Virus record (IMG/VR): IMGVR_UViG_3300027714_000001
Span: 1 to 64,000 of that record
From: a virus
DNA length: 64,000 bases
Strand: one strand, 5' to 3'
The position numbers and the translations under genes are program-made. Below the pieces are notes generated by a model that saw only the letters and a list, made by a program, of their open reading frames with translations, made no database searches and was not told where the DNA came from. Positions 1 to 64,000 of the stretch are shown here, one piece after another (the first letter of the stretch is position 1; each line of letters starts with the position of its first letter).

Positions 1-524
1 GGAGCGGACGGAGCGGACGGTAGAAGTATAGCTAACGTAACTAAGTCTGGAGAGACCGTAACAATCCAATATGATGATGGTTCTTCTGATGATACGTTCA
101 CAGTAGATAATGGAATCGATGCGGATCCTTTAGAAGTAGATACGGTTACTAAAGCAGGATTGAACACTACTATAACGTTTACGGATGGTACGCAATTTGT
201 TATAGGGGACGGACAGGCTGGAAGGGGTATAAATACCGTAAACAGAACTGGAGAAACCGTAACGGTTAGCTTTGACGATGGTTCAGTTGCTCAAACTTTT
301 GAAGTAGCGGACGGAGCGGACGGAGCGGACGGTAGAAGTATAGCTAACGTAACTAAGTCTGGAGAGACCGTAACAATCCAATATGATGATGGTTCTTCTG
401 ATGATACGTTCACAGTAGATAATGGAATCGATGCGGATCCTTTAGAAGTAGATACGGTTACTAAAGCAGGATTGAACACTACTATAACGTTTACGGATGG
501 TACGCAATTTGTTATAGGGGACGG
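1..524 (+). repeat. 312-bp tandem repeat inside tail fibre gene
   Basis: Bases 1-212 are identical to 313-524 with an offset of exactly 312 bp (104 codons), so the unit keeps the frame. It encodes Gly-Asp-rich beta units. Further partial copies continue to about 630. The left end is cut by the window, so the total copy number is unknown. Confidence 0.9.
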
Positions 525-3500
525 TAGAGGTATAGATACCGTAACTAAGTCTGGAGAGACCGTAACGGTTAGCTTTGACGATGGTTCAGTTGATCAAACT
601 TTTGAAGTAGCGGACGGTCCTGACGCACCAACAGTACTATTAAATGCTTATGTTTCTGATTCATTACCTGTTGAAGCTGAGGAATCTGAAGGAAGAAAAT
701 ACTACTTTCAAGGAGACGGGTATTCAGGTGTAGGTATTATAAAAATACTTGGAATTGATTTTGAAAACGGAGCTCGCGCTAGTCTAAATGGGAACTTTTT
801 AGGTACTATGGGAGCTGCTGATCAAGTTACTTCTTGGTTTAGTTTCGAAGGAGATATACTAGAAGGGCTAAATACTATAAGTATTTGGTCGAGCAATGGA
901 GATGGGGGGACTATTCTAAGAGTTAATGCTACTATAGCTCCTAAAGGCGCAGCTGCTCCAGAAAAGTTTTCTTGGACAGTATATAGTGACTCAAAAACCT
1001 CTGGAAGCATATATACAACTAATTCTGGAAACAGGACATTTACAGGAGTATCTCATAATAGAAACAGCTCCTCTCCTGATACTAGCAGTCATAACTTTTA
1101 CAACTGGTATTTAAGTTTAGATGTTATAGACTTAACTAATGATAGTTATTTGTTTGGTAAACTAGGGGCTTCGCAAATAAATGTGGATGAAGTATTTGCA
1201 GAAGATATAACGGCTACAGGAAGTGTAACTATAGGTACTCCTGAATTAGGTACAGGAACTGTAGGGGCTACTAGAAGCGTTATTTTAAGTGCAGACCCAG
1301 ATGATTCTCCAATACATGTAAGAGGTTCTGATGGAACAGACATGTTACGTTTTATTACTAAATCTATAAATGGGAATCTCCTAGATTTTCTACAATTAGG
1401 TGGAGGATTAGCTCCAAGCACAATAACTTCTTTAGGCGTATTTAGTCCTGAAGTACTATCGGCACTTATACCTGAAGTAGCAGGAGCTACTGGAGGTACA
1501 GTATTACTCCCTAATATGCCGGTAAGTGCTTCTAGTAGTAACACTAAAGAATTTGAAATAGAGATAAATCCTTCTAATGACGGTAATGCTTTAGTGTCTG
1601 TATCCCTAATAAACTCTTACTCTGTACCTGCTACTAATTCTTACAACCACCCACATTTTAGGATGACTTTGTCTAGGTCAACTAATGGAGGGTCTAATTG
1701 GACAGTGTTAACTCAGGCGGAAAAAGTTGGTAGCTTTCATGCAGGAACTGCAGAAGACTATTCAGGCAGTGCTTCGTTATTACTAGAGTATTTAGACGAA
1801 GATCTTACCGCTACGCCAGGGCAAATAAAATATAGTGTACTAATGCAACTTCTTTCTGGTATAATGCCTTCCGACAATAGAATAACAGACTTTACAGCGT
1901 CTCAGCCAATGCAAGGTGGAGGCGCGGCGGGTGCAGCTACGACATTAGGCGGGTTTGACAGTGATTACCACTTAACCTATGAGAACTTTATAGGAGTATT
2001 TCCAAAAGACTCTGACAAGATTAATCGTACTGGGGACACTGGCTTAACCAACTCTTTCATTACAACAGGACATTTTGTTGCAGGAGAAGGAAGCGGCGCG
2101 GTAGGTCTGTCAATTAATGATGGGCATGGCAATGCTAACTTAACGTTTAACCACCATGAAGGTGTGCCTGATACCACAGGTAATTCCGCACGTATTGAAG
2201 TGAATGTGGACACCACTTCAACTGCCAATTTTAGTTTTGAGTTAAAAAGTAATACACAAAAAGGTGTTGCTGAGGCCCTTACACCAGTCCTTAACATCAA
2301 TGAGAATATTTCACTCTTTTATACTGGCGTAACGATTTCAGACAACAAGAGTTTGCGGCTGAACGACAATAGTTGGATATACTTTAATCGAGATGGTGCT
2401 GACTCGCTTCGTATGAACCACGGTACTCAGTCTAATGCGGGTGGTGCTTCTTTTGACTTCTACAACCAGTCAGCAGGTAAGTATGCTTATGTGCGTATGG
2501 GCAGTATTAACGTAAGTGGTAATGCTGATGTTTCGGGCAGTATGAACTTTACTGACGATAACGTAGTCAACCGTACATTTGATATGCTTGATAACGTTGG
2601 CACCCAGTACTTACTACTTTGCGCTAATACTGGTAGTAATAATGTTAGTGGTAACATTCGCATTGTTAGAACTAGTGTTAACTGGCAAGCAGCTAGTATT
2701 GATATTGTTATTACGTCTAACACTTCTAGTATTCAAGGGGGATCACTTGTTGCCCACCAAGAGAAACAAAGTGGTGAGACCTACGACTTAGTTACAGCCA
2801 CCTATAATGGTACAAGCTACGTAGCGATGAAGTACACAGGCAACCCTTACATGTACACGGGGAGGGTGACTTTTACAGGCAAGATGCAGTCTACTGTTGC
2901 TAACTTTATCACTAAAACTGACAGTGAAGTCACAGCCGTAGCAGCTTTATCCAGTGGTGGTGAGTTTGCTATCAAAACTAAAGAACTAAGGTTCAACGGT
3001 TATGATGTTTATCACGAAAATAATATCCCAACGTGGAACCAGAATACTACGGGCAATGCGGCCAGTGCCAATACTGCCAGTAACGCAGACAATGCTGACA
3101 CTCTTAATGGCAAAGATTCATCTAAGTTTGGAGCCGCCGATAATTCTGGTAAATCAGACCCTGACACTTATAAAATTACGTCTGGTTATCGCTTTGACCC
3201 TCATGCCAATAACCCCAGCTCGGAACACTATGCAATTAGCACTTTTGGTAATGGTGCTAACGTGGTCGGGCAACACGCTATACACTTTATTACAGGGGAC
3301 GCTTACACAAGAGCGTTCCCTAGCGGTAACTCGAATGTATGGCGCAAGCAATGGAATGATGGCAACGATGATGCCCTTGCTAAGTTATCTAATGACCAAA
3401 CGTTTACGGGTGACATTAAGTTTGACTCAGGGGATAACACGCACGTAAAAATTGTGTGTGGCGATAATGGTAATGCTGATTTAAGCCTTCTAGGTACAAA

Positions 3501-6500
3501 TCAAGGCACTGGCAGACTGTATGTAGGTCAGTCAGATTCTCACGGTGGGGGTATTGAATACAACGGAGATAGCAGCCCTGCTACTTCGGGTGCGGGCAGC
3601 GATTACATAACATTGTATAGGCGTTCAGCCTCGGTGAACTACTGGACAGCCAGAAACTTTGTAAACAGTAATAACTGGGAGTTTCGTAATGACGTAGAAG
3701 CGCCCTCATTTACGGGTGCTCTTAAAGGCAATGCAGACACAGTTACCAATGGTGTCTACACTACTGGCGATCAGGCTATAAAGGGAAGTAAATCATTTCG
3801 CGCTACAGATATTACGGGCAGTTACCATACTGCTGCTATTGAAATGCGGGAAGTTAACCATGTTACTACTAGTGAATCAGCCGATGCTTTTGCACCCGCG
3901 ATAGGATTTCATTGGGGGGGTACAACGCAAGGGCGTTTGAGTTTACATGCGGATGGACACTTCTACTTTGCTGATGGAATTAACCACACTACATTAAAAT
4001 CGCTTCATGCTAAATTTATAGGTGATCTCCAAGGGAACGTGACGGGCAATGCGGCTACGGTCAACAATGGTGTTTATACTTTTGGCAACCAGACAATAGG
4101 TGGTGTTAAGACTTACGATGGTGATGGGGTCTTTCGTACTGCCACAAAGTGGGAAGTTAGTGGATCTGATGATGCACACCAAAGGGCTGATGCCCGAACT
4201 GATGCAGGAGATGAAGCGCGTCTTTACTGGTATGGCAAAGACAGTGCTGGGGGTACTAGAAACTTCAAACACGCTTGGTATGATGGGTCTAGCTATATCA
4301 ATGTAACCGCTTCATCAGGAGGCAAGCTAACGTTTGGTAATGATTCGGACACCATATACATAGGCTCCAACCGAGTCTACACAGATGCCTACCATCCTGA
4401 TGCAGATACTGCGGATAACGCTATTAAACTTCAGGGGCTTAGACGTTCAACCGCAGCGGTTGATAATACAGTAGTATCAAGAGATGGTAACGCTGATGTA
4501 TATGCTCGTCTGTTAAGAGCAGACTATCAGGACAACAACTACATGGAAGGTGCTATTGCGTTTAGGGCTAGTCCTGATGGTGACAACTATACTAGATATT
4601 GTGATAGTCCTGCTGCTATAAGGAATTGGTTAGGTACTGAGGACGCTTCATTATTGACTACAGGCACTATTCCTTCCAATAGATTACCCGCCATCATAGA
4701 TGGCAATAAAGCATTCACAGGGAATGCTTTATTCGAGTCAACAGCTACTTTTGAAAACTCAGTTGTCGTTGAAAAAGCTCTGTTAGTTGAAGAAGGATTA
4801 GGCGTAGATGGTGATGGTTACTCTGCAATTAGTTATCCCGAAGGTGGGGGTTTAGAACTAGGCGGGAATACAAACGGAGCAATACAGGTAACACTTCCTA
4901 ATTCGTGGACAAACACAATGATGAAATTCACTGTGGAAGTATACGACTACTATAACGATGAATCTTTCACTGCTATTTTGTCAGGCTACACCTACAGTGG
5001 CAGTAATAACTGGTTTAACCCCTCAGTACAGATATTAGGCTCGCGTACTGACAACAACACTAAAATTAGGTTTGGTCACACAGGCACTAAGTGTTGTGTG
5101 TGGATAGGTGAATCTGCAGGAGAAGATGGCACAAACTCAACTTGGTCATATTTAAAAGTTATAGTTAAAGACGTTTTTGTAAGCCATTCCAATAGTAATT
5201 TTAGGACATGGAACACTGGCTGGAATTTAGCCATGACGGAAGCTGCGTTTCCACAGTCAGACTATACCTACAGCGGAGTAAATCTAGTATCGAGCAAAGT
5301 ATTTGCTGATGGTGGTAACAAAAGCTCACCTAGTATCACTTTTAGAAACGACTCAAACACAGGGTTTTTCAGCAAGGCTAACGGAAGCATAGGTGTTACT
5401 GCTAATGGTGTAGAGCAGCTAGCAATAACAACAGGGCCATATGGTTTGGATATGCAAAGCAGCATAGACATGAACAACTATGGTATTGATGACATAAGCC
5501 ATCTTCACTTTAAAGATAACGTCCGCTTCTACGATGGCGGGAACGACAGCTACTTAAACTTTAAATATGGTGATGGTGATAATGGCGGTATCCGTTTAGT
5601 TAATGGAAGCAATGAGCATAAAGGGCTACTGTACGCTAACAATTCTGGTTTTGGTTTACTAAACGAAACAGATCAATGGGCATTTAAGTGTGATGCTGAC
5701 CATTCGTACATGCTGGACAATGGTGCCACTAAGTTAAGTACCACAACAATAGGTGTGTTCGTAAATGGTGATATTAGCCTTTCAAATTACCTTAACGTAC
5801 ATGCTTCAAAAGGTATCACTTCGGCAGGCTGGATACATCTTCATAGGTACGGTAACAATGAAGAGGTAACGGTAGGTAACGACGGCACCGATGTAGGTCT
5901 TCGCGTACCTAATGGCAATACTGTTCTAAGGGATTTAAAGGTCTCTAAAGCTAGGTCAATAATTGAACTGGACTCAACTTCTGGAACAGAAGGTGAGGGC
6001 AGTACACTAAGATTTAACGGAGCAGGACAGAACGTACAGATTAGACATAACTTACACGACTCTACTCGCCCACCTTACGGCTTGCACATTGAAACAGGTG
6101 AAGGGGTTAGCCATACCCAAAAAGCGTATCTTGAAGTCGAAGGCGTTATGGTTTCAGACGAAGTAAATACGAACCTAGTTGAGCTTGGTTCTATGACGTT
6201 AAAGGAATCTTCGCATAGAAATGGTTTACTTCGTATAAGCGATACCACAACTAGCTGGTCAGGGATAATGATTGGCAATGACTATGAAGATTTATGGTCA
6301 TTCATGTCTAATGGGGATGAGTGCGGTCTGTATAATGACAGCACTAACGAGTGGCACATCAAGTCTGTGGATAACCATAGGACTGATATCTACTTCAATA
6401 ATGCTGTGAAGTTTGCAACTACAAACACAGGTATTGATGTAACAGGTAATGTCGTTGCTACTGGGACGGTCTTTGGAGATGAAGTTACTGAAACATCTGC

Positions 6501-6813
6501 TTTGAAATACAAGGACATTACGCATAGAGTTTCACTAAAAGATTCACTGTCTAACGTTATTGAGATTGGCAGAAAAGGTACTGCAATCGGTACGCTCAAA
6601 AATGATGATACTAAGAAAGTACATCGTTGGTTCATCGCTGATGAAGTTGCTGAAGTCACGCCTGAAGTTGTTCGTTACGTGAATGGTGAAGTAGACGGTT
6701 TAAGCTACTCAAGAATGTTACCAGATGCTTACGCAGCTATTGCTAAGCAGCAGGAGTATATTGAGAAGCTTGAAATTAGACTACAACGATTGGAGGCTTT
6801 ACTAAATGGCTAA
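1..6813 (+). CDS. Giant tail fibre protein with C-terminal S74 chaperone domain (5' partial)
   Basis: The frame is open from base 1, so the start lies upstream; at least 2270 codons are present. The N-terminal part (bases 1-630) is built of short repeated Gly-Asp-rich units (VTKSGETVTVSFDDGS, GADGADG), including a 312-bp tandem duplication. The middle has beta-rich fibre segments with repeated phrases such as NGVYTTGDQAIKGSKSF and NGVYTFGNQTIGGVKTY, as in T4-type long tail fibres. The last ~105 residues, from SALKYKDI at about 6496, match the peptidase S74 intramolecular chaperone: conserved Ser at the cleavage junction, Lys shortly after, and a C-terminal coiled coil (KQQEYIEKLEIRLQRLEALL). 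By family, the domain trimerises the fibre and then cuts itself off. Likely the L-shaped fibre equivalent and a host-range determinant. Codon use changes near 1950-2000 from ATA/AGA-rich to a more GC-rich style, suggesting a recombinant distal part. The next gene starts 8 nt before the stop. Confidence 0.9.
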   Translation, partial: GADGADGRSIANVTKSGETVTIQYDDGSSDDTFTVDNGIDADPLEVDTVTKAGLNTTITFTDGTQFVIGDGQAGRGINTVNRTGETVTVSFDDGSVAQTFEVADGADGADGRSIANVTKSGETVTIQYDDGSSDDTFTVDNGIDADPLEVDTVTKAGLNTTITFTDGTQFVIGDGRGIDTVTKSGETVTVSFDDGSVDQTFEVADGPDAPTVLLNAYVSDSLPVEAEESEGRKYYFQGDGYSGVGIIKILGIDFENGARASLNGNFLGTMGAADQVTSWFSFEGDILEGLNTISIWSSNGDGGTILRVNATIAPKGAAAPEKFSWTVYSDSKTSGSIYTTNSGNRTFTGVSHNRNSSSPDTSSHNFYNWYLSLDVIDLTNDSYLFGKLGASQINVDEVFAEDITATGSVTIGTPELGTGTVGATRSVILSADPDDSPIHVRGSDGTDMLRFITKSINGNLLDFLQLGGGLAPSTITSLGVFSPEVLSALIPEVAGATGGTVLLPNMPVSASSSNTKEFEIEINPSNDGNALVSVSLINSYSVPATNSYNHPHFRMTLSRSTNGGSNWTVLTQAEKVGSFHAGTAEDYSGSASLLLEYLDEDLTATPGQIKYSVLMQLLSGIMPSDNRITDFTASQPMQGGGAAGAATTLGGFDSDYHLTYENFIGVFPKDSDKINRTGDTGLTNSFITTGHFVAGEGSGAVGLSINDGHGNANLTFNHHEGVPDTTGNSARIEVNVDTTSTANFSFELKSNTQKGVAEALTPVLNINENISLFYTGVTISDNKSLRLNDNSWIYFNRDGADSLRMNHGTQSNAGGASFDFYNQSAGKYAYVRMGSINVSGNADVSGSMNFTDDNVVNRTFDMLDNVGTQYLLLCANTGSNNVSGNIRIVRTSVNWQAASIDIVITSNTSSIQGGSLVAHQEKQSGETYDLVTATYNGTSYVAMKYTGNPYMYTGRVTFTGKMQSTVANFITKTDSEVTAVAALSSGGEFAIKTKELRFNGYDVYHENNIPTWNQNTTGNAASANTASNADNADTLNGKDSSKFGAADNSGKSDPDTYKITSGYRFDPHANNPSSEHYAISTFGNGANVVGQHAIHFITGDAYTRAFPSGNSNVWRKQWNDGNDDALAKLSNDQTFTGDIKFDSGDNTHVKIVCGDNGNADLSLLGTNQGTGRLYVGQSDSHGGGIEYNGDSSPATSGAGSDYITLYRRSASVNYWTARNFVNSNNWEFRNDVEAPSFTGALKGNADTVTNGVYTTGDQAIKGSKSFRATDITGSYHTAAIEMREVNHVTTSESADAFAPAIGFHWGGTTQGRLSLHADGHFYFADGINHTTLKSLHAKFIGDLQGNVTGNAATVNNGVYTFGNQTIGGVKTYDGDGVFRTATKWEVSGSDDAHQRADARTDAGDEARLYWYGKDSAGGTRNFKHAWYDGSSYINVTASSGGKLTFGNDSDTIYIGSNRVYTDAYHPDADTADNAIKLQGLRRSTAAVDNTVVSRDGNADVYARLLRADYQDNNYMEGAIAFRASPDGDNYTRYCDSPAAIRNWLGTEDASLLTTGTIPSNRLPAIIDGNKAFTGNALFESTATFENSVVVEKALLVEEGLGVDGDGYSAISYPEGGGLELGGNTNGAIQVTLPNSWTNTMMKFTVEVYDYYNDESFTAILSGYTYSGSNNWFNPSVQILGSRTDNNTKIRFGHTGTKCCVWIGESAGEDGTNSTWSYLKVIVKDVFVSHSNSNFRTWNTGWNLAMTEAAFPQSDYTYSGVNLVSSKVFADGGNKSSPSITFRNDSNTGFFSKANGSIGVTANGVEQLAITTGPYGLDMQSSIDMNNYGIDDISHLHFKDNVRFYDGGNDSYLNFKYGDGDNGGIRLVNGSNEHKGLLYANNSGFGLLNETDQWAFKCDADHSYMLDNGATKLSTTTIGVFVNGDISLSNYLNVHASKGITSAGWIHLHRYGNNEEVTVGNDGTDVGLRVPNGNTVLRDLKVSKARSIIELDSTSGTEGEGSTLRFNGAGQNVQIRHNLHDSTRPPYGLHIETGEGVSHTQKAYLEVEGVMVSDEVNTNLVELGSMTLKESSHRNGLLRISDTTTSWSGIMIGNDYEDLWSFMSNGDECGLYNDSTNEWHIKSVDNHRTDIYFNNAVKFATTNTGIDVTGNVVATGTVFGDEVTETSALKYKDITHRVSLKDSLSNVIEIGRKGTAIGTLKNDDTKKVHRWFIADEVAEVTPEVVRYVNGEVDGLSYSRMLPDAYAAIAKQQEYIEKLEIRLQRLEALLNG

Positions 6814-8077
6814 TATAAGTTTCTACCATGACTCAGAGAATGGCACTATCGTTATTGATGGTGTCGGTAACAGCACTAGTAACCGTGTGGAGCTTACACC
6901 TGACGATGTTTTAACTTTTAGCAATACAACAGCATCGGGCTTTGGAAGTGTAACTGTCAGCAGTTTTAGATCTGATCAGTTCACTTCTACTAGTTCGTTG
7001 TCTTTGTCTAAAGGGCAGAACGGTGCAAGAACAGTCAAGAGCTCACCTAACTTCACTACCGACACTATAACGTTCGCTAAGACTGGTGCTGCTACAGCTT
7101 ATGCTTACATTAATATCACATCGGGCGCTGACACAGACCCTAACGATTTTAACATAGGAATACCTGTACGAGGTGCTGACTTAGGTGTGACGTATTACTT
7201 TGAAGAGTTTAAAGTGAGAAGTATCAGTGAGCCTGTAGCGGTATCTGTAAATAGCAATAGCGCCATGTCTTTCGCCATTAAACCTGATGGTGGTAGCTAT
7301 GGTTCATGGGTTACTAGTGGTAATGTCAGTGTCAATGACTTTGTGAAAGTTAGAGGTACAGCGTCTTCTTCTTATAACACACAAGTGGTTTACACATTAA
7401 ACATAGGGAGCAATAGCGATAGTAATACGATAAAGACTAAGACTGATCCTGCGCAGGGTACGTTTATTGCTTTTCCGTATACAACAAATATCAGCTTAAA
7501 GAAAGTTTCTGAGTTCTTTGCGGCACCGCTTTCTCAAGTGCCAAGAGGGGCAACTGTTCCTAGATATATGAGCGCGTATAGAAGAGGCGGATTATACGTA
7601 CCTGACGTGACTCAAAACGCTAGTATCGCTACTACTGACCAAGCACAAGATTTAAAACTTTCTTCTTTTTCTGGCAGTGGTACTACTGTGTATTTCAATA
7701 AGAGCCCCGCTAACAAGATAGTCTCTATGAACGTTATAGGAGGCTCTGCAACAGCTAGTATAGCGTGGGTAGTTCAAGCTGACTGGACTCTAGGTCATAG
7801 CCCGTCTATGGGTTATAACGCTGAGTATAGATACACCTTTATAGAATTTGATCCTGAAGGACCACAGCATGGTACTGGTGCTACACTTAGTGCTACTAGT
7901 GGCGACCCTTTTGTCTATGACAAGACTAATACTGGTTTTGCTATAGAAGCTACATCGTCAGGAACCTTTGATCAACAATTTCAAGGAGAGATAACTATGT
8001 ATATGCGTTCTCTCCTAGACACGTCAGTAGTATTAACACAAGTTATTGGTTACACTATTGACTTTTACGGCAATTAA
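6806..8077 (+). CDS. Tail-fibre-linked structural protein, 423 aa
   Basis: Function not recognised. It is rich in Ser, Thr, Gly and Asn with many beta-prone stretches and has no signal peptide or membrane segment, as expected of a virion tip or fibre-associated protein. It starts inside the end of the S74 fibre gene (8-nt overlap), so the two are translationally linked. Its last ~110 residues (GYNAEYRYTF ... VLTQVIGYTIDFYGN) are clearly related to the product of the fragment at 8497-8820, which marks that fragment as a remnant of a paralogue. The codon style matches the distal part of the fibre gene rather than the phage backbone. Confidence 0.75.
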   Translation: MANISFYHDSENGTIVIDGVGNSTSNRVELTPDDVLTFSNTTASGFGSVTVSSFRSDQFTSTSSLSLSKGQNGARTVKSSPNFTTDTITFAKTGAATAYAYINITSGADTDPNDFNIGIPVRGADLGVTYYFEEFKVRSISEPVAVSVNSNSAMSFAIKPDGGSYGSWVTSGNVSVNDFVKVRGTASSSYNTQVVYTLNIGSNSDSNTIKTKTDPAQGTFIAFPYTTNISLKKVSEFFAAPLSQVPRGATVPRYMSAYRRGGLYVPDVTQNASIATTDQAQDLKLSSFSGSGTTVYFNKSPANKIVSMNVIGGSATASIAWVVQADWTLGHSPSMGYNAEYRYTFIEFDPEGPQHGTGATLSATSGDPFVYDKTNTGFAIEATSSGTFDQQFQGEITMYMRSLLDTSVVLTQVIGYTIDFYGN

Positions 8078-8102
8078 GCCACAACTATTAGGAATTATTA
8101 CA

Positions 8103-8459
8103 ATGATTACAGCAACATTTACAGATCCACAAGGCCAGAAATGGGTTGACGCTAAACTAAGAGCTATCAACTTTAATGTTAACTGCAACAGTTCAATGAG
8201 CGTTAATCATAACGACTTAGATTCTCCTCAAGGGCGCACTAACATGAATGCCAGCGGTAACATGCAGGTTATATATTGGCCTAACCAAGAAGCTATTGAC
8301 GCAGGTCATACGCCATACTCTTTGGATAAGCCAGCTGATGATATGGGCGATAAGCAGTTCCGTGTGACTTTTGACATGATGCCTGTTGATGCAGCAGCAC
8401 TAGAAGCAGCATGTGAAACTCATTTGGTAGATGTGATACTCCCTCCAATGCAGGGTTAA
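8103..8459 (+). CDS. Small tail-fibre cassette protein, copy 1
   Basis: 118 aa starting MITATFTDPQGQKW. The start is the ATG at 8103, preceded by a weak GGA Shine-Dalgarno. Family not recognised; by position it could be a fibre-tip or fibre-assembly protein. It is about half identical to the 8851-9207 product, sharing the opening MITATFTDPQGQ, a central NMQV.YWP and a C-terminal V.(I/L)PPM. Its codons resemble the preceding 423-aa gene, so the two probably arrived together. Confidence 0.75.
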   Translation: MITATFTDPQGQKWVDAKLRAINFNVNCNSSMSVNHNDLDSPQGRTNMNASGNMQVIYWPNQEAIDAGHTPYSLDKPADDMGDKQFRVTFDMMPVDAAALEAACETHLVDVILPPMQG

Positions 8460-8496
8460 AATAAACTGGTTACTGTTGTTGTTTGCTTTACAATAG

Positions 8497-8820
8497 CAGG
8501 AAGCTAGCCTAGCCGGGGCTGCCAAAGATAATTGCGACTTTGGGTATAGTCTTATGGCAATATATAATATGACATACTACTACATACTAACAGAAAATGA
8601 ACCAACTACCCCTACTGAAAGAAAGGGGGCTGTGTTAGTTACACAAAACGTTAATGGGTATTCAGTACTAAATACATACTTTGGGGTTTCAGTAGAATCT
8701 CAAGGAAACTTTGAACATAGTTTCGAGGGTACAGTAACTATGTACGCTAAATCCTTAGTAAATAATGTTACTTTAGTACAAACTATAGGATATTCATTCT
8801 TCATACACAATAATTTATAA
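8497..8820 (+). pseudogene. Truncated 3' remnant of a second 423-aa-type gene
   Basis: An 88-aa reading frame begins at ATG 8554, but similarity to residues ~325-423 of the 6806-8077 product extends upstream of that ATG without gaps (QEASLAG ... NCDFGYSL aligns with TASIAWV ... WTLGHSPS) to an in-frame TAG at 8494-8496. This shows a decayed, 5'-truncated gene rather than a designed small one. The C-terminal pattern EGTVTMYAKSL ... VQTIGYS parallels GEITMYMRSL ... TQVIGYT. Codons are ATA/TTA-rich like the phage backbone, so it is probably the older resident copy. Confidence 0.75.
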
Positions 8821-8850
8821 TATAGGCTTAGGCCAACAAGGAAACAAAAA

Positions 8851-9207
8851 ATGATTACAGCAACTTTTACAGACCCACAAGGACAGACTTGGACAGACGC
8901 TAAACTTAAAGTTATTAACTACAGCGTTAACATTAATTCTAATATTAGCAAATCACACAATAATATGGAAAACCCTAATGAGAATTCTGAGGTTAGCGCG
9001 AACTTTAACATGCAAGTAGTGTACTGGCCAACTATTGAAGCTTTTAATGCGGGGTATAGTGCCTACAGCTTAAAGAATCTAGAGAACAATAGTATGGCTA
9101 CAGATAACTTTAGATTTAGTTCTAGTATTGCTCCTGCTACTCAAGAACAACTTGAACAAGCCTGCGAAGAATACTTAGAAACTGTACTTATCCCTCCTAT
9201 GGTATAA
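8851..9207 (+). CDS. Small tail-fibre cassette protein, copy 2 (paralogue)
   Basis: 118 aa, MITATFTDPQGQTW, with AAGGAAAC upstream as ribosome-binding site. Paralogue of the 8103-8459 product but written in the AT-rich codon style of the phage. It follows the truncated remnant at 8497-8820, so this pair looks like what is left of the original fibre-tip cassette. The open frame is intact, so it may still be made. It ends just before the bidirectional terminator. Confidence 0.75.
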   Translation: MITATFTDPQGQTWTDAKLKVINYSVNINSNISKSHNNMENPNENSEVSANFNMQVVYWPTIEAFNAGYSAYSLKNLENNSMATDNFRFSSSIAPATQEQLEQACEEYLETVLIPPMV

Positions 9208-9213
9208 AACCGC

Positions 9214-9250
9214 AAAAACCCCTATCAGCGCAAGCCGGTAGGGGTTTTTT
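9214..9250. terminator. Bidirectional intrinsic terminator
   Basis: An 11-bp stem AAAAACCCCTA / TAGGGGTTTTT closes a 14-nt loop, with A and T runs on both sides. It sits between the converging fibre (+) and replication (-) operons and can end transcription from both. Confidence 0.9.
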
Positions 9251-9251
9251 A

Positions 9252-10112
9252 TTAACTTAAGTTTTCTTCACAAAATTTCATTACTACACAAAGATTATCT
9301 ACGTCAGGGGCAATTATTGCATCCTCACAATGAGATACTAAATCTATTAGTGCGTAATTTTTTAGTATTAAGTCTTCGCTATTATTTATGTTTTGTATAA
9401 ACTTTTGATTTCCTGCAATAGGTATCGAATCATATATGTCGAAAGCAGACCCGTAAGTTTTAACTAGGTTATACGCTCTCTTGATACCTACACCAGGAAC
9501 TCCTGGAATACTGTCTGAGGTGTCTCCTTGTAATACTTTAATACTTAAAAATTCTTCTACAGTGTCGCACTCATGCTGCTCATAGAAGGTATCTAATGTA
9601 TACTCTTTTCTTGTTACAAACGAGAATCTACTAACATTTTCTGCTAAGAGTAAGTCCCAGTCTCCATCTGAACTTATTAGCCAAGTATGGTTATACATAT
9701 GAGAGTATTCTTTTACAATATATGCCGCAAGGTCATCTGCCTCAACATATTCAATTCTTAAGAGAGGATACCTAGATTGCGCTAATTCTAAAGCTCTCTC
9801 GTATCCCTCAAAGAATATCTTCATTTGTTCTTTTGCTTCATCTGTCTGATCTTCGTGAGTCTTTTTACGTCCTCCTTTGTAGCCTGCATCAATATCTTTA
9901 CGATACTTAGAATACTTCTTATCTGCTAACAGTATGATTGTCCTAGCCGAATAAGATTTTCCAAAAGAGCCTATAGTAGTTACAAACTCTGCTGCAAAAT
10001 CTACAACGCTTCTATGCTTAAATCTAAAGGCAAAGTTCATACAGTCTAGTATTACTAAGTTTTCTATGGGGTCTGCATTGACCACTTCATCTAATTCACA
10101 CAACCCTTTCAT
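9252..10112 (-). CDS. 5'-3' exonuclease / flap endonuclease (T5 D15-like)
   Basis: 286 aa. FEN-family nuclease that removes 5' flaps and RNA primers and degrades DNA 5' to 3'. Visible metal-binding and helix-hairpin motifs: EADDLAAYIV (~125), SSDGDWDLLL (~147) and the H3TH loop QGDTSDSIPGVPGVGIKRA (~195-213). Length fits T5 D15 (about 290 aa). It overlaps the resolvase-like gene by 4 nt and is last in the operon, the T5 position of D15. Acts with DNA polymerase and ligase in Okazaki processing and with the SbcDC-like pair in recombination. Confidence 0.93.
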   Translation of the reverse strand: MKGLCELDEVVNADPIENLVILDCMNFAFRFKHRSVVDFAAEFVTTIGSFGKSYSARTIILLADKKYSKYRKDIDAGYKGGRKKTHEDQTDEAKEQMKIFFEGYERALELAQSRYPLLRIEYVEADDLAAYIVKEYSHMYNHTWLISSDGDWDLLLAENVSRFSFVTRKEYTLDTFYEQHECDTVEEFLSIKVLQGDTSDSIPGVPGVGIKRAYNLVKTYGSAFDIYDSIPIAGNQKFIQNINNSEDLILKNYALIDLVSHCEDAIIAPDVDNLCVVMKFCEENLS

Positions 10113-10564
10113 AAAATCAATTCCTCTATCTTCTTATGTTCTAACCATTCTTCGAATAAATATATACTAGCATTAATGTCCTCGTTTCCTAAGTCAGACA
10201 CCATCTTAAATCTATTCACAAATTCTAATTCGTCCTCTACCATTATTAGAGGCTTGCCTCGGTCTTTCTTAAAGATTAGCCCAGGCTTTCTATTCATTGT
10301 ATCAGCTTCTCTAACGCACTGTTCCCACCAACCAAATATGTTATTAGACTTAGCCCATAACAAGTTCTCTTGTATTACTGTCTCTGCAAAAGACTTACAT
10401 TCAAAGCAATAGTAGTAGTGGTTAGTTAGGCAGTACAGGTCTCCTTTCATAGAGCCTGCTCCTGACATAGGAACTCTGTCCCATTTTACCTTTGTCTTCT
10501 CTGATAACATATCTCTACACGCATATTCAAAACGTGAACCTTTCTGTGACTGCTTACTACTCAT
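10109..10564 (-). CDS. Holliday-junction-resolvase-like PD-(D/E)XK nuclease
   Basis: 151 aa. The early Glu (SRFEYACRDML), then GDLYC and FECKSF with GD ... ExK spacing, form a PD-(D/E)XK core like archaeal Hjc resolvases. It lies between SbcC and the 5' nuclease, where T5 has D14, and overlaps both neighbours. A role in resolving replication or recombination branches before packaging is inferred; strict Holliday-junction specificity is not shown by the sequence. Confidence 0.65.
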   Translation of the reverse strand: MSSKQSQKGSRFEYACRDMLSEKTKVKWDRVPMSGAGSMKGDLYCLTNHYYYCFECKSFAETVIQENLLWAKSNNIFGWWEQCVREADTMNRKPGLIFKKDRGKPLIMVEDELEFVNRFKMVSDLGNEDINASIYLFEEWLEHKKIEELIL

Positions 10565-12353
10565 TAATTAGCTCCGATATTTTATCCTTTTTAATAACAT
10601 TAATTCTGCTTGCCAGTGGGTGGGTATACCCATGACTAACTACAATAGAACATAGGTTAGTTTCGTTAAGTAATACTTCTATTAACGTATCTTTGCCTTG
10701 CTCGTCCAACACAGATACTACTTCGTCTAAGAACAGTAAGTCAATATCTACTTTTGAGATTGACGTCATCATTTTCCTAACAGCAAGTAGTGTAGATGTA
10801 TTGACTTTATTAAATTCTCCACTAGATAGTGACTTTATATCTACTTCAATACCATTATCGTACAAGTTTAACTGTAATTTACTATCATCTATTTTAAAAC
10901 CAAGTGCAAATTTTCCATCTGCTAAGACTTGTAAATATTCGTTAATTAAATCTTCAAATACTTTTACCATTGACTCTATCTTGTAAGCAATTAATCCTTT
11001 ACCTCCCATAGATTCTGTTAAGACTTTTAGTCTTTCGTAGAGTATTTTAGCTTCTTTTAGTTCTGCCTCGTTCTTTACAACCTGTTTCGTGAATGTGTCG
11101 AATTGATCCCGTAATATTTGTACTTGTGTATTATGTATATCAACTTTTCTATTCTTTGCATTTGCAGCAGAAATAATAGAAGTTTGAGTCGCTATTTTAG
11201 CATCTATGTCAGACATTTTACCCTGTAATATTTGTACTTGTAAAATCTCGCAATCAATCGTAGGATCATAAGCTTCTGTAGCTTTAGCCAACTTATTCCA
11301 ATATATCTCATAAGTTTTGTACTTACTTTCTAAAGCTTGCGCGCTTGCTAATTCTAGTTTTGATCTTTTTACGTCTAGGGTAATGTAGTCTACTTTAGTC
11401 TTAGCTCTAGCTAGAAGCTCTAGAGTATCGTCTATATCTATTGACTGCTTACAGGTAGGACACTTGTTTTTTACAAGACTTAACTTTTTATGTTCAGCTA
11501 ATACAATATCTAGCTCTCGTACGAAGGCTTGGTGCTTTACAAGTAGGGGGGTAGAGCTATTAGGTACAATACTAATAACAGACACAGGGTTGTCTATAAG
11601 AGTCTTCCATACGTCATGTGCTGTATTATTTGATTTTCTAACTTTGTTAGACAGCTCAAGATTTGTGAGGTCTGCGTGGATATTCATTTTTTCTTTAAGC
11701 AATTGAGGGTCATTCTCAGGAACAGTTATTAATTTTTGAACCTCTGCTATTACGGAGTTAGTTTCAAGCCATTGGGTAGCTGCCGTAGCTGCTCCTTGTA
11801 CATTATCCAGTTTCTCCTTCTGCTGCTTAAGCGCTTCTTTAAGAGTCTTTTCTGTTTCAACATAGTCTTCCAATCCTAGTAGTGATATAAGAAATTTCTT
11901 TCTATTTGCATCTGTAGCACCTAAGAAGTCTAGGCTGCTTGATATTGACTGATAAACTAGTTTAGTAAATGTGGTGAAATCCATACCAAGAGTAGTCTCT
12001 ACAGTTTTGTATGTCTGCGTAGTAGTGTGTCCACTAATTTCTTCATCATTTTTAAATAGTTTTACTTTGCTTGTGCTTCCTACTCTTTTATCTAAAAAGT
12101 AGTGGTCTTGCCCTACATCAAACTGCACAGATATAGCATAAGTTTTATCTTTAGTATATCTGTTTACTAACTCAGACTTCTTAATGCCTCTAGAGTTTTT
12201 GTTGTATAAGGCTTCTTCGAGTATAGTAGGAATAGAAGATTTACCTGCTCCATTCTCTCCTACTAGCTGAGTAACTCCACTACCTACACGGAACACATTA
12301 TTTGTCCCGTAGCTAAGTATGTTACTAAAGCCTATGCTGTTAATTTTAATCAT
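10557..12353 (-). CDS. SbcC/gp46-like recombination ATPase (T5 D13-like)
   Basis: 598 aa SMC-like ATPase. Walker A GENGAGKSS near residue 35, long coiled coils either side of a zinc hook KCPTCKQS (~300), the ABC signature LSSGEFNKVN (~510) and Walker B DLLFLDEVVSVLD (~545). It partners the SbcD-like nuclease immediately upstream (8-nt overlap). The complex processes DNA ends to start recombination-dependent replication. Confidence 0.93.
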   Translation of the reverse strand: MIKINSIGFSNILSYGTNNVFRVGSGVTQLVGENGAGKSSIPTILEEALYNKNSRGIKKSELVNRYTKDKTYAISVQFDVGQDHYFLDKRVGSTSKVKLFKNDEEISGHTTTQTYKTVETTLGMDFTTFTKLVYQSISSSLDFLGATDANRKKFLISLLGLEDYVETEKTLKEALKQQKEKLDNVQGAATAATQWLETNSVIAEVQKLITVPENDPQLLKEKMNIHADLTNLELSNKVRKSNNTAHDVWKTLIDNPVSVISIVPNSSTPLLVKHQAFVRELDIVLAEHKKLSLVKNKCPTCKQSIDIDDTLELLARAKTKVDYITLDVKRSKLELASAQALESKYKTYEIYWNKLAKATEAYDPTIDCEILQVQILQGKMSDIDAKIATQTSIISAANAKNRKVDIHNTQVQILRDQFDTFTKQVVKNEAELKEAKILYERLKVLTESMGGKGLIAYKIESMVKVFEDLINEYLQVLADGKFALGFKIDDSKLQLNLYDNGIEVDIKSLSSGEFNKVNTSTLLAVRKMMTSISKVDIDLLFLDEVVSVLDEQGKDTLIEVLLNETNLCSIVVSHGYTHPLASRINVIKKDKISELINE

Positions 12354-13275
12354 TAACTATATCCTTGTATAGAGACATATAAGGAGCTGTGTCCTCTATA
12401 TTCTTAATATTGGTTAGATACTCTGCTAGTTCATCCTCTCGTGTGCCTTGCAGATTTAGTGTGCAAGGCGCGGATATATTTTTAGTGACCTTTTTTGACA
12501 GCAAAGAGTTGTCTCTGACTCCTGCCAGTTCTTCTAAGGTACCTTCTAGTTCGTATATTGTGTGGTGGTAGTCTGTAGGTATCATGTCAAGTTCTGAGCT
12601 AACTGTTTTCTTAATTAGCTGTGGCAGAAATAACTCTATCCACTCATGTTCTCCGGTCTCGCTGTCAATTAAAAACACTCCATTTGACCCTTTAGCTTCG
12701 TTACGATGAAACGAGGTAGTAAAAGGACTACCGGGATATAGTATGTTTAGTTGGGAACAGCTAGTACAGTGTAAATCTCCCGCAAATACTTTTTCATAAT
12801 CTTTGTACATATCTAAGTCAATCTCAGGTAGTACGTGTGGAGGAATCTCTGCTCTTACGTGGGTAAACGCGAACTTAGAACAGGCACTAGGCCATACTTT
12901 GTCTTTTATAATATTGTAGGGAATAAAGTCTATATCATGAATAGTTTGGAAATCTCTAATTAACCTAACACCCAAATCTTCTAACATGTCTGGTATATGA
13001 ATAAAGCAATCTACTTTCTTAGACATAAGTTCGTGATTACCTGGTATCATAATTATAGGTTTTGTTATACTACGTATAAAGCTGTACATTAGACCTACTT
13101 CTTCTACAGTGGGGGCAGCTACGTCTAGTAAGTCACCCCCAAATACGTGTATATCGCAATCTATCTTGTTTAGCTCTTTAGCCAACAACATAAATCTATT
13201 CCTTTGCCAACCTCTAGGAACATTTTTCTGCCCTAGTTTAATGTGTTGGTCTGCTGAGAAGCATATCTTAGCCAT
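12346..13275 (-). CDS. SbcD/gp47-like nuclease (T5 D12-like)
   Basis: 309 aa calcineurin-type phosphoesterase. Motif residues SADQHIKLG, FGGDLLD, IPGNHE and AGDLHC supply the two-metal site of Mre11/SbcD nucleases; the usual D-H is D-Q-H in the first motif. It overlaps the SbcC gene, giving the standard MR-type pair. Cytoplasmic, acting on DNA ends. Confidence 0.92.
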   Translation of the reverse strand: MAKICFSADQHIKLGQKNVPRGWQRNRFMLLAKELNKIDCDIHVFGGDLLDVAAPTVEEVGLMYSFIRSITKPIIMIPGNHELMSKKVDCFIHIPDMLEDLGVRLIRDFQTIHDIDFIPYNIIKDKVWPSACSKFAFTHVRAEIPPHVLPEIDLDMYKDYEKVFAGDLHCTSCSQLNILYPGSPFTTSFHRNEAKGSNGVFLIDSETGEHEWIELFLPQLIKKTVSSELDMIPTDYHHTIYELEGTLEELAGVRDNSLLSKKVTKNISAPCTLNLQGTREDELAEYLTNIKNIEDTAPYMSLYKDIVND

Positions 13276-13465
13276 CTATTTCTTCCTTAAATTTTATCAT
13301 TTCTTTAGCGTTGGTGGCTGCTTGTACAGGGTCACAGTAGTCTGAATCGCACTCTAGACACTCAGTAAACTTAAGTTCTAAAAAGGTTTCTTTGCCGTTA
13401 TACTCTACATGGTTAAGAGTTATTTGCTCTATTGCACCTTCTGCCCCGCATATTTCACAAATCAT
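13268..13465 (-). CDS. Small zinc-ribbon protein (YgiT/MqsA-type)
   Basis: 65 aa. An N-terminal CEICG and a C-terminal CLECDSDYC supply two Cys pairs, as in the N-terminal zinc domain of MqsA/YgiT. No DNA-binding helix-turn-helix is present, so it is only the zinc module. It overlaps SbcD by 8 nt and is first in this sub-operon, downstream of an intrinsic terminator. Function not established. Confidence 0.7.
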   Translation of the reverse strand: MICEICGAEGAIEQITLNHVEYNGKETFLELKFTECLECDSDYCDPVQAATNAKEMIKFKEEIDG

Positions 13466-13482
13466 TCTATTCTCCTAAAACG

Positions 13483-13505
13483 AAAAAGGCGATCCGAAGA
13501 CCGCC
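13483..13505 (-). terminator. Intrinsic terminator after the ssDNA-binding protein gene
   Basis: On the minus strand a 7-bp stem (one G-U pair) closes a UUCG tetraloop and runs into TTTTT. It follows the 13513-14181 stop by a few bases. Confidence 0.85.
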
Positions 13506-13512
13506 CTTGTTA

Positions 13513-14181
13513 TTAATCTTCTAGTTCGTCGATAGCTTCTGCATCGTCAGATGGAGCAGGAGCAGCTTCTTTAGCTCCAGATAAGTGTTTCTCGATTCTT
13601 GCTGATTGCTCTGCATAAGTTTCTAGAGGAAACAATTCTTCCATTGTCTTAGACTCTGCAATAAGAGCTAAATCGTCATCTCCTAGGGGAGAAGACTTAC
13701 ACTTAAGTTGTCTTACAGTGTATTCTACGTTATAGGCTAGCGGTCCTGTTTTCTTACGGTTGACTGTCAACCAAGTACCTGTTTCTGTACAAGTAGGATC
13801 AATACCTAAGTCTTGCGCTACAGAAATTGTGTCGTTCATAATACCTTTCTTTAACTGTAAAACCTCGATGTTACCCGTAGCTTTGTTAATTACTTGACAT
13901 TTGTATGCCCACTGACATCTAAGGTCTTCGCCTTTATCGTTCTTGATACCCATGTCTCGTACAGGGCACGGACGGGAATTGTCAAACGTTTCTAAGTCAC
14001 GGTCGAACTGTAACGCTTCGAAAGGTAAATCTTTCTTGTTTGCACCAGTTACCCAGTAGGTAAAGTTAGGTAAAATACTCTGTGGCAAGATACGGAAAGT
14101 GTTGTCACCGTCTGCAAGCTTCATGTATTTAACTTCTGATTTTTTAGCGCCGCCGTGTAGTTTATTAAAGTCTATAGCCAT
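13513..14181 (-). CDS. gp32-like single-stranded DNA-binding protein
   Basis: 222 aa. The N-terminus is basic (DFNKLHGGAKKSEVKY), the core has aromatic and Cys residues (RPCPVRDMG ... RCQWAYKCQV) reminiscent of the gp32 zinc region, and the tail is strongly acidic (SDDAEAIDELED), the hallmark of phage SSBs that recruit replication proteins. It has its own terminator directly downstream, in keeping with high expression. The call rests on architecture more than close identity. Confidence 0.7.
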   Translation of the reverse strand: MAIDFNKLHGGAKKSEVKYMKLADGDNTFRILPQSILPNFTYWVTGANKKDLPFEALQFDRDLETFDNSRPCPVRDMGIKNDKGEDLRCQWAYKCQVINKATGNIEVLQLKKGIMNDTISVAQDLGIDPTCTETGTWLTVNRKKTGPLAYNVEYTVRQLKCKSSPLGDDDLALIAESKTMEELFPLETYAEQSARIEKHLSGAKEAAPAPSDDAEAIDELED

Positions 14182-14184
14182 TTT

Positions 14185-14508
14185 TTATTTTTCCTTTTGA
14201 AATATTATGTAATTATCGGTTAGTGTTACTAGTGGGTTTTCTTTGACTACTTGCATTGGAATCCAGTTTGGTACTAGATCAAGTGAAAGATTAACTTCAC
14301 CTCTGTGCAAGTAGTCTTCATAGTTTCTTAGAGAACAAAGACCAAGATACTCGGCTTTGTGTCTGTCGGATAACCAAAAACTGTCCACTAAAGTCTTTGG
14401 TTTTACTATAAAATCGTGTCCTGTGTTATTCTGTTTGAAAGCTTCTAACATTAGACTAGGATCTCCGTGAGATACTATAAATATTGTTTCGTAATCAAAG
14501 AATCTCAT
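14185..14508 (-). CDS. Hypothetical protein, 107 aa, leading the SSB gene
   Basis: Not recognised. The start is set at ATG 14508 (MRFFDYETIFIV) because a GAGGGGG Shine-Dalgarno sits just upstream and the two earlier ATGs fall at or before the predicted transcription start of the promoter at 14530-14558. It precedes the SSB gene by 3 nt and probably shares its mRNA. No membrane segment or clear motif. Confidence 0.65.
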   Translation of the reverse strand: MRFFDYETIFIVSHGDPSLMLEAFKQNNTGHDFIVKPKTLVDSFWLSDRHKAEYLGLCSLRNYEDYLHRGEVNLSLDLVPNWIPMQVVKENPLVTLTDNYIIFQKEK

Positions 14509-14529
14509 CTGCCCCCTCATCATTTTAAT

Positions 14530-14558
14530 ACTATATAACAATTTTAGTTGTTAGTCAA
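14530..14558 (-). promoter_or_regulatory. Sigma70-type promoter for 14508 / SSB genes
   Basis: Minus strand TTGACT (14558-14553), 17 nt, TATAGT (14535-14530). Only ~20 nt separate the -10 box from the chosen start codon. Confidence 0.85.
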
Positions 14559-14620
14559 GAAGTTTTTTAATTAGATTCTATATTCTGAATCTCTTTGCTT
14601 TTCCTTCTCATCATTTTAAT

Positions 14621-14649
14621 ACTATATAAGAATTTAGGCAGTTATGCAA
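14621..14649 (-). promoter_or_regulatory. Second, tandem promoter upstream of 14508
   Basis: Minus strand TTGCAT (14649-14644), 17 nt, TATAGT (14626-14621). About 15 bases from the -10 box onward (TATAGTATTAAAATGATGAG) are identical to the downstream promoter, so the pair looks like a local duplication. Its transcript would include a 14-codon frame starting MMRRKSKE. Confidence 0.8.
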
Positions 14650-14657
14650 GAAGTTTT

Positions 14658-15965
14658 TTAAATTGAATCTATATCGCCCATCTCTTTAACTTTCCAACCT
14701 TGATTAATATAGAACCTTTTCCTAGCATTAACTTGACGTTTGCCCGTATTTCCTGACAGTCCTATATCAATAACTACAGGTGAGAACTTTCCTGGTAGCT
14801 CTCGCATAATACGACCTATTATCTGTTCTAGTAGCGGGTCATTATTTAAGGGGGCGCTTAGTATTACACAAGATAGGGCATTGATAGATACTCCTTCGCT
14901 AAATATTGACTGTGTTCCCCACATACATCTAGCTTCTGAGTCTAGGTCATTCATTTCGTCAAATATAGCTTGTCTATCTTTTATAGCACCTGTAACAAGT
15001 ACGCTATATTCTTTTGTTTTCATGTGTAAGTTTTCCAGAAAATCTGTCATAGTTCCTAAAGCAAGTACCTTATGTCCTGCGAATACGTAAGTGTCTGATA
15101 GGGTTAATACTTGTTGTATGTATTTAGGGTTGCTGTACAGCTTAGACATTACCGTAGTCCAAGGTATAAACTCGCTAGAGCTTAACTCTACTTTAGAAGT
15201 CCACAAATGTATAACTGGCTCCATCCTGTTTTCGTCTTTACCTATAAATAAGTCTTTACCAAAATAGTCAGGTAGCACACAGTGTAGTCCATCTTTACGT
15301 ATTAGAGTTCCTGATAGACCTACTTTGTGTTTAGCTTTCAAGGCATTTAATGTGTCTGTGAAAGTTTTTGCAGGACTACGATGTACTTCATCCGCAATGA
15401 TTAAACCAAACGTACCTGACAACTCTAAAGCCTTGTTTCGTAAAGTCTGTATGTTTCCTACTACAATATCTGGTGCTATATCGAATTTACCTCCTCCTAT
15501 GACACCACATTTAATACCAAACCACTTTTCTACTTCTTTAATCCACATGTCTCGTATAACTGTTGTAGTAGTTATAATAAGAGTCTTTTGTTGAAACTTA
15601 TGCGCTAGCCCTAGTCCTGCTATAGTCTTTCCCCAGCCTGGCTTAGCATTTACTAGCCCATTATGAGTTATTTGGTCTATGCAGTCTTGCTGGTCTTTCC
15701 GGGGCACAAATTTAGGCTTAGGTAGATTAATAGGAACTACTGCTCTCTTATCTATTATAGCATACTCGTCAGGTATAAGGTCTGCTCTGCCTGCGGGTAT
15801 TGTAACTACTTTATCAGACACTCTAGTAACATTTCTAATTATTACAGGGAATGGAGATACGGGTTGTTGACTAATTTCGTATGTAAGTTCTTCGCATAAC
15901 TTTAGGTCTAGTTCCGACCCTCTTTCGCAATTTATATATATTCTGTTAGATATTACTGCCTTCAT
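14658..15965 (-). CDS. SF2 DNA helicase (T5 D10 / UvsW-like)
   Basis: 435 aa. Walker A NAKPGWGKTI, DEAH-box variant IIADEVHRS, motif III LSGTLIRKD, and motif VI QIIGRIMRE near the end show a complete two-lobe SF2 helicase. T5 D10 and T4 UvsW unwind branched DNA and help convert recombination intermediates into forks. It overlaps the upstream D11-like gene by 4 nt and ends before a pair of promoters. Confidence 0.88.
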   Translation of the reverse strand: MKAVISNRIYINCERGSELDLKLCEELTYEISQQPVSPFPVIIRNVTRVSDKVVTIPAGRADLIPDEYAIIDKRAVVPINLPKPKFVPRKDQQDCIDQITHNGLVNAKPGWGKTIAGLGLAHKFQQKTLIITTTTVIRDMWIKEVEKWFGIKCGVIGGGKFDIAPDIVVGNIQTLRNKALELSGTFGLIIADEVHRSPAKTFTDTLNALKAKHKVGLSGTLIRKDGLHCVLPDYFGKDLFIGKDENRMEPVIHLWTSKVELSSSEFIPWTTVMSKLYSNPKYIQQVLTLSDTYVFAGHKVLALGTMTDFLENLHMKTKEYSVLVTGAIKDRQAIFDEMNDLDSEARCMWGTQSIFSEGVSINALSCVILSAPLNNDPLLEQIIGRIMRELPGKFSPVVIDIGLSGNTGKRQVNARKRFYINQGWKVKEMGDIDSI

Positions 15966-16450
15966 ATTTTTTTCCTTGTAGACTTACGCATCTCATTACA
16001 AAGATCGTATAAGATGTAAGTTCTACCTATTCGCACGACTTGAGCATAGTTGTAATTTGCGTCTGTCACTGTGAATGTAGTGGGTACTTTGTCTAGTTTT
16101 ATCGCATAATGTCCCGCCTGTGTTTGCCACCTGCTTGTTATTCTGTGGCAACTAACTTCTGCAAACTCTTTAGGATTCCATCTAATTAGTGTGCCTGCTG
16201 CGTCCAAGAATAACTTGTACTTGCTAGAAATAATTTGACTCATACTAGTAATGATGTACTTTATCCTGTACAGTCCGTAAGGCTTATCTGTCTCACTAAG
16301 AAGCGCTACCCTACGCATAGGGTAACTACCTATCTTACTGGCTACATAGTCTAGTACGTATCTATTCTTATGAGTCTCTATTATTTTGTAGTTTCCTTCT
16401 TCGAATATTCTCAAATAAGGTCGTATTACGTAGAAAGGGAAGTTTATCAT
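15962..16450 (-). CDS. Hypothetical protein between polymerase and D10-like helicase
   Basis: 162 aa, basic and aromatic-rich, no recognisable motif. It overlaps the polymerase by 4 nt and the helicase by 4 nt, so all three are co-translated. T5 has an uncharacterised D11 gene in this neighbourhood, and this could be its counterpart by position. Confidence 0.7.
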   Translation of the reverse strand: MINFPFYVIRPYLRIFEEGNYKIIETHKNRYVLDYVASKIGSYPMRRVALLSETDKPYGLYRIKYIITSMSQIISSKYKLFLDAAGTLIRWNPKEFAEVSCHRITSRWQTQAGHYAIKLDKVPTTFTVTDANYNYAQVVRIGRTYILYDLCNEMRKSTRKKI

Positions 16451-18861
16451 ATAGCAGCAAGCTCGGGAAACATTTTAGCTAGTTTACCACAACCGTAGTC
16501 TTCTGAGCCACCTTCTTCTGAGTCTTGCTCAACACCGACTGGGCACCCAAGAATAGAACAGCCTCTGTCTATTTGAACATTGCGAACAATAAGTTCTAGA
16601 TAGTCAGGTACTAAGTCTTCTCGTACTTCTGCAACAATAGAGTCATGTACTAGCGCAAAAATAAGAGCATCCATACCTGTACGCATTATCTCGTTGTCTG
16701 CATCTACAGCACCTAATACTAAATGGTCTGAGCTTACAGATTGTATTACAGCATTAAAGCCTGAACGAACTTCTGCTGCGGCTACGCCTCTATCAACAGA
16801 GTTAATGTTGTGTAAACGTCTTTTACGACCGAAGTGATTGTATATAAATCCTTTAGCTTTAATCTGAGCATGACAGGCTTTAACCCATTTGTGTAGTTGT
16901 GGAAACTGTGCAAAGTAAGTCTGGATATAGCCTTTAGCAGTATCTACGTCACAGTCTTGTGGTAACCCTGCTTGGCCTAGAGCAATATTAATCTGCTCTG
17001 CAACACTAGCGGGTCCTGAGCCGTACAAAATACCGAAGTTAACAGCTTTAGCAGCTTGTCGCATATACGGGAACATTTTCTTTACTTGATTAGGCTCACA
17101 GTTTATCTTGAAAACCATGTGCGCTACAGTAGAGTGAAAGTCGGGGTACTTGCTAGGGTCTTTTTGCATATTAACAAAAATCTGTTGCATAGCTTTGTCA
17201 CCTGATAGTACAGCAGCATAATATACTTCTGCTGTTACCAAGTCAACTGCGACAATCTTGTATCCTGGCCTAGCTTTTACGCAACCCTTAATAATAGGAT
17301 TGTCTCTAGGAAGTTGCTGCATGTTAAATTTACCTGACGAACTAAGTCTACCTGAGCTGGTAGTTGTTAGGTTAAATCCTGTACGTACTCGGTTGTCTCT
17401 GTCAATAGCAGGCAACAACTTATCAATGTAAGTGTTCTTAAGCTTTGATTTTTGCTTAATGTTCATGATAAGCATAGGTATTTCGTGAAACTCTGCTAGT
17501 TCCATTAGCACTTCTGCATCAGTACATATAGCACCTGTATCAGTAAGCTTTCCTGTAGGATTAAGTCCGATAACATCAAACAGCAACTTTCTTAGTTGTA
17601 GTGGAGATGCAGGGTTAAATCTTTGTCCTTGTCCCTGTTCGAATATTTTTATTTCTTCGTAAGAGTACAGTTCTTCTTGTAATACTTCTATTTCTTGGGT
17701 AAGCAAAGTTTTAGCAAAGCGTAAACGATCTGCTGATACAGGAATGCCTCGGTCTTCCATCTTAGTAAGCAAATGTAGTGCAGGCAACATTAACTCATCG
17801 TAACATCTAAGAAGGTCGGCATTTTTTTCTAGTATAGGATAAAACTTGTGGTACAACTGTAGCGTTGCATCTGTGTCTTTAGCTGCATATATTTTTAGTA
17901 TGTCCCAAGGTATAAGATCATAACTAAATTCGCCTGCTTTTATCTTGTGAGTCTTACAGTAAGACTTTTTAAAGTCATCTAAGTCACGCTCGTAGTCGCC
18001 TAAGTTACCATACTTCATAGTAAGAGCTTTTAGTCCATGCGTACCTGTACGTTCGTCAAGTAAGTAATGTATAATCATAGTGTCGTGAACGTCACAACCT
18101 ATAAAGTTAGTACCTAGATGGTACTTGAAGAAGTGCATGTCAAACTTAGCATTATGAAACACTGTTCTACGGGTAGATACAATCTCTTGTAGTAAGTCAA
18201 TACATTCTTGGTCAAAGCAATCTGCGTCACAGTATATGCCTTGGTTGATTTCATGAGATATAGACATACCTAACATGTAGCCATCTCTAGCTGCTAATGC
18301 TGAGGTTTCTGAGTCTAGTCCTATAACTTTCCAGTTTGGGTTGTCTAGAACCATTACTAAGTAGCTTTTTATATCAGAAGTTTCTCTGTAGAACTCGTAA
18401 GTTCTTTCTATCTGCTCCTCGACTTTACCTTCTAGTAAATCTTTAAGTCTTGAAACTGTCTCGTCAAAAACAGGCCGGTTCTCCGGCTTAAACAATAGAA
18501 CCGCAGGGTTTATACTAACAAAGAAGTTAGTCTCATCATTCTTGCCTGGAGCTATTTTACCTGTGTAGTCTGAAACAGAAGATACTTTAGTAAACATCTT
18601 TACAGCTTCACTACCTATAAGAATTACTAGGTCGTATGCTTCTGAACAGAATCCTAAGTCCTCTTGGTCAGCCTCACCCTTAGCAATACGTTGTTGTACT
18701 ATAACATGTTCAGCTTTAGTTTGCACGACTAAGTCCACATCTTTCTTTAATAGACGTGTAACTTTTTTGCTGCTTAGATTGAATATATCAGGTTTTTGTA
18801 TGTTGAATGATTTCTCATAGTTTACCTTGCTTGGCATCTTTTGTATTACTGCTATTTTCAT
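16447..18861 (-). CDS. Family A DNA polymerase with 3'-5' exonuclease (T5 D9-like)
   Basis: 804 aa. Exonuclease motifs: GLDSETS (I), HNAKFDMHF (II), AKDTDATLQLY (III). Polymerase motifs: A VAVDLVTAEVYYAA (Asp and Glu kept, centre divergent from the usual DYSQIE), B RQAAKAVNFGILYG with Phe at the nucleotide-selection position, C VHDSIVAEV. The length is close to T5 polymerase (about 850 aa). This is the replicative enzyme. Its start lies just downstream of a strong promoter with the conserved leader AATTAAGAAAAGG. Confidence 0.95.
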   Translation of the reverse strand: MKIAVIQKMPSKVNYEKSFNIQKPDIFNLSSKKVTRLLKKDVDLVVQTKAEHVIVQQRIAKGEADQEDLGFCSEAYDLVILIGSEAVKMFTKVSSVSDYTGKIAPGKNDETNFFVSINPAVLLFKPENRPVFDETVSRLKDLLEGKVEEQIERTYEFYRETSDIKSYLVMVLDNPNWKVIGLDSETSALAARDGYMLGMSISHEINQGIYCDADCFDQECIDLLQEIVSTRRTVFHNAKFDMHFFKYHLGTNFIGCDVHDTMIIHYLLDERTGTHGLKALTMKYGNLGDYERDLDDFKKSYCKTHKIKAGEFSYDLIPWDILKIYAAKDTDATLQLYHKFYPILEKNADLLRCYDELMLPALHLLTKMEDRGIPVSADRLRFAKTLLTQEIEVLQEELYSYEEIKIFEQGQGQRFNPASPLQLRKLLFDVIGLNPTGKLTDTGAICTDAEVLMELAEFHEIPMLIMNIKQKSKLKNTYIDKLLPAIDRDNRVRTGFNLTTTSSGRLSSSGKFNMQQLPRDNPIIKGCVKARPGYKIVAVDLVTAEVYYAAVLSGDKAMQQIFVNMQKDPSKYPDFHSTVAHMVFKINCEPNQVKKMFPYMRQAAKAVNFGILYGSGPASVAEQINIALGQAGLPQDCDVDTAKGYIQTYFAQFPQLHKWVKACHAQIKAKGFIYNHFGRKRRLHNINSVDRGVAAAEVRSGFNAVIQSVSSDHLVLGAVDADNEIMRTGMDALIFALVHDSIVAEVREDLVPDYLELIVRNVQIDRGCSILGCPVGVEQDSEEGGSEDYGCGKLAKMFPELAAI

Positions 18862-18891
18862 ATTTATTCCTTTTCTTAATTTATAAAACCT

Positions 18892-18920
18892 ATTATACGC
18901 TATATCCAGCTATTCTGCAA
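18892..18920 (-). promoter_or_regulatory. Promoter of the DNA polymerase operon
   Basis: Minus strand TTGCAG (18920-18915), 17 nt, TATAAT (18897-18892), then the shared leader form AAATTAAGAAAAGG and ATG 18861. The -35 box lies inside the 3' end of the primase gene. Confidence 0.85.
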
Positions 18921-19772
18921 GTTGTTTCTCATATTTTCTAGGTGGTCGTCACTTAAAGTTGCAGGATCTTTTCCTTCTTTTAGACGAATAACATTAACTA
19001 CTAAATCTGTTTGCTGCTTTATCATATAGCTTAGGTTCTCTGCTGCTGCGTAGCCTGCTGCGTCCCCGTCCATCATAATATATATGGTATCTACTCCCAT
19101 AAGCAAAAACTGCTGTAAGTAGTCTAGCACATTGTCATACTTAACGCTTTTTGTTCCAAATATTGTTACTGCGTTAGTTAGTCCTTTACCATGTAAGTAT
19201 AATGCGTCCAGTAACCCCTCTACTAGTATTATAGAATTATTTAGCAATTTTATCTTGTTGGCGCTGGGGTACCACGGCAAGGATACTTCCGCAGGGTACA
19301 TCAAGTATTTTGGAGAAGCTTCTGAGTTTATATACCTCCCTTGAAATCCTACTGTAATTTCCCTATTGTCTGTTATAGGAAATACCATCCTACCTTCCAT
19401 ACCTATTTGATCTGATTTAAATGCTCCGAAACTTTTAATAATTTCGGCAGGTATACCTCTAAAAGGTTCATACATAAAAAAAGCGTCTGTGGGGGTTTCA
19501 AAACCTGACCAAGACGCTTTCCGTAGCTCATTCATTATATCTCTAGTAGCCTGTACTCTGCTGTTAAATATATTTCTATATTTATTGAAGCGAGTAAATA
19601 TGTTTCCTTTGTAGCCACAACCAAAACAGTGAAAAGTACCATCTTGACGATCTACTCGTAAAGATGGATTTGCATCATTATGGTCGGGGTTAAAGCATTT
19701 AACAAGAAGATCTTTTCCCTTACTAAAGAATCTTACTTCTTTTTCAGTTAATAATTTTTCTACTTCTGTCAT
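18900..19772 (-). CDS. DNA primase (zinc finger + TOPRIM)
   Basis: 290 aa. The N-terminal zinc finger has CFNPDH and CFGCGYKG (CHC2 type). The C-terminal TOPRIM has LVEGLLDALYL and the DxD-type MMDGDAAGYAA. It is shorter than DnaG and lacks a helicase-binding C-terminal domain. It overlaps the helicase gene by 4 nt, consistent with a working primase-helicase pair. Confidence 0.92.
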   Translation of the reverse strand: MTEVEKLLTEKEVRFFSKGKDLLVKCFNPDHNDANPSLRVDRQDGTFHCFGCGYKGNIFTRFNKYRNIFNSRVQATRDIMNELRKASWSGFETPTDAFFMYEPFRGIPAEIIKSFGAFKSDQIGMEGRMVFPITDNREITVGFQGRYINSEASPKYLMYPAEVSLPWYPSANKIKLLNNSIILVEGLLDALYLHGKGLTNAVTIFGTKSVKYDNVLDYLQQFLLMGVDTIYIMMDGDAAGYAAAENLSYMIKQQTDLVVNVIRLKEGKDPATLSDDHLENMRNNLQNSWI

Positions 19773-21157
19773 ATTCCTAAGCCCTCTACTGCTTTTCCTA
19801 ATTTGCTATCTTCATCCTCTACAGGTTCTAGATCCTCAAGAACTACTGCTCTTGGGTCTATGCGTAGGGACGTCCAACTAATTCCAACTCTGTGTCTGCC
19901 TTCATCATTTGTACCTCTAGCTTTAGTAGTTTCTAATAACAAACTATTAGAGTCTTTAGAGTCTACTTTAAGTAGTTGTGCAACGTCAGCGGCATCTAGT
20001 ATTCCCTTAGAGAATCTAGCAATACCGTCTTCGTTCATTTGATAAGGACTTACTATACACATGTCATATTTCCTAGCTAAATTTTTTAGTGTCTTAGATA
20101 CTACAATCTGAGGTTTCCAATCGTACATATCTGTTGTACTATCTAGGACTAACTGGTTTAAGTAATCTACTACTCCCAGTCCTAGTTTGTCTCCATACTT
20201 TGATTTATATGTAGACAGTTTAGCATCAACTCCACCTACTGATAGGCTTCTGTCGTCTACTATTATAATTTTACCTTCTTCTTTTTCCTCACAAGTATCG
20301 TATAGTTCATCTTGAAAGTCAAAAATATCTACAGTCTTGCCTGAGTTAAAGTATTTATCGAAGACTTTATCGCCACCCTCGAACAAAGACGCCATAACTG
20401 CGGCCACTTTCCTAATATCATCGTCACATAGATTACCTTGTTTAAGGTCTGCGGTAGACACATCTGCGAGAATACATATTATTCTCTGCATAGTCTCACC
20501 AGCCGTCATTTCTATTGTGAAATAAATCGAAACATTCTTTTGTAGGTGTTGTTGTGCTACTAGGTTAGCGCAGAATATAGATTTTCCGCTACCGGCCTTA
20601 CCTCCAATAAGCACTAGCTCTTGTTTGTAATAACCTCCTGCTTCTTGATCCCATTCGTCGCAAACACCTGAGTAAACTTTTTGATTAAATAAAACGTCTG
20701 GTCTTTTAAATACTTTTATATCTGCTATAGTCTGCACACAGTTAGTAGAGGTAATCTTTTCTTCTAGTTTGTGTGTAAGTCCAGATACTTCGTCTAATAA
20801 AGAATGTCTGTCAGTCATGGAAATGGTTTCTAACATTCCGTCTATTAAATCTAAGATGGTATTTTGTGCGTATTGGTTAGCTAGTTCTTCTATGGCTACT
20901 TCTATATCTATAGGGCCTGGGTCTATTAATCTTAAAGAAGCTAAGGCAGATAAAACTTTTCTGTCCCGACTTCGGTAGACCTCTAATTCGCCTATATTGG
21001 GAATGTATCCCTTATCCTGATAGAAGCTATTTATGTGTTTTAATACTGAGGAGAAAGAGCTAGAGAAATAATCATTATTGATTTCTGAATAATATTTTAA
21101 AGCCTGTTCCCTGTCTTGTTGAAGGAGCAGATGTAGCGTTATTCCTTCTATATTCAC
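19769..21157 (-). CDS. Replicative DnaB-like helicase
   Basis: 462 aa RecA-fold hexameric helicase. Walker A IGGKAGSGKSIF near residue 185, Walker B IIIVDD, and a DnaB-like C-terminal core (IVSPYQMNEDG, ARGTNDEG). The start is GTG 21157; its Shine-Dalgarno GAGG lies in the last codons of a 12-codon upstream frame, so translation may be coupled. It is followed by the overlapping primase. Confidence 0.9.
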   Translation of the reverse strand: MNIEGITLHLLLQQDREQALKYYSEINNDYFSSSFSSVLKHINSFYQDKGYIPNIGELEVYRSRDRKVLSALASLRLIDPGPIDIEVAIEELANQYAQNTILDLIDGMLETISMTDRHSLLDEVSGLTHKLEEKITSTNCVQTIADIKVFKRPDVLFNQKVYSGVCDEWDQEAGGYYKQELVLIGGKAGSGKSIFCANLVAQQHLQKNVSIYFTIEMTAGETMQRIICILADVSTADLKQGNLCDDDIRKVAAVMASLFEGGDKVFDKYFNSGKTVDIFDFQDELYDTCEEKEEGKIIIVDDRSLSVGGVDAKLSTYKSKYGDKLGLGVVDYLNQLVLDSTTDMYDWKPQIVVSKTLKNLARKYDMCIVSPYQMNEDGIARFSKGILDAADVAQLLKVDSKDSNSLLLETTKARGTNDEGRHRVGISWTSLRIDPRAVVLEDLEPVEDEDSKLGKAVEGLGI

Positions 21158-21159
21158 TA

Positions 21160-21198
21160 TTATACCTCAGTGTAATCTGGGAAGTATATATTTTCCAT
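21160..21198 (-). CDS. 12-codon leader peptide before the helicase gene
   Basis: ATG 21198 is preceded by a full AAGGAGG Shine-Dalgarno and reads MENIYFPDYTEV before TAA, 2 nt before the helicase GTG. It lies right after a terminator. The strong ribosome site on a tiny frame suggests translational coupling or regulation; product function unknown. Confidence 0.55.
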   Translation of the reverse strand: MENIYFPDYTEV

Positions 21199-21212
21199 TA
21201 GTACCTCCTTAA

Positions 21213-21240
21213 AACAAAAAAGGGCGGCGAAAGCCACCCT
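21213..21240 (-). terminator. Intrinsic terminator after the D5-like gene
   Basis: Minus strand: 8-bp stem AGGGTGGC / GCCGCCCT (one G-U pair), 4-nt loop, then TTTTTTG. It separates the D5-like gene from the helicase-primase genes. Confidence 0.88.
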
Positions 21241-21264
21241 CTTAATATAAATTACACCAGATTT

Positions 21265-22002
21265 TTAGTCAGAAGTCTTTTCAGCTAGTTTAGCATGCTT
21301 GGCTTCACCATCATAGTCAGTACAACTAACACCACGACGGGTTAATATAGATTTAATACCACGAGCACTACGGCCAGTCGCTTCTACAACATCTTCTACT
21401 GACATATTTGTAACGTCAATACCTTCTAGAATGTCCTTAGACTCTTTTGCTGTGCTTTTTTCTTGCTTGGGCATAGCTGCAATATCTTTTGAGCGTACTA
21501 ATGATAACGACTTACCACGCACACTTGCGATTGTCTTACCGAATGCTTCTGCAAGAACTTCCATTGTAGCTCCACCTTCTACTAAAGAAACAAACTTAGC
21601 TTCTTCGGCTTCTGTGTACGTACGAGGAGCAGCTTTCTTTTCTGCTTTACGAACTTTACCAAACAATTCCATGTTTAATAGCTTGCCCTGTACCTGTTTA
21701 GAGGTAAAGTCACCATTTTGGAAAGATGCTGCAATTTCTGCGTAAGTTAATAGGTTCTCATTAGCATTTACTAATGCTTCTAGAGCTGCTTCTTGCTCTG
21801 CTGTCCAAGCTGATGCTTTAGCAGTTGCCTTGGCTACAGTGAACTCCATTTTACGTAACTTGGCTCCGATAGAACGTGAAGTAGTACCCATTTCGTCTGC
21901 AATTTCTACTAGACGATCTTGAGATACTTCTGCTGTAATATCTCCTGCTAGTTGTGTTAGTGTTGCTGTGTTTATTTCGTTCCAGTTAATTTTAGTTGAC
22001 AT
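21265..22002 (-). CDS. D5-like DNA-binding protein
   Basis: 245 aa. Three repeated helix-rich blocks, each like a Myb/HTH unit (EIADEMGTTSRSIGAKLRKM, EIAASFQNGDFTSKQVQGKL, VLAEAFGKTIASVRGKSL, then EATGRSARGIKSIL), separated by Lys/Ala linkers. Size and position next to the split ligase match T5 D5, an abundant early DNA-binding protein needed for replication and late transcription. It overlaps LigB by 11 nt and has its own terminator. Confidence 0.72.
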   Translation of the reverse strand: MSTKINWNEINTATLTQLAGDITAEVSQDRLVEIADEMGTTSRSIGAKLRKMEFTVAKATAKASAWTAEQEAALEALVNANENLLTYAEIAASFQNGDFTSKQVQGKLLNMELFGKVRKAEKKAAPRTYTEAEEAKFVSLVEGGATMEVLAEAFGKTIASVRGKSLSLVRSKDIAAMPKQEKSTAKESKDILEGIDVTNMSVEDVVEATGRSARGIKSILTRRGVSCTDYDGEAKHAKLAEKTSD

Positions 22003-22759
22003 ATATTTCCTCTAGGTCTGTTATTGTTAGTATTTGAATACCGTTATTTATTGCTTTTTTGTATGAAGATGATTGACTACCATCTTCGCTAATTAGATAC
22101 TTTACATCTTTTGTAACCGAACTTTTTACGTTGAACCCTAATGCTTCTAAATGAGCTTGGGCGGATGTTCTATTAGAGAAGTTGTCTAGCTTTCCTGTTA
22201 TTGATACAGTTGGCAGAGTTGTTTCAACTCGTACTTCCTGTGCGGTAAAAGTAGCTTCCCATAAATCTTTGTATATAGGCCAGTCTAATTCTATCCAGTT
22301 TATTAAATTTTCAGCTGCTTTGTCCCCGATGCCCTGCATTTTGCACATATTGAATGTGATGTTCGAAACTGAGTCGAATGAGAGTTTTCGCATAGCACCA
22401 TCTCCGATTAACGGGATAGAACAGGCAGCTAAAAAATCGTTTGGAGAAATACCTAGTCTAGTTCTATCTACTAAAACTTGTACTAGCTTGTGAGCCATAT
22501 GCTCTGATATTCCTTTAGATTGAGCGTAGTCAGTCGATAAGGTCAACAAATCGTTGAAATTATGTAGTCCTAGCTTTTCTAGTGTAGCTTCTCCGAATCC
22601 TTTTATCTTTAATTTTTTACAGAAGTTTTGTAGTCGCTTGGTAGATTGAGCAGGACAATCATCAGTATTTCTACAGAATAATTGGTCTTTGACTCGTTCA
22701 ATAGCAGAGCTACAAGAAGGACATTGTGTTGGAGCTAATATATTCATTATTTTTTCCAT
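21992..22759 (-). CDS. ligB: NAD-dependent DNA ligase, subunit B (Zn-HhH-BRCT)
   Basis: 255 aa carrying the C-terminal half of a LigA-type ligase: four-Cys zinc finger (CPSC ... CRNTDDCPAQ), helix-hairpin-helix repeats (KGFGEATLEKLG, MQGIGDKAAENL) and a C-terminal BRCT domain (VSITGKLDNFSNR ... YLISEDG). No adenylation domain. It must work with the upstream subunit A, as in T5. An ATG lies four codons inside (22747) and is an alternative start. Confidence 0.9.
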   Translation of the reverse strand: MEKIMNILAPTQCPSCSSAIERVKDQLFCRNTDDCPAQSTKRLQNFCKKLKIKGFGEATLEKLGLHNFNDLLTLSTDYAQSKGISEHMAHKLVQVLVDRTRLGISPNDFLAACSIPLIGDGAMRKLSFDSVSNITFNMCKMQGIGDKAAENLINWIELDWPIYKDLWEATFTAQEVRVETTLPTVSITGKLDNFSNRTSAQAHLEALGFNVKSSVTKDVKYLISEDGSQSSSYKKAINNGIQILTITDLEEIYVN

Positions 22760-22788
22760 CTATAGTTAGTGCCTCAACTTCTGAAACT

Positions 22789-22817
22789 ATTATAGCTAGA
22801 AATTGACAAAATTGCAA
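22789..22817 (-). promoter_or_regulatory. Promoter of ligB
   Basis: Minus strand TTGCAA (22817-22812), 17 nt, TATAAT (22794-22789), then a leader reading TTTCAGAAGTTGAGG. It lies between the two ligase subunit genes, so subunit B can be expressed independently. Confidence 0.85.
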
Positions 22818-22854
22818 GAAGTTTTTAAAACTATTTTACGTGAGGTGTACTTAT

Positions 22855-23817
22855 TTAGTCGTATATCCTACCAATAATCTTAGGGATAATTTCGCCTGAA
22901 CGGATAACCTGTACTGTACAACCTATCTCTAGGTCAAGAGCTTCGATGTATGCTATATTATTTAAGGTAGCACGCGATATAGTTGCTTCTCCTATAACTA
23001 TTGGTTCTAAAATACCTACTGGAGTAACTTTACCACTCTTACCCGTCTGCCAAATAACTTCCATAAGTTTTGTACTTACTGCTTCAGCTTCTTCTTTGTA
23101 CGCAAATGCTCCGCGAGGGAATCTATCAGTAAACCCTAGTCTGTTAAACCCTACATTGGAATTAAGTCGGTACACTATACCGTCTGTAGGGTATATGTCT
23201 GACCAAGAAAATTCATCATTAGTAGATGCAGTTGAAAAGCCCCAATTATGTAAAGTTATTAAATCGTCTTTATAGGTTAATTCTAAACCCCATAGGTTTT
23301 GAACTACTTGTACGTTGTACGCAATGAACTCCATATCTCCTTCAGTACGTTTCTCCTGCCACACTTTCATATCTTTTTGATTTAGTGCACCACTAGCGTA
23401 GTTACGAGAGTTTTCCATATCTTTATGAGCGACTATCTCTCCAGTTATTTGTACAATGCCTTGTTTAGGAATAGTAGGAGGTACATTTAGAGTTCGTACT
23501 TTATCAGTAATGTCTCTGCCTTTAATACCATCTCCACGAGTCAAGGCTATTGTAAGCTTGCCATTAACATAGGTTAAGTCAGCTGCTGCACCGTCTAGCT
23601 TTTCAGATTTTACGTAGTCTCCTATAGGTAAAGCTCCGTCACGATCATAGTGCTTCTTTAAAGAGTACATTCTATACGCATGAGGAATTTCTCCTACGCC
23701 TGATATAATCTGGCCGTGGATACGTTCTAGTGCGTCATATTCTTCGTTACTTACAATAGGATTACCGTTATAGTATGCTTTTGAATATGCTGTCATTAAC
23801 TCTTTAATCTTTTGCAT
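22855..23817 (-). CDS. ligA: NAD-dependent DNA ligase, subunit A (adenylation + OB fold)
   Basis: 320 aa. Domain Ia (AYYNGNPIVSNEEYD) binds NAD; the nucleotidyltransferase has catalytic Lys in KSEKLDGAA, then TRGDGIKGRDIT; the OB fold follows (GKVTPVGILEP ... GEIIPKI). The protein ends exactly where the zinc finger would begin, and those domains are encoded separately at 21992-22759. Confidence 0.92.
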   Translation of the reverse strand: MQKIKELMTAYSKAYYNGNPIVSNEEYDALERIHGQIISGVGEIPHAYRMYSLKKHYDRDGALPIGDYVKSEKLDGAAADLTYVNGKLTIALTRGDGIKGRDITDKVRTLNVPPTIPKQGIVQITGEIVAHKDMENSRNYASGALNQKDMKVWQEKRTEGDMEFIAYNVQVVQNLWGLELTYKDDLITLHNWGFSTASTNDEFSWSDIYPTDGIVYRLNSNVGFNRLGFTDRFPRGAFAYKEEAEAVSTKLMEVIWQTGKSGKVTPVGILEPIVIGEATISRATLNNIAYIEALDLEIGCTVQVIRSGEIIPKIIGRIYD

Positions 23818-24133
23818 CTTTTGCTTCCTGAATTACTTGATCTAAAACTTCTGCGTCACTTAACATACCTGTAAACGATTTATATAGTCTGGACGTAACA
23901 TGCAAGTTATACGGTAAAGTTACTCCGTTATTACTTGGAGCATATTCCCCTTCAAAGTCCATGTACCATTCTCGGATACCAACATAGGTTTGATCTCTAA
24001 ATTCTGAGATCGTGAACCTATATTGTATTCCTTTTAAGTCGTTTTCTAGTATGATTGTCTCTATGAGGTCAGTGTGTTCCTCGTAACGATCATTAGGTTT
24101 AGCGATCGTTCTGTAGTATTGCGCTAAGGGGGG
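23804..24133 (-). pseudogene. PC4-like ssDNA-binding domain in a frame without a normal start
   Basis: Minus-strand frame open from a TAA at 24134-24136 to a TAA at 23804-23806, with no ATG, GTG or TTG before the middle of the domain. It reads ... AKPNDRYEEHTDLIE ... GIQYRFTISEFRDQTYVGI, REWYMDFEG, APSNNGVTLP ..., which matches the PC4/p15 ssDNA-binding fold (beta strands, then the IREW and GxxLP signatures). The upstream gene (24099-24365) runs into it in another frame across a run of six C (24133-24128), and a +1 shift there would fuse the two. It may be a frameshifted gene, a sequencing indel, or start at ATC 24114. It overlaps ligA by 14 nt. Confidence 0.6.
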
Positions 24134-24365
24134 TTAGCTTTTTTACTTTCTTATATTCGACTTTTACAAGTTTGTTGTAATTCCAGTTCCAAAGTAAAAC
24201 CTCAGTCTCAAGGTTTACTTTGATAGGATACTTAGAAGTCATAAACGGTTCGGTTATTTCTGCTGTACAAACTCCCCAAGCTGTTCCGCCTGTTACGGGA
24301 TTTTGGTAATACATGTAAAAATCTCCCATGTAATTCGCACTATTATCAAAAACAACTTTTAACAT
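24099..24365 (-). CDS. Hypothetical protein, possibly the N-terminal half of a PC4-like protein
   Basis: 88 aa, MLKVVFDNSANYMGDFYMYY at the start, ending KKLTPLSAILQNDR. No family recognised. Its last 35 nt overlap the PC4-like frame, and a +1 shift in the C6 run gives a single protein of about 185 aa with the PC4 domain at its C-terminus. Stop 24099-24101. Confidence 0.6.
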   Translation of the reverse strand: MLKVVFDNSANYMGDFYMYYQNPVTGGTAWGVCTAEITEPFMTSKYPIKVNLETEVLLWNWNYNKLVKVEYKKVKKLTPLSAILQNDR

Positions 24366-24366
24366 A

Positions 24367-24777
24367 TTATTCTCCTACTAACGGCTGTAGTACACCAGTA
24401 AAGTACATTGCTGCTTTACCTGTTAATTTATCTAGAATCTCATTTTCTAGTGCAGCTGGATCGTTGTTAGATAACATAACAATAACATCTTTTAGAGCTT
24501 GGATAGCTTCTGCTTTGTTTACTCGCTTGCTAGTACCTGCGGCTGCTGTACCACCTGCTGCTTTAGCTGCGGGAGCTACTGCTGATTTTTTGATGTACAC
24601 CCCAGCTCTGCTAAGTATTGCACGAGTACCGTTTACGGCCTCTTCGTATTTAACAGCAAGTTCTTCTACAACTTCCATAGAGTTTAAGGCACGACTTTCG
24701 TCAGTGTCATACTCATTAGCCATAGTGTCTGTGTACTCTTGAATTACTGCGTCTTTCTTGTCTTGTGTCCAAGCCAT
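24367..24777 (-). CDS. Hypothetical DNA-binding-like protein, 136 aa
   Basis: Helical N-terminal half (MAWTQDKKDAVIQEY ... VEELAVKYEEAVNGTRAILSRAG) resembling the Myb/HTH-like repeats of the D5-type protein, an Ala/Lys linker, and a helical C-terminus. Function unknown. Own promoter at 24810-24838 with the conserved AAATTAACTAAAAGG leader. Confidence 0.65.
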   Translation of the reverse strand: MAWTQDKKDAVIQEYTDTMANEYDTDESRALNSMEVVEELAVKYEEAVNGTRAILSRAGVYIKKSAVAPAAKAAGGTAAAGTSKRVNKAEAIQALKDVIVMLSNNDPAALENEILDKLTGKAAMYFTGVLQPLVGE

Positions 24778-24809
24778 TTTGTTTTTCCTTTTAGTTAATT
24801 TGAGAATCT

Positions 24810-24838
24810 ATTATAAGCTAATTTGATACTTTGGTCAA
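24810..24838 (-). promoter_or_regulatory. Promoter for 24777-24099 genes
   Basis: Minus strand TTGACC (24838-24833), 17 nt, TATAAT (24815-24810), then AGATTCTCAAATTAACTAAAAGG and ATG 24777. Confidence 0.85.
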
Positions 24839-24854
24839 GATGTTTTTTAATTTA

Positions 24855-25490
24855 TTATATGGGTTGCTCTTTGCTACAAAACTCGTCAGTAGGGAATTCG
24901 TGAACAACATAATTTCCTAGGTCTCTTGGCATAAAATTTAAATCTTCGTCACGACACAGCTTTATTATTTTTTCAACATGTTCTTTTGTAGATACATCAG
25001 GGTTAGTATTTATAGTAATTACTCCTGACTCACCCTTAAAGGCATTATCAAATCTAATAGAACTCTTTTTAGATAGTCCGCTAGGAGAGTAGTTTAAAGA
25101 CACACAACATTCTGAAAGACAACTAGCTTGATACTTTAATAAATAATTTCTTAAGTCTATTTGGTAAGGGGGACGTATAAATATAAAGTCAATGCTGTGC
25201 TTTAGTTTGGGAATAAATACTTCTATACGCTTAGACATCCAAGGTAACTTGTAGTAAGGGTTACGAGGGCCGAGGTCCGAGGGAGGTATAAAGTCTATTT
25301 TAGAACCTTCTAGGCCTATCTTAGTTAAAAACTCTTTAAACCCACAAGTAGTAATTTTAGATGTTGTGTAAATATCTATATCGTTGTAGTTGCCTCGATT
25401 TAGTATTAGTTTACGTGCGTAAGATCCTCCTATAACAAACTGCTCTGGAAATGTATCTCTGAGAGATTGTAGTAATTTTTCTACTATCAT
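24855..25490 (-). CDS. Nucleotidyltransferase-fold protein
   Basis: 211 aa. IGGSYARKL ... NDIDIYT gives the GGS and DxD pair of the pol-beta nucleotidyltransferase superfamily, with a third acidic residue candidate in IDFIFIRP. Distantly like CCA-adding or MNT-type enzymes; substrate unknown. In a tRNA-rich phage a tRNA end-processing role is possible but speculative. It overlaps the next gene by 4 nt. Confidence 0.65.
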   Translation of the reverse strand: MIVEKLLQSLRDTFPEQFVIGGSYARKLILNRGNYNDIDIYTTSKITTCGFKEFLTKIGLEGSKIDFIPPSDLGPRNPYYKLPWMSKRIEVFIPKLKHSIDFIFIRPPYQIDLRNYLLKYQASCLSECCVSLNYSPSGLSKKSSIRFDNAFKGESGVITINTNPDVSTKEHVEKIIKLCRDEDLNFMPRDLGNYVVHEFPTDEFCSKEQPI

Positions 25491-25756
25491 TTGGACACCA
25501 TTAAACTTTTCATTAGGTCAGGAAAGGTCATTGAGCCTTTAACTAATACTTTTCTTAATTCTTTCTCATCCCAACAGTCTTGGGGGCAGTCTATTTCTAG
25601 TTCGTACCCAAATTCTTTTATTACAGGTCCGCCTACCTCTACTCTGCTTAGGACTCCGTATACTGCTATTACTTTACAAGTGCCGTTACTTTCTGGAAAC
25701 TCTTTACTTACTAGCTGGACTCTTTCGCCTTTTTCATACAGGGGATGATTACTCAT
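25487..25756 (-). CDS. Hypothetical protein, 89 aa
   Basis: Beta-rich small protein (KGERVQLVSKEFPESNGTCK, VIAVYGVLSRVEVGG) with an SH3-like pattern. No recognised family. It overlaps both neighbours by 4 nt in the same operon. Confidence 0.65.
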   Translation of the reverse strand: MSNHPLYEKGERVQLVSKEFPESNGTCKVIAVYGVLSRVEVGGPVIKEFGYELEIDCPQDCWDEKELRKVLVKGSMTFPDLMKSLMVSK

Positions 25757-26427
25757 TGCATTGCCTTCTTTTTCTTGTTAGCTTCTACTAGAGTTTTGTT
25801 TACTTCGAAAGCAATTTCTTCGTTAGTAAGAGATGAACCTAGCAATTTAGATAAGTCTACACCTAGTTTTTCTATGTGAGACATGCTACCCAGTTCTGAG
25901 ACAGCTTGATAAGCGTACTCCATAGTGCCGTCTTTCCAGACACGAATACGGTAAGCGTTTTTGAATTTAGTTTTAACTTGAGCAATGCAACCATACTTAG
26001 CTGCCCAGACATACTGGCCGTCTGCAAAGCTATCTGCAATACATTCGTCAGGTAAAGCTGGAGGGCTTAGTGGATTAATTTTGTGATGCGTACGTAGCAT
26101 TGCACCATTTTTGTAAAGGTGATATTTGATTGTATCTGTGCTGCGGTAGAAAGACTCTGACAGCTCAGATAAAGAAGAACCAGAAAGATAGTCTGAAATT
26201 ATACCTACAAGCTCGTCATTGAGCAAAGGCAACTTACGCTTTTTTGCTCTGACTTCTTTGTCGATACGCTTTCGATTTAGGAAATCTTCTATTAGAGTCT
26301 CCATAGTACGGTTAGCAGAAACACCAATTATATCACAAGCGCCTTTCTTAGTGCCACCATCTTCTAGCCAATCTATAGCTCTGATAAATTGATCTTCTGT
26401 TATATCGTAAGTTTTTCGTCTAGCCAT
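25753..26427 (-). CDS. Putative HTH DNA-binding regulator
   Basis: 224 aa. Two helix-turn-helix-like segments: GGTKKGACDIIGVSANRTME (~30) and GSSLSELSESFYRSTDTIKY (~85), in a basic N-terminal half (NRKRIDKEVRAKKRK). The C-terminal half is beta-rich. Likely DNA-binding; whether transcriptional or replicative is unknown. First gene after its own promoter. Confidence 0.6.
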   Translation of the reverse strand: MARRKTYDITEDQFIRAIDWLEDGGTKKGACDIIGVSANRTMETLIEDFLNRKRIDKEVRAKKRKLPLLNDELVGIISDYLSGSSLSELSESFYRSTDTIKYHLYKNGAMLRTHHKINPLSPPALPDECIADSFADGQYVWAAKYGCIAQVKTKFKNAYRIRVWKDGTMEYAYQAVSELGSMSHIEKLGVDLSKLLGSSLTNEEIAFEVNKTLVEANKKKKAMQ

Positions 26428-26460
26428 AATTTATTTGCCTTTTCGTTAATTTCTAAAACT

Positions 26461-26489
26461 ATTATACGCAATTATTAGCTATTAGTCAA
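26461..26489 (-). promoter_or_regulatory. Promoter of the 26427 operon
   Basis: Minus strand TTGACT (26489-26484), 17 nt, TATAAT (26466-26461), then the leader AGTTTTAGAAATTAACG and AAAAGG before ATG 26427. Confidence 0.88.
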
Positions 26490-26495
26490 ATGAAT

Positions 26496-26630
26496 TTAAA
26501 AATCATAATCACTAAGGCATCCTTCACATAGCAACTGATAGGCATGTTGTGGAATTTCATCCACTAACACTACGTTATCTATTTCTGTTAATTCTTCACA
26601 TTCTGTTTCGCACCAACTACATGTACTCAT
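26496..26630 (-). CDS. 44-aa zinc-ribbon microprotein
   Basis: MSTCSWCETECEEL ... LLCEGCLSDYDF: two CxxC pairs, probably one zinc site. Start overlaps the stop of the next microprotein as ATGA. Function unknown. Confidence 0.6.
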   Translation of the reverse strand: MSTCSWCETECEELTEIDNVVLVDEIPQHAYQLLCEGCLSDYDF

Positions 26631-26755
26631 ATGCTACTTCCCATTGAATGTAGTTCTACGCACTCTTTACAAAATAAAGATATTTCGTTTTCTACGAAAG
26701 AGTCATGTAAGGTAGTTACGTATACCTCTTTGTCGCAATATTCGCAACTACTCAT
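26627..26755 (-). CDS. 42-aa zinc-ribbon microprotein
   Basis: MSSCEYCDKEVYV ... LFCKECVELHSMG: two CxxC pairs, similar in layout to the 26496-26630 product, so probably a tandem paralogue. It overlaps the neighbours by ATGA on both sides. Confidence 0.6.
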   Translation of the reverse strand: MSSCEYCDKEVYVTTLHDSFVENEISLFCKECVELHSMGSSI

Positions 26756-27192
26756 ATCTGATTTCCCATTAGTTTGTCATTTAACTTTTCTAGTTTTTTC
26801 ATGTACTTAGTTTGAGCATTTAGCTCTGTAAGCAATATTTGAGCTGCCTGCAAGGTTAGATGGTAATTCTCTGCTAATTCATCATAAGAACTAAATCTTT
26901 CTGTAGATATAGGAGATACGTTATTTAACCATTTCTCTACACCCTCTTTAGAAAGTCTGTCAGGACTAGCTTCTTCTCTTAGTGTTCGTGGGTCTATTGC
27001 CATTTTTACTGTTCCTGGGTAGGTTAATATTGGGTTTTGTAAGAAGGGGGTGCTTTCTATAATAGGAATGCCCAAAAACTTTTGTAGTTTGTTTCTAGAC
27101 ATTCCTTTATATTTAACTTCAAATTTTGCTGTTAACTTAGCTAGGGCTTCCTCTGGAGTTTCTTTTTCTGATTTATTAAAGCTACTATACAT
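26752..27192 (-). CDS. Hypothetical protein, 146 aa
   Basis: Highly charged and helical, ending in a coiled coil (LLTELNAQTKYMKKLEKLNDKL). The middle segment SYDELAENYHLTLQAAQILL looks like a helix-turn-helix. Start ATG 27192 (a TTG directly precedes it), with AGAGAG upstream. Overlaps both neighbours in a compact operon. Confidence 0.65.
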   Translation of the reverse strand: MYSSFNKSEKETPEEALAKLTAKFEVKYKGMSRNKLQKFLGIPIIESTPFLQNPILTYPGTVKMAIDPRTLREEASPDRLSKEGVEKWLNNVSPISTERFSSYDELAENYHLTLQAAQILLTELNAQTKYMKKLEKLNDKLMGNQI

Positions 27193-27436
27193 CAATATCT
27201 CTCTTTAAGCAAATAATTTTTTTCTTAAAATTAGCCACGTACTTCTCAAAGTTTGGTGGCAGTTGTTTTAGTTTTTGTACTAGATCAAAGAAGTCATGGT
27301 GTTGTGCCACAAACTCTGGAAGTACGCGACATACGGTAGTATATGTATCTTTGCCAGGTTTTACTTTAGTTGGCTTTTTCTTGTAAATACTATTATCAAA
27401 CTTCTTAGGAATCTCTCTCTTGGGAAACGGTTTCAT
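27185..27436 (-). CDS. Small basic protein, 83 aa
   Basis: Very Lys-rich N-terminus (MKPFPKREIPKKFDNSIYKKKPTK in part), predicted pI high. Directly follows the large helicase gene without a gap. May bind nucleic acid; no family recognised. Confidence 0.6.
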   Translation of the reverse strand: MKPFPKREIPKKFDNSIYKKKPTKVKPGKDTYTTVCRVLPEFVAQHHDFFDLVQKLKQLPPNFEKYVANFKKKIICLKRDIDV

Positions 27437-30187
27437 TTATAACTCCTGTATTGGCTCTTGGTTAGGATTAAACTCTTTTGGTAATTCTACGCCTACTGTT
27501 TGCTCGCAATATTTTCTATACCACGAAATCAAAGAAATACTGTCTTTGCCTACTCCGCAACGCTTTAGAACTTGCTTTGCACGCTTTAGTCCACTAGAGT
27601 CCCTGTGTATGCCGTGTATAGACTCACCTGTCGCAAGATAGAATCTATGTCCTTTGGCGCGGAGAGCGAACATTAGAGCTTTTGGATCGGCAGCGAGTAC
27701 TTGCTCCCCGAAGTCTCTGTAGATTTTGTGGAAGAATTCTGCCTTCTCGTTAGGTTTCTCTTTGATAAATCTTTCTGCGTCTTCCCATGAAGGCTCACCC
27801 TCTATGTCATAATAAAACGTAAGCAATTGCTTAGCTTCATAAGCATCATTGTGGCGAACAAGGTTGATGTTTGATCTTGCACCTAGTATTGCGGTAACTC
27901 TTTCGATAAGATAGTTTTCTCTGTCCGTCTTGTCAATAGGGCTTAGGTAAGGAGTGTCCATAACTTGTATTTTTGCTCCTGCCTGTACTAGATAATAGTT
28001 GAATGTTGCGATATAAGTTTTATACTCGCGTTCTCTACGAGCAGCGTATGCTTTCCTAGCACCTATAGTAAATCCTTTGTCGACAGTTACGTCAGCATAG
28101 CCTGTAGAGTATACTTTCATATCTCTGAAATAGTAGTGTATTTCTTTAGGGTCCCGTTCTCGCATCATAGCTTGGTACCGCATATTAGGTGTGTGGTTCT
28201 CTGTATTAGTCAGCACAAAAACTGTGTCAAAGTAATTAAAGTCTACACCGTTAGTAATACTAGGACTACAAAATAAAGCGTCTATCTCTTGACGTCTAAG
28301 TGCTGCGGACGTATGGTTGACTATCTCGTCTACGTCTTTGTCTAGCTTAGAAGATGAATGTATAACCTTGATGTTTTTATCTGGTAACACTCTGTCAAAA
28401 GCGATTAGATACTCGTTAAGAGCTTTAGGAGAAGAATCCGAAACAAGCAAACATTTGTCTCCTATTTCTAGGTGGCCTTGTAGCGCACCCCACAGAGAGC
28501 TTTCCTTAGTATGTTTAAATACAGGTATGTTTTTTAGGTTTTGTCGCTTGTGATCTATTCTGCAAAGCTTTCTTGAACCTTCCATAAGATTAATATACTG
28601 TGCTACTGTTTCTTCGGATATGTCTCCATCACTAATGACTACTCTGTCAGTGTTTTGCAATAGCTCACTTAAAACTTCTGCTATCTGAATTTTGGTATCC
28701 TCTTTTATAATAGAGGCGAACAATAAATTATTCATTAACGAATCTGCTTCGTCGATAAACAAAAAGTCAAAAGAGTTGGTTAAGTGCTTAATCTTTAGCA
28801 ACGAGTGCAACGTACCTGACAATCGGTCTACTTCTCCAGATGCAAAGTCTAAGCAACCTGTAGGCGAGCGGAAATCTCTCGCAGGGCTGAAACGAGCTGT
28901 GTTAGACTCTACTAGTGCAGAGGTATCTGTGATTGCTAGGAACTTTCCGGGGATCTGTCCTGTTTTAAGCCAACGCTCAACATTGTAAGTTTTACCGCTA
29001 CCTAGTGTAGCTTTTAAGAATGTAACTGTATTCTTAGGAATATGCTTTTGAATGTCTAGGTATTTCTCGTGCGTGCCACTACTTATTTTATCTAGCTTTA
29101 GACCTAAGCATTCGGTAGGAAGCTCACGAACAGAACATGCTTTGATATTATTAATAGCACTTAGCTTACCTTGGCGGATGTACTCTTGAGCACTCCCAGG
29201 TCTTACACCTTCTATGATAGGAACTAATTCTTTTTCCAATTCTTTAAGTGAGTATTGACTTTGTATAGCACTGTGATATAAAGATATTACTGCGTTACGA
29301 AAACCAGAAGAATCTACTTTCCACGCACGTAAACTTTCTATCTTGTTATAGATAGTTAGGTTTTTATCTATGCCGCCTGTAATACTATCTAAGTAAAAGC
29401 TTCTTTCTTCCATAGTGGTAGCTATTGGCTTTACATAGGCAGCAGCAAACTCTGGAACTCTTGAGTTACTTCCGAAATGATAATACATTCTTTTACCTTT
29501 TAACGGGTCTACTGTACTATCTTCGAAAACAGGATATGAGGTATAGTGTGCTTGTATGTCGTGGTATAGAGCGGGGTCTATAAGATTTGTTGCAATTTCG
29601 AACTTTGCCTTGTAAGAAGAATTAATAATCGAAAATAAATTTCTAAGTTGCGCTTGCTCGATTTTGTGCGAATTTTGTAACCATAAGTGTAATTTTATAC
29701 AGTCAGTGAGTCCAGCACTAGAAGAGCCCTGAGCAATAAAGCCCATGTCGTCAGGAAAAATATTAGGGTTGCATTTATGCAAAATATTACATACATAGTG
29801 GCCGTGAGCAGCTATGTCAATATTGCTTAAATTAGGTGGGACTTTTAATTCGTCAATGTCCATACAAATAATATGGCTTTTGACGTTCTCTACTAGCTTG
29901 GCTTTACGTACAACGGTATCATTTATTTTAGCGTGCGTATATTTATGGCGAATAACTAGTGTCTTAGGGTTGTTACCTAAAGCTTCCAGAATAGGGCATA
30001 GCTCCAACAGTGTAGTTGGATTATGGAATTTGCCTAATCTAAACTTTCTAGGAAAGTTTGCAGGAGTCTTATTTAGGTTTTTATCTAAACGCTTAGTTAG
30101 CCACGTATTTTTGGCAAAAACTCTAAAATAGTTCCCGTCCTTGGAAACATCGTTGTAGTCACAAGCGTGTAATACGCTAAATGTCAT
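27437..30187 (-). CDS. Origin-binding-type SF2 helicase with primase-like N-terminus
   Basis: 916 aa. The N-terminal ~230 residues contain an acidic CMDIDELK motif and, about 45 residues on, SSSAGLTDCIKLHLWL, the layout of archaeo-eukaryotic primase-like domains. From ~390 a helicase core: Walker A LKATLGSGKTYN, motif II LFIDEADSL, motif III ISDGD, motif V PSITNGVDF and motif VI QAMMRERD. This matches the replication-origin-binding protein family known from T5 and herpesviruses (UL9). It probably opens the origin and may prime. It overlaps glyA by 4 nt. Confidence 0.75.
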   Translation of the reverse strand: MTFSVLHACDYNDVSKDGNYFRVFAKNTWLTKRLDKNLNKTPANFPRKFRLGKFHNPTTLLELCPILEALGNNPKTLVIRHKYTHAKINDTVVRKAKLVENVKSHIICMDIDELKVPPNLSNIDIAAHGHYVCNILHKCNPNIFPDDMGFIAQGSSSAGLTDCIKLHLWLQNSHKIEQAQLRNLFSIINSSYKAKFEIATNLIDPALYHDIQAHYTSYPVFEDSTVDPLKGKRMYYHFGSNSRVPEFAAAYVKPIATTMEERSFYLDSITGGIDKNLTIYNKIESLRAWKVDSSGFRNAVISLYHSAIQSQYSLKELEKELVPIIEGVRPGSAQEYIRQGKLSAINNIKACSVRELPTECLGLKLDKISSGTHEKYLDIQKHIPKNTVTFLKATLGSGKTYNVERWLKTGQIPGKFLAITDTSALVESNTARFSPARDFRSPTGCLDFASGEVDRLSGTLHSLLKIKHLTNSFDFLFIDEADSLMNNLLFASIIKEDTKIQIAEVLSELLQNTDRVVISDGDISEETVAQYINLMEGSRKLCRIDHKRQNLKNIPVFKHTKESSLWGALQGHLEIGDKCLLVSDSSPKALNEYLIAFDRVLPDKNIKVIHSSSKLDKDVDEIVNHTSAALRRQEIDALFCSPSITNGVDFNYFDTVFVLTNTENHTPNMRYQAMMRERDPKEIHYYFRDMKVYSTGYADVTVDKGFTIGARKAYAARREREYKTYIATFNYYLVQAGAKIQVMDTPYLSPIDKTDRENYLIERVTAILGARSNINLVRHNDAYEAKQLLTFYYDIEGEPSWEDAERFIKEKPNEKAEFFHKIYRDFGEQVLAADPKALMFALRAKGHRFYLATGESIHGIHRDSSGLKRAKQVLKRCGVGKDSISLISWYRKYCEQTVGVELPKEFNPNQEPIQEL

Positions 30188-31332
30188 TTATTTAGTATGT
30201 CCATTATAACGCATGCAATAAACTCGAAATCGCTGACAGTACAACCTTTTGTAGTCATTGCGGCTGTACCTATGCGGATGCCACTAGTTTCTACAAAGCT
30301 TTTCTGGTCGTTAGGTATACTGTTTTTATTTACTGTTATTGCATTGGCTTCTAGGAGGTCAGCAGCTTCTCTACCAGAATGCTTAGTATTACTAAGGTCT
30401 AGTAAGATAATATGGCTGTCTGTGCCGTCAGTTTGCACTTTGTATCCGTTAGCCATAAATTGATGAGCCATAGCTTTAGCATTTAATACTACCTGATTAG
30501 CGTACTTCTCAAAGTCAGGGTTTAACGCTTCTGTAAAGCATTGAGCTTTAGCAGCTATTGTGTGCATTAGTGGTCCGCCTTGTGTGCCTGGAAATATAGC
30601 ACTGTTTATGGCTTTAGAATATTTCTCGTCATTCCACAAAATTATTCCGCCTCTAGGCCCACGCAAAGTTTTATGCGTAGTAGATGTAATAACATCTGCG
30701 TATCCTACAGGGCTATCATACACTTTACCTGCAATTAGTCCAGAGTAATGAGACATGTCGGCAACTAAGATAGCACCTACTTCGAAAGCAATTTGCTTAA
30801 ACGCAGACCAATCTATTGTTCTAGGATATGCACTAGCACCTGCAACAATTACTTTTGGCTTATGCTTCAAAGCAGCACTGTATACATCTAGCATGTCTAT
30901 ACGTCCAGACTCCTCATCTACTCCGTAAGTAGCACAATCGTACGTTTTACCTGACATATTAACAGGACTTCCATGCGATAAATGCCCACCTGCGGATAAA
31001 CTCATACCTAAGAGTTTATCACCTGGCTTCATAAAAGCTTGGTATACTGCGGAGTTTGCATTCGCTCCAGAATGGGGTTGAACATTAGCATAGTTACAAT
31101 TAAATAGCTTACATGCTAACTCTTGTGCGTATGTTTCTATAGCGTCCATGTTTTCACAACCGTTGTAATAACGTTTGCTTGGGTAGCCTTCTGCGTATTT
31201 GTTTGTAAATACACTACCTGATAGTTTTCGTACAGCCTTACTTGCAAAATTCTCACTAGCTATAAGCTCTATTGAAGAATCTTGTCTGTCTTTCTCTAAT
31301 TTTAATATTGTTTTAATGTATGGATGTATCAT
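30184..31332 (-). CDS. glyA: Serine hydroxymethyltransferase
   Basis: 382 aa PLP enzyme converting serine and tetrahydrofolate to glycine and 5,10-methylene-THF. Seen: ELIASENFAS, the TNKYAEGYPSKRYY substrate region, ADMSHYSGLIAG, the PLP lysine in TTHKTLRGPRGG and GTQGGPL. About 35 residues shorter than E. coli GlyA (417 aa), mostly at the C-terminus. With thyA and DHFR on the other strand the phage encodes all three steps of the thymidylate cycle. Transcribed after a ~620-nt non-coding leader. Confidence 0.95.
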   Translation of the reverse strand: MIHPYIKTILKLEKDRQDSSIELIASENFASKAVRKLSGSVFTNKYAEGYPSKRYYNGCENMDAIETYAQELACKLFNCNYANVQPHSGANANSAVYQAFMKPGDKLLGMSLSAGGHLSHGSPVNMSGKTYDCATYGVDEESGRIDMLDVYSAALKHKPKVIVAGASAYPRTIDWSAFKQIAFEVGAILVADMSHYSGLIAGKVYDSPVGYADVITSTTHKTLRGPRGGIILWNDEKYSKAINSAIFPGTQGGPLMHTIAAKAQCFTEALNPDFEKYANQVVLNAKAMAHQFMANGYKVQTDGTDSHIILLDLSNTKHSGREAADLLEANAITVNKNSIPNDQKSFVETSGIRIGTAAMTTKGCTVSDFEFIACVIMDILNK

Positions 31333-31963
31333 TGTCTGCCTTTTTAAGTATGTTATTGTATCTTAATAAATTCTTTCTCTTAAGAACTACTTTTGCCACT
31401 AATGGGCAATTTCACATCGGTATAGTTGTTAGTATCACATACAGTATCTCGTACGTCACTAACCCTAACCCCGCAGGTTACTGTGTCAAACAGGGGATAT
31501 TTATTAAGTAGTTAAAGTTTATACCTACAGTGTAAAACATTTTTATTTTAGCTATAATAGCAATTTTGTATTCTTTACCCTCAGCCCCAAGCCAGTGTAC
31601 CCTGTCTAAAAAATTTATACGACGCAGTTCTCAGTCCATATAAAGCGATTTTTGGGATCGACCGTGCCTTCAAAGTACTTGCGTACCAACCTCCTGTCAT
31701 ATCCTCCGTTACAGAAGACAACCGATTAGTGCCCCACTAGCGGGCATTAGGTTTCTATAGTAATTTAGTAGTCGGGGATCAATCCTGTACCGTTTCCTAT
31801 AGGGTGAATTTGCTAATTCACGGGGTGTTACAGTTGTGGCCTACTCTACGTATTTATCCCACATACCGAAAAAGGTTGATATGTAGTTATACTGGATTTG
31901 CGCTCACGAAAATATAGTTAAAAAATGAATTACAAGATATTAATAATCTCGAACTAAGGACAT
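31333..31963 (-). ncRNA. Structured non-coding leader or RNA upstream of glyA
   Basis: About 630 nt downstream of a strong minus-strand promoter contain no reading frame over 60 codons and have higher GC than the flanks. Visible stems: GTGAATT/AATTCAC (31804-31821), TGCCC/GGGCA (31732-31747) and GGAT/ATCC (31776-31785). It does not fit a tRNA. It could be a long 5' leader of glyA or a separate RNA. Confidence 0.45.
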
Positions 31964-31992
31964 ATTATACTTTATATGGTTGTTTTTGTCAA
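31964..31992 (-). promoter_or_regulatory. Promoter of the glyA leader RNA
   Basis: Minus strand TTGACA (31992-31987), 17 nt, TATAAT (31969-31964). It lies just past the stop of the kinase gene. Confidence 0.88.
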
Positions 31993-32001
31993 GATGTTTT
32001 T

Positions 32002-32592
32002 TTATTTTTTGGAACTGCAACCCGCTTTTTTGACTATACTAATATACAAGAGTATATCTTCAATAGCTTGTTCAACGGTAAAGTTATTGAATACATCAGC
32101 AGTTTTAATGCCGTCAATCTGTATGTAATCTCTGGAGTCTAGCATAAAGTTAGTCTCTCCACGATGCAGGTGCAATATAATAATGTTTTCTTTACCGAAT
32201 CTATTAGCAAGTACATTTACTTCGTCAGGAAAGCCTCCGTCACTGTATACACAATCTTTATTACTATGTATGTGTCTAGCACAGTCTACGGAAGAAAGCT
32301 GCCCAAAGTAGTCTTTACCAAAATGGGGCTTACACATAACCTCTGATATGTGTATAAGAAAACCTCTAGGACTAAATCCTAATAGTGCTTTATTGGGTAT
32401 TTCTTTTATAGACCTGTCATTGTATATTGTAAAGTACTGATCTCTAGTTAATCCTGTCATAGCTAAAGCTATATTATGTAGTGCTGTTTTAAACTCTAAA
32501 TGAGCACCCCCCAATTCTTTAACCAGCTTTAGGGCTAAAGTATCTTTACCAGACCCTGGAGGCCCGTTTAGTATGATTATTTTATTTTTCAT
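32002..32592 (-). CDS. Deoxynucleoside monophosphate kinase (T5 dmp-like)
   Basis: 196 aa P-loop kinase: LNGPPGSGKDTLALKL at the N-terminus with Asp after GK, SIKEIPNKAL and the LHRGE region near the end. Phosphorylates dNMPs to dNDPs, linking thymidylate synthesis to dNTPs. Size is close to T5 dNMP kinase (about 250 aa) but shorter. Overlaps the upstream gene by 11 nt. Confidence 0.85.
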   Translation of the reverse strand: MKNKIIILNGPPGSGKDTLALKLVKELGGAHLEFKTALHNIALAMTGLTRDQYFTIYNDRSIKEIPNKALLGFSPRGFLIHISEVMCKPHFGKDYFGQLSSVDCARHIHSNKDCVYSDGGFPDEVNVLANRFGKENIIILHLHRGETNFMLDSRDYIQIDGIKTADVFNNFTVEQAIEDILLYISIVKKAGCSSKK

Positions 32593-32791
32593 TTAATAGT
32601 CTCTTTTCTAGTGCAAGGTTCTCTAGATCTGAAAGCTTTAACATTCTGACTCGTATTTCTAATTGGTCTTGTAGTTCTTGGTTTTGCTCTTTAAGTGCTA
32701 AAATGTCTTCCCATAAATTATATATAACTTCATCCGTATCTGCCAATAGTTTAACATATTGTAATGTTTTTTCATCTGAGTATAGATTCAT
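32582..32791 (-). CDS. Hypothetical coiled-coil protein, 69 aa
   Basis: MNLYSDEKTLQYVKLLADTD followed by a coiled coil (LALKEQNQELQDQLEIRVRML). Start ATG 32791 is chosen because AGGAAA lies upstream and the promoter at 32823-32851 excludes earlier starts. Function unknown; precedes the kinase gene. Confidence 0.65.
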   Translation of the reverse strand: MNLYSDEKTLQYVKLLADTDEVIYNLWEDILALKEQNQELQDQLEIRVRMLKLSDLENLALEKRLLNEK

Positions 32792-32822
32792 AAAAATTTC
32801 CTGTTTGTGATTAATTAAACAT

Positions 32823-32851
32823 AGTATACTAAAAAACATACTATATGTCAA
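32823..32851 (-). promoter_or_regulatory. Promoter for 32791 / kinase genes
   Basis: Minus strand TTGACA (32851-32846), 17 nt, TATACT (32828-32823). Confidence 0.82.
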
Positions 32852-32906
32852 CATGTTTTTATACTTATTTAGTCGGTATCACCTACCTAATAAATTAAAA
32901 CCGAGC

Positions 32907-32935
32907 TTGACAAAAGGCGAAAAATAAGATACAGT
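32907..32935 (+). promoter_or_regulatory. Promoter of the phoH operon
   Basis: TTGACA (32907-32912), 17 nt, TACAGT (32930-32935), then AGAGGAGG ribosome site. It is divergent from the minus-strand operons and opens the plus-strand early block. Confidence 0.8.
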
Positions 32936-32958
32936 ATATAACTAGAGGAGGAATACTT

Positions 32959-33084
32959 ATGAATGAAATTGTACATGCACTAAACAGAGACTACGGTGGA
33001 GACTGGTTCTATAATATAGAAACTAAACTGTACGAAGACTTTGAGTCCGATAACATCTTTATGCCCGAAGATGTATCCTTGTAG
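32959..33084 (+). CDS. 41-aa microprotein before phoH
   Basis: MNEIVHALNRDYGGDW ... EDVSL, acidic. A strong AGAGGAGG site precedes ATG 32959. Unknown; first frame of the phoH transcript. Confidence 0.6.
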   Translation: MNEIVHALNRDYGGDWFYNIETKLYEDFESDNIFMPEDVSL

Positions 33085-33134
33085 CACGGAAAGCTACTTA
33101 CTATAATTAATCTACCAGCAAGGAATACCCATAC

Positions 33135-33830
33135 ATGAGCAGTAAACGCGAAAAACCTACTATTAAAAGAAAGTCAACTCCGTTCTGGGACAAAGCCCCA
33201 ATTAAGCCAAAAAATGCAAAACAGAAGTCTTATATAAACGCAATAAGAAATCACTGGATTACACTAGGCACAGGCTACCCTGGTACAGGTAAAAGCTACA
33301 TAGCAGCAGCACTAGCGGCAGAAATGTTAGAAGATCCTAGATGCCCAATAGAACGCATAGTTATATGTCGTCCTAATGAGGGCGTTGGGAAGTCAATAGG
33401 TATGTTAAAAGGTGGATTAAACGAAAAAATGATCCCATGGTGTGCCCCTATACTTGACGTATTAAAAGACAAGCTAGGAGAGTCCACAGTAGAGTATTTC
33501 TTAGAAAGAGAAAAAATAGAGCTTTTACCTTTAGAGTATGCACGCGGTAAAAGTTACGACAACACATTCATTATACTAGATGAAGCACAAAACGTAGACA
33601 AAGAGTCGTTAAAATGTCTTATGTTACGTATGGGCAGAGATTCTAAGCTAGTTATTGATGGAGATGTAGGACAGTGTGACATTGGAGAAGCTTCAGGACT
33701 AGCTCAGTTAATACAGCTAACAGCAGACTATGAAACTCCAATAGCCCACGTAGACTTTGACATTGAAGATATTGTACGAAGTGATATGTGTAAGTTTTTA
33801 GTCGGACTATTTGTAGTGGCTAATTTCTAA
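33135..33830 (+). CDS. phoH: PhoH-like ATPase
   Basis: 231 aa. Walker A GTGYPGTGKSYIAAA, Walker B NTFIILDEAQN, and ending with the DIVRSDMCKFLV region typical of phage PhoH. Predicted ATP-dependent RNA/DNA-binding enzyme; phage PhoH role is not settled. Own promoter and a terminator directly after it. Confidence 0.93.
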   Translation: MSSKREKPTIKRKSTPFWDKAPIKPKNAKQKSYINAIRNHWITLGTGYPGTGKSYIAAALAAEMLEDPRCPIERIVICRPNEGVGKSIGMLKGGLNEKMIPWCAPILDVLKDKLGESTVEYFLEREKIELLPLEYARGKSYDNTFIILDEAQNVDKESLKCLMLRMGRDSKLVIDGDVGQCDIGEASGLAQLIQLTADYETPIAHVDFDIEDIVRSDMCKFLVGLFVVANF

Positions 33831-33837
33831 ATCAATC

Positions 33838-33861
33838 GCCCCGACTATGTTGGGGCTTTTT
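33838..33861 (+). terminator. Intrinsic terminator after phoH
   Basis: 8-bp stem GCCCCGAC / GTTGGGGC (one G-U pair), 3-nt loop, then TTTTT. Confidence 0.92.
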
Positions 33862-33876
33862 AATCTAAAAAACAAA

Positions 33877-33905
33877 TAGACAAATTAGCAAAATACTTAT
33901 ATACT
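33877..33905 (+). promoter_or_regulatory. Promoter of the nrdA-nrdB-DHFR-thyA operon
   Basis: TAGACA (33877-33882), 17 nt, TATACT (33900-33905), ATG 33937 follows. Confidence 0.75.
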
Positions 33906-33936
33906 GTATTTTGAGTCAACATATAGGTAATAATAA

Positions 33937-36111
33937 ATGCAAGTAAAGAAAAGAAATGGCAATATTGAGAAATTTGACCCAAATAAAAGCAGACAGTGGG
34001 TTATGTGGTCAGTTGAGGGGTTAAAAGACAGAATAAAAATGGAATACGCAATCCTAGAAGAAACTTTTAACAGATTACCTGAGATTGTTACTACAGAAGA
34101 AATACATCAAACTATAATTAATGTGTGTCTTGATAAAGAAGATATACTATATAGTAGAGTTGCTGCTAAGCTAGAATTAGCTAGCATATACAAAGCTCAA
34201 GAACACAAACTAGGGCTATATAAGCCGTACAATGCAAGCTTCACTGACATTATGGAAAGGATGGAGACTAAAGGATTGTGGGCAGGCGCGTGGCTAAACG
34301 ATGAAGACCTTGTAGAAAAAGAAGACTTAATCAATGAGTGGTTTATAGAGCTAGAGGCACACGCATTAGAGTTTTGTACTATCAAGCAGTGGTCAGATAA
34401 GTATTCTATAAAAATAAAAGGCGAAGCAGTAGAGACACCAGCAGCAGGATGCTTAGCAATAGCTATTGCTTATCATGGAGTTACTGATTTAGCTTTCGGA
34501 GTTGCACAAGATTTAATAACATACAAACTAAACCTACCAACACCAGCATTAAACGGTTGTAGAAACGGTGACTTTAACAGTATCTCATGTTGTATCATAG
34601 AGGCAGGTGACACTGTAGAAAGTATTGACACAGCAGAAGCAATTGCAAGTGCTATGACAGCAAAGAAAGCAGGTATAGGTATTACACTAGATACTAGGTC
34701 TAAAGGTGACCCTGTAAAGAACGGAGCAGTTACTCACTTAGGTAAGCACCCTCTATATAAATCTATTGAGTCTAGCGTTAAAAAATATACACAGCTAACT
34801 CGTGGGGGTTCTGCTACTATGACGTTCAAGGCTATAGACCCAGAAATTATGAAAATGCTGCTTTGGAAAACACAAAGAATTGACTTAGCACAGCGCGTAG
34901 ACAAAATGGACTACAGCTTTGCATATAATGATTTCTTCGTAGAAAGCGTACTTAACAATGATGACTGGTACTTATTCAGCAAGCATTTCGCACCACAAGT
35001 ACATGACAACTTCCATTCACCAAATTACGAAGAATACGTAAAAGAAGCTTTAAACAACAACACCCCACACACTAAAGTAAAGGCTATAGACCTACTAAAA
35101 GAGTTCCTGACAAGCAGATGGGAAACAGGTAGACTTTACTGCATTAACGTGACAAGAACAAACGAACACACGCCCTTTATAGATACTATCGTACAATCTA
35201 ATCTTTGTTTAGAGATAGCTCTACCAACTAAGCCTTACATAGACTTAGATGATTTCAGAGCAGAGAACTCAATCGGAGAGACAGCATTCTGTACTATCGC
35301 AGCATTAAACGTAGCAAATATATCCTTCGAGGAATACCCAGCAGTAGCAGAAAGAGCATTACGTACAGTAACCAAAATGATGGAAAAAGCTCCTTGTCTA
35401 ACTAAAGGGCTAAAGAATTTACTACTATCAAGACGCTCAGTAGGTATAGGTATTACAGGTCTGGCTTCTTTAGTTTATAAGAACGGCCTAGACTACGATG
35501 AATCAAAAGAATCAATAAACTTTATAGAAGAAGCAGCAGAACTACATTATCATTCACTACTAACAGCTAGTCAAAAAATGTCAAAAGAAACAGGTATCGA
35601 AGTAAAAGGTATCAAAACTGACTGGCTACCAATAGATACAAAGAAAGGAGACAAAGAACCAGTATTTGATTGGGAAAAGCTTAGAGGTATTCCTAGAATG
35701 CACAGTGTACTAGTAGCTAACATGCCTACTGAGTCTAGCGCAGTATTTAGCAATGCTACAAACGGAGTATATCCTAGCAGAAGTAGAGTAATATACAAGA
35801 AGGCAAGAAAAGGTAAAGTACAATTTATAAGTCAGCATTTTACACCTGACAAGCTAAGTGCTTGGGATGTAAACATGGTACCTTACTACGGAGTAATCCA
35901 AAACTTTGCAGACCAATCAACCTCTGCCGACTACTACACGGATTTTACTAAGTATCCGAATAAAAAAGTACCAATGAAAGAACTAATTAGATGGTTTGTG
36001 AAACAGTGGAAAGCAGGCAGCAAAACCTGTTACTACCAGAACTTCCTAGATACTAGAGGGGAAGAAGTTGAACAAGAGGATTCGTGTGAAGGCGGATCTT
36101 GCAAACTTTAA
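33937..36111 (+). CDS. nrdA: Ribonucleotide reductase class I, large subunit
   Basis: 724 aa. Reduces ribonucleoside diphosphates to dNDPs with NrdB. Visible: N-terminal ATP cone (KKRNGNIEKFDPNK), PTPALNGCRNGDFNSISCC with active-site Cys, NLCLEIALPT (NxCxE), NATNGVYPSRSR, and the C-terminal redox tail EDSCEGGSCKL. Full length. Followed after 32 nt by a NrdB that carries its own glutaredoxin. Confidence 0.96.
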   Translation: MQVKKRNGNIEKFDPNKSRQWVMWSVEGLKDRIKMEYAILEETFNRLPEIVTTEEIHQTIINVCLDKEDILYSRVAAKLELASIYKAQEHKLGLYKPYNASFTDIMERMETKGLWAGAWLNDEDLVEKEDLINEWFIELEAHALEFCTIKQWSDKYSIKIKGEAVETPAAGCLAIAIAYHGVTDLAFGVAQDLITYKLNLPTPALNGCRNGDFNSISCCIIEAGDTVESIDTAEAIASAMTAKKAGIGITLDTRSKGDPVKNGAVTHLGKHPLYKSIESSVKKYTQLTRGGSATMTFKAIDPEIMKMLLWKTQRIDLAQRVDKMDYSFAYNDFFVESVLNNDDWYLFSKHFAPQVHDNFHSPNYEEYVKEALNNNTPHTKVKAIDLLKEFLTSRWETGRLYCINVTRTNEHTPFIDTIVQSNLCLEIALPTKPYIDLDDFRAENSIGETAFCTIAALNVANISFEEYPAVAERALRTVTKMMEKAPCLTKGLKNLLLSRRSVGIGITGLASLVYKNGLDYDESKESINFIEEAAELHYHSLLTASQKMSKETGIEVKGIKTDWLPIDTKKGDKEPVFDWEKLRGIPRMHSVLVANMPTESSAVFSNATNGVYPSRSRVIYKKARKGKVQFISQHFTPDKLSAWDVNMVPYYGVIQNFADQSTSADYYTDFTKYPNKKVPMKELIRWFVKQWKAGSKTCYYQNFLDTRGEEVEQEDSCEGGSCKL

Positions 36112-36143
36112 AAAACAAATTAAATATTATAAAGGAAAAATGA

Positions 36144-37490
36144 ATGTATACAGTGTATAGTAAAGACAACTGCCCTTGGTGTGTAAAAGCAATCGAGTTA
36201 TTAACAGAACATAACCTAGAACACACCGTAGTTAAAGTAGAGTCTATAGAAGAACTTACTACAAAACTACAAAACTACACAACACTAAATGAGATTAACA
36301 CAGTTCCTCAGATAGTAGAAGACAAGTTTTTAATCGGAGGCTACCAAGACCTAGTAAAAACACTAAAAGGTGCACATGGTATTATAAGCGGAAATAAGAT
36401 ACTCAAAACAAAGAAAACTGTTTTCAACGCTGATAATGTAGGACATGAGACAGGGGAATATCCTTTGTTCTTAGGTGACCAGTTAGGTTTCCTAGACACA
36501 ATCAATACTCCTTACCCTGTACTAGACGAGCTATACCAAGCTCAGCTATCACAAATCTGGAACGAGTTTGAGATAGACCTTACACAAGACAGACAAGATA
36601 TGATTAATGCTCGTCCCGAAGTTGTAGACCTTATGGTAAAGACAATCTTATGGCAACATCTAGCAGACTCTATTGCTTCTAGGTCAATTACAGGTATCCT
36701 TATGGATTACGTGTCTAACTCAGACTTAGAAAGCTGGTACAACTGCGTAGCGTTATTCGAAACAATACATGCTAGAAGCTACAGTTTAATTATCAAGCAG
36801 ACATTCAATAACCCTAACGAAGCGTTAAAGAATGGCTACGAAGATTTACAAGTAATACAGCGTTCAGATATATTACGTGACGCATTTGACGGATTAGGCA
36901 ACTTACCTTTCGATGCGCCTAGAGAAGAAAAAGAAGAAAAACTGTATATTGCAATAGCTGCATTGTATATGTTAGAAAGCTTAAACTTCATGGCATCATT
37001 TGCTATTACGTTCGGTATTGTAGAAACAGGAATCATGCAGGGTATTGGTCAAATAGTATCACTAATCTGTCGTGACGAATTGTTACACGCAAGAGGTGGA
37101 CGAGAAGTTCTAAATATCGAGTTTAAGAGAAATCCAGAACTTGCTAAGAGACTTAGACCTCACTTCCAGAAAATGTTTGACGCTATCGTGTCCACAGAAT
37201 TAGAATGGACAGACTATTTGTTCAGTCAGGGTCGTCAAGTAATTGGACTAAGCCCTGAGCTTATCAAAAAGTACGTATTGTTTATGGCACAGCCTGTAGC
37301 AAATACTTTAGGTCTAGTAACAGAAAAGATAGAAACTACTCCATTACCGTACATGGAGACTTACATTGACTCTAGTAAGGTTCAAGTTGCTGCACAAGAG
37401 CTACAGCTAACTTCATACCTAGTAAACTCAGTGTCCCCTCTAACAGATCAAGACGAGTTTCTAGCAGAACTTCGAGGAGAAATGTATTAA
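36144..37490 (+). CDS. nrdB: Glutaredoxin-NrdB fusion (RNR small subunit)
   Basis: 448 aa. Residues 1-~80 are a glutaredoxin: MYTVYSKDNCPWCVKAIELL with the CPWC active site, cis-Pro in INTVPQIV, GGYQDL. From ~105 a class Ia beta subunit: Asp ligand in LADSIASRS, FETIHARSY with Glu, His and the radical Tyr, ESLNFMASF and RDELLHARGG with Glu/His. All iron ligands and the tyrosine are present. The fusion couples the electron donor directly to the reductase. Confidence 0.94.
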   Translation: MYTVYSKDNCPWCVKAIELLTEHNLEHTVVKVESIEELTTKLQNYTTLNEINTVPQIVEDKFLIGGYQDLVKTLKGAHGIISGNKILKTKKTVFNADNVGHETGEYPLFLGDQLGFLDTINTPYPVLDELYQAQLSQIWNEFEIDLTQDRQDMINARPEVVDLMVKTILWQHLADSIASRSITGILMDYVSNSDLESWYNCVALFETIHARSYSLIIKQTFNNPNEALKNGYEDLQVIQRSDILRDAFDGLGNLPFDAPREEKEEKLYIAIAALYMLESLNFMASFAITFGIVETGIMQGIGQIVSLICRDELLHARGGREVLNIEFKRNPELAKRLRPHFQKMFDAIVSTELEWTDYLFSQGRQVIGLSPELIKKYVLFMAQPVANTLGLVTEKIETTPLPYMETYIDSSKVQVAAQELQLTSYLVNSVSPLTDQDEFLAELRGEMY

Positions 37491-37959
37491 AGCTATATTT
37501 GCTAACGATTTGGCAGGTGGTTTTGGAAATAAGGGAGGCCTACCCTGGCCTTCCAACTCTATAGACCTACAACACTTTAAGAAACAAACCCAAGGAGCTT
37601 ATATAATTATGGGCAGGAACACTTGGGAAACTTTACCAAAACTAAAAAATAGAACTCCTGTAGTGGTGTCTTCTAAAATAGGTAAAAATAAAGGGCTTTG
37701 GATACCTTCGGACATACTACAACAAGAACTAGAAGACTGTTGGCAAGGAGAAACTAACGCTTTCCTTATAGGAGGAGCTAAACTGCTAACACCTCAAAAT
37801 TTAAAGTTATGTACTAGCATAATTCATACTACTATAAAAGAAGTATATTACTCATGTGATACATATATCAATGAGAACACATTAGGGTTTCTAGGCACAC
37901 TAGACTCTCATCTAATCTACGAAGACAAGCATATAGAAATAAGAGAACATATCGTATAA
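37486..37959 (+). CDS. Dihydrofolate reductase, apparent ATT start
   Basis: 157 aa. The conserved first strand (KAIFANDLAGGFGNKGGLPWP) only appears if reading starts at ATT 37486, which overlaps the nrdB stop and has GGAGA 7 nt upstream; no ATG, GTG or TTG fits. Other motifs: MGRNTWETLP, FLIGGAKL. Regenerates tetrahydrofolate used by ThyA. Overlaps thyA by 1 nt. If the annotator insists on usual starts, a GGC-preceded TTG at 37510 would delete the first strand. Confidence 0.9.
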   Translation: MKAIFANDLAGGFGNKGGLPWPSNSIDLQHFKKQTQGAYIIMGRNTWETLPKLKNRTPVVVSSKIGKNKGLWIPSDILQQELEDCWQGETNAFLIGGAKLLTPQNLKLCTSIIHTTIKEVYYSCDTYINENTLGFLGTLDSHLIYEDKHIEIREHIV

Positions 37960-38804
37960 TGAAAAATTACTTAAATCTAATACATAAAATAATACTAGAA
38001 GGGGAAGATTCAAACGACCGTACAGGAGTAGGCACTAAGTCTATCTTTGGTACTCGTATGGAATGGGATTTAAAGAAAGGATTCCCCGCAGTAACTTGTA
38101 AGACATTAGCGTGGAAGTCAGTAGTATCAGAACTATTATGGTTTTTATCAGGATCTTCTAACCTAGAACATTTACGTACTAGACTACATGGGTATGGTAG
38201 TGATAAATCTACTATATGGGATGCTAACTACAAAAATCAAGGTAGAGCCTTAGGATACACTAAAGGCAATCTTGGGCCTATATATGGACACCAGTGGCGC
38301 AACTTTAACGGTATAGACCAGATAAAAAATCTATTAATGTCAATACGCATGGGAAATGCTACAGGAGTACACAGTAGACGTAATATAGTTACTGCTTGGA
38401 ATGTACCAGATATTCCACATATGACGTTACCTCCCTGCCACCACACCTTTCAAGTGCATGTAAATAAAAATAAAGAGCTAAGCTTAATGTGGCATCAGAG
38501 GTCTGTAGATGTATTTCTAGGATTGCCATTTAACATAGCAAGTTACGCTTTGCTTACACACATATTAGCTGAGATAACTGGCTGTACTGTTGGAAATCTA
38601 ATATTTACTGGAGGAGATACTCACATATACAAAAACCATATGGTATCTATAGCAGAGCTAATGGAAAGAAGTCCTGGACTGCTTCCAGAATTAGTTATTC
38701 CTAATCTAACAGACTTAGACTCTGTACTACAGTCTCCTATAGAAAACTTTAAACTTAATAACTACAATCCGCAAGGAAAAATCGTAGCACCAATGGCTAT
38801 TTAG
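37959..38804 (+). CDS. thyA: Thymidylate synthase
   Basis: 281 aa. Methylates dUMP to dTMP using methylene-THF. Motifs: DRTGVGTKSIFG, GPIYGHQWRNF, catalytic Cys in LPPCHHTFQV, QRSVDVFLGLPFNIASYALL, GDTHIYKNH. Full length. Ends in TAG, which is uncommon in this phage and relevant to the putative amber tRNA at 57514. Confidence 0.96.
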   Translation: MKNYLNLIHKIILEGEDSNDRTGVGTKSIFGTRMEWDLKKGFPAVTCKTLAWKSVVSELLWFLSGSSNLEHLRTRLHGYGSDKSTIWDANYKNQGRALGYTKGNLGPIYGHQWRNFNGIDQIKNLLMSIRMGNATGVHSRRNIVTAWNVPDIPHMTLPPCHHTFQVHVNKNKELSLMWHQRSVDVFLGLPFNIASYALLTHILAEITGCTVGNLIFTGGDTHIYKNHMVSIAELMERSPGLLPELVIPNLTDLDSVLQSPIENFKLNNYNPQGKIVAPMAI

Positions 38805-38814
38805 AAAATTTTAG

Positions 38815-38867
38815 TTGACTCTACAAGACCGCTACTGTATAATTTACTTATGCCGTAGCGGTTTTTC
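38815..38867 (+). promoter_or_regulatory. Promoter nested in a terminator hairpin after thyA
   Basis: TTGACT (38815-38820), 17 nt, TATAAT (38838-38843). The -10 box lies in the loop of a perfect 8-bp hairpin ACCGCTAC (38828-38835) / GTAGCGGT (38855-38862) followed by TTTTT, so the same DNA can end thyA transcription and begin the next unit. Confidence 0.75.
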
Positions 38868-38933
38868 TGTATGTAAATAACCACTACTTCAAGGATAAGA
38901 ACACAGAAAGTTAATTAAGGAGTAATTAATACT

Positions 38934-39260
38934 ATGACGGGATTAGATTTTGCTTGGGCTTTTGAAAAAATATGGGTAGCAATATTCGCATATATCTTTT
39001 GGAAAAGCAAGGAGCTTAAAAAAGAAAACAAACAAAGAGACACAGACATTCAAAACTTACAATTAGCCCAGGCTAGAGCTTCAACTATATTTATTACTGA
39101 GACTCAAATGAAAGAAGCAGTTAGGGAAGCTTTATTGCCTTACAAAGAAGGCCAACAAGAAATAAAGATACTCCTAAAAGGCTTAAACGATCACATCTTC
39201 ACATTAAGTAAAGATGTGGCAGTACAACATGCTATAGGGGCGTTAAACAATGATAAATAA
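38934..39260 (+). CDS. Inner-membrane coiled-coil protein, 108 aa
   Basis: One N-terminal membrane segment (WVAIFAYIFW region) followed by a Lys/Glu-rich coiled coil. Predicted to be anchored in the inner membrane. Resembles small phage membrane proteins of unknown role; overlaps the next gene by 11 nt. Confidence 0.65.
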   Translation: MTGLDFAWAFEKIWVAIFAYIFWKSKELKKENKQRDTDIQNLQLAQARASTIFITETQMKEAVREALLPYKEGQQEIKILLKGLNDHIFTLSKDVAVQHAIGALNNDK

Positions 39261-39633
39261 ACTTTTACTAGTAAACAGTGCGGAAGACGAAAGTCTACTA
39301 AAGTATCTAAAAGATAGTGGCTACTTAATAGTGTTTTGCAAGCCCAATGAGATAATAAAGACATGCAAGAAAGTAGCTCCTCAAATAATACTAATTCTAG
39401 ATATGCAGGACGATCTAGAATTAGTAGAGTTATTAAGTAACCCTGACATATCTAGTATACCTGCTATTCACGCTACAACAGGATACCCAGTAGACGATAC
39501 TTCTAAACATACAAAGTTTTTTGATATATCAAAGAAAGTAAACATTTATAAATCACTTATAAACATGAAGATTATATCAGACAAACTATCAAATATTATA
39601 GCAAAACAAGTTGACATAGAGGATGCTTTCTAG
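39250..39633 (+). CDS. Receiver-like (CheY-fold) protein, degenerate
   Basis: 127 aa. KLLLVNSAEDESLLKYLKDSGY then IILILDMQD and IPAIHATTG give an alternating beta/alpha pattern of a receiver domain, with Asp in the third strand but without the usual acidic pair or Lys. Possibly a pseudo-receiver that binds a partner. Ends in TAG. Confidence 0.45.
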   Translation: MINKLLLVNSAEDESLLKYLKDSGYLIVFCKPNEIIKTCKKVAPQIILILDMQDDLELVELLSNPDISSIPAIHATTGYPVDDTSKHTKFFDISKKVNIYKSLINMKIISDKLSNIIAKQVDIEDAF

Positions 39634-39639
39634 TATAAT
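39611..39639 (+). promoter_or_regulatory. Leader-type promoter 1 of a triple set
   Basis: TTGACA (39611-39616), 17 nt, TATAAT (39634-39639), leader TTTCAGATTTGAGAAAAG. It overlaps the 3' end of the receiver-like gene. Confidence 0.88.
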
Positions 39640-39689
39640 TGCATTTCAGATTTGAGAAAAGCGTTTTACAAAACAGTTTAAAAAACATC

Positions 39690-39718
39690 TTGCTATACAA
39701 GCCATTCTTTGCTATAAT
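39690..39718 (+). promoter_or_regulatory. Leader-type promoter 2 of a triple set
   Basis: TTGCTA (39690-39695), 17 nt, TATAAT (39713-39718), leader ATGTTTCTGGAATTGAG. Confidence 0.88.
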
Positions 39719-39766
39719 ATGTTTCTGGAATTGAGAAAAAGCATAAAAAAGAAAACAAAAAACATC

Positions 39767-39795
39767 TTGCTATATCGGTCATAACTTGATATAAT
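39767..39795 (+). promoter_or_regulatory. Leader-type promoter 3 of a triple set
   Basis: TTGCTA (39767-39772), 17 nt, TATAAT (39790-39795), leader TTTTCAAATTAACTAAAAG, then ATG 39829. Confidence 0.88.
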
Positions 39796-39828
39796 AGATT
39801 TTCAAATTAACTAAAAGAGAGAAAAATT

Positions 39829-40113
39829 ATGGGAAAGAAAACTAGCAATAAAGGTAAAGGTAGCTACGCAACTTATCAAGCAGAGGGTCGCCGAGATAAA
39901 AACCGTACTGCTCGTTTGCTAAAGCATCTTAAAGCTTACCCCGAGGATGCAGCAGCACAGTCTGCACTTAAACGAGCTAAGCCCCCACGCAGAGCTTCAG
40001 GTAAAAAAGGTAACTTTCCTGCACAAAAAACGTATCATATCTTAACTACAGCAGGTCACAAGGTAGAAATGCCCACGTTTGACCCTACAGTGCCAAAACT
40101 TGTAACTAAATAA
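39829..40113 (+). CDS. Small, very basic protein with three promoters
   Basis: 94 aa, Lys/Arg/Ala-rich (MGKKTSNKGKGSYATYQAEG, KRAKPPRRASGKKGN), likely nucleic-acid or ribosome binding. Three consecutive promoters feed it, so it should be one of the most expressed early genes. Followed by a 10-bp hairpin. No family recognised. Confidence 0.7.
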   Translation: MGKKTSNKGKGSYATYQAEGRRDKNRTARLLKHLKAYPEDAAAQSALKRAKPPRRASGKKGNFPAQKTYHILTTAGHKVEMPTFDPTVPKLVTK

Positions 40114-40118
40114 CAGAC

Positions 40119-40146
40119 TAGCCGAGCAACTGCTCGGCTACTTCTT
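40119..40146 (+). terminator. Hairpin after the basic protein gene
   Basis: Perfect stem TAGCCGAGCA / TGCTCGGCTA with a minimal loop, followed by only a weak T stretch (CTTCTT). May be a leaky terminator or an mRNA-end stabiliser. Confidence 0.55.
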
Positions 40147-40156
40147 GGAGAATAAC

Positions 40157-40273
40157 ATGAGAAACTTCGTAGCAAAATATGCTAGAATAAACAGAGCCTC
40201 TACACACAGAGACAAAACAAAATACCAACGCGGTTGGGAAATGGACTGGGACGAAATTGAGCCTCCACAATAG
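40157..40273 (+). CDS. 38-aa basic microprotein
   Basis: MRNFVAKYARINRASTH then acidic end EMDWDEIEPPQ. TGGAG Shine-Dalgarno 7 nt before ATG 40157; stop TAG. Unknown. Confidence 0.55.
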   Translation: MRNFVAKYARINRASTHRDKTKYQRGWEMDWDEIEPPQ

Positions 40274-40323
40274 TTCTAACAAGAGACATTGTGCAGATTT
40301 AATTAACCCAAAAGGAACAACAA

Positions 40324-40557
40324 ATGATTGATGAAAATGCAGTAGAAGACGGCAGCAAACAAGCAGTTCGCAAAGAAACTCAAGATATTATTGACGCTTC
40401 TATGGATCACCAGTTTCAAGAGAATATGCGTAAGTATACTTTAGTAGGTGAGTTAAGTAACTGGCGTACTAATATGAAAGACAATAAACGTCGTCAACAA
40501 ATACTTAGCGGTCGAGCTAAGATTCTAGACCTAGTAAATAAAGCATGTTCGAGCTAA
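40324..40557 (+). CDS. Hypothetical protein, 77 aa
   Basis: Charged helical protein (MIDENAVEDGSKQAVRKET). AAAGGAAC before ATG 40324. The 3' end overlaps the next frame by 13 nt. Unknown. Confidence 0.65.
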   Translation: MIDENAVEDGSKQAVRKETQDIIDASMDHQFQENMRKYTLVGELSNWRTNMKDNKRRQQILSGRAKILDLVNKACSS

Positions 40558-40787
40558 TCCCACAAGATTGGGCAAAGCGTAGAACGCATACAAAACGGGA
40601 GAAGCCTGTAGCAATACAGGTATTCGACTACAAGCAAATTAATAACCATTTCTGTACTATAATAGTTCATTTTGAAGATGGCAGTTCTAAGGAGTTACTC
40701 TCTAGAGTTGTACAAAATCACATAACTAAAACTTGGGTGGTAGATGGAATGGAATACTCAGTGAGGGTAACATATAATGGAGATTAA
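40545..40787 (+). CDS. Hypothetical protein, 80 aa
   Basis: Beta-rich (CTIIVHFEDGSSKELLSR, KTWVVDGMEYSVRVTY), starts inside the preceding gene. Unknown. Confidence 0.6.
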   Translation: MFELIPQDWAKRRTHTKREKPVAIQVFDYKQINNHFCTIIVHFEDGSSKELLSRVVQNHITKTWVVDGMEYSVRVTYNGD

Positions 40788-40788
40788 A

Positions 40789-40959
40789 ATGACACCAACT
40801 TTTCTAGAAGCTTTGAAAGCCTCACTAAAAATTAGCCTTTCTGAGCCTTCTTATAACATTATGAAAGATGCCTCGGCAGAAGATGACCCAGAAGTAGTAG
40901 AAATGTTAATAGGCAGAGCTGTTGTAAATGAACTTATAACGGACGCATTAAAAGATTAA
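40789..40959 (+). CDS. Hypothetical protein, 56 aa
   Basis: MTPTFLEALKASLKISLSEP; helical and acidic. ATG 40789 is preferred over 40777 because GGAGAT is well spaced from it. Ends just before tRNA-Cys. Confidence 0.55.
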   Translation: MTPTFLEALKASLKISLSEPSYNIMKDASAEDDPEVVEMLIGRAVVNELITDALKD

Positions 40960-40964
40960 AATAT

Positions 40965-41041
40965 GTGCGTGGGGCTGGATGGGTTTAGGCTGCGGATTGC
41001 AAACTCGTATCAAGCAGGTTCGATTCCTGTCACGTACTCCA
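40965..41041 (+). tRNA. tRNA-Cys (GCA)
   Basis: Acceptor GTGCGTG/CACGTAC, loop TTGCAAA, T-arm with GGTTCGATTCC, encoded CCA. The anticodon stem has one mismatch and two G-U pairs. Confidence 0.85.
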
Positions 41042-41047
41042 AATTAC

Positions 41048-41230
41048 ACTAGTATGCTGCAAAGGTAGACAGGCACATAAACCGTTTAGGTGTGTTCCGT
41101 AAGAGGATAGCTACAATTCTATACAGGTAAAGTTTTAAGTCGGGATGCCTGGCGGTACTAACTGTATAGGAGCTGAGGAGTAATGCCTTCAGTATAGTGA
41201 TTGCGGGTTCGACTCCCGTTGCTAGTACCA
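41048..41230 (+). tRNA. tRNA-like element with ~110-nt internal insertion
   Basis: Ends pair as an acceptor stem (ACTAGTA with TGCTAGT, then A and CCA) and the 3' part has a normal T-arm (GCGGG TTCGACT CCCGT) preceded by a small variable-arm-like hairpin. The 5' part has a D-arm-like GGTAGA stretch. The total of ~183 nt is about 100 nt too long; the middle has its own hairpins, including CTATACAG (41118-41125) / CTGTATAG. Could be an interrupted type II tRNA or an RNA that mimics one. Isotype not assignable. Confidence 0.4.
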
Positions 41231-41270
41231 AAATCGCATCGTATTGAATTAATTTATTAAGGAAATATGT

Positions 41271-41570
41271 ATGTCAAGAACAATCAGAAGAAAAAACGTA
41301 GCTTTTTGGTGGAATAAACAAGAATACCTACAAAGCCATGAGCATGACTGGTCTTATGGTAGCATTTACTGTAAGACAGAACAAGACTATAATACAGAAA
41401 CTCGTGTATTTTATAGTGATAAATGTAACCCTGCCCCGCACAGTAAAAATGTTAAACATGCGGAAAATAGTAAGCGTAGAGCAGCGGAAACTAGAAAACT
41501 AAAATCTTACAGAGGTTTTGGGTGGATAGAGTTCGAAAAGCTCTATGACGATAGATGGAACTGGGATTAA
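41271..41570 (+). CDS. Hypothetical basic protein, 99 aa
   Basis: Arg/Lys/Trp-rich (MSRTIRRKNVAFWWNKQEY, HAENSKRRAAETRKLKSYRG). AAGGAAA before the ATG. Sits between two tRNA genes. Unknown. Confidence 0.65.
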   Translation: MSRTIRRKNVAFWWNKQEYLQSHEHDWSYGSIYCKTEQDYNTETRVFYSDKCNPAPHSKNVKHAENSKRRAAETRKLKSYRGFGWIEFEKLYDDRWNWD

Positions 41571-41575
41571 ACAAT

Positions 41576-41661
41576 GGAAGATGATCTAGTCTGGGACTAG
41601 CGCCGCTTGCTAAGCGAACGGAGCCGAAAGGCTTGGGGATCAATACCTCCTTCTTCCTCCA
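41576..41661 (+). tRNA. tRNA-Ser (GCT)
   Basis: 86 nt type II tRNA; acceptor GGAAGA/TCTTCC, loop TTGCTAA, long variable arm AGCCGAAAGGCT, encoded CCA. T-loop is ATCAATA instead of the usual TTCGA. Confidence 0.88.
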
Positions 41662-41676
41662 AATTAAGGTAATAAC

Positions 41677-41970
41677 ATGTACGGACTATATAAAACTACA
41701 ACAGTAATGGACTACGAAGGGGACATTGATTCCTACAAAACTTTACTAGCTGTAGCCCCTAGTTCCTCAGAACTAGTGGAGCGTTGGGACAAAAAATGCG
41801 AAAAAGAGTTAAAAGCAGTAAGTGAGTTACACAAAAGCTATGCAGATAACGTACCTCCTAAGTTCCTGAAAGGACAAAAAAGCCTTGAGTATTTAGGAAA
41901 TACTGGTGGGGGATATAGTTACGTAAAAATTATTGTTACTATTGAACAAATAAAACAGTGGGACAAATAA
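41677..41970 (+). CDS. Hypothetical protein, 97 aa
   Basis: MYGLYKTTTVMDYEGDIDSY; mixed alpha/beta. TAAGG upstream. Its stop overlaps the next ATG. Unknown. Confidence 0.65.
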   Translation: MYGLYKTTTVMDYEGDIDSYKTLLAVAPSSSELVERWDKKCEKELKAVSELHKSYADNVPPKFLKGQKSLEYLGNTGGGYSYVKIIVTIEQIKQWDK

Positions 41971-42164
41971 TGTTTACTGCCTCATATGACTTTGAGATAC
42001 AGCAGTTTTTTATATACTATAACCACGGATTAGTGGGGTATTTTGATCCCAAACAAAAACCCAAGTACATAGACTTTTGCGATATATATCTACCTTTACA
42101 TTTAAGTAAACTTCATCTCAAACAACTAGAAAAAATTCTAGATTTAAAAGGGTCAACAGAATAA
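41970..42164 (+). CDS. Hypothetical protein, 64 aa
   Basis: MFTASYDFEIQQFFIYYNHG; aromatic-rich. Start ATG 41970 overlaps the preceding stop (TAATG). Unknown. Confidence 0.6.
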   Translation: MFTASYDFEIQQFFIYYNHGLVGYFDPKQKPKYIDFCDIYLPLHLSKLHLKQLEKILDLKGSTE

Positions 42165-42400
42165 AACAGGGAACTTATAAAGTAAGTGGCACAATCGTAC
42201 ATGATACTCCTAAACTTGTGGTTTTTATGATGAAACACCTTAACCCACCTGCTTACTCTCACAGACTAGTTAGGTACGAGGAACTAAGAGATCATTATAT
42301 TTTTAAAGTAGAATCCGAACTATTTGAGCTAAGAGAAGATGTTCCTATGTACCTAGTATATTTTAACGTAAACGGGGTTGTTTCCGTAGAAATTGTTTGA
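42161..42400 (+). CDS. Hypothetical protein, start codon unusual
   Basis: Coherent coding sequence (GTYKVSGTIVHDTPKLVVF ... VPMYLVYFNVNGVVSVEIV) extends well upstream of the only usual start, GTG 42218. The frame has an AAAAGGG site 8 nt before ATA 42161, which could serve as a rare start, giving ~79 aa. If GTG is used the product is 60 aa and lacks its first two strands. Confidence 0.5.
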   Translation: MKQGTYKVSGTIVHDTPKLVVFMMKHLNPPAYSHRLVRYEELRDHYIFKVESELFELREDVPMYLVYFNVNGVVSVEIV

Positions 42401-42425
42401 CAGATTGCCCAAATAAGCGTATAAT
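42397..42425 (+). promoter_or_regulatory. Leader-type promoter
   Basis: TTGACA (42397-42402), 17 nt, TATAAT (42420-42425), leader TTTATTGAATTGATAAAAGG. Confidence 0.88.
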
Positions 42426-42456
42426 AGCTTTATTGAATTGATAAAAGGCTAATAAA

Positions 42457-42816
42457 TTGAGTACGACACTAGAACAAGACTGGCGGGCATACAATAAAAA
42501 AATGCGTCGTCAATGTATGCACCAAGCGCAGTTTAATACTCTTAGAGAGTACGAAAAGTACCGAAATGGTACGCTTAAGTATACTAAAGAATTTACGGAG
42601 CTAGAGAAAAAAGATATAATATATCGTAGAAATGCTGCTCCCTCCCCTAAAACATTAAAGCAACATCCACTACCTAACAAAAACCCAACTGCAAAGATTA
42701 AATCCCCTGAGTACACAGGCACACTAATCAAAGGCATTAGCACAATGCACAAAAGTAACGCAGTTCCGGTTATTAATACCCAAGAAATGATTGACCACGC
42801 AAATATGCGGAGATAG
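42457..42816 (+). CDS. Hypothetical basic protein, 119 aa, TTG start
   Basis: Arg/Lys-rich (WRAYNKKMRRQCMHQAQFN). TTG 42457 is taken because the promoter and AAAAGG site lie immediately upstream and no ATG follows for 20 codons. Unknown. Confidence 0.6.
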   Translation: MSTTLEQDWRAYNKKMRRQCMHQAQFNTLREYEKYRNGTLKYTKEFTELEKKDIIYRRNAAPSPKTLKQHPLPNKNPTAKIKSPEYTGTLIKGISTMHKSNAVPVINTQEMIDHANMRR

Positions 42817-42828
42817 TAAATTTATTTC

Positions 42829-42857
42829 TTGACAAAATACTTAAATTCTAGTATAGT
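42829..42857 (+). promoter_or_regulatory. Promoter for tRNA-Met and cREC gene
   Basis: TTGACA (42829-42834), 17 nt, TATAGT (42852-42857). It lacks the conserved GAATTGAG leader; the tRNA begins 23 nt later. Confidence 0.82.
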
Positions 42858-42880
42858 ATATTTAGTGGTTCAAAAACACT

Positions 42881-42958
42881 GGAGTCGTAGCTAAAGTGGC
42901 ACAGCACCCGCTTCATATGCGGAAGAATATCCGATTTCGATTATCGGCGACTCTACCA
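42881..42958 (+). tRNA. tRNA-Met (CAT)
   Basis: Acceptor GGAGTCG/CGACTCT, anticodon stem CCGC/GCGG with loop TTCATAT, T-arm CCGAT TTCGATT ATCGG, CCA encoded. Could be elongator Met or Ile2. Confidence 0.85.
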
Positions 42959-42973
42959 AACAAGGTAAGCCTC

Positions 42974-43336
42974 ATGAACATTTATTTAGATGATGAAAGA
43001 GTTCCCAAAACAGAAAAAGACTGGGTAATTATCAGAGACGCAAACTCTCTAATAAATTTAATTATACATTTAGGAACCTTACCAGATCATATATCTTTTG
43101 ACCATGATTTAGGGGAAAATGTAAAAACTGGGTACGATGTTGTTAAATCTATAGAGTATCATTTACTGTCTGATTTAATAAACTGGAATCCTAGATTTAC
43201 TTTTACAGTACACTCAGCTAACCCCGTAGGAGCAAAAAACATACAAAGTCATTTGGACAACTTAATTAACCACATGAACCATACACAGGGAAAAAGTAAT
43301 GGCGAAATTACTGTTAGTAAAGGACTACCTATTTGA
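42974..43336 (+). CDS. Cyclic-phosphate-processing receiver (cREC) domain protein
   Basis: 120 aa. MNIYLDDERVPKTEKDW, ISFDHDLGENVKTGYDVV and TVHSANPVGAKNI match the receiver-like family predicted to process cyclic phosphates: paired Asp, an HD motif and a conserved HSANPVG. In a tRNA-rich locus, handling of cyclic-phosphate ends of cut RNA is an attractive but unproven role. Start ATG 42974; the start at 42896 would fall in the tRNA. Confidence 0.7.
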   Translation: MNIYLDDERVPKTEKDWVIIRDANSLINLIIHLGTLPDHISFDHDLGENVKTGYDVVKSIEYHLLSDLINWNPRFTFTVHSANPVGAKNIQSHLDNLINHMNHTQGKSNGEITVSKGLPI

Positions 43337-43604
43337 AATAGACAGTCATAAGATAACCATACCTTCAGGGTACACTTGGGACGGAGCAAATATACCACTA
43401 ATTTTTCAGCCTATTGTAGGTAAAAGATTCGCAGTCATAAATATGCTGCCTTCCCTAGTACACGATTACCTAATAGAAATTAATTGGGACGTAAAAGAAA
43501 GAGATTTAAAATTCTACTCAGTTTTATTAGAAACTGGTAGAAACAAAAAAATAGCCTATATGATGTATCTAGCTGTTTGCTTATATAGTTTTATTTACTT
43601 TTAA
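43299..43604 (+). CDS. DUF1353-like protein
   Basis: 101 aa. HKITIPSGYTWDGANIPLIF then LVHDYLIEINW matches the DUF1353 phage family (GYxWDGAS...HD). Ends in a hydrophobic helix. Function unknown; often near phage structural or lysis genes. Overlaps the cREC gene by 38 nt. Confidence 0.75.
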   Translation: MAKLLLVKDYLFEIDSHKITIPSGYTWDGANIPLIFQPIVGKRFAVINMLPSLVHDYLIEINWDVKERDLKFYSVLLETGRNKKIAYMMYLAVCLYSFIYF

Positions 43605-43605
43605 A

Positions 43606-43694
43606 GGAAGATGTAGTCACCGTTGGGTGTGTCCCTGGTCTTGAAAACCAGTGAGTCCAAAAGGGCAGGGGTTCGACTCCTCCTTCTTCCGCCA
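43606..43694 (+). tRNA. tRNA-Ser (TGA)
   Basis: 89 nt type II; anticodon stem CTGGT/ACCAG with loop CTTGAAA, variable arm, T-arm GGGG TTCGACT CCTC, CCA encoded. Its 5' and 3' ends are near identical to tRNA-Ser (GCT), so one probably arose by duplication. Confidence 0.9.
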
Positions 43695-43736
43695 AATTAT
43701 TATACTCTTAGAGTAAAAAATAGCACCGGGGGAACT

Positions 43737-44003
43737 TTGTGTTATATACATTTCAAAGAAGAAATATCTACAATTAGAGGTTACAGCTACACAGCCTCTT
43801 ATAAAAACAGGGATAAGCCCATATTTTCTTGCACTATACATTATATCTCAGATACCGAGGTATATTTGGGGGGTGCTATTGGCGTATGGGGAACAAAAGT
43901 ATTTAGAAAGTTGGCCACGGGTCTATCCCTTAGAGGCATAAAGCTAATAAGGTATGAACGAAACAAAGAATTAAAAGAAATAAATATAACTCGTTACGAG
44001 TAA
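43737..44003 (+). CDS. Hypothetical protein, 88 aa, TTG start
   Basis: CYIHFKEEISTIRGYSY ... SLRGIKLIRYERNKEL. No ATG exists in frame; TTG 43737 with a GGGGGAA site is the only start after the tRNA. The segment LGGAIGVWGTKVFRKLA is a small-residue-rich loop. Unknown. Confidence 0.5.
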   Translation: MCYIHFKEEISTIRGYSYTASYKNRDKPIFSCTIHYISDTEVYLGGAIGVWGTKVFRKLATGLSLRGIKLIRYERNKELKEINITRYE

Positions 44004-44016
44004 AAAGGAAAATAAA

Positions 44017-44313
44017 ATGATTAGTGAAATTAATTTAAGTACACCTAAAACTACAGGAATAGTTGTGCCTACCTCAGCAGATTTCGTATTGCTACATACC
44101 TCAAAAACTAGAAGGTACTTAGAAGTAATAAATAACTCTGAGCAGGTAGTAGAGTTTGCCATAGGACAAAATTCACCTGCAAACGAAGACTATATAAAAG
44201 TAGGAGAGAATGGGCATTGGGCAGCAACACACACGGAATTCTTTTCTTCTATAACTAGTATTAAACTGTGGTTAAAAGCACCAGAAACTGCTAGTATCGT
44301 AATTATAAGCTAA
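44017..44313 (+). CDS. Beta-rich structural-like protein, 98 aa
   Basis: MISEINLSTPKTTGIVVPTS ... resembles small phage virion proteins with a VxNNS turn. It heads a three-gene cassette of virion-like proteins. AAAGGAAA upstream. Confidence 0.55.
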   Translation: MISEINLSTPKTTGIVVPTSADFVLLHTSKTRRYLEVINNSEQVVEFAIGQNSPANEDYIKVGENGHWAATHTEFFSSITSIKLWLKAPETASIVIIS

Positions 44314-45359
44314 TGGCTTATAGTTACTCTGGGCTACTTAAAAAAAGCTTTTCTTTCAATGAAATAAGTCTCCTATTTCCCCTGAGTTCAGAAGTTGTAA
44401 CTGATATTATTAAAAGGTTCTTTACGCCACTTCTAGGCTCAGGTGTGCAACATTATACCCATAACACCATTACTATGAGTGCAGATTTTGAAATAGAAAT
44501 AGATTATAAATTATATAATCTAACAACCGACAATGCATTAATCGGAGATACGGACGCACTCAGCGGGGATATTTGGAAAATTAACAAAGATAACAACAGT
44601 ATGCTTATAAGAATCGGAGGCACTACTTACACGACTACAGGCTCATACACGGAAGATTTAAAACTAAATACAGCTAAAATGACAAGAGTTGGCACCACAG
44701 TTAAGGTTTTCAGGAATGATGTAGAAATATACTCCGACACGATAGCCCTTGCTGATTTTACTATTGATATGGTTGGTACTAGACAGAATGGGGCTTATGA
44801 TTCATTTAGCGGGATACTTGCTAATTATAAAGTAACTAATATTGCATCTTTGGTTATGGACGCGCCACTTGACAAGCAGTACACAGCATCAGCGCCTACA
44901 GTTATAAATAAAGCCGATGCAAATAACAATCTGACAGCCGTTAACCTTGATAATGCTGGGTCTGAGTTTACTGCTAGTGATACGTATGGGTGGTTAGGTG
45001 AGAATAATGTCGGAGCACCAACTCGTATTTCCGATGACTGGACTAATAATGGAGATGGGAGTTACACGATAGATACACCTGACGGAAATTATGGCGACTG
45101 TGAACTTCAATTTGGAGTTAGCGAGGTGGGTTTCACGTATTTTGTTGAAATAACTATGAATGAGCCAACTGGAAATTCTAACCTTAGAATGAGGAGCTCC
45201 TACCCAAATATTGATTTTACTACAGCGGGTGATTATTCAAAGTTGGTAACAGCTCTCTCTTCTGCATGTCCAAAATTTAATAGGCGTGGAGGCGCTCATG
45301 CTTTTGCTCAAACTCTTTCTAATCTATCTAACAGACAGGTATTGGAGGTTGCATCGTAA
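44313..45359 (+). CDS. LamG/lectin-like structural protein, 348 aa
   Basis: Two beta-sandwich-like regions: residues ~45-170 follow a concanavalin-type pattern (ADFEIEIDYKL, MLIRIGGTTYTT, KMTRVGTTVKVFRNDVEIYS), then ~225-320 a carbohydrate-module-like stretch (WTNNGDGSYTIDTP). Likely a virion or adhesin protein despite lying in the early tRNA region. Richer in GC than neighbours. Start overlaps the preceding stop. Confidence 0.55.
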   Translation: MAYSYSGLLKKSFSFNEISLLFPLSSEVVTDIIKRFFTPLLGSGVQHYTHNTITMSADFEIEIDYKLYNLTTDNALIGDTDALSGDIWKINKDNNSMLIRIGGTTYTTTGSYTEDLKLNTAKMTRVGTTVKVFRNDVEIYSDTIALADFTIDMVGTRQNGAYDSFSGILANYKVTNIASLVMDAPLDKQYTASAPTVINKADANNNLTAVNLDNAGSEFTASDTYGWLGENNVGAPTRISDDWTNNGDGSYTIDTPDGNYGDCELQFGVSEVGFTYFVEITMNEPTGNSNLRMRSSYPNIDFTTAGDYSKLVTALSSACPKFNRRGGAHAFAQTLSNLSNRQVLEVAS

Positions 45360-45805
45360 TGAAAAAATGGAGCATGATAAGCGAACAGACAGAATTAACA
45401 AATCCCGCACTAAAATGGTTTAAACAGTGGGCGTCTATGATTGGCGTATCCCATGACACAGTAAACCGTATACATTGCCATTGCCCACCCGAGGATTTAT
45501 TAGTTGGAGTCGAAGAAGTGTTAATTTTTAACTCTGAACTTGCTGAAACTGATAGACCAGCAGCACTACTCCAATCAATAATACAAGCCGCTAAGTTTAT
45601 GCTTTCAAACTCTGCCAATATTTTAACGGGTGATGCTTGGCTATTCGATGAAATGTATAAAACAAATTACCATAGAATTTGGTGTGAGAGGCACAATACA
45701 ACGGAGTCTTTTGAGGCTGACTATCTAGCCGTATTTGGACAAGCAGCAGGGACAACAACACAAGAACAAGCAAGCAGATTAATTAAACAGTACTTCGGAG
45801 GTTAG
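45359..45805 (+). CDS. Hypothetical helical protein, 148 aa
   Basis: MKKWSMISEQTELTNPALKW; Trp, Cys and His-rich (IHCHCPPED, HRIWCERHNT). Overlaps the 348-aa gene by 1 nt and shares its codon style. Could be a chaperone or assembly factor for it; no family recognised. Confidence 0.55.
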   Translation: MKKWSMISEQTELTNPALKWFKQWASMIGVSHDTVNRIHCHCPPEDLLVGVEEVLIFNSELAETDRPAALLQSIIQAAKFMLSNSANILTGDAWLFDEMYKTNYHRIWCERHNTTESFEADYLAVFGQAAGTTTQEQASRLIKQYFGG

Positions 45806-45883
45806 ATGAGTTTAAATGATACAGAAGTTCAATTCCTTGTGAATGACTTAGGGGTTCCCCAAGGAAATACTGTATTATATTAG
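45806..45883 (+). CDS. 25-aa frame after the structural cassette
   Basis: MSLNDTEVQFLVNDLGVPQG, with TCGGAGG upstream and TAG stop. The opening looks like the start of a larger structural gene, so it may be the stub left at the edge of an imported cassette. Confidence 0.4.
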   Translation: MSLNDTEVQFLVNDLGVPQGNTVLY

Positions 45884-45900
45884 TTAATTTAAAAAACTTG

Positions 45901-45929
45901 TTGCGTAGTAGCTTATTGTTTGCTATAAT
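45901..45929 (+). promoter_or_regulatory. Leader-type promoter
   Basis: TTGCGT (45901-45906), 17 nt, TATAAT (45924-45929), then ATGTTTCTGGAATTGAG and AAAAGG. Confidence 0.9.
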
Positions 45930-45962
45930 ATGTTTCTGGAATTGAGAAAAGGCAATTATATT

Positions 45963-46370
45963 ATGACTTCACAAGAACTACAAGATTATCTAACTGAGGA
46001 TGCAGCCGTGGGCGAACGATTTTATAGACAACAAGCAGAACGTGGTCGCAAAGGCTTACCTACAGGCTCAAGCACTTGTAGCGACCCTTATGCTACTTTT
46101 CCGAAAGGCGAAGGCAAAAAAACTGTTGCAAAAGCACCACGTAAATTAAAAGCAGATTATGTGTCAGAAATTGGCGTAGCTGGTATTGACAAGCTTACTT
46201 TAGTAGACTTGCAAGTGCTTGCTGCTCTAGTCACTGACATTAAACTTGTTATGCCTACTGGCAGACTCAAGTCGCCTTACATCGACCAGTGCAGTTTGCT
46301 ATGTCCCGAAGTTAAGTTCGACAAGCTTACTATTGCTACTCTCAAGTTACTTATAGGTAAGTATTCATGA
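45963..46370 (+). CDS. Hypothetical protein with C-terminal helical repeat module
   Basis: 135 aa from ATG 45963. The N-terminal half is charged and low in structure (ERGRKGLPTGSS). The C-terminal half (IDKLTLVDLQVLAALV, RLKSPYIDQCSLLCPEV, FDKLTIATLKLLI) is clearly related to the C-terminal half of the 63522-63863 product, giving a small phage-specific family. Confidence 0.65.
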   Translation: MTSQELQDYLTEDAAVGERFYRQQAERGRKGLPTGSSTCSDPYATFPKGEGKKTVAKAPRKLKADYVSEIGVAGIDKLTLVDLQVLAALVTDIKLVMPTGRLKSPYIDQCSLLCPEVKFDKLTIATLKLLIGKYS

Positions 46371-46549
46371 GAGTAATAGTTATAGCAAGTGTATCTCCAA
46401 CTAGCCTAGAGTATGACATAAACTATGCTTTGAGTGATGTTAAAAATTCGGAAGTAGTTTCAGATATAAAGTACGTAAATACTAGTGGTTCTTACAGTCA
46501 GTACGTAACAGCTATAATACACGTAGAACCAAAAGCAGAAACAATTTAA
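46367..46549 (+). CDS. Cse60-like small protein
   Basis: 60 aa: MRVIVIASVSPTSLEYDINY ... VVSDIKYVNTSGSYSQYVTAIIHV. Pattern resembles the Cse60/sporulation-type fold (edge strand, helix, IDIKY, AxIxY). Overlaps the preceding gene by 4 nt. Confidence 0.5.
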   Translation: MRVIVIASVSPTSLEYDINYALSDVKNSEVVSDIKYVNTSGSYSQYVTAIIHVEPKAETI

Positions 46550-46553
46550 TTAA

Positions 46554-46631
46554 GTCCCCATAGCTCAGTCTGTGTAGAGCGTTCGACTCATAATCGAAGG
46601 GTCACTGGTTCGAATCCAGTTGGGGACACCA
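46554..46631 (+). tRNA. tRNA-Ile2/Met (CAT)
   Basis: Acceptor GTCCCCA/TGGGGAC, anticodon stem TTCGA/TCGAA with loop CTCATAA, T-arm ACTGG TTCGAAT CCAGT, CCA. Body resembles bacterial tRNA-Ile2; if its C34 is lysidinylated it reads ATA, an abundant codon here. Confidence 0.85.
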
Positions 46632-46648
46632 AATTCTTAAAAAACTTA

Positions 46649-46677
46649 TTGACAAGAATATTAAATCTTGCTATAAT
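46649..46677 (+). promoter_or_regulatory. Leader-type promoter of a non-coding RNA
   Basis: TTGACA (46649-46654), 17 nt, TATAAT (46672-46677), leader TTATCTGGAATCGAGAAAGG. Confidence 0.88.
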
Positions 46678-46682
46678 AGTTA

Positions 46683-46972
46683 TCTGGAATCGAGAAAGGA
46701 AACGAAAAATAACCGAGTCACTATAAGTGATCCCGATTTATTGCCGTAGGATAGGTAGTACGTAACCGAAGCAATACGACCCTGGAGTGTCAAGCTACAA
46801 ACACTGGGCGTTATACCTGAAAAAACAAACCAAGAGCATGGCCGTATCAGTTCGAAACAACTGGGTCTTCGTGAAAGCCGAAGCAATTTAATAAAAGACT
46901 TTGAAGATAGATTGCTTCTATCCTAAAATACTTGTACAGACAGGCATATCTACTCAAAGTCTTTTCTTAAAT
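46683..46972 (+). ncRNA. Non-coding RNA region upstream of tRNA-Arg
   Basis: About 290 nt without a plausible gene. It contains the hairpin CTTCG(tgaaagc)CGAAG (46867-46883) and a perfect 12-bp inverted repeat AAAAGACTTTGA (46893-46904) / TCAAAGTCTTTT (46954-46965), just before tRNA-Arg. Confidence 0.5.
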
Positions 46973-46973
46973 T

Positions 46974-47049
46974 GGGGACATAGTGAAACTGGAGATCACA
47001 CGATTCTTCTAAATTCGTATTCGGGGTTCGAGTCCTCGTGTCCCTACCA
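46974..47049 (+). tRNA. tRNA-Arg (TCT)
   Basis: Acceptor GGGGACA/TGTCCCT, loop CTTCTAA, T-arm GGGG TTCGAGT CCTC, CCA. Reads AGA, the favoured Arg codon of this phage. Confidence 0.88.
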
Positions 47050-47050
47050 A

Positions 47051-47141
47051 GCATGTGTAGACCAGTAAGGATCTGGGGCGGCCTGTAAAGTCGTCGTTGC
47101 CGAGAGGAGCCGTGTAGGATCGTTACCTACCACATGTACCA
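47051..47141 (+). tRNA. tRNA-Tyr (GTA)
   Basis: 91 nt type II; acceptor GCATGTG/CACATGT, loop CTGTAAA, long variable arm, T-stem GTAGG/CCTAC with loop ATCGTTA, CCA. Directly adjacent to tRNA-Arg. Confidence 0.88.
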
Positions 47142-47167
47142 CATTACTACTAGTATCGGAGAATGCT

Positions 47168-47209
47168 ATGAGAGACAAAAATAGTTGGATTGAAGGCACA
47201 GATGTTTAA
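47168..47209 (+). CDS. 13-codon frame
   Basis: MRDKNSWIEGTDV; GGAG precedes the ATG. Its end overlaps the start of the next microprotein by 8 nt, so it may act as a leader. Confidence 0.35.
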   Translation: MRDKNSWIEGTDV

Positions 47210-47294
47210 TAGTGAAACTCAGGGATTTATTAAAGTAGGAGTGTGGGATGGTGAATACCATAGAATCTCACAAGACGACTGGCCAGGTGTTTAA
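47202..47294 (+). CDS. 30-aa microprotein
   Basis: MFNSETQGFIKVGVWDGEYH ... DDWPGV; GAAGG five bases before the ATG. Lies between tRNA-Tyr and tRNA-Asn. Unknown. Confidence 0.45.
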   Translation: MFNSETQGFIKVGVWDGEYHRISQDDWPGV

Positions 47295-47321
47295 TTCAAA
47301 GGAACTAGTATAACAAATTTA

Positions 47322-47398
47322 GGGTGAGAAGCTTAAGTGGCATAAGCGACTGGCTGTTAACCAGAAGATAGAAGGTTCGAGTCCTTCCTCTCCCGCCA
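47322..47398 (+). tRNA. tRNA-Asn (GTT)
   Basis: Anticodon stem CTGG/CCAG with loop CTGTTAA, T-arm GAAGG TTCGAGT CCTTC, acceptor GGGTGAG/CTCTCCC with one mismatch, CCA. Confidence 0.9.
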
Positions 47399-47404
47399 CA
47401 TTAT

Positions 47405-47479
47405 AAGGACGAGCATAAGGTATGCGTCGGGTCTCCAAAATCTTGAAAAGACAGAGTTCGATTCTCTGCGTCTTTGCCA
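47405..47479 (+). tRNA. tRNA-Trp (CCA)
   Basis: Acceptor AAGGACG/CGTCTTT, loop CTCCAAA, T-arm CAGAG TTCGATT CTCTG, CCA. Anticodon stem has G-U pairs. Confidence 0.85.
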
Positions 47480-47517
47480 AATCCTCTACCTTAGGATAGC
47501 ACATTAGATTGTGTACT

Positions 47518-47540
47518 AGCCCACTTCGGTGGGCTTTTTA
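47518..47540 (+). terminator. Intrinsic terminator after the Asn-Trp tRNAs
   Basis: Perfect 7-bp stem AGCCCAC / GTGGGCT around a TTCG tetraloop, then TTTTTA. Confidence 0.95.
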
Positions 47541-47567
47541 TCCTTCTAAAATAACTTATAAATGTTC

Positions 47568-47596
47568 TTGCTTAAACGCTAATTGTTTGCTATAAT
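47568..47596 (+). promoter_or_regulatory. Leader-type promoter of the lipoprotein gene
   Basis: TTGCTT (47568-47573), 17 nt, TATAAT (47591-47596), leader ATGTTTCTGGAATCAAGAAA. Confidence 0.9.
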
Positions 47597-47676
47597 ATGT
47601 TTCTGGAATCAAGAAAGGCTTTAGAAAATTTTGAACTTTATAAATGTTAACTCTCTCATCTTAGGAAAATAAATTA

Positions 47677-47997
47677 ATGAAGAAAATATTATTAGCAGTA
47701 ACATTAGCCACGATGTTAGTATCGTGTGCAGACAACAAAGTATTACCCCATTATGGAGAAGTAAAAACTTATGGACTAGTTGATGCAAGTGCAGTAAAAC
47801 TTCCTTGTGTTAATTATGAAGTAGCTATTGGAAACGTAATCTGGTCAGCTATTTTTGCCCCGACAGTAGCAGTCCCTATATACATGGTAGGCTTTAGTAT
47901 TATGGAACCGACAAGTGTTGACGAGCTTTGTATGATAAAGACATTTGATGAAACCGAAGTCGGCAACTTGTTTAGAGAATACGAAAAAACTTTGTAA
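47677..47997 (+). CDS. Lipoprotein with one membrane segment
   Basis: 106 aa. Signal peptide MKKILLAVTLATMLVSC with the lipobox LVSC, so the mature protein starts at Cys17 and is lipid-anchored. A second hydrophobic stretch (IWSAIFAPTVAVPIYMVGF) lies at ~70-90. T5-like phages make an early lipoprotein (Llp) that blocks the receptor against superinfection; this is a candidate by class and position, not by sequence identity. Confidence 0.75.
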   Translation: MKKILLAVTLATMLVSCADNKVLPHYGEVKTYGLVDASAVKLPCVNYEVAIGNVIWSAIFAPTVAVPIYMVGFSIMEPTSVDELCMIKTFDETEVGNLFREYEKTL

Positions 47998-48003
47998 AAC
48001 TTC

Positions 48004-48032
48004 TTGACTAATAGCCAATAACTCGGTATAAT
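48004..48032 (+). promoter_or_regulatory. Leader-type promoter of non-coding RNA A
   Basis: TTGACT (48004-48009), 17 nt, TATAAT (48027-48032), leader TTCTAGAAATTGAG. Confidence 0.9.
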
Positions 48033-48035
48033 AGT

Positions 48036-48362
48036 TCTAGAAATTGAGAATAAAGGCTAAAGCAATTTAGTCTAGCCATACGCTTGAGGCTTAAGATAGC
48101 GGGGTCACTTTCAAGACCTATACTATGAAACAGATTCTATAGTCTGTAAAACTCTGGGGTCTAGTAGTTATGTGTCTCCTTAACAATACTACCGATTCAG
48201 TCACACTTCGTATTCAGGGTGATAGTTGGCTACTTAATGCTAGACGCGGGTACTTAGTCTATAAAATATAGTATCAGGGGATTAACTGGCCACTTTACTT
48301 AGCAGTTCGGGAGATCGTCACAGGAATAATGAGCCTGTAAATAAGTGGTGCAAGAGCGTAGA
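48036..48362 (+). ncRNA. Non-coding RNA A
   Basis: About 325 nt, no convincing gene. The leader CTAGAAATTG can pair with CAATTTAGTCTAG about 20 nt downstream (three bulged bases), and GGCTA/TAGCC offers a competing stem. Several further hairpins, such as ACAGATTCTATAGTCTGT. No tRNA T-arm or CCA. Confidence 0.5.
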
Positions 48363-48419
48363 AGTTATAATAACGTGTCCACTCTAATCAACAACTTAGA
48401 AAATAACTTAAAAAACAAC

Positions 48420-48448
48420 TTGCATAACGACTTAAAAATCGGTATAAT
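48420..48448 (+). promoter_or_regulatory. Leader-type promoter of non-coding RNA B
   Basis: TTGCAT (48420-48425), 17 nt, TATAAT (48443-48448), leader TTTTAGAAATTGAGAAAAGA. Confidence 0.9.
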
Positions 48449-48453
48449 AGTTT

Positions 48454-48640
48454 TAGAAATTGAGAAAAGAGAGAAAAACTTCTCCTTGAAAAAGCGGTAC
48501 TTCACATCTTTTCTCAAATTTCTAATGTAAGAATCACTGGTAGACAATTCTGCCGTTGACTATGCTTCTTCAGGGGGTGTCTTCTCTAGTAACAACTTAG
48601 GTTGGAGAGTGATTCTTACATTAGAAATTAAAATAACGCA
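48454..48640 (+). ncRNA. Non-coding RNA B with mutually exclusive long hairpins
   Basis: The leader (48454-48470) pairs with 48507-48524 with one bulge (17 bp). Bases 48517-48538 form a perfect 22-bp pair with 48608-48629. Bases 48517-48524 belong to both stems, so only one can form at a time. No reading frame of note. Looks like a switch or an RNA carrying an anti-leader. Confidence 0.65.
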
Positions 48641-48688
48641 GCAGACCTCTTGTAGGATTGATGAAGCGGAAATAAATTTTTAAAAGAC

Positions 48689-48717
48689 TTGCATAACGGC
48701 TTCAAATCCGGTATAAT
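48689..48717 (+). promoter_or_regulatory. Leader-type promoter of non-coding RNA C
   Basis: TTGCAT (48689-48694), 17 nt, TATAAT (48712-48717), leader TTTTAGAAATTGAGAAAAG. Confidence 0.9.
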
Positions 48718-48721
48718 AGTT

Positions 48722-49410
48722 TTAGAAATTGAGAAAAGAAAAAGAAACGAGTAGCGTGCGAAAGTGATGTTTTTTCTTTTCTGAAAGTTAGGGTAACGCT
48801 CGTGCACTGAGTGAAGGTTCAACTCCTTCTAGTAAATTTCTATTATGCAGGGTACAGTAACCTGACGATGAAAAATACTGAAACCTTTTAATATCCTAGT
48901 AATAAAGTAAAAAGATTCTAGGTAATCCTTCTGGCGATTCAAGTCTTAGATAGGCGGTGAGAAGTGTATTATACAGATGCGTCCGCGACCAACCAACTAA
49001 CACAAAGAATGATACGTAGCCATTACGTTAGACTGCAAACCGTTAAGGGCAGGCCAAGCTCCTAAGAAAACAATCTTGGAAGGCTTATACATATATTGCT
49101 TAGCACTTTGCTCCCTAAGTCTAGTGTGGAATCTATACAGAGGCAAATGCCTCTTTCAGGTCGAAATACCTAGACACACGAAATTGCTAGTCAGCGCAAT
49201 TAAAGATTAACTGATATACAAAGGTGTGACTCCTTTGTCCTTATTAAAGCGTATCTTGAAAGAGGAATAAGAACCTTACGCTGTGATAGCATCCTGCGGT
49301 AGTACGCTTTAATAAGGAAAGTTGTTCAACGGCAGCTCAAAGCGGCATAAAAGATTAATGCAAGGTAAATATTGTTTTCCTTGCGCTTTCCTTAACTACT
49401 CAACAAAGGA
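48722..49410 (+). ncRNA. Non-coding RNA region C
   Basis: About 690 nt without a gene. The leader-proximal AGAAAAGAAAAA (48732-48743) pairs perfectly with TTTTTCTTTTCT (48771-48782), and AGAAATT with AATTTCT at 48835. A T-arm-like GAAGG TTCAACT CCTTC occurs at ~48814-48830 without CCA. Further on: AGAGGCA/TGCCTCT (49139-49154), CAAAGG/CCTTTG, and a perfect 16-bp inverted repeat 49238-49253 / 49303-49318. Probably several RNAs or decayed tRNAs. Confidence 0.45.
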
Positions 49411-49416
49411 ACAAAA

Positions 49417-49770
49417 ATGGAATACACAATAAAGTGTGATACGCTAGACGTAAAAATGGTAGTTAAAGTTTTAAATAAGGAAAAGTTTGAAGCAGCCATG
49501 ACAAAGACAAATAAGTTTTGGAGTGGAAGCGAAGGAAGAGCTCTGTGTTACGGGGGACATGTACTGGCAGGACTTAAAATGTTTGCTCAAGAATGTCTTC
49601 AGCAAATCGCCTTTAATAACTTTCTTAATGGAGATTACTTAGAATATAAGTTTGATTGGAGCAAAGAAAACCAAGGTATTGAAGGCTTTTATAATTTCGC
49701 TACAGCAGGACTGAAAGTACTGGAAATTAATTCTTGGTTTGTCTGTACTGATGAAATAGAAATAAAGTAA
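49417..49770 (+). CDS. DUF2528-like protein, 117 aa
   Basis: MEYTIKCDTLDVKMVVKVLN ... NKFWSGSEGRALCYGGHVLAGLKM. The FWSG.E.R block followed by a Gly-helix resembles DUF2528, a phage/plasmid family of unknown function. CAAAGGAAC before the ATG. Confidence 0.5.
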   Translation: MEYTIKCDTLDVKMVVKVLNKEKFEAAMTKTNKFWSGSEGRALCYGGHVLAGLKMFAQECLQQIAFNNFLNGDYLEYKFDWSKENQGIEGFYNFATAGLKVLEINSWFVCTDEIEIK

Positions 49771-49778
49771 AAAACTTC

Positions 49779-49807
49779 TTGACTAAATACTAGAATCCCC
49801 GTATAAT
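49779..49807 (+). promoter_or_regulatory. Leader-type promoter of non-coding RNA D
   Basis: TTGACT (49779-49784), 17 nt, TATAAT (49802-49807), leader TTCTAGAAAGTTAAG. Confidence 0.9.
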
Positions 49808-49811
49808 AGAT

Positions 49812-51080
49812 TCTAGAAAGTTAAGAAAAGAGATTAATACGAAGCAAGATTTACTCACTTGTTTTTATAAAGGGCGGTTTTATAGTATTGTAAACGTCTA
49901 AAGGAAGAAAGGGTACAGAGTTCTTCACTATAGTTTTAATTTCTTTTCTTAATTTTCTATGCACACTAGCTTCGGCCACATAGTGTAAGAAAGTTAAAAC
50001 CCTTTCTGTCCAATAATCAACGTAAGTCCTGACCCAGGCATTGTAGGGAGAGAGGTGCAATTCCTACCATATCCACGAGTAACGGTCAGTTTACTGAACT
50101 AACTCTAGGGATAAGGTAGATTAAAGCAGGGCGGTTTAGCGTCCTTAAAATAACCCACTGAAAGGTGGAAAAGGTAACTTGTCAGGTTGCCGCTGTGTAG
50201 GCTCCGGTTTACAATAGTTTATCTAGACAAGCACAAGTTTCATTCCGTAAGAATGTCTTTGAGTCTAAAATCAGAGATAGCATTAAAAGGAACGAGCGTA
50301 GGTACTCCCGACAGGCGAGTATAGCGGCTAATAACCAAAAAGCCAAAATTAGACATGGGGACATATTTAAACCTGCAATCCACTCTAGTACGAAATATGC
50401 AAAAACTAATGTGTAGTTGTTTCAGTCCGAGTAGTCATATAAGGGCAGGCAGCAGTAACAAAGAATTGTTTGTAAATAGACAATCCTTAAAATACGGTGG
50501 AGTAGCGGGAACGCGAAAGACAATGTGGTGTGGAATATTTTGTAAGTCAAAAGCTTACGAACTCCTGACGGAACACATCGCAGACAACTAAATAACGCTA
50601 TTGGTTAGCATTTGACTCTTAATCAAACTATCGGGTTCAATTCCCCATTAATCAAAAGTTTCCGTCGGTACGTTATCGAAAGATTGCTAATCCCTGACAA
50701 TAATGAATCAGGGCATATAAAGGTCGAAAGCCTGCATATGTTTACAACGTAGATAAATTTAGTCTCTTAGCGGAGAGTAACAGCCCTAAAGGTTGGAAGG
50801 AATCGAAATGTAGAGTAGATACGTATGACAGTCTTATATGCTTACAAGACTTTAAAGACAAGCGCAATCGGTGGGATACTAGGGAGACCTAGTGGATACG
50901 CAGCTAACTCATATGGCTCGCAAAAGACCTGCTACTAGAAGCCTTAATCTCAGGCTGATATAAATTAACTCTTTAGAGAGTATTTATGGGGACACTTTAG
51001 CTTTACCTAAACGCGAATAAGGTATAAATTATAGTAAAGAAGTTGAAGACTAATGCATTAGTTGGATGGACTAAAATATT
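49812..51080 (+). ncRNA. Non-coding RNA region D (about 1.27 kb)
   Basis: No convincing coding frame. The leader 49815-49831 pairs with 49942-49958 (17 bp, one G-U). The overlapping segment 49933-49946 can instead pair with 49987-50000 (AAGAAAGTTAAAAC, one bulge), the same competing layout as RNA B. At ~50595-50650 there is a tRNA-Lys-like anticodon arm TTTGA CTCTTAA TCAAA and a T-arm-like GGG TTCAATT CCC without an acceptor stem or CCA. Stems GACAATAATGAATCAGGG-type pairs and others follow. Purpose unknown. Confidence 0.45.
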
Positions 51081-51084
51081 ATAA

Positions 51085-51318
51085 TTGCTAGAGTCCCACC
51101 ATAAGTATTTTAAGAGCAAAAAAAAATTGTCAGCTACCCCTAGTTGGTCTGAGAGTACTGCAATAGGAGAGTTTTACTTTAATTGTCCTATAGGTTATCA
51201 TGTAGATCATATAGTGCATTTACAAGGGCTGATAGTTTGTGGCTTGCATGTGTTAGATAACTTACAGTATCTAACAGAAGAAGAAAATTTAACAAAAAGT
51301 AACGCCTTTATCGTATAG
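51085..51318 (+). CDS. HNH endonuclease domain, zinc-finger half missing
   Basis: 77 aa from TTG 51085, directly after an in-frame TAA. SATPSWSESTAIGEFYFNCP, YHVDHIVHLQG and GLHVLDNLQYLTEEENLTKS match the C-terminal HNH core of phage homing-type endonucleases; the usual N-terminal Cys pairs are absent. The last 15 nt, including the TAG stop, are also the 5' end of tRNA-Thr. Probably a degenerate mobile gene. Confidence 0.65.
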   Translation: MLESHHKYFKSKKKLSATPSWSESTAIGEFYFNCPIGYHVDHIVHLQGLIVCGLHVLDNLQYLTEEENLTKSNAFIV

Positions 51319-51381
51319 TCCGGTCAATTACGCTGGTTTTGTAATCCAGTTACGTAGGTTCGAATCCTGCTAGAGGCACCA
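51304..51381 (+). tRNA. tRNA-Thr (TGT)
   Basis: Acceptor GCCTTTA/TAGAGGC, anticodon stem CTGG/CCAG with loop TTTGTAA, T-arm GTAGG TTCGAAT CCTGC, CCA. Its first 15 nt encode the end of the HNH frame. Confidence 0.9.
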
Positions 51382-51384
51382 AAT

Positions 51385-51695
51385 TACATTTGACGTAATG
51401 AAACACTAAGTTCTTGCTAAAATACTAGTGTTCCACCGTAACAAGTAGTCTCCTCAACAGGATGAAAGCGACAACGGAACTAAGCAAACAAATACATATA
51501 AGGTTCGATCCCTTTTCTCTGGTGAGTATATGTATGAACAATAGAATTACTGTTCATCTTACATGTAGAATGGTTCATAGCCAGCTATTTTGTACAATGA
51601 ATAACATACCGTAGAGCAAGTCGCACTTGCTAAATATCTAAAGATATGATTTAACAGGTTTCTTTAGACATTACCTCAAATTTAATTTAACAGGA
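51385..51695 (+). ncRNA. Non-coding stretch with T-arm-like hairpin
   Basis: About 310 nt without a gene. AAGG TTCGATC CCTT near 51502 resembles a T-arm and is enclosed by a perfect 9-bp repeat ATACATATA / TATATGTAT; no CCA or acceptor stem found. Probably a decayed tRNA or other structured RNA. Confidence 0.35.
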
Positions 51696-51701
51696 AAGAC
51701 A

Positions 51702-52019
51702 ATGAAGAAAATAGCAATAACAGCCCTTACATTAGGAATGTTAGCTTGTAGTTCTTCGAAGTCTACATTAATTAACGAAGATCATACAAGACTAAACATG
51801 GAAATAAAAGTTCATGTTTTTAAAAACAAGAAGCTATTAAATAGCGCACTAAAAAAAGAGTTTCCTCGCGAAATAAGAACTGTAGAAGGTTTTGCAGTAT
51901 GGTATAACACAGTAGAAGATTACTGCGAAATATATGTTACTAAACCAGACTCTAAGTTTGACATTAACACTTGGGGACATGAGCTAGCACATTGTGTGTA
52001 TGGCAGTTGGCACGACTAA
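51702..52019 (+). CDS. Lipoprotein with HELAH zinc-peptidase motif
   Basis: 105 aa. Signal MKKIAITALTLGMLAC with lipobox MLAC. Near the C-terminus INTWGHELAHCVYG contains HExxH, the zinc-binding motif of metallopeptidases, with a downstream His (GSWHD). Small for a full peptidase. Predicted to be on the outer or inner membrane facing the periplasm; a role in cell-envelope modification or exclusion is possible. Confidence 0.7.
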   Translation: MKKIAITALTLGMLACSSSKSTLINEDHTRLNMEIKVHVFKNKKLLNSALKKEFPREIRTVEGFAVWYNTVEDYCEIYVTKPDSKFDINTWGHELAHCVYGSWHD

Positions 52020-52034
52020 ACAGAGAAAAAACAA

Positions 52035-52151
52035 ATGGTATTTACAATTTTATTAGTATTAGCAGTCTTTGCTGGAGCATCGTTCCACAAAGAAATCACA
52101 GTAGCAAAACACGTAGTCATAGGGCTAGTAAAAGGTGTCGTACAAAAGTAA
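52035..52151 (+). CDS. 38-aa single-pass membrane microprotein
   Basis: MVFTILLVLAVFAGASFHKE ... then a basic tail. One membrane helix. Stop overlaps the next ATG (TAATG). Confidence 0.55.
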   Translation: MVFTILLVLAVFAGASFHKEITVAKHVVIGLVKGVVQK

Positions 52152-52246
52152 TGATTGAAGGAGTTGCATTAATAGCAGTAGTATTCTTAGGACTTTATAT
52201 AGGTGATGTAGAAAATTATTTACGTGCCTTAGTAAAGAGGAAATAA
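52151..52246 (+). CDS. 31-aa single-pass membrane microprotein
   Basis: MIEGVALIAVVFLGLYIGDV ... ALVKRK: one membrane helix, positive C-terminus. Coupled to the preceding microprotein. Confidence 0.55.
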   Translation: MIEGVALIAVVFLGLYIGDVENYLRALVKRK

Positions 52247-52251
52247 ACAGC

Positions 52252-52330
52252 GCGGCGGTATGCTAATCTCGGTAACGCAATGAGACTTAAAATCTTATGA
52301 TTGAGGGTTCGACCCCCTCTCGCCGTACCA
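52252..52330 (+). tRNA. tRNA-Leu (TAA)
   Basis: Acceptor GCGGCGG/TCGCCGT (two G-U), stem TGAGA/TCTTA with loop CTTAAAA, T-arm GAGGG TTCGACC CCCTC, CCA. The variable region is short for a Leu tRNA. Confidence 0.85.
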
Positions 52331-52345
52331 AATTAAGGAGCAGTA

Positions 52346-52591
52346 ATGCTTAGACGTAAAGAAGTAATTGTAGTTCCAGAAGGTGAATTAAAAGAAAAGC
52401 TCTTAGCTCTTATAGCCGAGGATCAAAAAGCTCCGACAGTTTTGACAGCCAGAAAGTTGTGGCGATATTTAAGAAAAGAAATATGTTCTAAAGAATCAAT
52501 ACACTATCGCTACCATAACAGAACAGAGTTACTAGAGATATGTGAAGGTTCTTCTAAAGACTTCTGGATGAAGTATACTTGGAATGTGTGA
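52346..52591 (+). CDS. Hypothetical basic protein, 81 aa
   Basis: MLRRKEVIVVPEGELKEKLL ... RKLWRYLRKEICS; charged, helical. AAGGAG upstream. Unknown. Confidence 0.6.
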   Translation: MLRRKEVIVVPEGELKEKLLALIAEDQKAPTVLTARKLWRYLRKEICSKESIHYRYHNRTELLEICEGSSKDFWMKYTWNV

Positions 52592-52739
52592 GAAATGTCT
52601 TTATGTATCTTGGATAAGAGGATATAAACTAAAACAGATTAGAGAACATTTCCCTAATCAAACTAGTATGTTATCAGATAGAGATATTCAAGACTCATTT
52701 AAAGTAATGATAACTAAAAAACTATGCGTGGGTGGCTAA
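52584..52739 (+). CDS. 51-aa protein overlapping tRNA-Leu
   Basis: MCEKCLYVSWIRGYKLKQIR ... ITKKLCVGG. A CxxC and a possible HTH (KQIREHFPNQTSMLSDRDIQ). Its last 16 nt are the start of tRNA-Leu (TAG). Confidence 0.5.
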   Translation: MCEKCLYVSWIRGYKLKQIREHFPNQTSMLSDRDIQDSFKVMITKKLCVGG

Positions 52740-52808
52740 TACAAATTGGCACAGTTACTGGGTTTAGAACCCAGGCCTTTGAGGGTTCGAGTCCCTCTCC
52801 GCGTACCA
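52724..52808 (+). tRNA. tRNA-Leu (TAG)
   Basis: 85 nt; anticodon stem CTGGG/CCCAG with loop TTTAGAA, T-arm GAGGG TTCGAGT CCCTC, CCA. Acceptor ATGCGTG/TCCGCGT has one mismatch and two G-U. Confidence 0.85.
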
Positions 52809-52813
52809 AATAT

Positions 52814-52888
52814 AGTCGATTAGCTCAAAGGCAGAGCAGTGGTGTTACATACCAAAGGTTGGGATCTCGGAACTCCCATCGACTACCA
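52814..52888 (+). tRNA. tRNA-Val (TAC)
   Basis: Acceptor AGTCGAT/ATCGACT perfect, anticodon stem TGGT/ACCA with loop GTTACAT, CCA. The T-arm TGGGA/TCCCA closes a 9-nt loop (TCTCGGAAC) rather than 7, which is unusual. Confidence 0.8.
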
Positions 52889-52949
52889 AGTATTTATTCA
52901 CATCAAGTTGACAAATGTGAATAAATATTTTAACTAAAGGAGAGTACAC

Positions 52950-53105
52950 ATGAAATTAGAAACATTTAATATTTTAATGTTCTTAGTAGAAAAAGTAGAA
53001 TCGGTAGTGTCAGACATTTCTGTAGCTACAGGTGGCATGTCATTCCAAGAATGGAAAGACGCAGGAGAGCCTAGCTTTAATAGCTCTAAAACCGAGGAAG
53101 ATTAA
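52950..53105 (+). CDS. 51-aa hypothetical protein
   Basis: MKLETFNILMFLVEKVESVV ... FNSSKTEED. AAAGGAGAG before the ATG; TAATG junction with the next gene. A weak promoter (TTGACA near 52909) may serve it. Confidence 0.6.
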   Translation: MKLETFNILMFLVEKVESVVSDISVATGGMSFQEWKDAGEPSFNSSKTEED

Positions 53106-53317
53106 TGGCCACTGAAGCAAAAGTTACCACAGACTATTACTTATGGCCCGATGGAGACTCGTTCCCCTGTGAAGAAGGTGAGCTGTCTTGGAAGTCTGAC
53201 GATTATGTCATAGTAGAGATACCTTCTTCTTACGAAGGATGCCATGAAGACTACCTAGAAGGTATGCACATGGAAATCAACTTAGGTCAAATGTGCGAGC
53301 GCAAGACTATTGTATAA
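53105..53317 (+). CDS. Acidic hypothetical protein, 70 aa
   Basis: MATEAKVTTDYYLWPDGDSF ... GHM-type acidic end; two Cys. Coupled to the gene before and overlapping the next by 8 nt. Unknown. Confidence 0.6.
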   Translation: MATEAKVTTDYYLWPDGDSFPCEEGELSWKSDDYVIVEIPSSYEGCHEDYLEGMHMEINLGQMCERKTIV

Positions 53318-53597
53318 GAAATTAAAGAAAGCGAATAACAAACATTGGAAATATTTGTTTGGGCTGCTTAGCGGTAAACATGATGTAGTTATAAAAAGCA
53401 CATGGGAATCAAAAGCTACAGGCAAAGAAGAATACGACTTTGGAAAAGGTTGGAATAGATACTACAGCTTTAATATATTGCTGCCTGATTTAAATGACCT
53501 AATATTTGACGACACTATTTTAGGTGAAGAAATAACAGGGTTTGACGTAGACCCTGTACAAAAGTTTGATGAAGTAGATCGTTTATCAAACAAGTAA
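53310..53597 (+). CDS. Hypothetical protein, 95 aa, TTG start
   Basis: YKKLKKANNKHWKYLFGLLS then an acidic half (DLNDLIFDDTILGEEITGF). No ATG in frame; TTG 53310. Unknown. Confidence 0.55.
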   Translation: MYKKLKKANNKHWKYLFGLLSGKHDVVIKSTWESKATGKEEYDFGKGWNRYYSFNILLPDLNDLIFDDTILGEEITGFDVDPVQKFDEVDRLSNK

Positions 53598-53603
53598 AAG
53601 CAT

Positions 53604-53678
53604 AGGAAAGTAGCTGAGATGGATTAGCGCGGGTGTGAAGTACCCGAGACGGCAGATCGTTACTGCCCTTTCCTACCA
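53604..53678 (+). tRNA. tRNA-Phe (GAA)
   Basis: Acceptor AGGAAAG/CTTTCCT, anticodon stem CGGGT/ACCCG with loop GTGAAGT, T-stem GGCAG/CTGCC with loop ATCGTTA, CCA. Confidence 0.88.
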
Positions 53679-53696
53679 AATTTATTAAAAAACATG

Positions 53697-53725
53697 TTGC
53701 ACAATAACCGATAATTCGGTATAAT
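53697..53725 (+). promoter_or_regulatory. Leader-type promoter of the phosphoesterase gene
   Basis: TTGCAC (53697-53702), 17 nt, TATAAT (53720-53725), leader ATGTTTCTGGAATTGAG. Confidence 0.9.
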
Positions 53726-53758
53726 ATGTTTCTGGAATTGAGAAATAGCGAGAAAAAT

Positions 53759-54259
53759 ATGGATTACTTTATTGGTGATACCCACTTTGGACACCAAAAT
53801 ATCTTAGAGTTTGGCAGGCCAGGGTATAAAGACATTGAAGATCACAACGAGACTTTAGTGTCAAACTGGAACTCAGTAGTAACTCATAAGAACGACAGAG
53901 TTTACTTAATGGGTGACGTAGCTTTCTCTAGTCAGTACCAGTATTTAGCTAGACTTAACGGTAAGCTAACTATTGTGTTAGGAAACCACGACTACCACAG
54001 CAAAATAAAGATTATTCAGGACATTAGACCTGACGTTAGATTGTGTGGAGCTGTAGCATACGACAAGAGTTTTATCTTAACACACATTCCTGTACATCCT
54101 AGTCAGCTAGAGCACAGGTACAGCCACAACATTCATGGTCACTTGCACAGTTTCAAGATTGACGACCCTCGTTACATTAACGTTAGTTGTGAACAGATCA
54201 ATTCTACTCCGATTTCAATTGAAGAAATTAGAAAAAACATATTGACAGACAGCCAATAA
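53759..54259 (+). CDS. Metallophosphoesterase
   Basis: 166 aa. MDYFIGDTHFGHQNIL (DxH), VYLMGDVAFS (GD), IVLGNHDYH (GNHD), ILTHIPVHP and NIHGHLHSF (GHxH) supply a full two-metal calcineurin-like site. Substrate unknown; similar small phosphoesterases occur in T5-like early regions. Start ATG 53759. The next promoter begins inside its 3' end. Confidence 0.9.
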   Translation: MDYFIGDTHFGHQNILEFGRPGYKDIEDHNETLVSNWNSVVTHKNDRVYLMGDVAFSSQYQYLARLNGKLTIVLGNHDYHSKIKIIQDIRPDVRLCGAVAYDKSFILTHIPVHPSQLEHRYSHNIHGHLHSFKIDDPRYINVSCEQINSTPISIEEIRKNILTDSQ

Positions 54260-54270
54260 TTCGGTATAAT
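54242..54270 (+). promoter_or_regulatory. Leader-type promoter of the microprotein operon
   Basis: TTGACA (54242-54247), 17 nt, TATAAT (54265-54270), leader ATGTTTCTGGAATCGAG and GGAAAC before ATG 54300. -35 overlaps the phosphoesterase end. Confidence 0.9.
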
Positions 54271-54299
54271 ATGTTTCTGGAATCGAGAAAGGAAACAAA

Positions 54300-54425
54300 A
54301 TGTATAGATTATTGTATAAAGGCGTAATTCATGATGTTCATTGTGATTGGTTTATTTTGCACTCAAAAATGTGTAAAAATATTAAACACCACAGCTGGAA
54401 TGTTGATTTCTGTGAGATAGTATAA
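54300..54425 (+). CDS. 41-aa microprotein
   Basis: MYRLLYKGVIHDVHCDWFIL ... VDFCEIV; His and Cys rich. First of four overlapping tiny genes. Confidence 0.55.
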   Translation: MYRLLYKGVIHDVHCDWFILHSKMCKNIKHHSWNVDFCEIV

Positions 54426-54520
54426 TGAAAAAGTTTATGACTAAGTTATTTACTTTCCTGTACTACACCATTCAGTTTGTAATACTTTATGGTATATTAC
54501 GTCCCCTAGTAGGAGTATGA
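54425..54520 (+). CDS. 31-aa membrane microprotein
   Basis: MKKFMTKLFTFLYYTIQFVI ... PLVGV; basic N-terminus and one hydrophobic helix. Start overlaps the preceding stop. Confidence 0.55.
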   Translation: MKKFMTKLFTFLYYTIQFVILYGILRPLVGV

Positions 54521-54522
54521 AA

Positions 54523-54636
54523 ATGGATAAAACTGATATATTATTTATTATATTAATAGTATTTTTTATAGGATTAACTGCGGTTAGTGTAAACACTGTT
54601 ATAAACACTCCGCAAGAAAAGGTACAGTGTGAATGA
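54523..54636 (+). CDS. 37-aa membrane microprotein
   Basis: MDKTDILFIILIVFFIGLTA ... EKVQCE; one membrane helix. ATG 54523 has AGGAG 7 nt upstream; an ATG at 54517 is the alternative. Overlaps the next gene as ATGA. Confidence 0.55.
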   Translation: MDKTDILFIILIVFFIGLTAVSVNTVINTPQEKVQCE

Positions 54637-54728
54637 AAAATAATGTAATACTTCCCATACTAAAAGTAGTGTCAGCAATACTAGTAATGGTTTTAATATG
54701 TGTAGTTGCCCTAAGTATAAATACTTAA
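54633..54728 (+). CDS. 31-aa membrane microprotein
   Basis: MKNNVILPILKVVSAILVMV ... LSINT; one membrane helix. Last of the operon, 7 nt before tRNA-Gly. Confidence 0.55.
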   Translation: MKNNVILPILKVVSAILVMVLICVVALSINT

Positions 54729-54735
54729 AAACAAT

Positions 54736-54810
54736 GCGGGCTTGGTGTTAATGGTAGCACGTTGTCCTTCCAAGTCAAATGTGCAGGTTCGAATCCTGTA
54801 GCCCGTTCCA
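54736..54810 (+). tRNA. tRNA-Gly (TCC)
   Basis: Acceptor GCGGGCT/AGCCCGT, stem TTG(T)C/G(T)CAA with loop CTTCCAA, T-arm CAGG TTCGAAT CCTG, CCA. Confidence 0.9.
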
Positions 54811-54821
54811 AATTATAGCAG

Positions 54822-54893
54822 AATAGCTTATGTCAGGACAAAGCGTATCCTTCGGGGTAAGAATTCGGTTCGAATCCGATGTATGCGATCAAA
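54822..54893 (+). tRNA. Degenerate tRNA-like sequence
   Basis: T-arm-like TCGG TTCGAAT CCGA and an anticodon-like hairpin TATCC(TTCG)GGGTA, but no acceptor stem and no CCA (GATCAA instead). Possibly a decayed tRNA-Arg. Confidence 0.35.
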
Positions 54894-54897
54894 CAAA

Positions 54898-54973
54898 TAC
54901 GTGATAGTTTAAATATGAAAAATACAGGCCATTGCGGCTAGAGATGCTAGTGCAAGTCTGGCTCACGTAACCA
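54898..54973 (+). tRNA. tRNA of uncertain isotype
   Basis: Perfect acceptor TACGTGA/TCACGTA, D-arm GTTT/AAAT, T-arm GCTAG TGCAAGT CTGGC, CCA. By spacing the loop is CATTGCG, which has A at position 33 and would give TTG (Gln); TGC (Ala) is another reading. Divergent or damaged. Confidence 0.55.
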
Positions 54974-54974
54974 A

Positions 54975-55160
54975 ATTATTATAGTAAACTGGTTAATCCA
55001 CTAATCAAAAATGTAAGCTGCATACCAAAAATTTGCAGGTCAGCGTTGGTTCGCTGAGTAGGATTGATTACCCTATTACTTAATTGTGTATATTTGAGTC
55101 CCAAGAGGTCTTATGCAACAAATAATTGACTAGTTTACTATAATAATTTCATAAAGAGAT
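54975..55160 (+). ncRNA. Non-coding stretch before tRNA-Glu
   Basis: Stem CAGCG(ttggtt)CGCTG and TAATCC/GGATTGATTA pairs; a TATAAT at 55133 lacks a well-placed -35 box. No tRNA or gene recognised. Confidence 0.3.
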
Positions 55161-55164
55161 AAAA

Positions 55165-55203
55165 ATGATCAAAGTAATTGGTAACAACTTTCCCTTAGTT
55201 TAA
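55165..55203 (+). CDS. 12-codon frame overlapping tRNA-Glu
   Basis: MIKVIGNNFPLV; AAGAGAT upstream. Its last 15 nt are the start of tRNA-Glu. May be spurious. Confidence 0.25.
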   Translation: MIKVIGNNFPLV

Positions 55204-55262
55204 TGGTAGAACTATACCCTTTCAAGGTATCAGCGCGAGATCGATACTCGCAGGGAAAACCA
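55189..55262 (+). tRNA. tRNA-Glu (TTC)
   Basis: Acceptor TTTCCCT/AGGGAAA, stem ATACC/GGTAT with loop CTTTCAA, T-stem GCGAG/CTCGC with loop ATCGATA, CCA. Confidence 0.9.
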
Positions 55263-55291
55263 AATTCAAGAGTAGAAAAAGGAAATACATT

Positions 55292-55354
55292 ATGTGGGTA
55301 GAAGTAGAAGTAACAACAACAAAAACACATTTAGTAGAAGTAGACAAGCTATGA
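55292..55354 (+). CDS. 20-aa leader frame of the methylase-like gene
   Basis: MWVEVEVTTTKTHLVEVDKL, with AAAGGA upstream; its TGA overlaps the next ATG (ATGA), suggesting coupling. Confidence 0.45.
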   Translation: MWVEVEVTTTKTHLVEVDKL

Positions 55355-56058
55355 AAACCGCTCTGTTCCTATTCGACTACACAGGCATTATGGCAATGCC
55401 TTGGGCTGAGGCGGGATATAGCTGTCTTTGCATAGATTCGCAACATCCCAAAGGCAACACCCCATCTAAAGTGCATAAAAATATAATCTTTGTAGGTCTA
55501 GAGATTAATGTTGATATGCCCATATTTCAGATTAGAAAGCTAACAAGTCACATACCTGACTTTATATTTGGATTCCCTCCTTGTACAGACCTAGCAGTCT
55601 CAGGAGCAGCACACTTTAAAAAGAAAGCGGCAGTAAATCCAAACTTTCAGAAAGATGCAATAGCATTATGTAGAACAGTAGAAACCTTGGGCAATCACTT
55701 TGACAGGCCCTGGGCATTAGAAAACCCCGTATCAGTATTAGCTACGCAATGGCGTAAACCTAACTTCTACTTTCACCCTTACGAGTTTGGTGGATATTTA
55801 CCAGAAGACGATAAGCACCCTTTTTACCCTGAGTACCTACCTCCTAGAGATTGTTACAGTAAAAAGACAGGTATTTGGCACAATGATAAATTCATAGTTC
55901 CAACTAAGTTACCTGTAGAGCTTATGACAAAAACTGGAGAATACTCAGCAATGTACTCTAAACTAGGGGGTAAGTCTATTAGAACGAAGAACATTCGTTC
56001 AGCAACTCCTAGAGGTTTTGCAAATTCTGTATTTGAAGCTAATAAACTTGTTGACTAA
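55351..56058 (+). CDS. Cytosine-C5 methyltransferase-like protein
   Basis: 235 aa from ATG 55351. Motif I FDYTGIMAMPWAEAGYSCLCID (SAM binding), motif IV FGFPPCTDLAVSG with the catalytic PPC Cys, motif VI WALENPVS, and a motif-X-like ATPRGFANSVFEA at the end. Short, with a small target-recognition region. May methylate DNA to evade restriction, or modify nucleotides. Longer upstream starts would overlap the leader frame. Confidence 0.7.
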   Translation: MKTALFLFDYTGIMAMPWAEAGYSCLCIDSQHPKGNTPSKVHKNIIFVGLEINVDMPIFQIRKLTSHIPDFIFGFPPCTDLAVSGAAHFKKKAAVNPNFQKDAIALCRTVETLGNHFDRPWALENPVSVLATQWRKPNFYFHPYEFGGYLPEDDKHPFYPEYLPPRDCYSKKTGIWHNDKFIVPTKLPVELMTKTGEYSAMYSKLGGKSIRTKNIRSATPRGFANSVFEANKLVD

Positions 56059-56079
56059 CAGCGCATTGTTTGCTATAAT
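56051..56079 (+). promoter_or_regulatory. Leader-type promoter
   Basis: TTGACT (56051-56056), 17 nt, TATAAT (56074-56079), leader ATGTTTCTGGAATTGAG, AAAAGG, ATG 56111. Confidence 0.9.
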
Positions 56080-56110
56080 ATGTTTCTGGAATTGAGAAAA
56101 GGAACAAAAA

Positions 56111-56431
56111 ATGTTTGTAAAAGTAATAACCGAAGGTGATTGTGAGGGAAGAACTACTAAAACAGTAGCTATCTTTCAATGTGATAATGAAAGACAAGTA
56201 GCCTCTTACCTGCTAGCTAATAAAATCAAACCTTATTACCATTTTACGTTTACTCAAGTTCGTAACCCTTTAGAAGATATTAGAAATTACGAAGTACCTG
56301 CAAATCTAGTTTTAAGCACAGATAACTATGGCAGAGCTAATATCTCTACTGGAGAGACAGAACAAGAACTGTTTATGAAAACATTAAACGCAGAACAGTT
56401 AAGAAAGTATAAAAAACTTATTGCAAAGTAA
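56111..56431 (+). CDS. Hypothetical protein, 106 aa
   Basis: MFVKVITEGDCEGRTTKTVA ... LNAEQLRKYKKLIAK; beta-rich N-terminus, helical C-terminus. Unknown. Confidence 0.65.
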   Translation: MFVKVITEGDCEGRTTKTVAIFQCDNERQVASYLLANKIKPYYHFTFTQVRNPLEDIRNYEVPANLVLSTDNYGRANISTGETEQELFMKTLNAEQLRKYKKLIAK

Positions 56432-56449
56432 CCAAATCTTTGCTATAAT
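56421..56449 (+). promoter_or_regulatory. Leader-type promoter of tRNA-Pro
   Basis: TTGCAA (56421-56426), 17 nt, TATAAT (56444-56449), leader ATGTTTCTGGAATTGAG. The -35 box lies in the end of the preceding gene. Confidence 0.9.
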
Positions 56450-56485
56450 ATGTTTCTGGAATTGAGAAACAAACGATTATTTAAA

Positions 56486-56562
56486 CTGGGTGTGGTGACA
56501 ATTGGACGTCTACTTGCTTTGGAAGCAAGGTCATGTGGGTTCGAACCCCACCTCCCAGACCA
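56486..56562 (+). tRNA. tRNA-Pro (TGG)
   Basis: Stem CTTGC/GCAAG with loop TTTGGAA, T-arm GTGGG TTCGAAC CCCAC, acceptor CTGGGTG/CTCCCAG with one mismatch, CCA. Confidence 0.9.
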
Positions 56563-56576
56563 AATTTAAAAACTTC

Positions 56577-56605
56577 TTGACTAATAACCAATAATTCGGT
56601 ATAAT
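56577..56605 (+). promoter_or_regulatory. Leader-type promoter of non-coding RNA E / tRNA-Asp
   Basis: TTGACT (56577-56582), 17 nt, TATAAT (56600-56605), leader TTGTAGAAATTAAG. Confidence 0.9.
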
Positions 56606-56609
56606 AGTT

Positions 56610-56765
56610 GTAGAAATTAAGAAAAACCTACCCACTATACAATACACCAATAAGGGTACGCCCTCGCCTTAATGCAAGGTATAAGACAGAGTAAGTTATA
56701 GGGCGGCAAAGAAGTTGCGACAGATACTTCAAAAATCATCTACCTAGTAGGTGTCTAATCTTTAA
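56610..56765 (+). ncRNA. Non-coding RNA E
   Basis: About 155 nt before tRNA-Asp. AACCTACC near the leader pairs with GTAGGT near 56745; GGGTACGCCC is a small hairpin. No gene. Confidence 0.4.
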
Positions 56766-56767
56766 CT

Positions 56768-56842
56768 GGTGGTATAGTATAACGGCAATTATGACGCGTT
56801 GTCTGCGCGAAGATCGGGGTTCGATTCCCCGTACCACCGCCA
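56768..56842 (+). tRNA. tRNA-Asp (GTC)
   Basis: Acceptor GGTGGTA/TACCACC, stem CGCG/CGCG with loop TTGTCTG, T-arm CGGGG TTCGATT CCCCG, CCA. Confidence 0.92.
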
Positions 56843-56856
56843 CTTTAGGAAATACA

Positions 56857-57138
56857 ATGTTTGAAATGATTAAACAATCACCAGACTACTTTCAGATTAA
56901 TACAAAAACAGGGAAATCAGTCGGTGAGATATACAAAGAATGTGATGGTCTTTATGTGTTCTCATTCACAGATACACCTAGAGGTTGTTTTGCAGGACAT
57001 TTCTTTAACTTTGTAGGTACTAGACTTAAAGAGCTAAATGCAGAGTTTTTAGCAGAGACAGAAGAATACTTCGAGGAACAAATGAGAAAGCAACTTGCTA
57101 AGTCTTTTCATAACCCCTTTTGGCCTGTATATAAGTAA
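56857..57138 (+). CDS. Hypothetical protein, 93 aa
   Basis: MFEMIKQSPDYFQINTKTGK ... acidic middle and helical C-terminus. Start ATG 56857, right after tRNA-Asp. Unknown. Confidence 0.65.
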   Translation: MFEMIKQSPDYFQINTKTGKSVGEIYKECDGLYVFSFTDTPRGCFAGHFFNFVGTRLKELNAEFLAETEEYFEEQMRKQLAKSFHNPFWPVYK

Positions 57139-57146
57139 TTATTGGT

Positions 57147-57222
57147 GTGAGCGTGGCAGAATGGATGATGTCCTTGATTGTGATTCAAGATCATGCGGGT
57201 TCGAGTCCCGTCGCTCACCCCA
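57147..57222 (+). tRNA. tRNA-His (GTG)
   Basis: Acceptor GTGAGCG/CGCTCAC, stem CTTGA/TCAAG with loop TTGTGAT, T-arm GCGGG TTCGAGT CCCGT, C73, CCA. The base before the acceptor stem is T, so the usual encoded G-1 opposite C73 is missing. Confidence 0.92.
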
Positions 57223-57233
57223 ATAACTATTTC

Positions 57234-57311
57234 GCGTCGCTAACTCAAATGGTCTAGAGTATCCGGCTTTTAACCGGAAGGTTCCCAGTTCGAGTCTGGG
57301 GCGACGCACCA
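57234..57311 (+). tRNA. tRNA-Lys (TTT)
   Basis: Acceptor GCGTCGC/GCGACGC, stem CCGG/CCGG with loop CTTTTAA, T-arm CCCAG TTCGAGT CTGGG, CCA. Confidence 0.93.
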
Positions 57312-57312
57312 A

Positions 57313-57432
57313 TTTGGCAACTAAATAGCGTAAGGAAATCCATTGCGAGCGCTACAAAAGTTTTAGTTGCAAGTCTTTCGATAAACTTAGTCCAATATGG
57401 ATAAGGAAGTTGAAAGGCGGATCTATTTCAAT
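57313..57432 (+). ncRNA. Short non-coding RNA segment between tRNAs
   Basis: A perfect 9-bp repeat GCAACTAAA (57317-57325) / TTTAGTTGC (57362-57370) encloses a 36-nt loop, followed by a second hairpin-rich part up to tRNA-Met. No gene. Confidence 0.4.
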
Positions 57433-57509
57433 TGCGAGTTAGAGTTCTGTTGAACTTATCGGTCTCATAAGCCGAATGAAGGTTGGTTAGATTCCAGCAC
57501 TCGCTACCA
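57433..57509 (+). tRNA. tRNA-Met (CAT), initiator-like acceptor
   Basis: Stem TCGGT/GCCGA with loop CTCATAA, T-arm GTTGG TTAGATT CCAGC, acceptor TGCGAGT/ACTCGCT where positions 1 and 72 are T and T and do not pair, as expected of an initiator, CCA. Confidence 0.82.
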
Positions 57510-57513
57510 ATCA

Positions 57514-57589
57514 ACACTCCTGTAGCTTAACGGCAAAGCGCAGGCTTCTAAACCCTAGAAATGGGAGTTCAACTCTCCCCAGGAGTACC
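57514..57589 (+). tRNA. tRNA with predicted CTA anticodon (amber suppressor?)
   Basis: 76 nt with perfect acceptor ACTCCTG/CAGGAGT, D-stem GCTT/AAGC and T-arm GGGAG TTCAACT CTCCC. Canonical counting puts TTCTAAA at 32-38, i.e. anticodon CTA, which reads TAG. The anticodon stem has three central pairs (AGG/CCT) and C-C and C-A mismatches at its ends. Reading one base earlier gives TCT (Arg) but with a much worse stem, and another good tRNA-Arg (TCT) already exists. Confidence 0.6.
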
Positions 57590-57720
57590 AAATCAATAAG
57601 TATTAGCCGACTGGCTATAAAAATGGAGACGGATATGCGTTCTAACTAGATACCCCCTTGACGACTTTATATTACTAGTAGTACAACCAAACAGAAAACA
57701 ACTATTATATAAAGGAATCA
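57590..57720 (+). other. Short non-coding gap
   Basis: About 130 nt with no gene, promoter of the leader type, or strong hairpin seen. Confidence 0.4.
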
Positions 57721-57723
57721 AAA

Positions 57724-58047
57724 ATGAACTTAGTAAAATTAAAAATTAAAGTAAAACACCTTGCCCTAGAGCCATCCATTATTCGCCATGAAGAACGCAA
57801 AGTTAGTGGGATGAACAAATGGGATTTACAGCATCACAGAAAATGGAATGTGCGTAACGAAGCTAGGGCAACACAGTTAGCGATAGCCTTCTTGAAGGGT
57901 AAGCCTTACAAAAGCGTTGAACCTAAACTTAGGGACAAAAATGCAGGACAGCACAACTTGGTATTTCATAGAGTTCTAAGAATGGCTCAAAAGTATGGTA
58001 AGCCAAAAACAACTGCGGTAACTATAACTAACTGGAGGAACGCATAA
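57724..58047 (+). CDS. Hypothetical basic protein, 107 aa
   Basis: MNLVKLKIKVKHLALEPSII ... RKVSGMNKWDLQHHRKWNVR; His/Lys/Arg-rich, helical. AAAGGA before the ATG; next gene overlaps by 1 nt. Possibly nucleic-acid binding. Confidence 0.65.
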   Translation: MNLVKLKIKVKHLALEPSIIRHEERKVSGMNKWDLQHHRKWNVRNEARATQLAIAFLKGKPYKSVEPKLRDKNAGQHNLVFHRVLRMAQKYGKPKTTAVTITNWRNA

Positions 58048-58289
58048 TGGCTAATCACGAACAGAGCTTAAAAGACGCTAAAGAGCGTGTATGTGACTTG
58101 AGATTGTCAATTGAGAAAGCAATAACCGCTTTAGAAGAACTAGAGGGAGCTATATGCGATATTGATAGCTTAGATAACGTCTCTCTTAGATGGGGGGGAC
58201 TCGATGTTCAGCCTTATATAAATAACATGATAAATAGCATAGCACTTAGTAGTGCTAAGTTTACTTACGAATTTGAAGAAAATCTGTAA
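58047..58289 (+). CDS. Hypothetical coiled-coil protein, 80 aa
   Basis: MANHEQSLKDAKERVCDLRL, SIEKAITALEELEGAICD: heptad-like, acidic. TAATG coupling to the preceding gene. Confidence 0.6.
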   Translation: MANHEQSLKDAKERVCDLRLSIEKAITALEELEGAICDIDSLDNVSLRWGGLDVQPYINNMINSIALSSAKFTYEFEENL

Positions 58290-58296
58290 AAACTTA

Positions 58297-58325
58297 TTGA
58301 CGAATAACCTAAATGTTGCTATAAT
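58297..58325 (+). promoter_or_regulatory. Leader-type promoter
   Basis: TTGACG (58297-58302), 17 nt, TATAAT (58320-58325), leader CTTTTCAAATTGAGAAATAAAGG. Confidence 0.88.
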
Positions 58326-58359
58326 AGCTTTTCAAATTGAGAAATAAAGGAAAACTTTT

Positions 58360-58524
58360 ATGGCAAATGTTTATCAAAAAAATAATTTTAAAGACCGCGC
58401 TGACTACTTAGCGTGTTTAGCCGATGATAATGGCGTAGATGTTGTTTTAGTATTAATAGCCGCAGATTTACTTGGGCAAGAAGAAGACTTTGATGGATTA
58501 GTTTCCATGATACAAGATTTATAG
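58360..58524 (+). CDS. 54-aa acidic protein ending in TAG
   Basis: MANVYQKNNFKDRADYLACL ... DGLVSMIQDL; helical and acidic. The TAG stop overlaps the first two bases of tRNA-Gln. Confidence 0.6.
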   Translation: MANVYQKNNFKDRADYLACLADDNGVDVVLVLIAADLLGQEEDFDGLVSMIQDL

Positions 58525-58597
58525 GAGTATGGTCTAATGGTTATGACCTCGGACTTTGACTCCGATAGTGCTGGTTCGACTCCAGCTATTCCTTCCA
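58523..58597 (+). tRNA. tRNA-Gln (TTG)
   Basis: Acceptor AGGAGTA/TATTCCT, stem TCGGA/TCCGA with loop CTTTGAC, T-arm GCTGG TTCGACT CCAGC, CCA. Confidence 0.92.
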
Positions 58598-58603
58598 AAC
58601 ACT

Positions 58604-58678
58604 AGTTTCTTAGTATACTGGCTATTACGCTCGGCTGATAACCGAAAGAAACAGGATCGTAACCTGTAGAAACTACCA
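58604..58678 (+). tRNA. tRNA-Ile (GAT)
   Basis: Acceptor AGTTTCT/AGAAACT, stem CTCGG/CCGAA with loop CTGATAA, T-stem ACAGG/CCTGT with loop ATCGTAA, CCA. Confidence 0.92.
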
Positions 58679-58800
58679 ATTACGGGGAATCCCTATGGGA
58701 TGGACGTTCGGGTTGCACCCTTAAAAGAGTAACATGGAAAAACAAATATGTAAAAAGCTTAACGTTGACCCAAATACTCTGGCTAGGAAGAGCATTACCT

Positions 58801-59064
58801 ATGAGCAGTTTACTAGACGGTATATGTATTTCTTGTGCATCTAAAAGTGCTAAGTACCGCGCAAGGCTATATAATAGAATACCTAGTTGGGCTAACATAG
58901 AACAAATAAATGAGTTTTATAGTAATGCTAATGGCTATGAAGTAGATCACATTATTCCATTACACGGAAAATTAGTAAGGGGACTTCATGTATTAAATAA
59001 CTTGCAGTATTTAACTAAAGAAGAAAATCAGGAAAAAAGCAATAAATTTATTGTAAACAAATAA
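58801..59064 (+). CDS. HNH endonuclease
   Basis: 87 aa from ATG 58801. CISCASKSAKYRARLYNRIPSWA then YEVDHIIPLHG and GLHVLNNLQYLTKEENQEKS form a complete HNH core with one Cys pair. Upstream, a second frame from ATG 58735 (MEKQICKKLNVDPNTLARKS ...) ends in TAA at 58841-58848 and may be its frameshifted N-terminus. Lies between tRNA-Ile and tRNA-Ala, a typical homing-gene site. Confidence 0.7.
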   Translation: MSSLLDGICISCASKSAKYRARLYNRIPSWANIEQINEFYSNANGYEVDHIIPLHGKLVRGLHVLNNLQYLTKEENQEKSNKFIVNK

Positions 59065-59065
59065 T

Positions 59066-59141
59066 GGGGATGTAGTTGTAATCGGTAAAACGACGCGCTT
59101 GCACCGCGTAGTACGGGGATCGTAACCCCGCTTCTCCACCA
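59066..59141 (+). tRNA. tRNA-Ala (TGC)
   Basis: Stem ACGCG/CGCGT with loop CTTGCAC, T-stem CGGGG/CCCCG with loop ATCGTAA, CCA. Acceptor GGGGATG/CTTCTCC has one mismatch. Starts directly after the HNH stop. Confidence 0.9.
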
Positions 59142-59147
59142 AACAAC

Positions 59148-59223
59148 GCAGGCGTAGTCAAAAGGATTGGCACTGGATTACGAATCCAGATTAATGTAGG
59201 TTCGAGTCCTACCGTCTGTACCA
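59148..59223 (+). tRNA. tRNA-Arg (ACG)
   Basis: Acceptor GCAGGCG/CGTCTGT, stem CTGGA/TCCAG with loop TTACGAA, T-arm GTAGG TTCGAGT CCTAC, CCA. Last tRNA of the cluster. Confidence 0.93.
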
Positions 59224-59253
59224 AATTTTAAATAACTACAGGAAATTAAACAA

Positions 59254-59775
59254 TTGGAAACTTTACTAGCATTTGGATTAGGTCTTTTAACATCTTACTG
59301 GGTTTTAGGGGCATTTATACTGTTTGCCATTTGGGTAGAGTCTAATGACTGTCACGGATGGTCAGCAACCTTTACTATATTAGGTCTAGTATCCGCATAC
59401 TTCATATTTAGTCTATCACCTTTACTGCTATTAGCTTACATTCCTGTTGGAATATTGTGGTCCGTCTGGAGATGGAAAGTCTATTGTAAAGACTGCCTTA
59501 AAAGAGCAAAAGCAGGAAATTTATATACAGGCAGTTGGAACGAAGTAGGCTCAAAAGAAAACAAAGAAGCCTCTAGGAGAGCACTTGAGTCCGCAACAAA
59601 ACTGAGTGGCAACGTAGACAAAATTGTTGCTTGGATTATATGTTTCCCTGCTAGTATGATAGAAAGACTAGCGTCTGACTTAATAGACTTCATAAGAATT
59701 GTAGTTACAGACTGGTGTGCCAAATTGTACACAGGCATTTCTGCCAATACATTAAAAGACTTCGACAAGGATTAA
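59254..59775 (+). CDS. Multi-pass membrane protein, 173 aa, TTG start
   Basis: Three hydrophobic segments (ETLLAFGLGLLTSYWVLGAF, TILGLVSAYFIF, LLLLAYIPVGILW), a Cys pair (CKDC), then a fourth (IVAWIICFPASMIERL). TTG 59254 with AGGAAA upstream. Stands at the start of the lysis region and could be a holin or another membrane effector. Confidence 0.6.
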   Translation: METLLAFGLGLLTSYWVLGAFILFAIWVESNDCHGWSATFTILGLVSAYFIFSLSPLLLLAYIPVGILWSVWRWKVYCKDCLKRAKAGNLYTGSWNEVGSKENKEASRRALESATKLSGNVDKIVAWIICFPASMIERLASDLIDFIRIVVTDWCAKLYTGISANTLKDFDKD

Positions 59776-59777
59776 TT

Positions 59778-59945
59778 ATGTTTCAACTACCTATATCATT
59801 TACTGCATACAACAAAGAGCACAAAAGAAACTTTCTAATTAAGTTTACTAATGTGCAAGGGGACTTCATTGATGAAACTGGTGTAGTACATAAATTAAAG
59901 TTTCTGACAGAAGAAGCTGCCGAGAAACCTCGGTTAAAAATATAA
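59778..59945 (+). CDS. Hypothetical protein, 55 aa
   Basis: MFQLPISFTAYNKEHKRNFL ... basic, beta-rich. Start ATG 59778, 3 nt after the membrane protein stop. Followed by a terminator. Confidence 0.6.
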   Translation: MFQLPISFTAYNKEHKRNFLIKFTNVQGDFIDETGVVHKLKFLTEEAAEKPRLKI

Positions 59946-59953
59946 TACAGAGG

Positions 59954-59986
59954 GGGCGGGCTTATTTTTAAGTTCGCCCTTTTTTG
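59954..59986 (+). terminator. Intrinsic terminator
   Basis: 11-bp stem GGGCGGGCTTA / TAAGTTCGCCC (two G-U), 4-nt loop, then TTTTTT. Confidence 0.93.
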
Positions 59987-60008
59987 TGTGAAAATAAGGA
60001 ATTAAGTT

Positions 60009-60326
60009 ATGCACTGGATTGATAGTTTTAGAATATTTCCTCGGATAGTATTAGTTCTGTACATTGCAGCACTTTGGGTTTGCCTAAACTGGTACTTAGA
60101 CTTTGATATAATATACCAAAAAGAGTGTGACCCTAGTACTCTAACTTTGTTACTAGATAGGAACATTCCATTAAAAGATTCACGAGACATAGCCTGTACT
60201 ACCACAGCAGCAGTGGGCAGACCTCACGGATATACCGCACTAATGTCAGTACTTGTAACCGCTGGAGCAGGTATATTTGGACTATACGTTAACTCGGGCA
60301 GAACGTCCCGTAAGGAGAAAGAATGA
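60009..60326 (+). CDS. Two-pass membrane protein, holin candidate
   Basis: 105 aa. Hydrophobic helices at ~11-30 (IVLVLYIAALWVCLNWYL) and ~78-96 (LMSVLVTAGAGIFGLYV), a Cys-containing middle, and a basic tail TSRKEKE. Located directly upstream of the spanin genes (4-nt overlap). Class II-like topology fits a holin or an antiholin. Confidence 0.6.
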   Translation: MHWIDSFRIFPRIVLVLYIAALWVCLNWYLDFDIIYQKECDPSTLTLLLDRNIPLKDSRDIACTTTAAVGRPHGYTALMSVLVTAGAGIFGLYVNSGRTSRKEKE

Positions 60327-60700
60327 TACAGAAATATTTAATTATAGGGGCAGTTGTTGCTGCCCTAGCAGGTGGTGGAGCATACGGATTTAAGTTATAC
60401 CTAGATGAAAAAGTCTCTCATGGATTAACTAAACAATCTTTGTCTCAAGTTACAGGACAACTCGTACAGTACGAAGAAGATTTAGCTAATCTTAGAGGGA
60501 AGCAGGTTACTCTAGAAACAAAAAACAAAGACATTTCACTAGAACAAAGTGAGTATGTAAGAGAGCTAAACGGACACAGAAACAGAGAAGATGTGATTCT
60601 AAAGAAGAAGTCACGTATAACAATAAGAATTAACAAAGCGTACCAAAAAAGACAGAGAAAATTAGCTTGTGTTACAGGGGACTTTGCATTATGCGAATAG
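60323..60700 (+). CDS. Inner-membrane spanin (Rz-like)
   Basis: 125 aa. N-terminal anchor LIIGAVVAALAGGGAYGFKL, then a long charged coiled coil in the periplasm and a basic C-terminus. The lipoprotein gene starts 10 nt before its end in another frame, the classic Rz/Rz1 pairing. Links inner and outer membrane during lysis. Confidence 0.8.
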   Translation: MIQKYLIIGAVVAALAGGGAYGFKLYLDEKVSHGLTKQSLSQVTGQLVQYEEDLANLRGKQVTLETKNKDISLEQSEYVRELNGHRNREDVILKKKSRITIRINKAYQKRQRKLACVTGDFALCE

Positions 60701-61008
60701 TAATACTAGCGGTATTTATGTTAGGATGTACCAGCACACCACTTCCTCCTGTGGTAGTGTCAAAGGCACCTACTTATCATCCAGGCTTTCCCGCACCGTA
60801 CTCTATGTGTGACGTTACATGGAAAGTTTTGGAAGATGCAGGAAAACCTATAGTATCGTTATCTTATAACGATAACTTAACAGCAGCTATATGTGATAGA
60901 GACAAGGATCGATATATACAACAGTTGCTACAACTAACATGTTACTATCGTTTAGATATTTCTGAACGAATTTGTACTAAGGAAACTAATGTCAACAAAA
61001 ATAAATAA
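60691..61008 (+). CDS. Outer-membrane spanin lipoprotein (Rz1-like)
   Basis: 105 aa from ATG 60691. MRIVILAVFMLGCTST has a lipobox (MLGC), followed by a Pro-rich stretch STPLPPVVVSK as in Rz1. Four Cys in the mature part. Larger than typical Rz1. Partner of the preceding inner-membrane spanin. Confidence 0.78.
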   Translation: MRIVILAVFMLGCTSTPLPPVVVSKAPTYHPGFPAPYSMCDVTWKVLEDAGKPIVSLSYNDNLTAAICDRDKDRYIQQLLQLTCYYRLDISERICTKETNVNKNK

Positions 61009-61633
61009 AATTTACGCAAAGCCCGTAATAAGCAGTGTTTCATACATTTACATCTCAGGAGCAATAGGCGATCCCGGAGAATACATAGAAGAAATACAAA
61101 CTCTCAAGGAAGCAGAGCAGGGAGACGAAGTAAACTTATTTATTAATACGGAGGGAGGAAGTGTACACACAGCAGTACAAATAATTACAGCAATAACTAA
61201 CTGTAAGGCCAATGTGGTAGGACACATTGAAGGAATATGCCACTCAGCGGGTACGTATTTATTCTTATCTTGTGACGAGTGGGTAGTAAATCCACATTGC
61301 ATGATGATGATACATAACTATAGCGGCGGATCTTATGGAAAAGGCGAGGAGCTAGTAGATGGGGTTCTAGGAACACATCTTTGGATAACAGAGATGATGC
61401 ACAACATATATGAAACTTTCTTAACTCCAAAAGAGATTAAACAAGTAATAAAGGGTAAAGACATATACTTAACGTCTAGCCAAATACTAGAAAGACTTCC
61501 TAGACTACTGGAAGCAAGAGAGTTAGAAGATGAAATAGCCCAAGAAGAAGCTATGAAACTACTAGCTAAGCAATTAAAACAAACATTAGCGGAAGACGAT
61601 AATGAAGGAAAGAATCTTAGAGGAATTTCGTAA
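60989..61633 (+). CDS. clpP: ClpP-like serine protease
   Basis: 214 aa. INTEGGSVHTAVQII, catalytic Ser in GICHSAGTYLFL and His in MMMIHNYSGGSYG, then an Asp in the C-terminal helix region (KGKDIYLTSSQ). Matches ClpP-fold proteases; no ATPase partner is visible. It starts 20 nt before the spanin stop, so it is in the lysis transcript. Could modify host proteolysis rather than mature capsids. Confidence 0.85.
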   Translation: MSTKINKIYAKPVISSVSYIYISGAIGDPGEYIEEIQTLKEAEQGDEVNLFINTEGGSVHTAVQIITAITNCKANVVGHIEGICHSAGTYLFLSCDEWVVNPHCMMMIHNYSGGSYGKGEELVDGVLGTHLWITEMMHNIYETFLTPKEIKQVIKGKDIYLTSSQILERLPRLLEARELEDEIAQEEAMKLLAKQLKQTLAEDDNEGKNLRGIS

Positions 61634-62057
61634 AGCCCCTGCAAACAGCAAGCTTTATCTTGGAGCAGATAGCGTCCGTTTTATTAAAGACGGACAAGCG
61701 TTTGCTAGAATCTCGGTAGTAGCAGTTATTCACTTAGCTGCTAGCAAAGGTTGTAAAGTTATAGGAGACAATTTTGTCAAACGAGTATATGACAGCAACC
61801 TAGGCAAACCACAACATAGAATGATGTTAGAGGTTTACGAAGTTTGTAAACTTTATCTAGAATTGGTAGAGCATCTTAGTGAGATAGATATTGAAGTGCA
61901 CTTGGACATTAGCGAAGATAGTCAATACGGGTCGTCATGTGCAGCTAAGCAAGCAGCAGGATACATTTTAGGTATGTGTAATGTACGCCCCATTATGAAG
62001 CCAAACGCTTGGGCAGCTTCTACTTGTGCAGACTTATTTAATAAAAAATTAGCTTGA
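61602..62057 (+). CDS. YkuK/DUF458-like RNase H-fold protein
   Basis: 151 aa. LYLGADSVRF ... ISVVAVIHL, then DIEVHLDISEDSQYGSSCAAKQAAGYIL and IMKPNAWAAST give the acidic residues of the DUF458/YkuK family, predicted to be RNase H-like. Substrate unknown. Overlaps the clpP-like gene by 32 nt. Confidence 0.7.
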   Translation: MKERILEEFRKAPANSKLYLGADSVRFIKDGQAFARISVVAVIHLAASKGCKVIGDNFVKRVYDSNLGKPQHRMMLEVYEVCKLYLELVEHLSEIDIEVHLDISEDSQYGSSCAAKQAAGYILGMCNVRPIMKPNAWAASTCADLFNKKLA

Positions 62058-62082
62058 CGTATTGGTTAGCTTTTGCTATAAT
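62054..62082 (+). promoter_or_regulatory. Leader-type promoter
   Basis: TTGACG (62054-62059), 17 nt, TATAAT (62077-62082), leader ATGTTTCTGGAATTGAG. Only ~60 nt before the next promoter. Confidence 0.9.
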
Positions 62083-62134
62083 ATGTTTCTGGAATTGAGA
62101 AACAGATAAGCAAATAAATAAAACATAAATTGGT

Positions 62135-62163
62135 TTGACCAATAGCCAAATATTTGCTATAAT
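62135..62163 (+). promoter_or_regulatory. Leader-type promoter of the endolysin operon
   Basis: TTGACC (62135-62140), 17 nt, TATAAT (62158-62163), leader TTTTAGAAATTGAGG, then ATG 62190. Confidence 0.9.
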
Positions 62164-62189
62164 AGTTTTAGAAATTGAGGAAACAGACA

Positions 62190-63056
62190 ATGAATAAAGA
62201 AATATTGTTAGACAGGTTAGAGAATATGTCTAATCGAGAGCTAAAAGAATTTTATCTGAAGTATCTGCCGCTCTTGGCAGATTCTATTAAAATTCAGTAC
62301 GACGACCAAGGTATGGAACACGAAGCTTACGGATATAAACGCTTACTTGACGAGTTTAGAACATCTAAAGGTTGGGGTGGAGAAAGAAGCGGAAGTAATT
62401 GGCATAGAAGATGCCAAGCTTGGAGCATGTCAGCCTTGCAGCACACTCAGTCTGGTGTCTGGCTAGCAGCAGGATCTACTTGGAAAGCTGGGTCTATACC
62501 TATATTTTTAAGCAAAGCAGTAAATTGCGTGACAAAGTCTGCTACAGACACAGAGGGCTACAACTATAAGAAGTTAGTAGAAAATAGTCTACCAACTGCC
62601 GCAGCAATGACAGGACAAGCTACAACTAGTGGCAGAATACAAACAAAAACAACTAATAAATCAAACACTCCAAAGGGATCACCAATGAAAAACACACTAA
62701 ATAAAATGCTAGAGACTAATAAAGAAGCCGCACACATAGCAGCAAAGCTAAGTGCAGGTAAAGTCAGCAACAACTTTGTGTTAGGTAAGCTAATGTCTGC
62801 TATGCCTTGGTATACCAAGCTTTTCTCTAAGAAAAGAGACTTAGTAGAAAACCCAATCGCCAAGTTAGTTACTGCACAAACAGCAGCAGCAGCTATTGCT
62901 CAGTTTGCTCCTACTAACAAAAAGTTAGAATACCTAGCAGATGCTATGGTTCAGGATGCCATGCTAGATGTTACCTACAACTCAGGCTTGCTAGAAGATT
63001 TAGTCAAAGAGTTAGAAAATTTGGTTAAGCTACCAGATAGTCTTGGCAAAGAATGA
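62190..63056 (+). CDS. Hypothetical protein, 288 aa
   Basis: N-terminal charged helix (NKEILLDRLENMSNRELKEF), a Trp-rich segment (GWGGERSGSNWHRRCQAWSM), a Thr/Lys linker and a helical C-terminus. Not recognised. Start ATG 62190; an earlier TTG lies in the promoter leader. Overlaps the endolysin by 4 nt. Confidence 0.65.
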   Translation: MNKEILLDRLENMSNRELKEFYLKYLPLLADSIKIQYDDQGMEHEAYGYKRLLDEFRTSKGWGGERSGSNWHRRCQAWSMSALQHTQSGVWLAAGSTWKAGSIPIFLSKAVNCVTKSATDTEGYNYKKLVENSLPTAAAMTGQATTSGRIQTKTTNKSNTPKGSPMKNTLNKMLETNKEAAHIAAKLSAGKVSNNFVLGKLMSAMPWYTKLFSKKRDLVENPIAKLVTAQTAAAAIAQFAPTNKKLEYLADAMVQDAMLDVTYNSGLLEDLVKELENLVKLPDSLGKE

Positions 63057-63517
63057 ATCTGCAACAAAAGCTAAGCGAAAACTTTAGACTTGGTGAGCTT
63101 ACTAAGTCTAATACCGCAATCCGCTTAGGTATCGACAATACTCCGACATTCGAAGAACTAGAAAACCTAAGATCGTTAGCCTGTATAGTTTTACAGCCTG
63201 TACGAGAACACTTTGGTATCACACTAATAAGTTCAGGTTTTCGTTGTCAAAAACTTAACGCAGCATTAGGCTCTAGTGACCGCAGTCAGCACCTTACAGG
63301 CAACGCTGTTGACATAGAAGTTCCAGGGCTAGACAATTACGTACTAGCAACTTGGATACGAGATAATTTAGAGTTTGACCAGCTCATCCTAGAATTTTAT
63401 GACGGCATAGACCCTGCATCAGGTTGGGTTCATGTATCCTATAAAGACTTAGGCAACCGAGGGCAATGTCTTACTATAAACAAAGGCACTGTAAAACGTG
63501 GCTTAGTAAAGGAGTAA
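63053..63517 (+). CDS. Endolysin, peptidase M15 family
   Basis: 154 aa. FRLGELTKSNTA at the start and RSQHLTGNAVDIEV (SxHxxGxAxD) plus GWVHVSY supply the three zinc ligands of M15 peptidases. These cut peptidoglycan cross-links, as does the T5 L-alanyl-D-glutamate peptidase. No signal peptide, so release needs a holin. Confidence 0.93.
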   Translation: MNLQQKLSENFRLGELTKSNTAIRLGIDNTPTFEELENLRSLACIVLQPVREHFGITLISSGFRCQKLNAALGSSDRSQHLTGNAVDIEVPGLDNYVLATWIRDNLEFDQLILEFYDGIDPASGWVHVSYKDLGNRGQCLTINKGTVKRGLVKE

Positions 63518-63521
63518 CTAT

Positions 63522-63863
63522 TTGGAAGAAAAACCAGTAAACATAGCGTCTTTAGGTATAGGTAACTGGAGTAGTGGGGTAAAATCGACAAAGTCAAAGA
63601 TAGAACTTATTAGAGACATTTGCAGTATTACAGGCAGTAAAAGCTTAGATATTGCTGCCCTCACTATAAAAGATATAAAAAGCATACTAAAATCAATAAA
63701 AGCAGGAAACACTATAACTGACAGTATACTACCACAAGCTAGGACTAAAGCTCCTTACTTAGATATACTAAAGCCTATGTTTCCTTCTGTTACTCTAACC
63801 AAATTATCTGTTTCTTCACTAAAAGAACTTATACAGGCAGTTACTTATGAAACCCAGAACTAA
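63522..63863 (+). CDS. Helical-repeat protein, 113 aa, TTG start
   Basis: TTG 63522 with AAAGGAG 8 nt upstream. Helices SKSLDIAALTIKDIKSILKS and KAPYLDILKPMFPSVTLTKL are related to the C-terminal half of the 45963-46370 product. Unknown function. Overlaps the next gene by 17 nt. Confidence 0.65.
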   Translation: MEEKPVNIASLGIGNWSSGVKSTKSKIELIRDICSITGSKSLDIAALTIKDIKSILKSIKAGNTITDSILPQARTKAPYLDILKPMFPSVTLTKLSVSSLKELIQAVTYETQN

Positions 63864-64000
63864 AAATGTACTCATATTATTTATTATCATAGTAGGTATT
63901 ATGTGTATTGTTGCTCCCCTAGTATTAGGAAGTGCAGCACTTATAGTCTATCTTACAACACTCTCTTTAACTGACGTACTGCTAAGTCTAATCTCAGTAA
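63847..64000 (+). CDS. Membrane protein, holin candidate (3' partial)
   Basis: 51 codons are present, open to the window end. Basic start MKPRTKNVL, then two hydrophobic segments (LILFIIIVGIMCIV, GSAALIVYLTT). Position just after the endolysin suggests a holin. Confidence 0.6.
   Translation, partial: MKPRTKNVLILFIIIVGIMCIVAPLVLGSAALIVYLTTLSLTDVLLSLISV

Follow-up and report, generated by a model that had tools for sequence, protein, structure and literature searches.

The transcript modelled at 48455-48640, RNA B, is on balance best read as an independently promoted, structured non-coding RNA of a phage tRNA island, whose leader would be masked by the RNA itself against ribosomes and decay. 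The window (the whole stretch of DNA analysed, 64,000 nucleotides) belongs to a 106,179-base virus genome, assigned to a T5-like vibriophage on the basis of its DNA polymerase identity, T5-type promoters and tRNA island. Among the phage matches listed, the DNA polymerase shares ~53% identity with its counterparts in Cetovirus, pVp-1 and related phages, and a 100% identical polymerase is present on three IMG/VR contigs. The region between 40 and 64 kb carries 20 tRNA genes, and RNA B sits in a gap among them (47.4-51.3 kb, between tRNA-Asn at 47322 and tRNA-Thr at 51304) that also houses RNA A, RNA C and a GOLLD RNA. An ORF of 117 aa at 49417-49770 has relatives of ~45% identity on viral contigs of IMG/VR, and a tRNA at 57516-57590 with a CTA (amber-reading) anticodon has similar genes in Aeromonas T5-like phages. 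The parts of RNA B and its neighbours are as follows.

48039-48410, + strand: RNA A, non-coding, same promoter type, leader weakly masked
48420-48448, + strand: T5-type promoter of RNA B read from the sequence, TTGCAT at 48420-48425, 17-nt spacer, TATAAT at 48443-48448
48455-48470, + strand: leader, the predicted 5' end of RNA B and 5' strand of helix P1, start placed by analogy with T5 N25
48461-48470, + strand: SD-like purine tract in the leader, GAGAAAAGA, paired in both states of P1
48507-48524, + strand: anti-leader, 3' strand of P1; 48507-48516 keeps its leader pairing and 48517-48524 is common to P2
48517-48538, + strand: left arm of P2, a 22-bp helix
48539-48554, + strand: 6-bp hairpin GGTAGA-CAAT-TCTGCC, stacked within P2
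48608-48629, + strand: right arm of P2, ending in a 9-nt copy of the leader 5' end (48621-48629, TTAGAAATT) that would displace the leader from the anti-leader
48455-48640, + strand: RNA B as modelled, ~190 nt, no terminator found
48689-49410, + strand: RNA C, non-coding, own promoter 48689-48717, start ~48724, leader masked by ~48775-48785
49814-50956, + strand: GOLLD RNA, Rfam RF02032 over 50523-50956 (175 bits), leader 49814-49831 paired with 49942-49959

A sequence-only reading of this DNA had described a leader common to many phage mRNAs, and this leader does follow a T5-type promoter and recurs 3' of many promoters in the genome. In the coding transcripts of the phage the start codon lies 20-28 nt downstream of the transcript start, so that the leader supplies the ribosome-binding purines. 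The initial transcribed sequence of T5 N25 is established to matter for promoter escape (PMC12464699), which would explain why non-coding RNAs cannot simply drop the leader. Two leader classes stand behind the T5-type promoters of the whole genome (both strands), CTGGAATTGAGAAAAGG, which is mostly coding, and AGAAATTGAGAAAAG, which is found with non-coding RNAs and a few genes. The promoters and leaders of RNA B (48420-48470) and RNA C (48689-48739) are near duplicates, pointing to a recent duplication.

Within RNA B, the leader (48454-48470) pairs with 48507-48524 over 17 bp with one bulged A, at an energy of -17.1 kcal/mol (z -5.6), which none of 200 shuffles equalled. The complementarity ends ~2 nt beyond the predicted start and stops short of the promoter, so the anti-leader is not an inverted promoter copy. 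The second pairing, 48517-48538 with 48608-48629, comprises 22 bp, all perfect, and is the longest perfect inverted repeat of the whole 106-kb genome with arms within 160 nt. Six such repeats of at least 14 bp are present in the genome and none in 12 Markov-simulated genomes. Both complementarities proposed in the earlier reading are therefore real, and its statement that no gene is present agrees with the lack of any plausible ORF in RNA B. The predicted folding energy of the complete element is -59.5 kcal/mol (z -6.4 versus shuffles), and no other copy occurs in the genome. The second longest repeat, 18 bp and perfect (54973-54990 / 55132-55149, 141 nt between the arms), lies beside tRNA-Glu, and the fourth longest is a perfect 16-bp repeat in RNA C (49238-49253 / 49303-49318).

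The two stems had been proposed to overlap and to be unable to coexist. The overlap of 8 nt stands and arises from the exact repetition of TTAGAAATT of the leader (48453-48461) at 48621-48629, but exclusivity does not, both hairpins being present in the predicted fold. The MFE structure contains a P1 of 10 bp (48461-48470 with 48507-48516) stacked directly on the full 22-bp P2, with pair probabilities of 0.97-1.0 for each of the P1 core and P2, and the alternative with a full P1 and a shortened P2 is 5.6 kcal/mol worse. Folds of the growing chain give a P1 that is complete from 48524 and trimmed at 48624-48629. In these models, 6-7 basal P1 pairs undergo a local strand exchange; there is no choice between two long hairpins. 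Among the RNAs compared, RNA B alone clearly hands over a leader helix that has already formed.

Strong masking of the leader is limited to non-coding transcripts. In this genome, strong anti-leaders were found only for the leaders of GOLLD, RNA B and, more weakly, RNA C (leader:anti-leader energies of -20.1, -17.1 and -11.0 kcal/mol, respectively), and for no protein-coding transcript. Exact-TATAAT promoters were then surveyed in 15 stretches of T5-like phages. A leader opening energy of at least 9 kcal/mol was reached by 0/64 coding versus 8/23 non-coding promoters (Fisher p = 8e-6), with medians of 3.0 and 6.0 kcal/mol (Mann-Whitney p = 4e-4), in a survey that is pattern-based, includes related phages and may count some false promoters as non-coding. 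The masked group contains T5 RNAX, two D239 RNAs that pass the cut and a third that narrowly misses it, a single RNA from D51 and another from X1, the last classed as ‘far’ for a doubtful distant ORF and thus outside the 23. The RNAs of D239, D51 and X1 are non-homologous and have differing leaders, each with a matching anti-leader; their alignment, in which X1 is misaligned at the leader, was left out of the pair counts. Masking is not universal among non-coding transcripts, that of RNA A being weak and several being unmasked.

That T5-like phages produce stable RNAs of unknown function has been known for a long time. Several are annotated in the T5 record AY543070, and none of the papers in the collection searched deals with T5 stable RNAs. 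One of the annotated RNAs, RNAX (AY543070 40848-41566), lies behind promoter P16-17 and starts with a 13-bp leader hairpin, ATAAATTAGAGAG...TTCTCTAATTTAT. In a comparison set of 29 IMG/VR loci together with further phages, this helix is kept in most RNAX copies, closing a loop of ~6 nt in T5, ~100 nt in Erwinia phage KEY and 150-190 nt in Epseptimavirus-type copies. The 5' part is arranged differently in a few copies: four show no clear anti-leader beside the body, and for two no promoter was found within the stretch examined. Across ten distinct leader/anti-leader rows, which are related to one another and were hand-joined with an artificial loop, 96.7% of the pairs form. Both-sided changes occur in 5/12 helix pairs, some of which (e.g. 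in KEY) may represent one coordinated indel rather than several substitutions; none of 500 shuffles was as good, and sliding the strands against each other abolishes most of the signal. From these alignments the RNAX leader helix appears to be under selection. Compensatory change, which the earlier reading had proposed to look for in relatives of RNA B, was thus found in the equivalent helix of RNAX.

RNA B shares with RNAX a T5-type promoter directly in front, the absence of an ORF, a location in the tRNA cluster and a leader closed by an internal anti-leader, the helix of RNAX being kept in its relatives. In contrast to RNA B, RNAX is ~700 nt long, contains tRNA-like parts and lacks a second long hairpin capturing part of the leader helix, and the two have no sequence similarity. 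Since the same masking occurs in RNAX, where it is apparently selected, a general shield for non-coding RNAs is a likelier interpretation of leader masking than a gene switch.

Further examples were found among other RNAs of tRNA islands. GOLLD (RF02032), a giant RNA that reportedly forms a cage (PMC12286853), has the same promoter type, a 5' leader helix and a tRNA-island location, whereas RNA B is only ~190 nt long and does not match its model. The short non-coding RNAs of D239, D51 and D260 resemble RNA B in their tandem arrangement ahead of tRNAs, each with its own T5-type promoter and leader/anti-leader helix, but they show neither homology to it nor a clear helix handover. These Vibrio phages carry 3-4 such tandem transcripts (loci L010 80-790, L015 1270-2000 and L009 560-1400; also L011 3559-3735 and L012 3474-3650), and GOLLD copies in D239 (L010), D51 (L015) and D260 (L009) lie under hypothetical-protein annotations. 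X1 and SJ1 also contain one family of these short RNAs, and for one there are matches in 289 Vibrio phage records. In RNA C, a 36-bp block at 49046-49081 (GGCAGGCCAAGCTCCTAAGAAAACAATCTTGG) is ~94% identical in Aeromonas T5-like phages (Shenzhenvirus, L036-L040), where the matches fall in unannotated non-coding DNA. MAFFT aligned RNA C well with the Aeromonas loci over this block only, and it is possibly a conserved small RNA domain with a hairpin CCAAG...CTTGG.

No homologue of RNA B was found in related phages, where the earlier reading had suggested seeking the element. A distant blastn search of phages returned promoter/leader matches only, with no T5 or RNAX-bearing record beyond them, and a blastn search of plasmids returned none. 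RNA B was not found in IMG/VR, although the three contigs with the identical DNA polymerase are present there. The exact leader pattern had no match in IMG/VR; a 16-mer of the P2 right arm had 31, none with the left arm; and a leader-gap-antileader pattern searched in IMG/VR and GTDB genomes gave apparent chance matches with no T5-type promoter. No Rfam family matched at the gathering score, and lax thresholds gave chance matches only. RNA B was accordingly rejected as a GOLLD RNA (the RF02032 match lies at 50523-50956 instead) or a member of another Rfam family, and also as a member of the RNAX family proper, having no sequence homology to the RNAX body. Its assignment to the T5-type non-coding RNAs is one of architecture and context, not of descent, and covariation support for P1 and P2 themselves is lacking because no homologue was found.

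We propose the following mechanism. Every transcript from a T5-type promoter begins with a conserved AT-/purine-rich initial transcribed sequence that the promoter imposes. This leader is open in mRNAs, where it carries ribosome-binding purines; in RNA B, as in GOLLD, RNA C, T5 RNAX and others, it is folded by an internal anti-leader into a helix closing the 5' end. During synthesis of RNA B the full P1 of 16-17 bp would form first. Emergence of the right arm of P2 would then allow the leader copy that it carries to displace the outermost 6-7 pairs of P1, leaving a predicted end state in which a 10-bp P1 over the SD-like tract is stacked on the 22-bp P2. The most likely purpose would be to protect an RNA not meant for translation from ribosomes and from decay that depends on the 5' end, and behind the shielded 5' end the body of the RNA may remain stable and correctly folded. 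The 6-nt 5' overhang of the modelled final fold is not an ideal fit to 5'-end protection, and leader masking leaves P2 unaccounted for.

A role for P2 is offered by a reading that we consider possible but clearly less probable, namely that P2 is mainly a processing signal and that a cut by host RNase III frees RNA B from a run-through A-B-C-GOLLD-tRNA transcript. The 22 perfect pairs of P2, stacked on P1, exceed the RNase III criterion of a helix of at least 20 bp. Furthermore, no terminator was found on the + strand from 47535 to the tRNA at 51304, which makes run-through and processing likely, and transcription may continue past RNA B into RNA C. However, each of RNAs A, B, C and GOLLD is served by a promoter of its own, and a P2-like helix is absent from the other leader-masked RNAs, the different 16-bp repeat of RNA C (49238-49318) being the sole similar one nearby. 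The early RNA of T7 carries RNase III processing hairpins with characteristic internal loops between genes. Both are long near-perfect helices within polycistronic phage transcripts, and P2 differs in being a perfect 22-bp helix inside a non-coding RNA, with RNase III cleavage putative.

We think it improbable that RNA B acts as a timer, in which the nascent 5' end stays fully masked until the P2 right arm with its exact leader copy has been made. If so, strand exchange would free the first 6 nt in the completed molecule only, and this end would be open to a nuclease, a pyrophosphohydrolase or a partner RNA. It is likewise unlikely that the element is a decaying or neutral insertion devoid of function, such as a small inverted-repeat element beside a duplicated promoter. 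The orphan sequence, and a promoter that nearly duplicates that of RNA C, are compatible with this origin, but 22 bp without a mismatch, a fold z of -6.4, the absence of a second genome copy and leader-specific pairing like that in unrelated non-coding RNAs argue against it.

The structured non-coding RNA with an anti-leader that the sequence-only reading had put forward is supported by these data; the two activities it suggested are not. An exposed anti-leader acting in trans as antisense to the 5' ends of other phage mRNAs is very unlikely. Complementarity to the anti-leader is found in many coding leaders, at up to -16.9 kcal/mol, but in the finished RNA the anti-leader is almost entirely buried (98% paired, 2% unpaired) and costs 19 kcal/mol to open in full, or 8.1 kcal/mol for a 10-nt core, and such burial (8-19 kcal/mol) makes the role doubtful. 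Moreover, its best partner is the leader of RNA B itself, in cis, and cis masking is the simpler explanation for the equivalent helices of GOLLD and RNAX; interactions involving nascent RNA are possible. As for a cis-acting, attenuator-like switch that chooses between the hairpins, the 8 shared nucleotides and the leader copy in the P2 right arm would permit exact strand exchange, but it has very little probability, as the hairpins coexist, no terminator-like site (hairpin plus T run) was found in 48443-49400, no gene lies between RNA B and the RNA C promoter at 48689-48717, no ORF or ribosome-binding site is under control, and no Rfam riboswitch was matched, so that neither attenuation nor riboswitch action is supported.

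Self-masking of the leader, which we prefer for RNA B, suggests a common rule, whereby the promoters stamp one leader on all transcripts and many non-coding RNAs fold it away with an anti-leader. Non-coding RNA bodies and promoter/leader modules appear to have been shuffled between phages, and several of the D239, D51 and D260 RNAs overlap ‘hypothetical protein’ calls. The pairing of leader and anti-leader would provide a handle for spotting such RNAs in unannotated phages.
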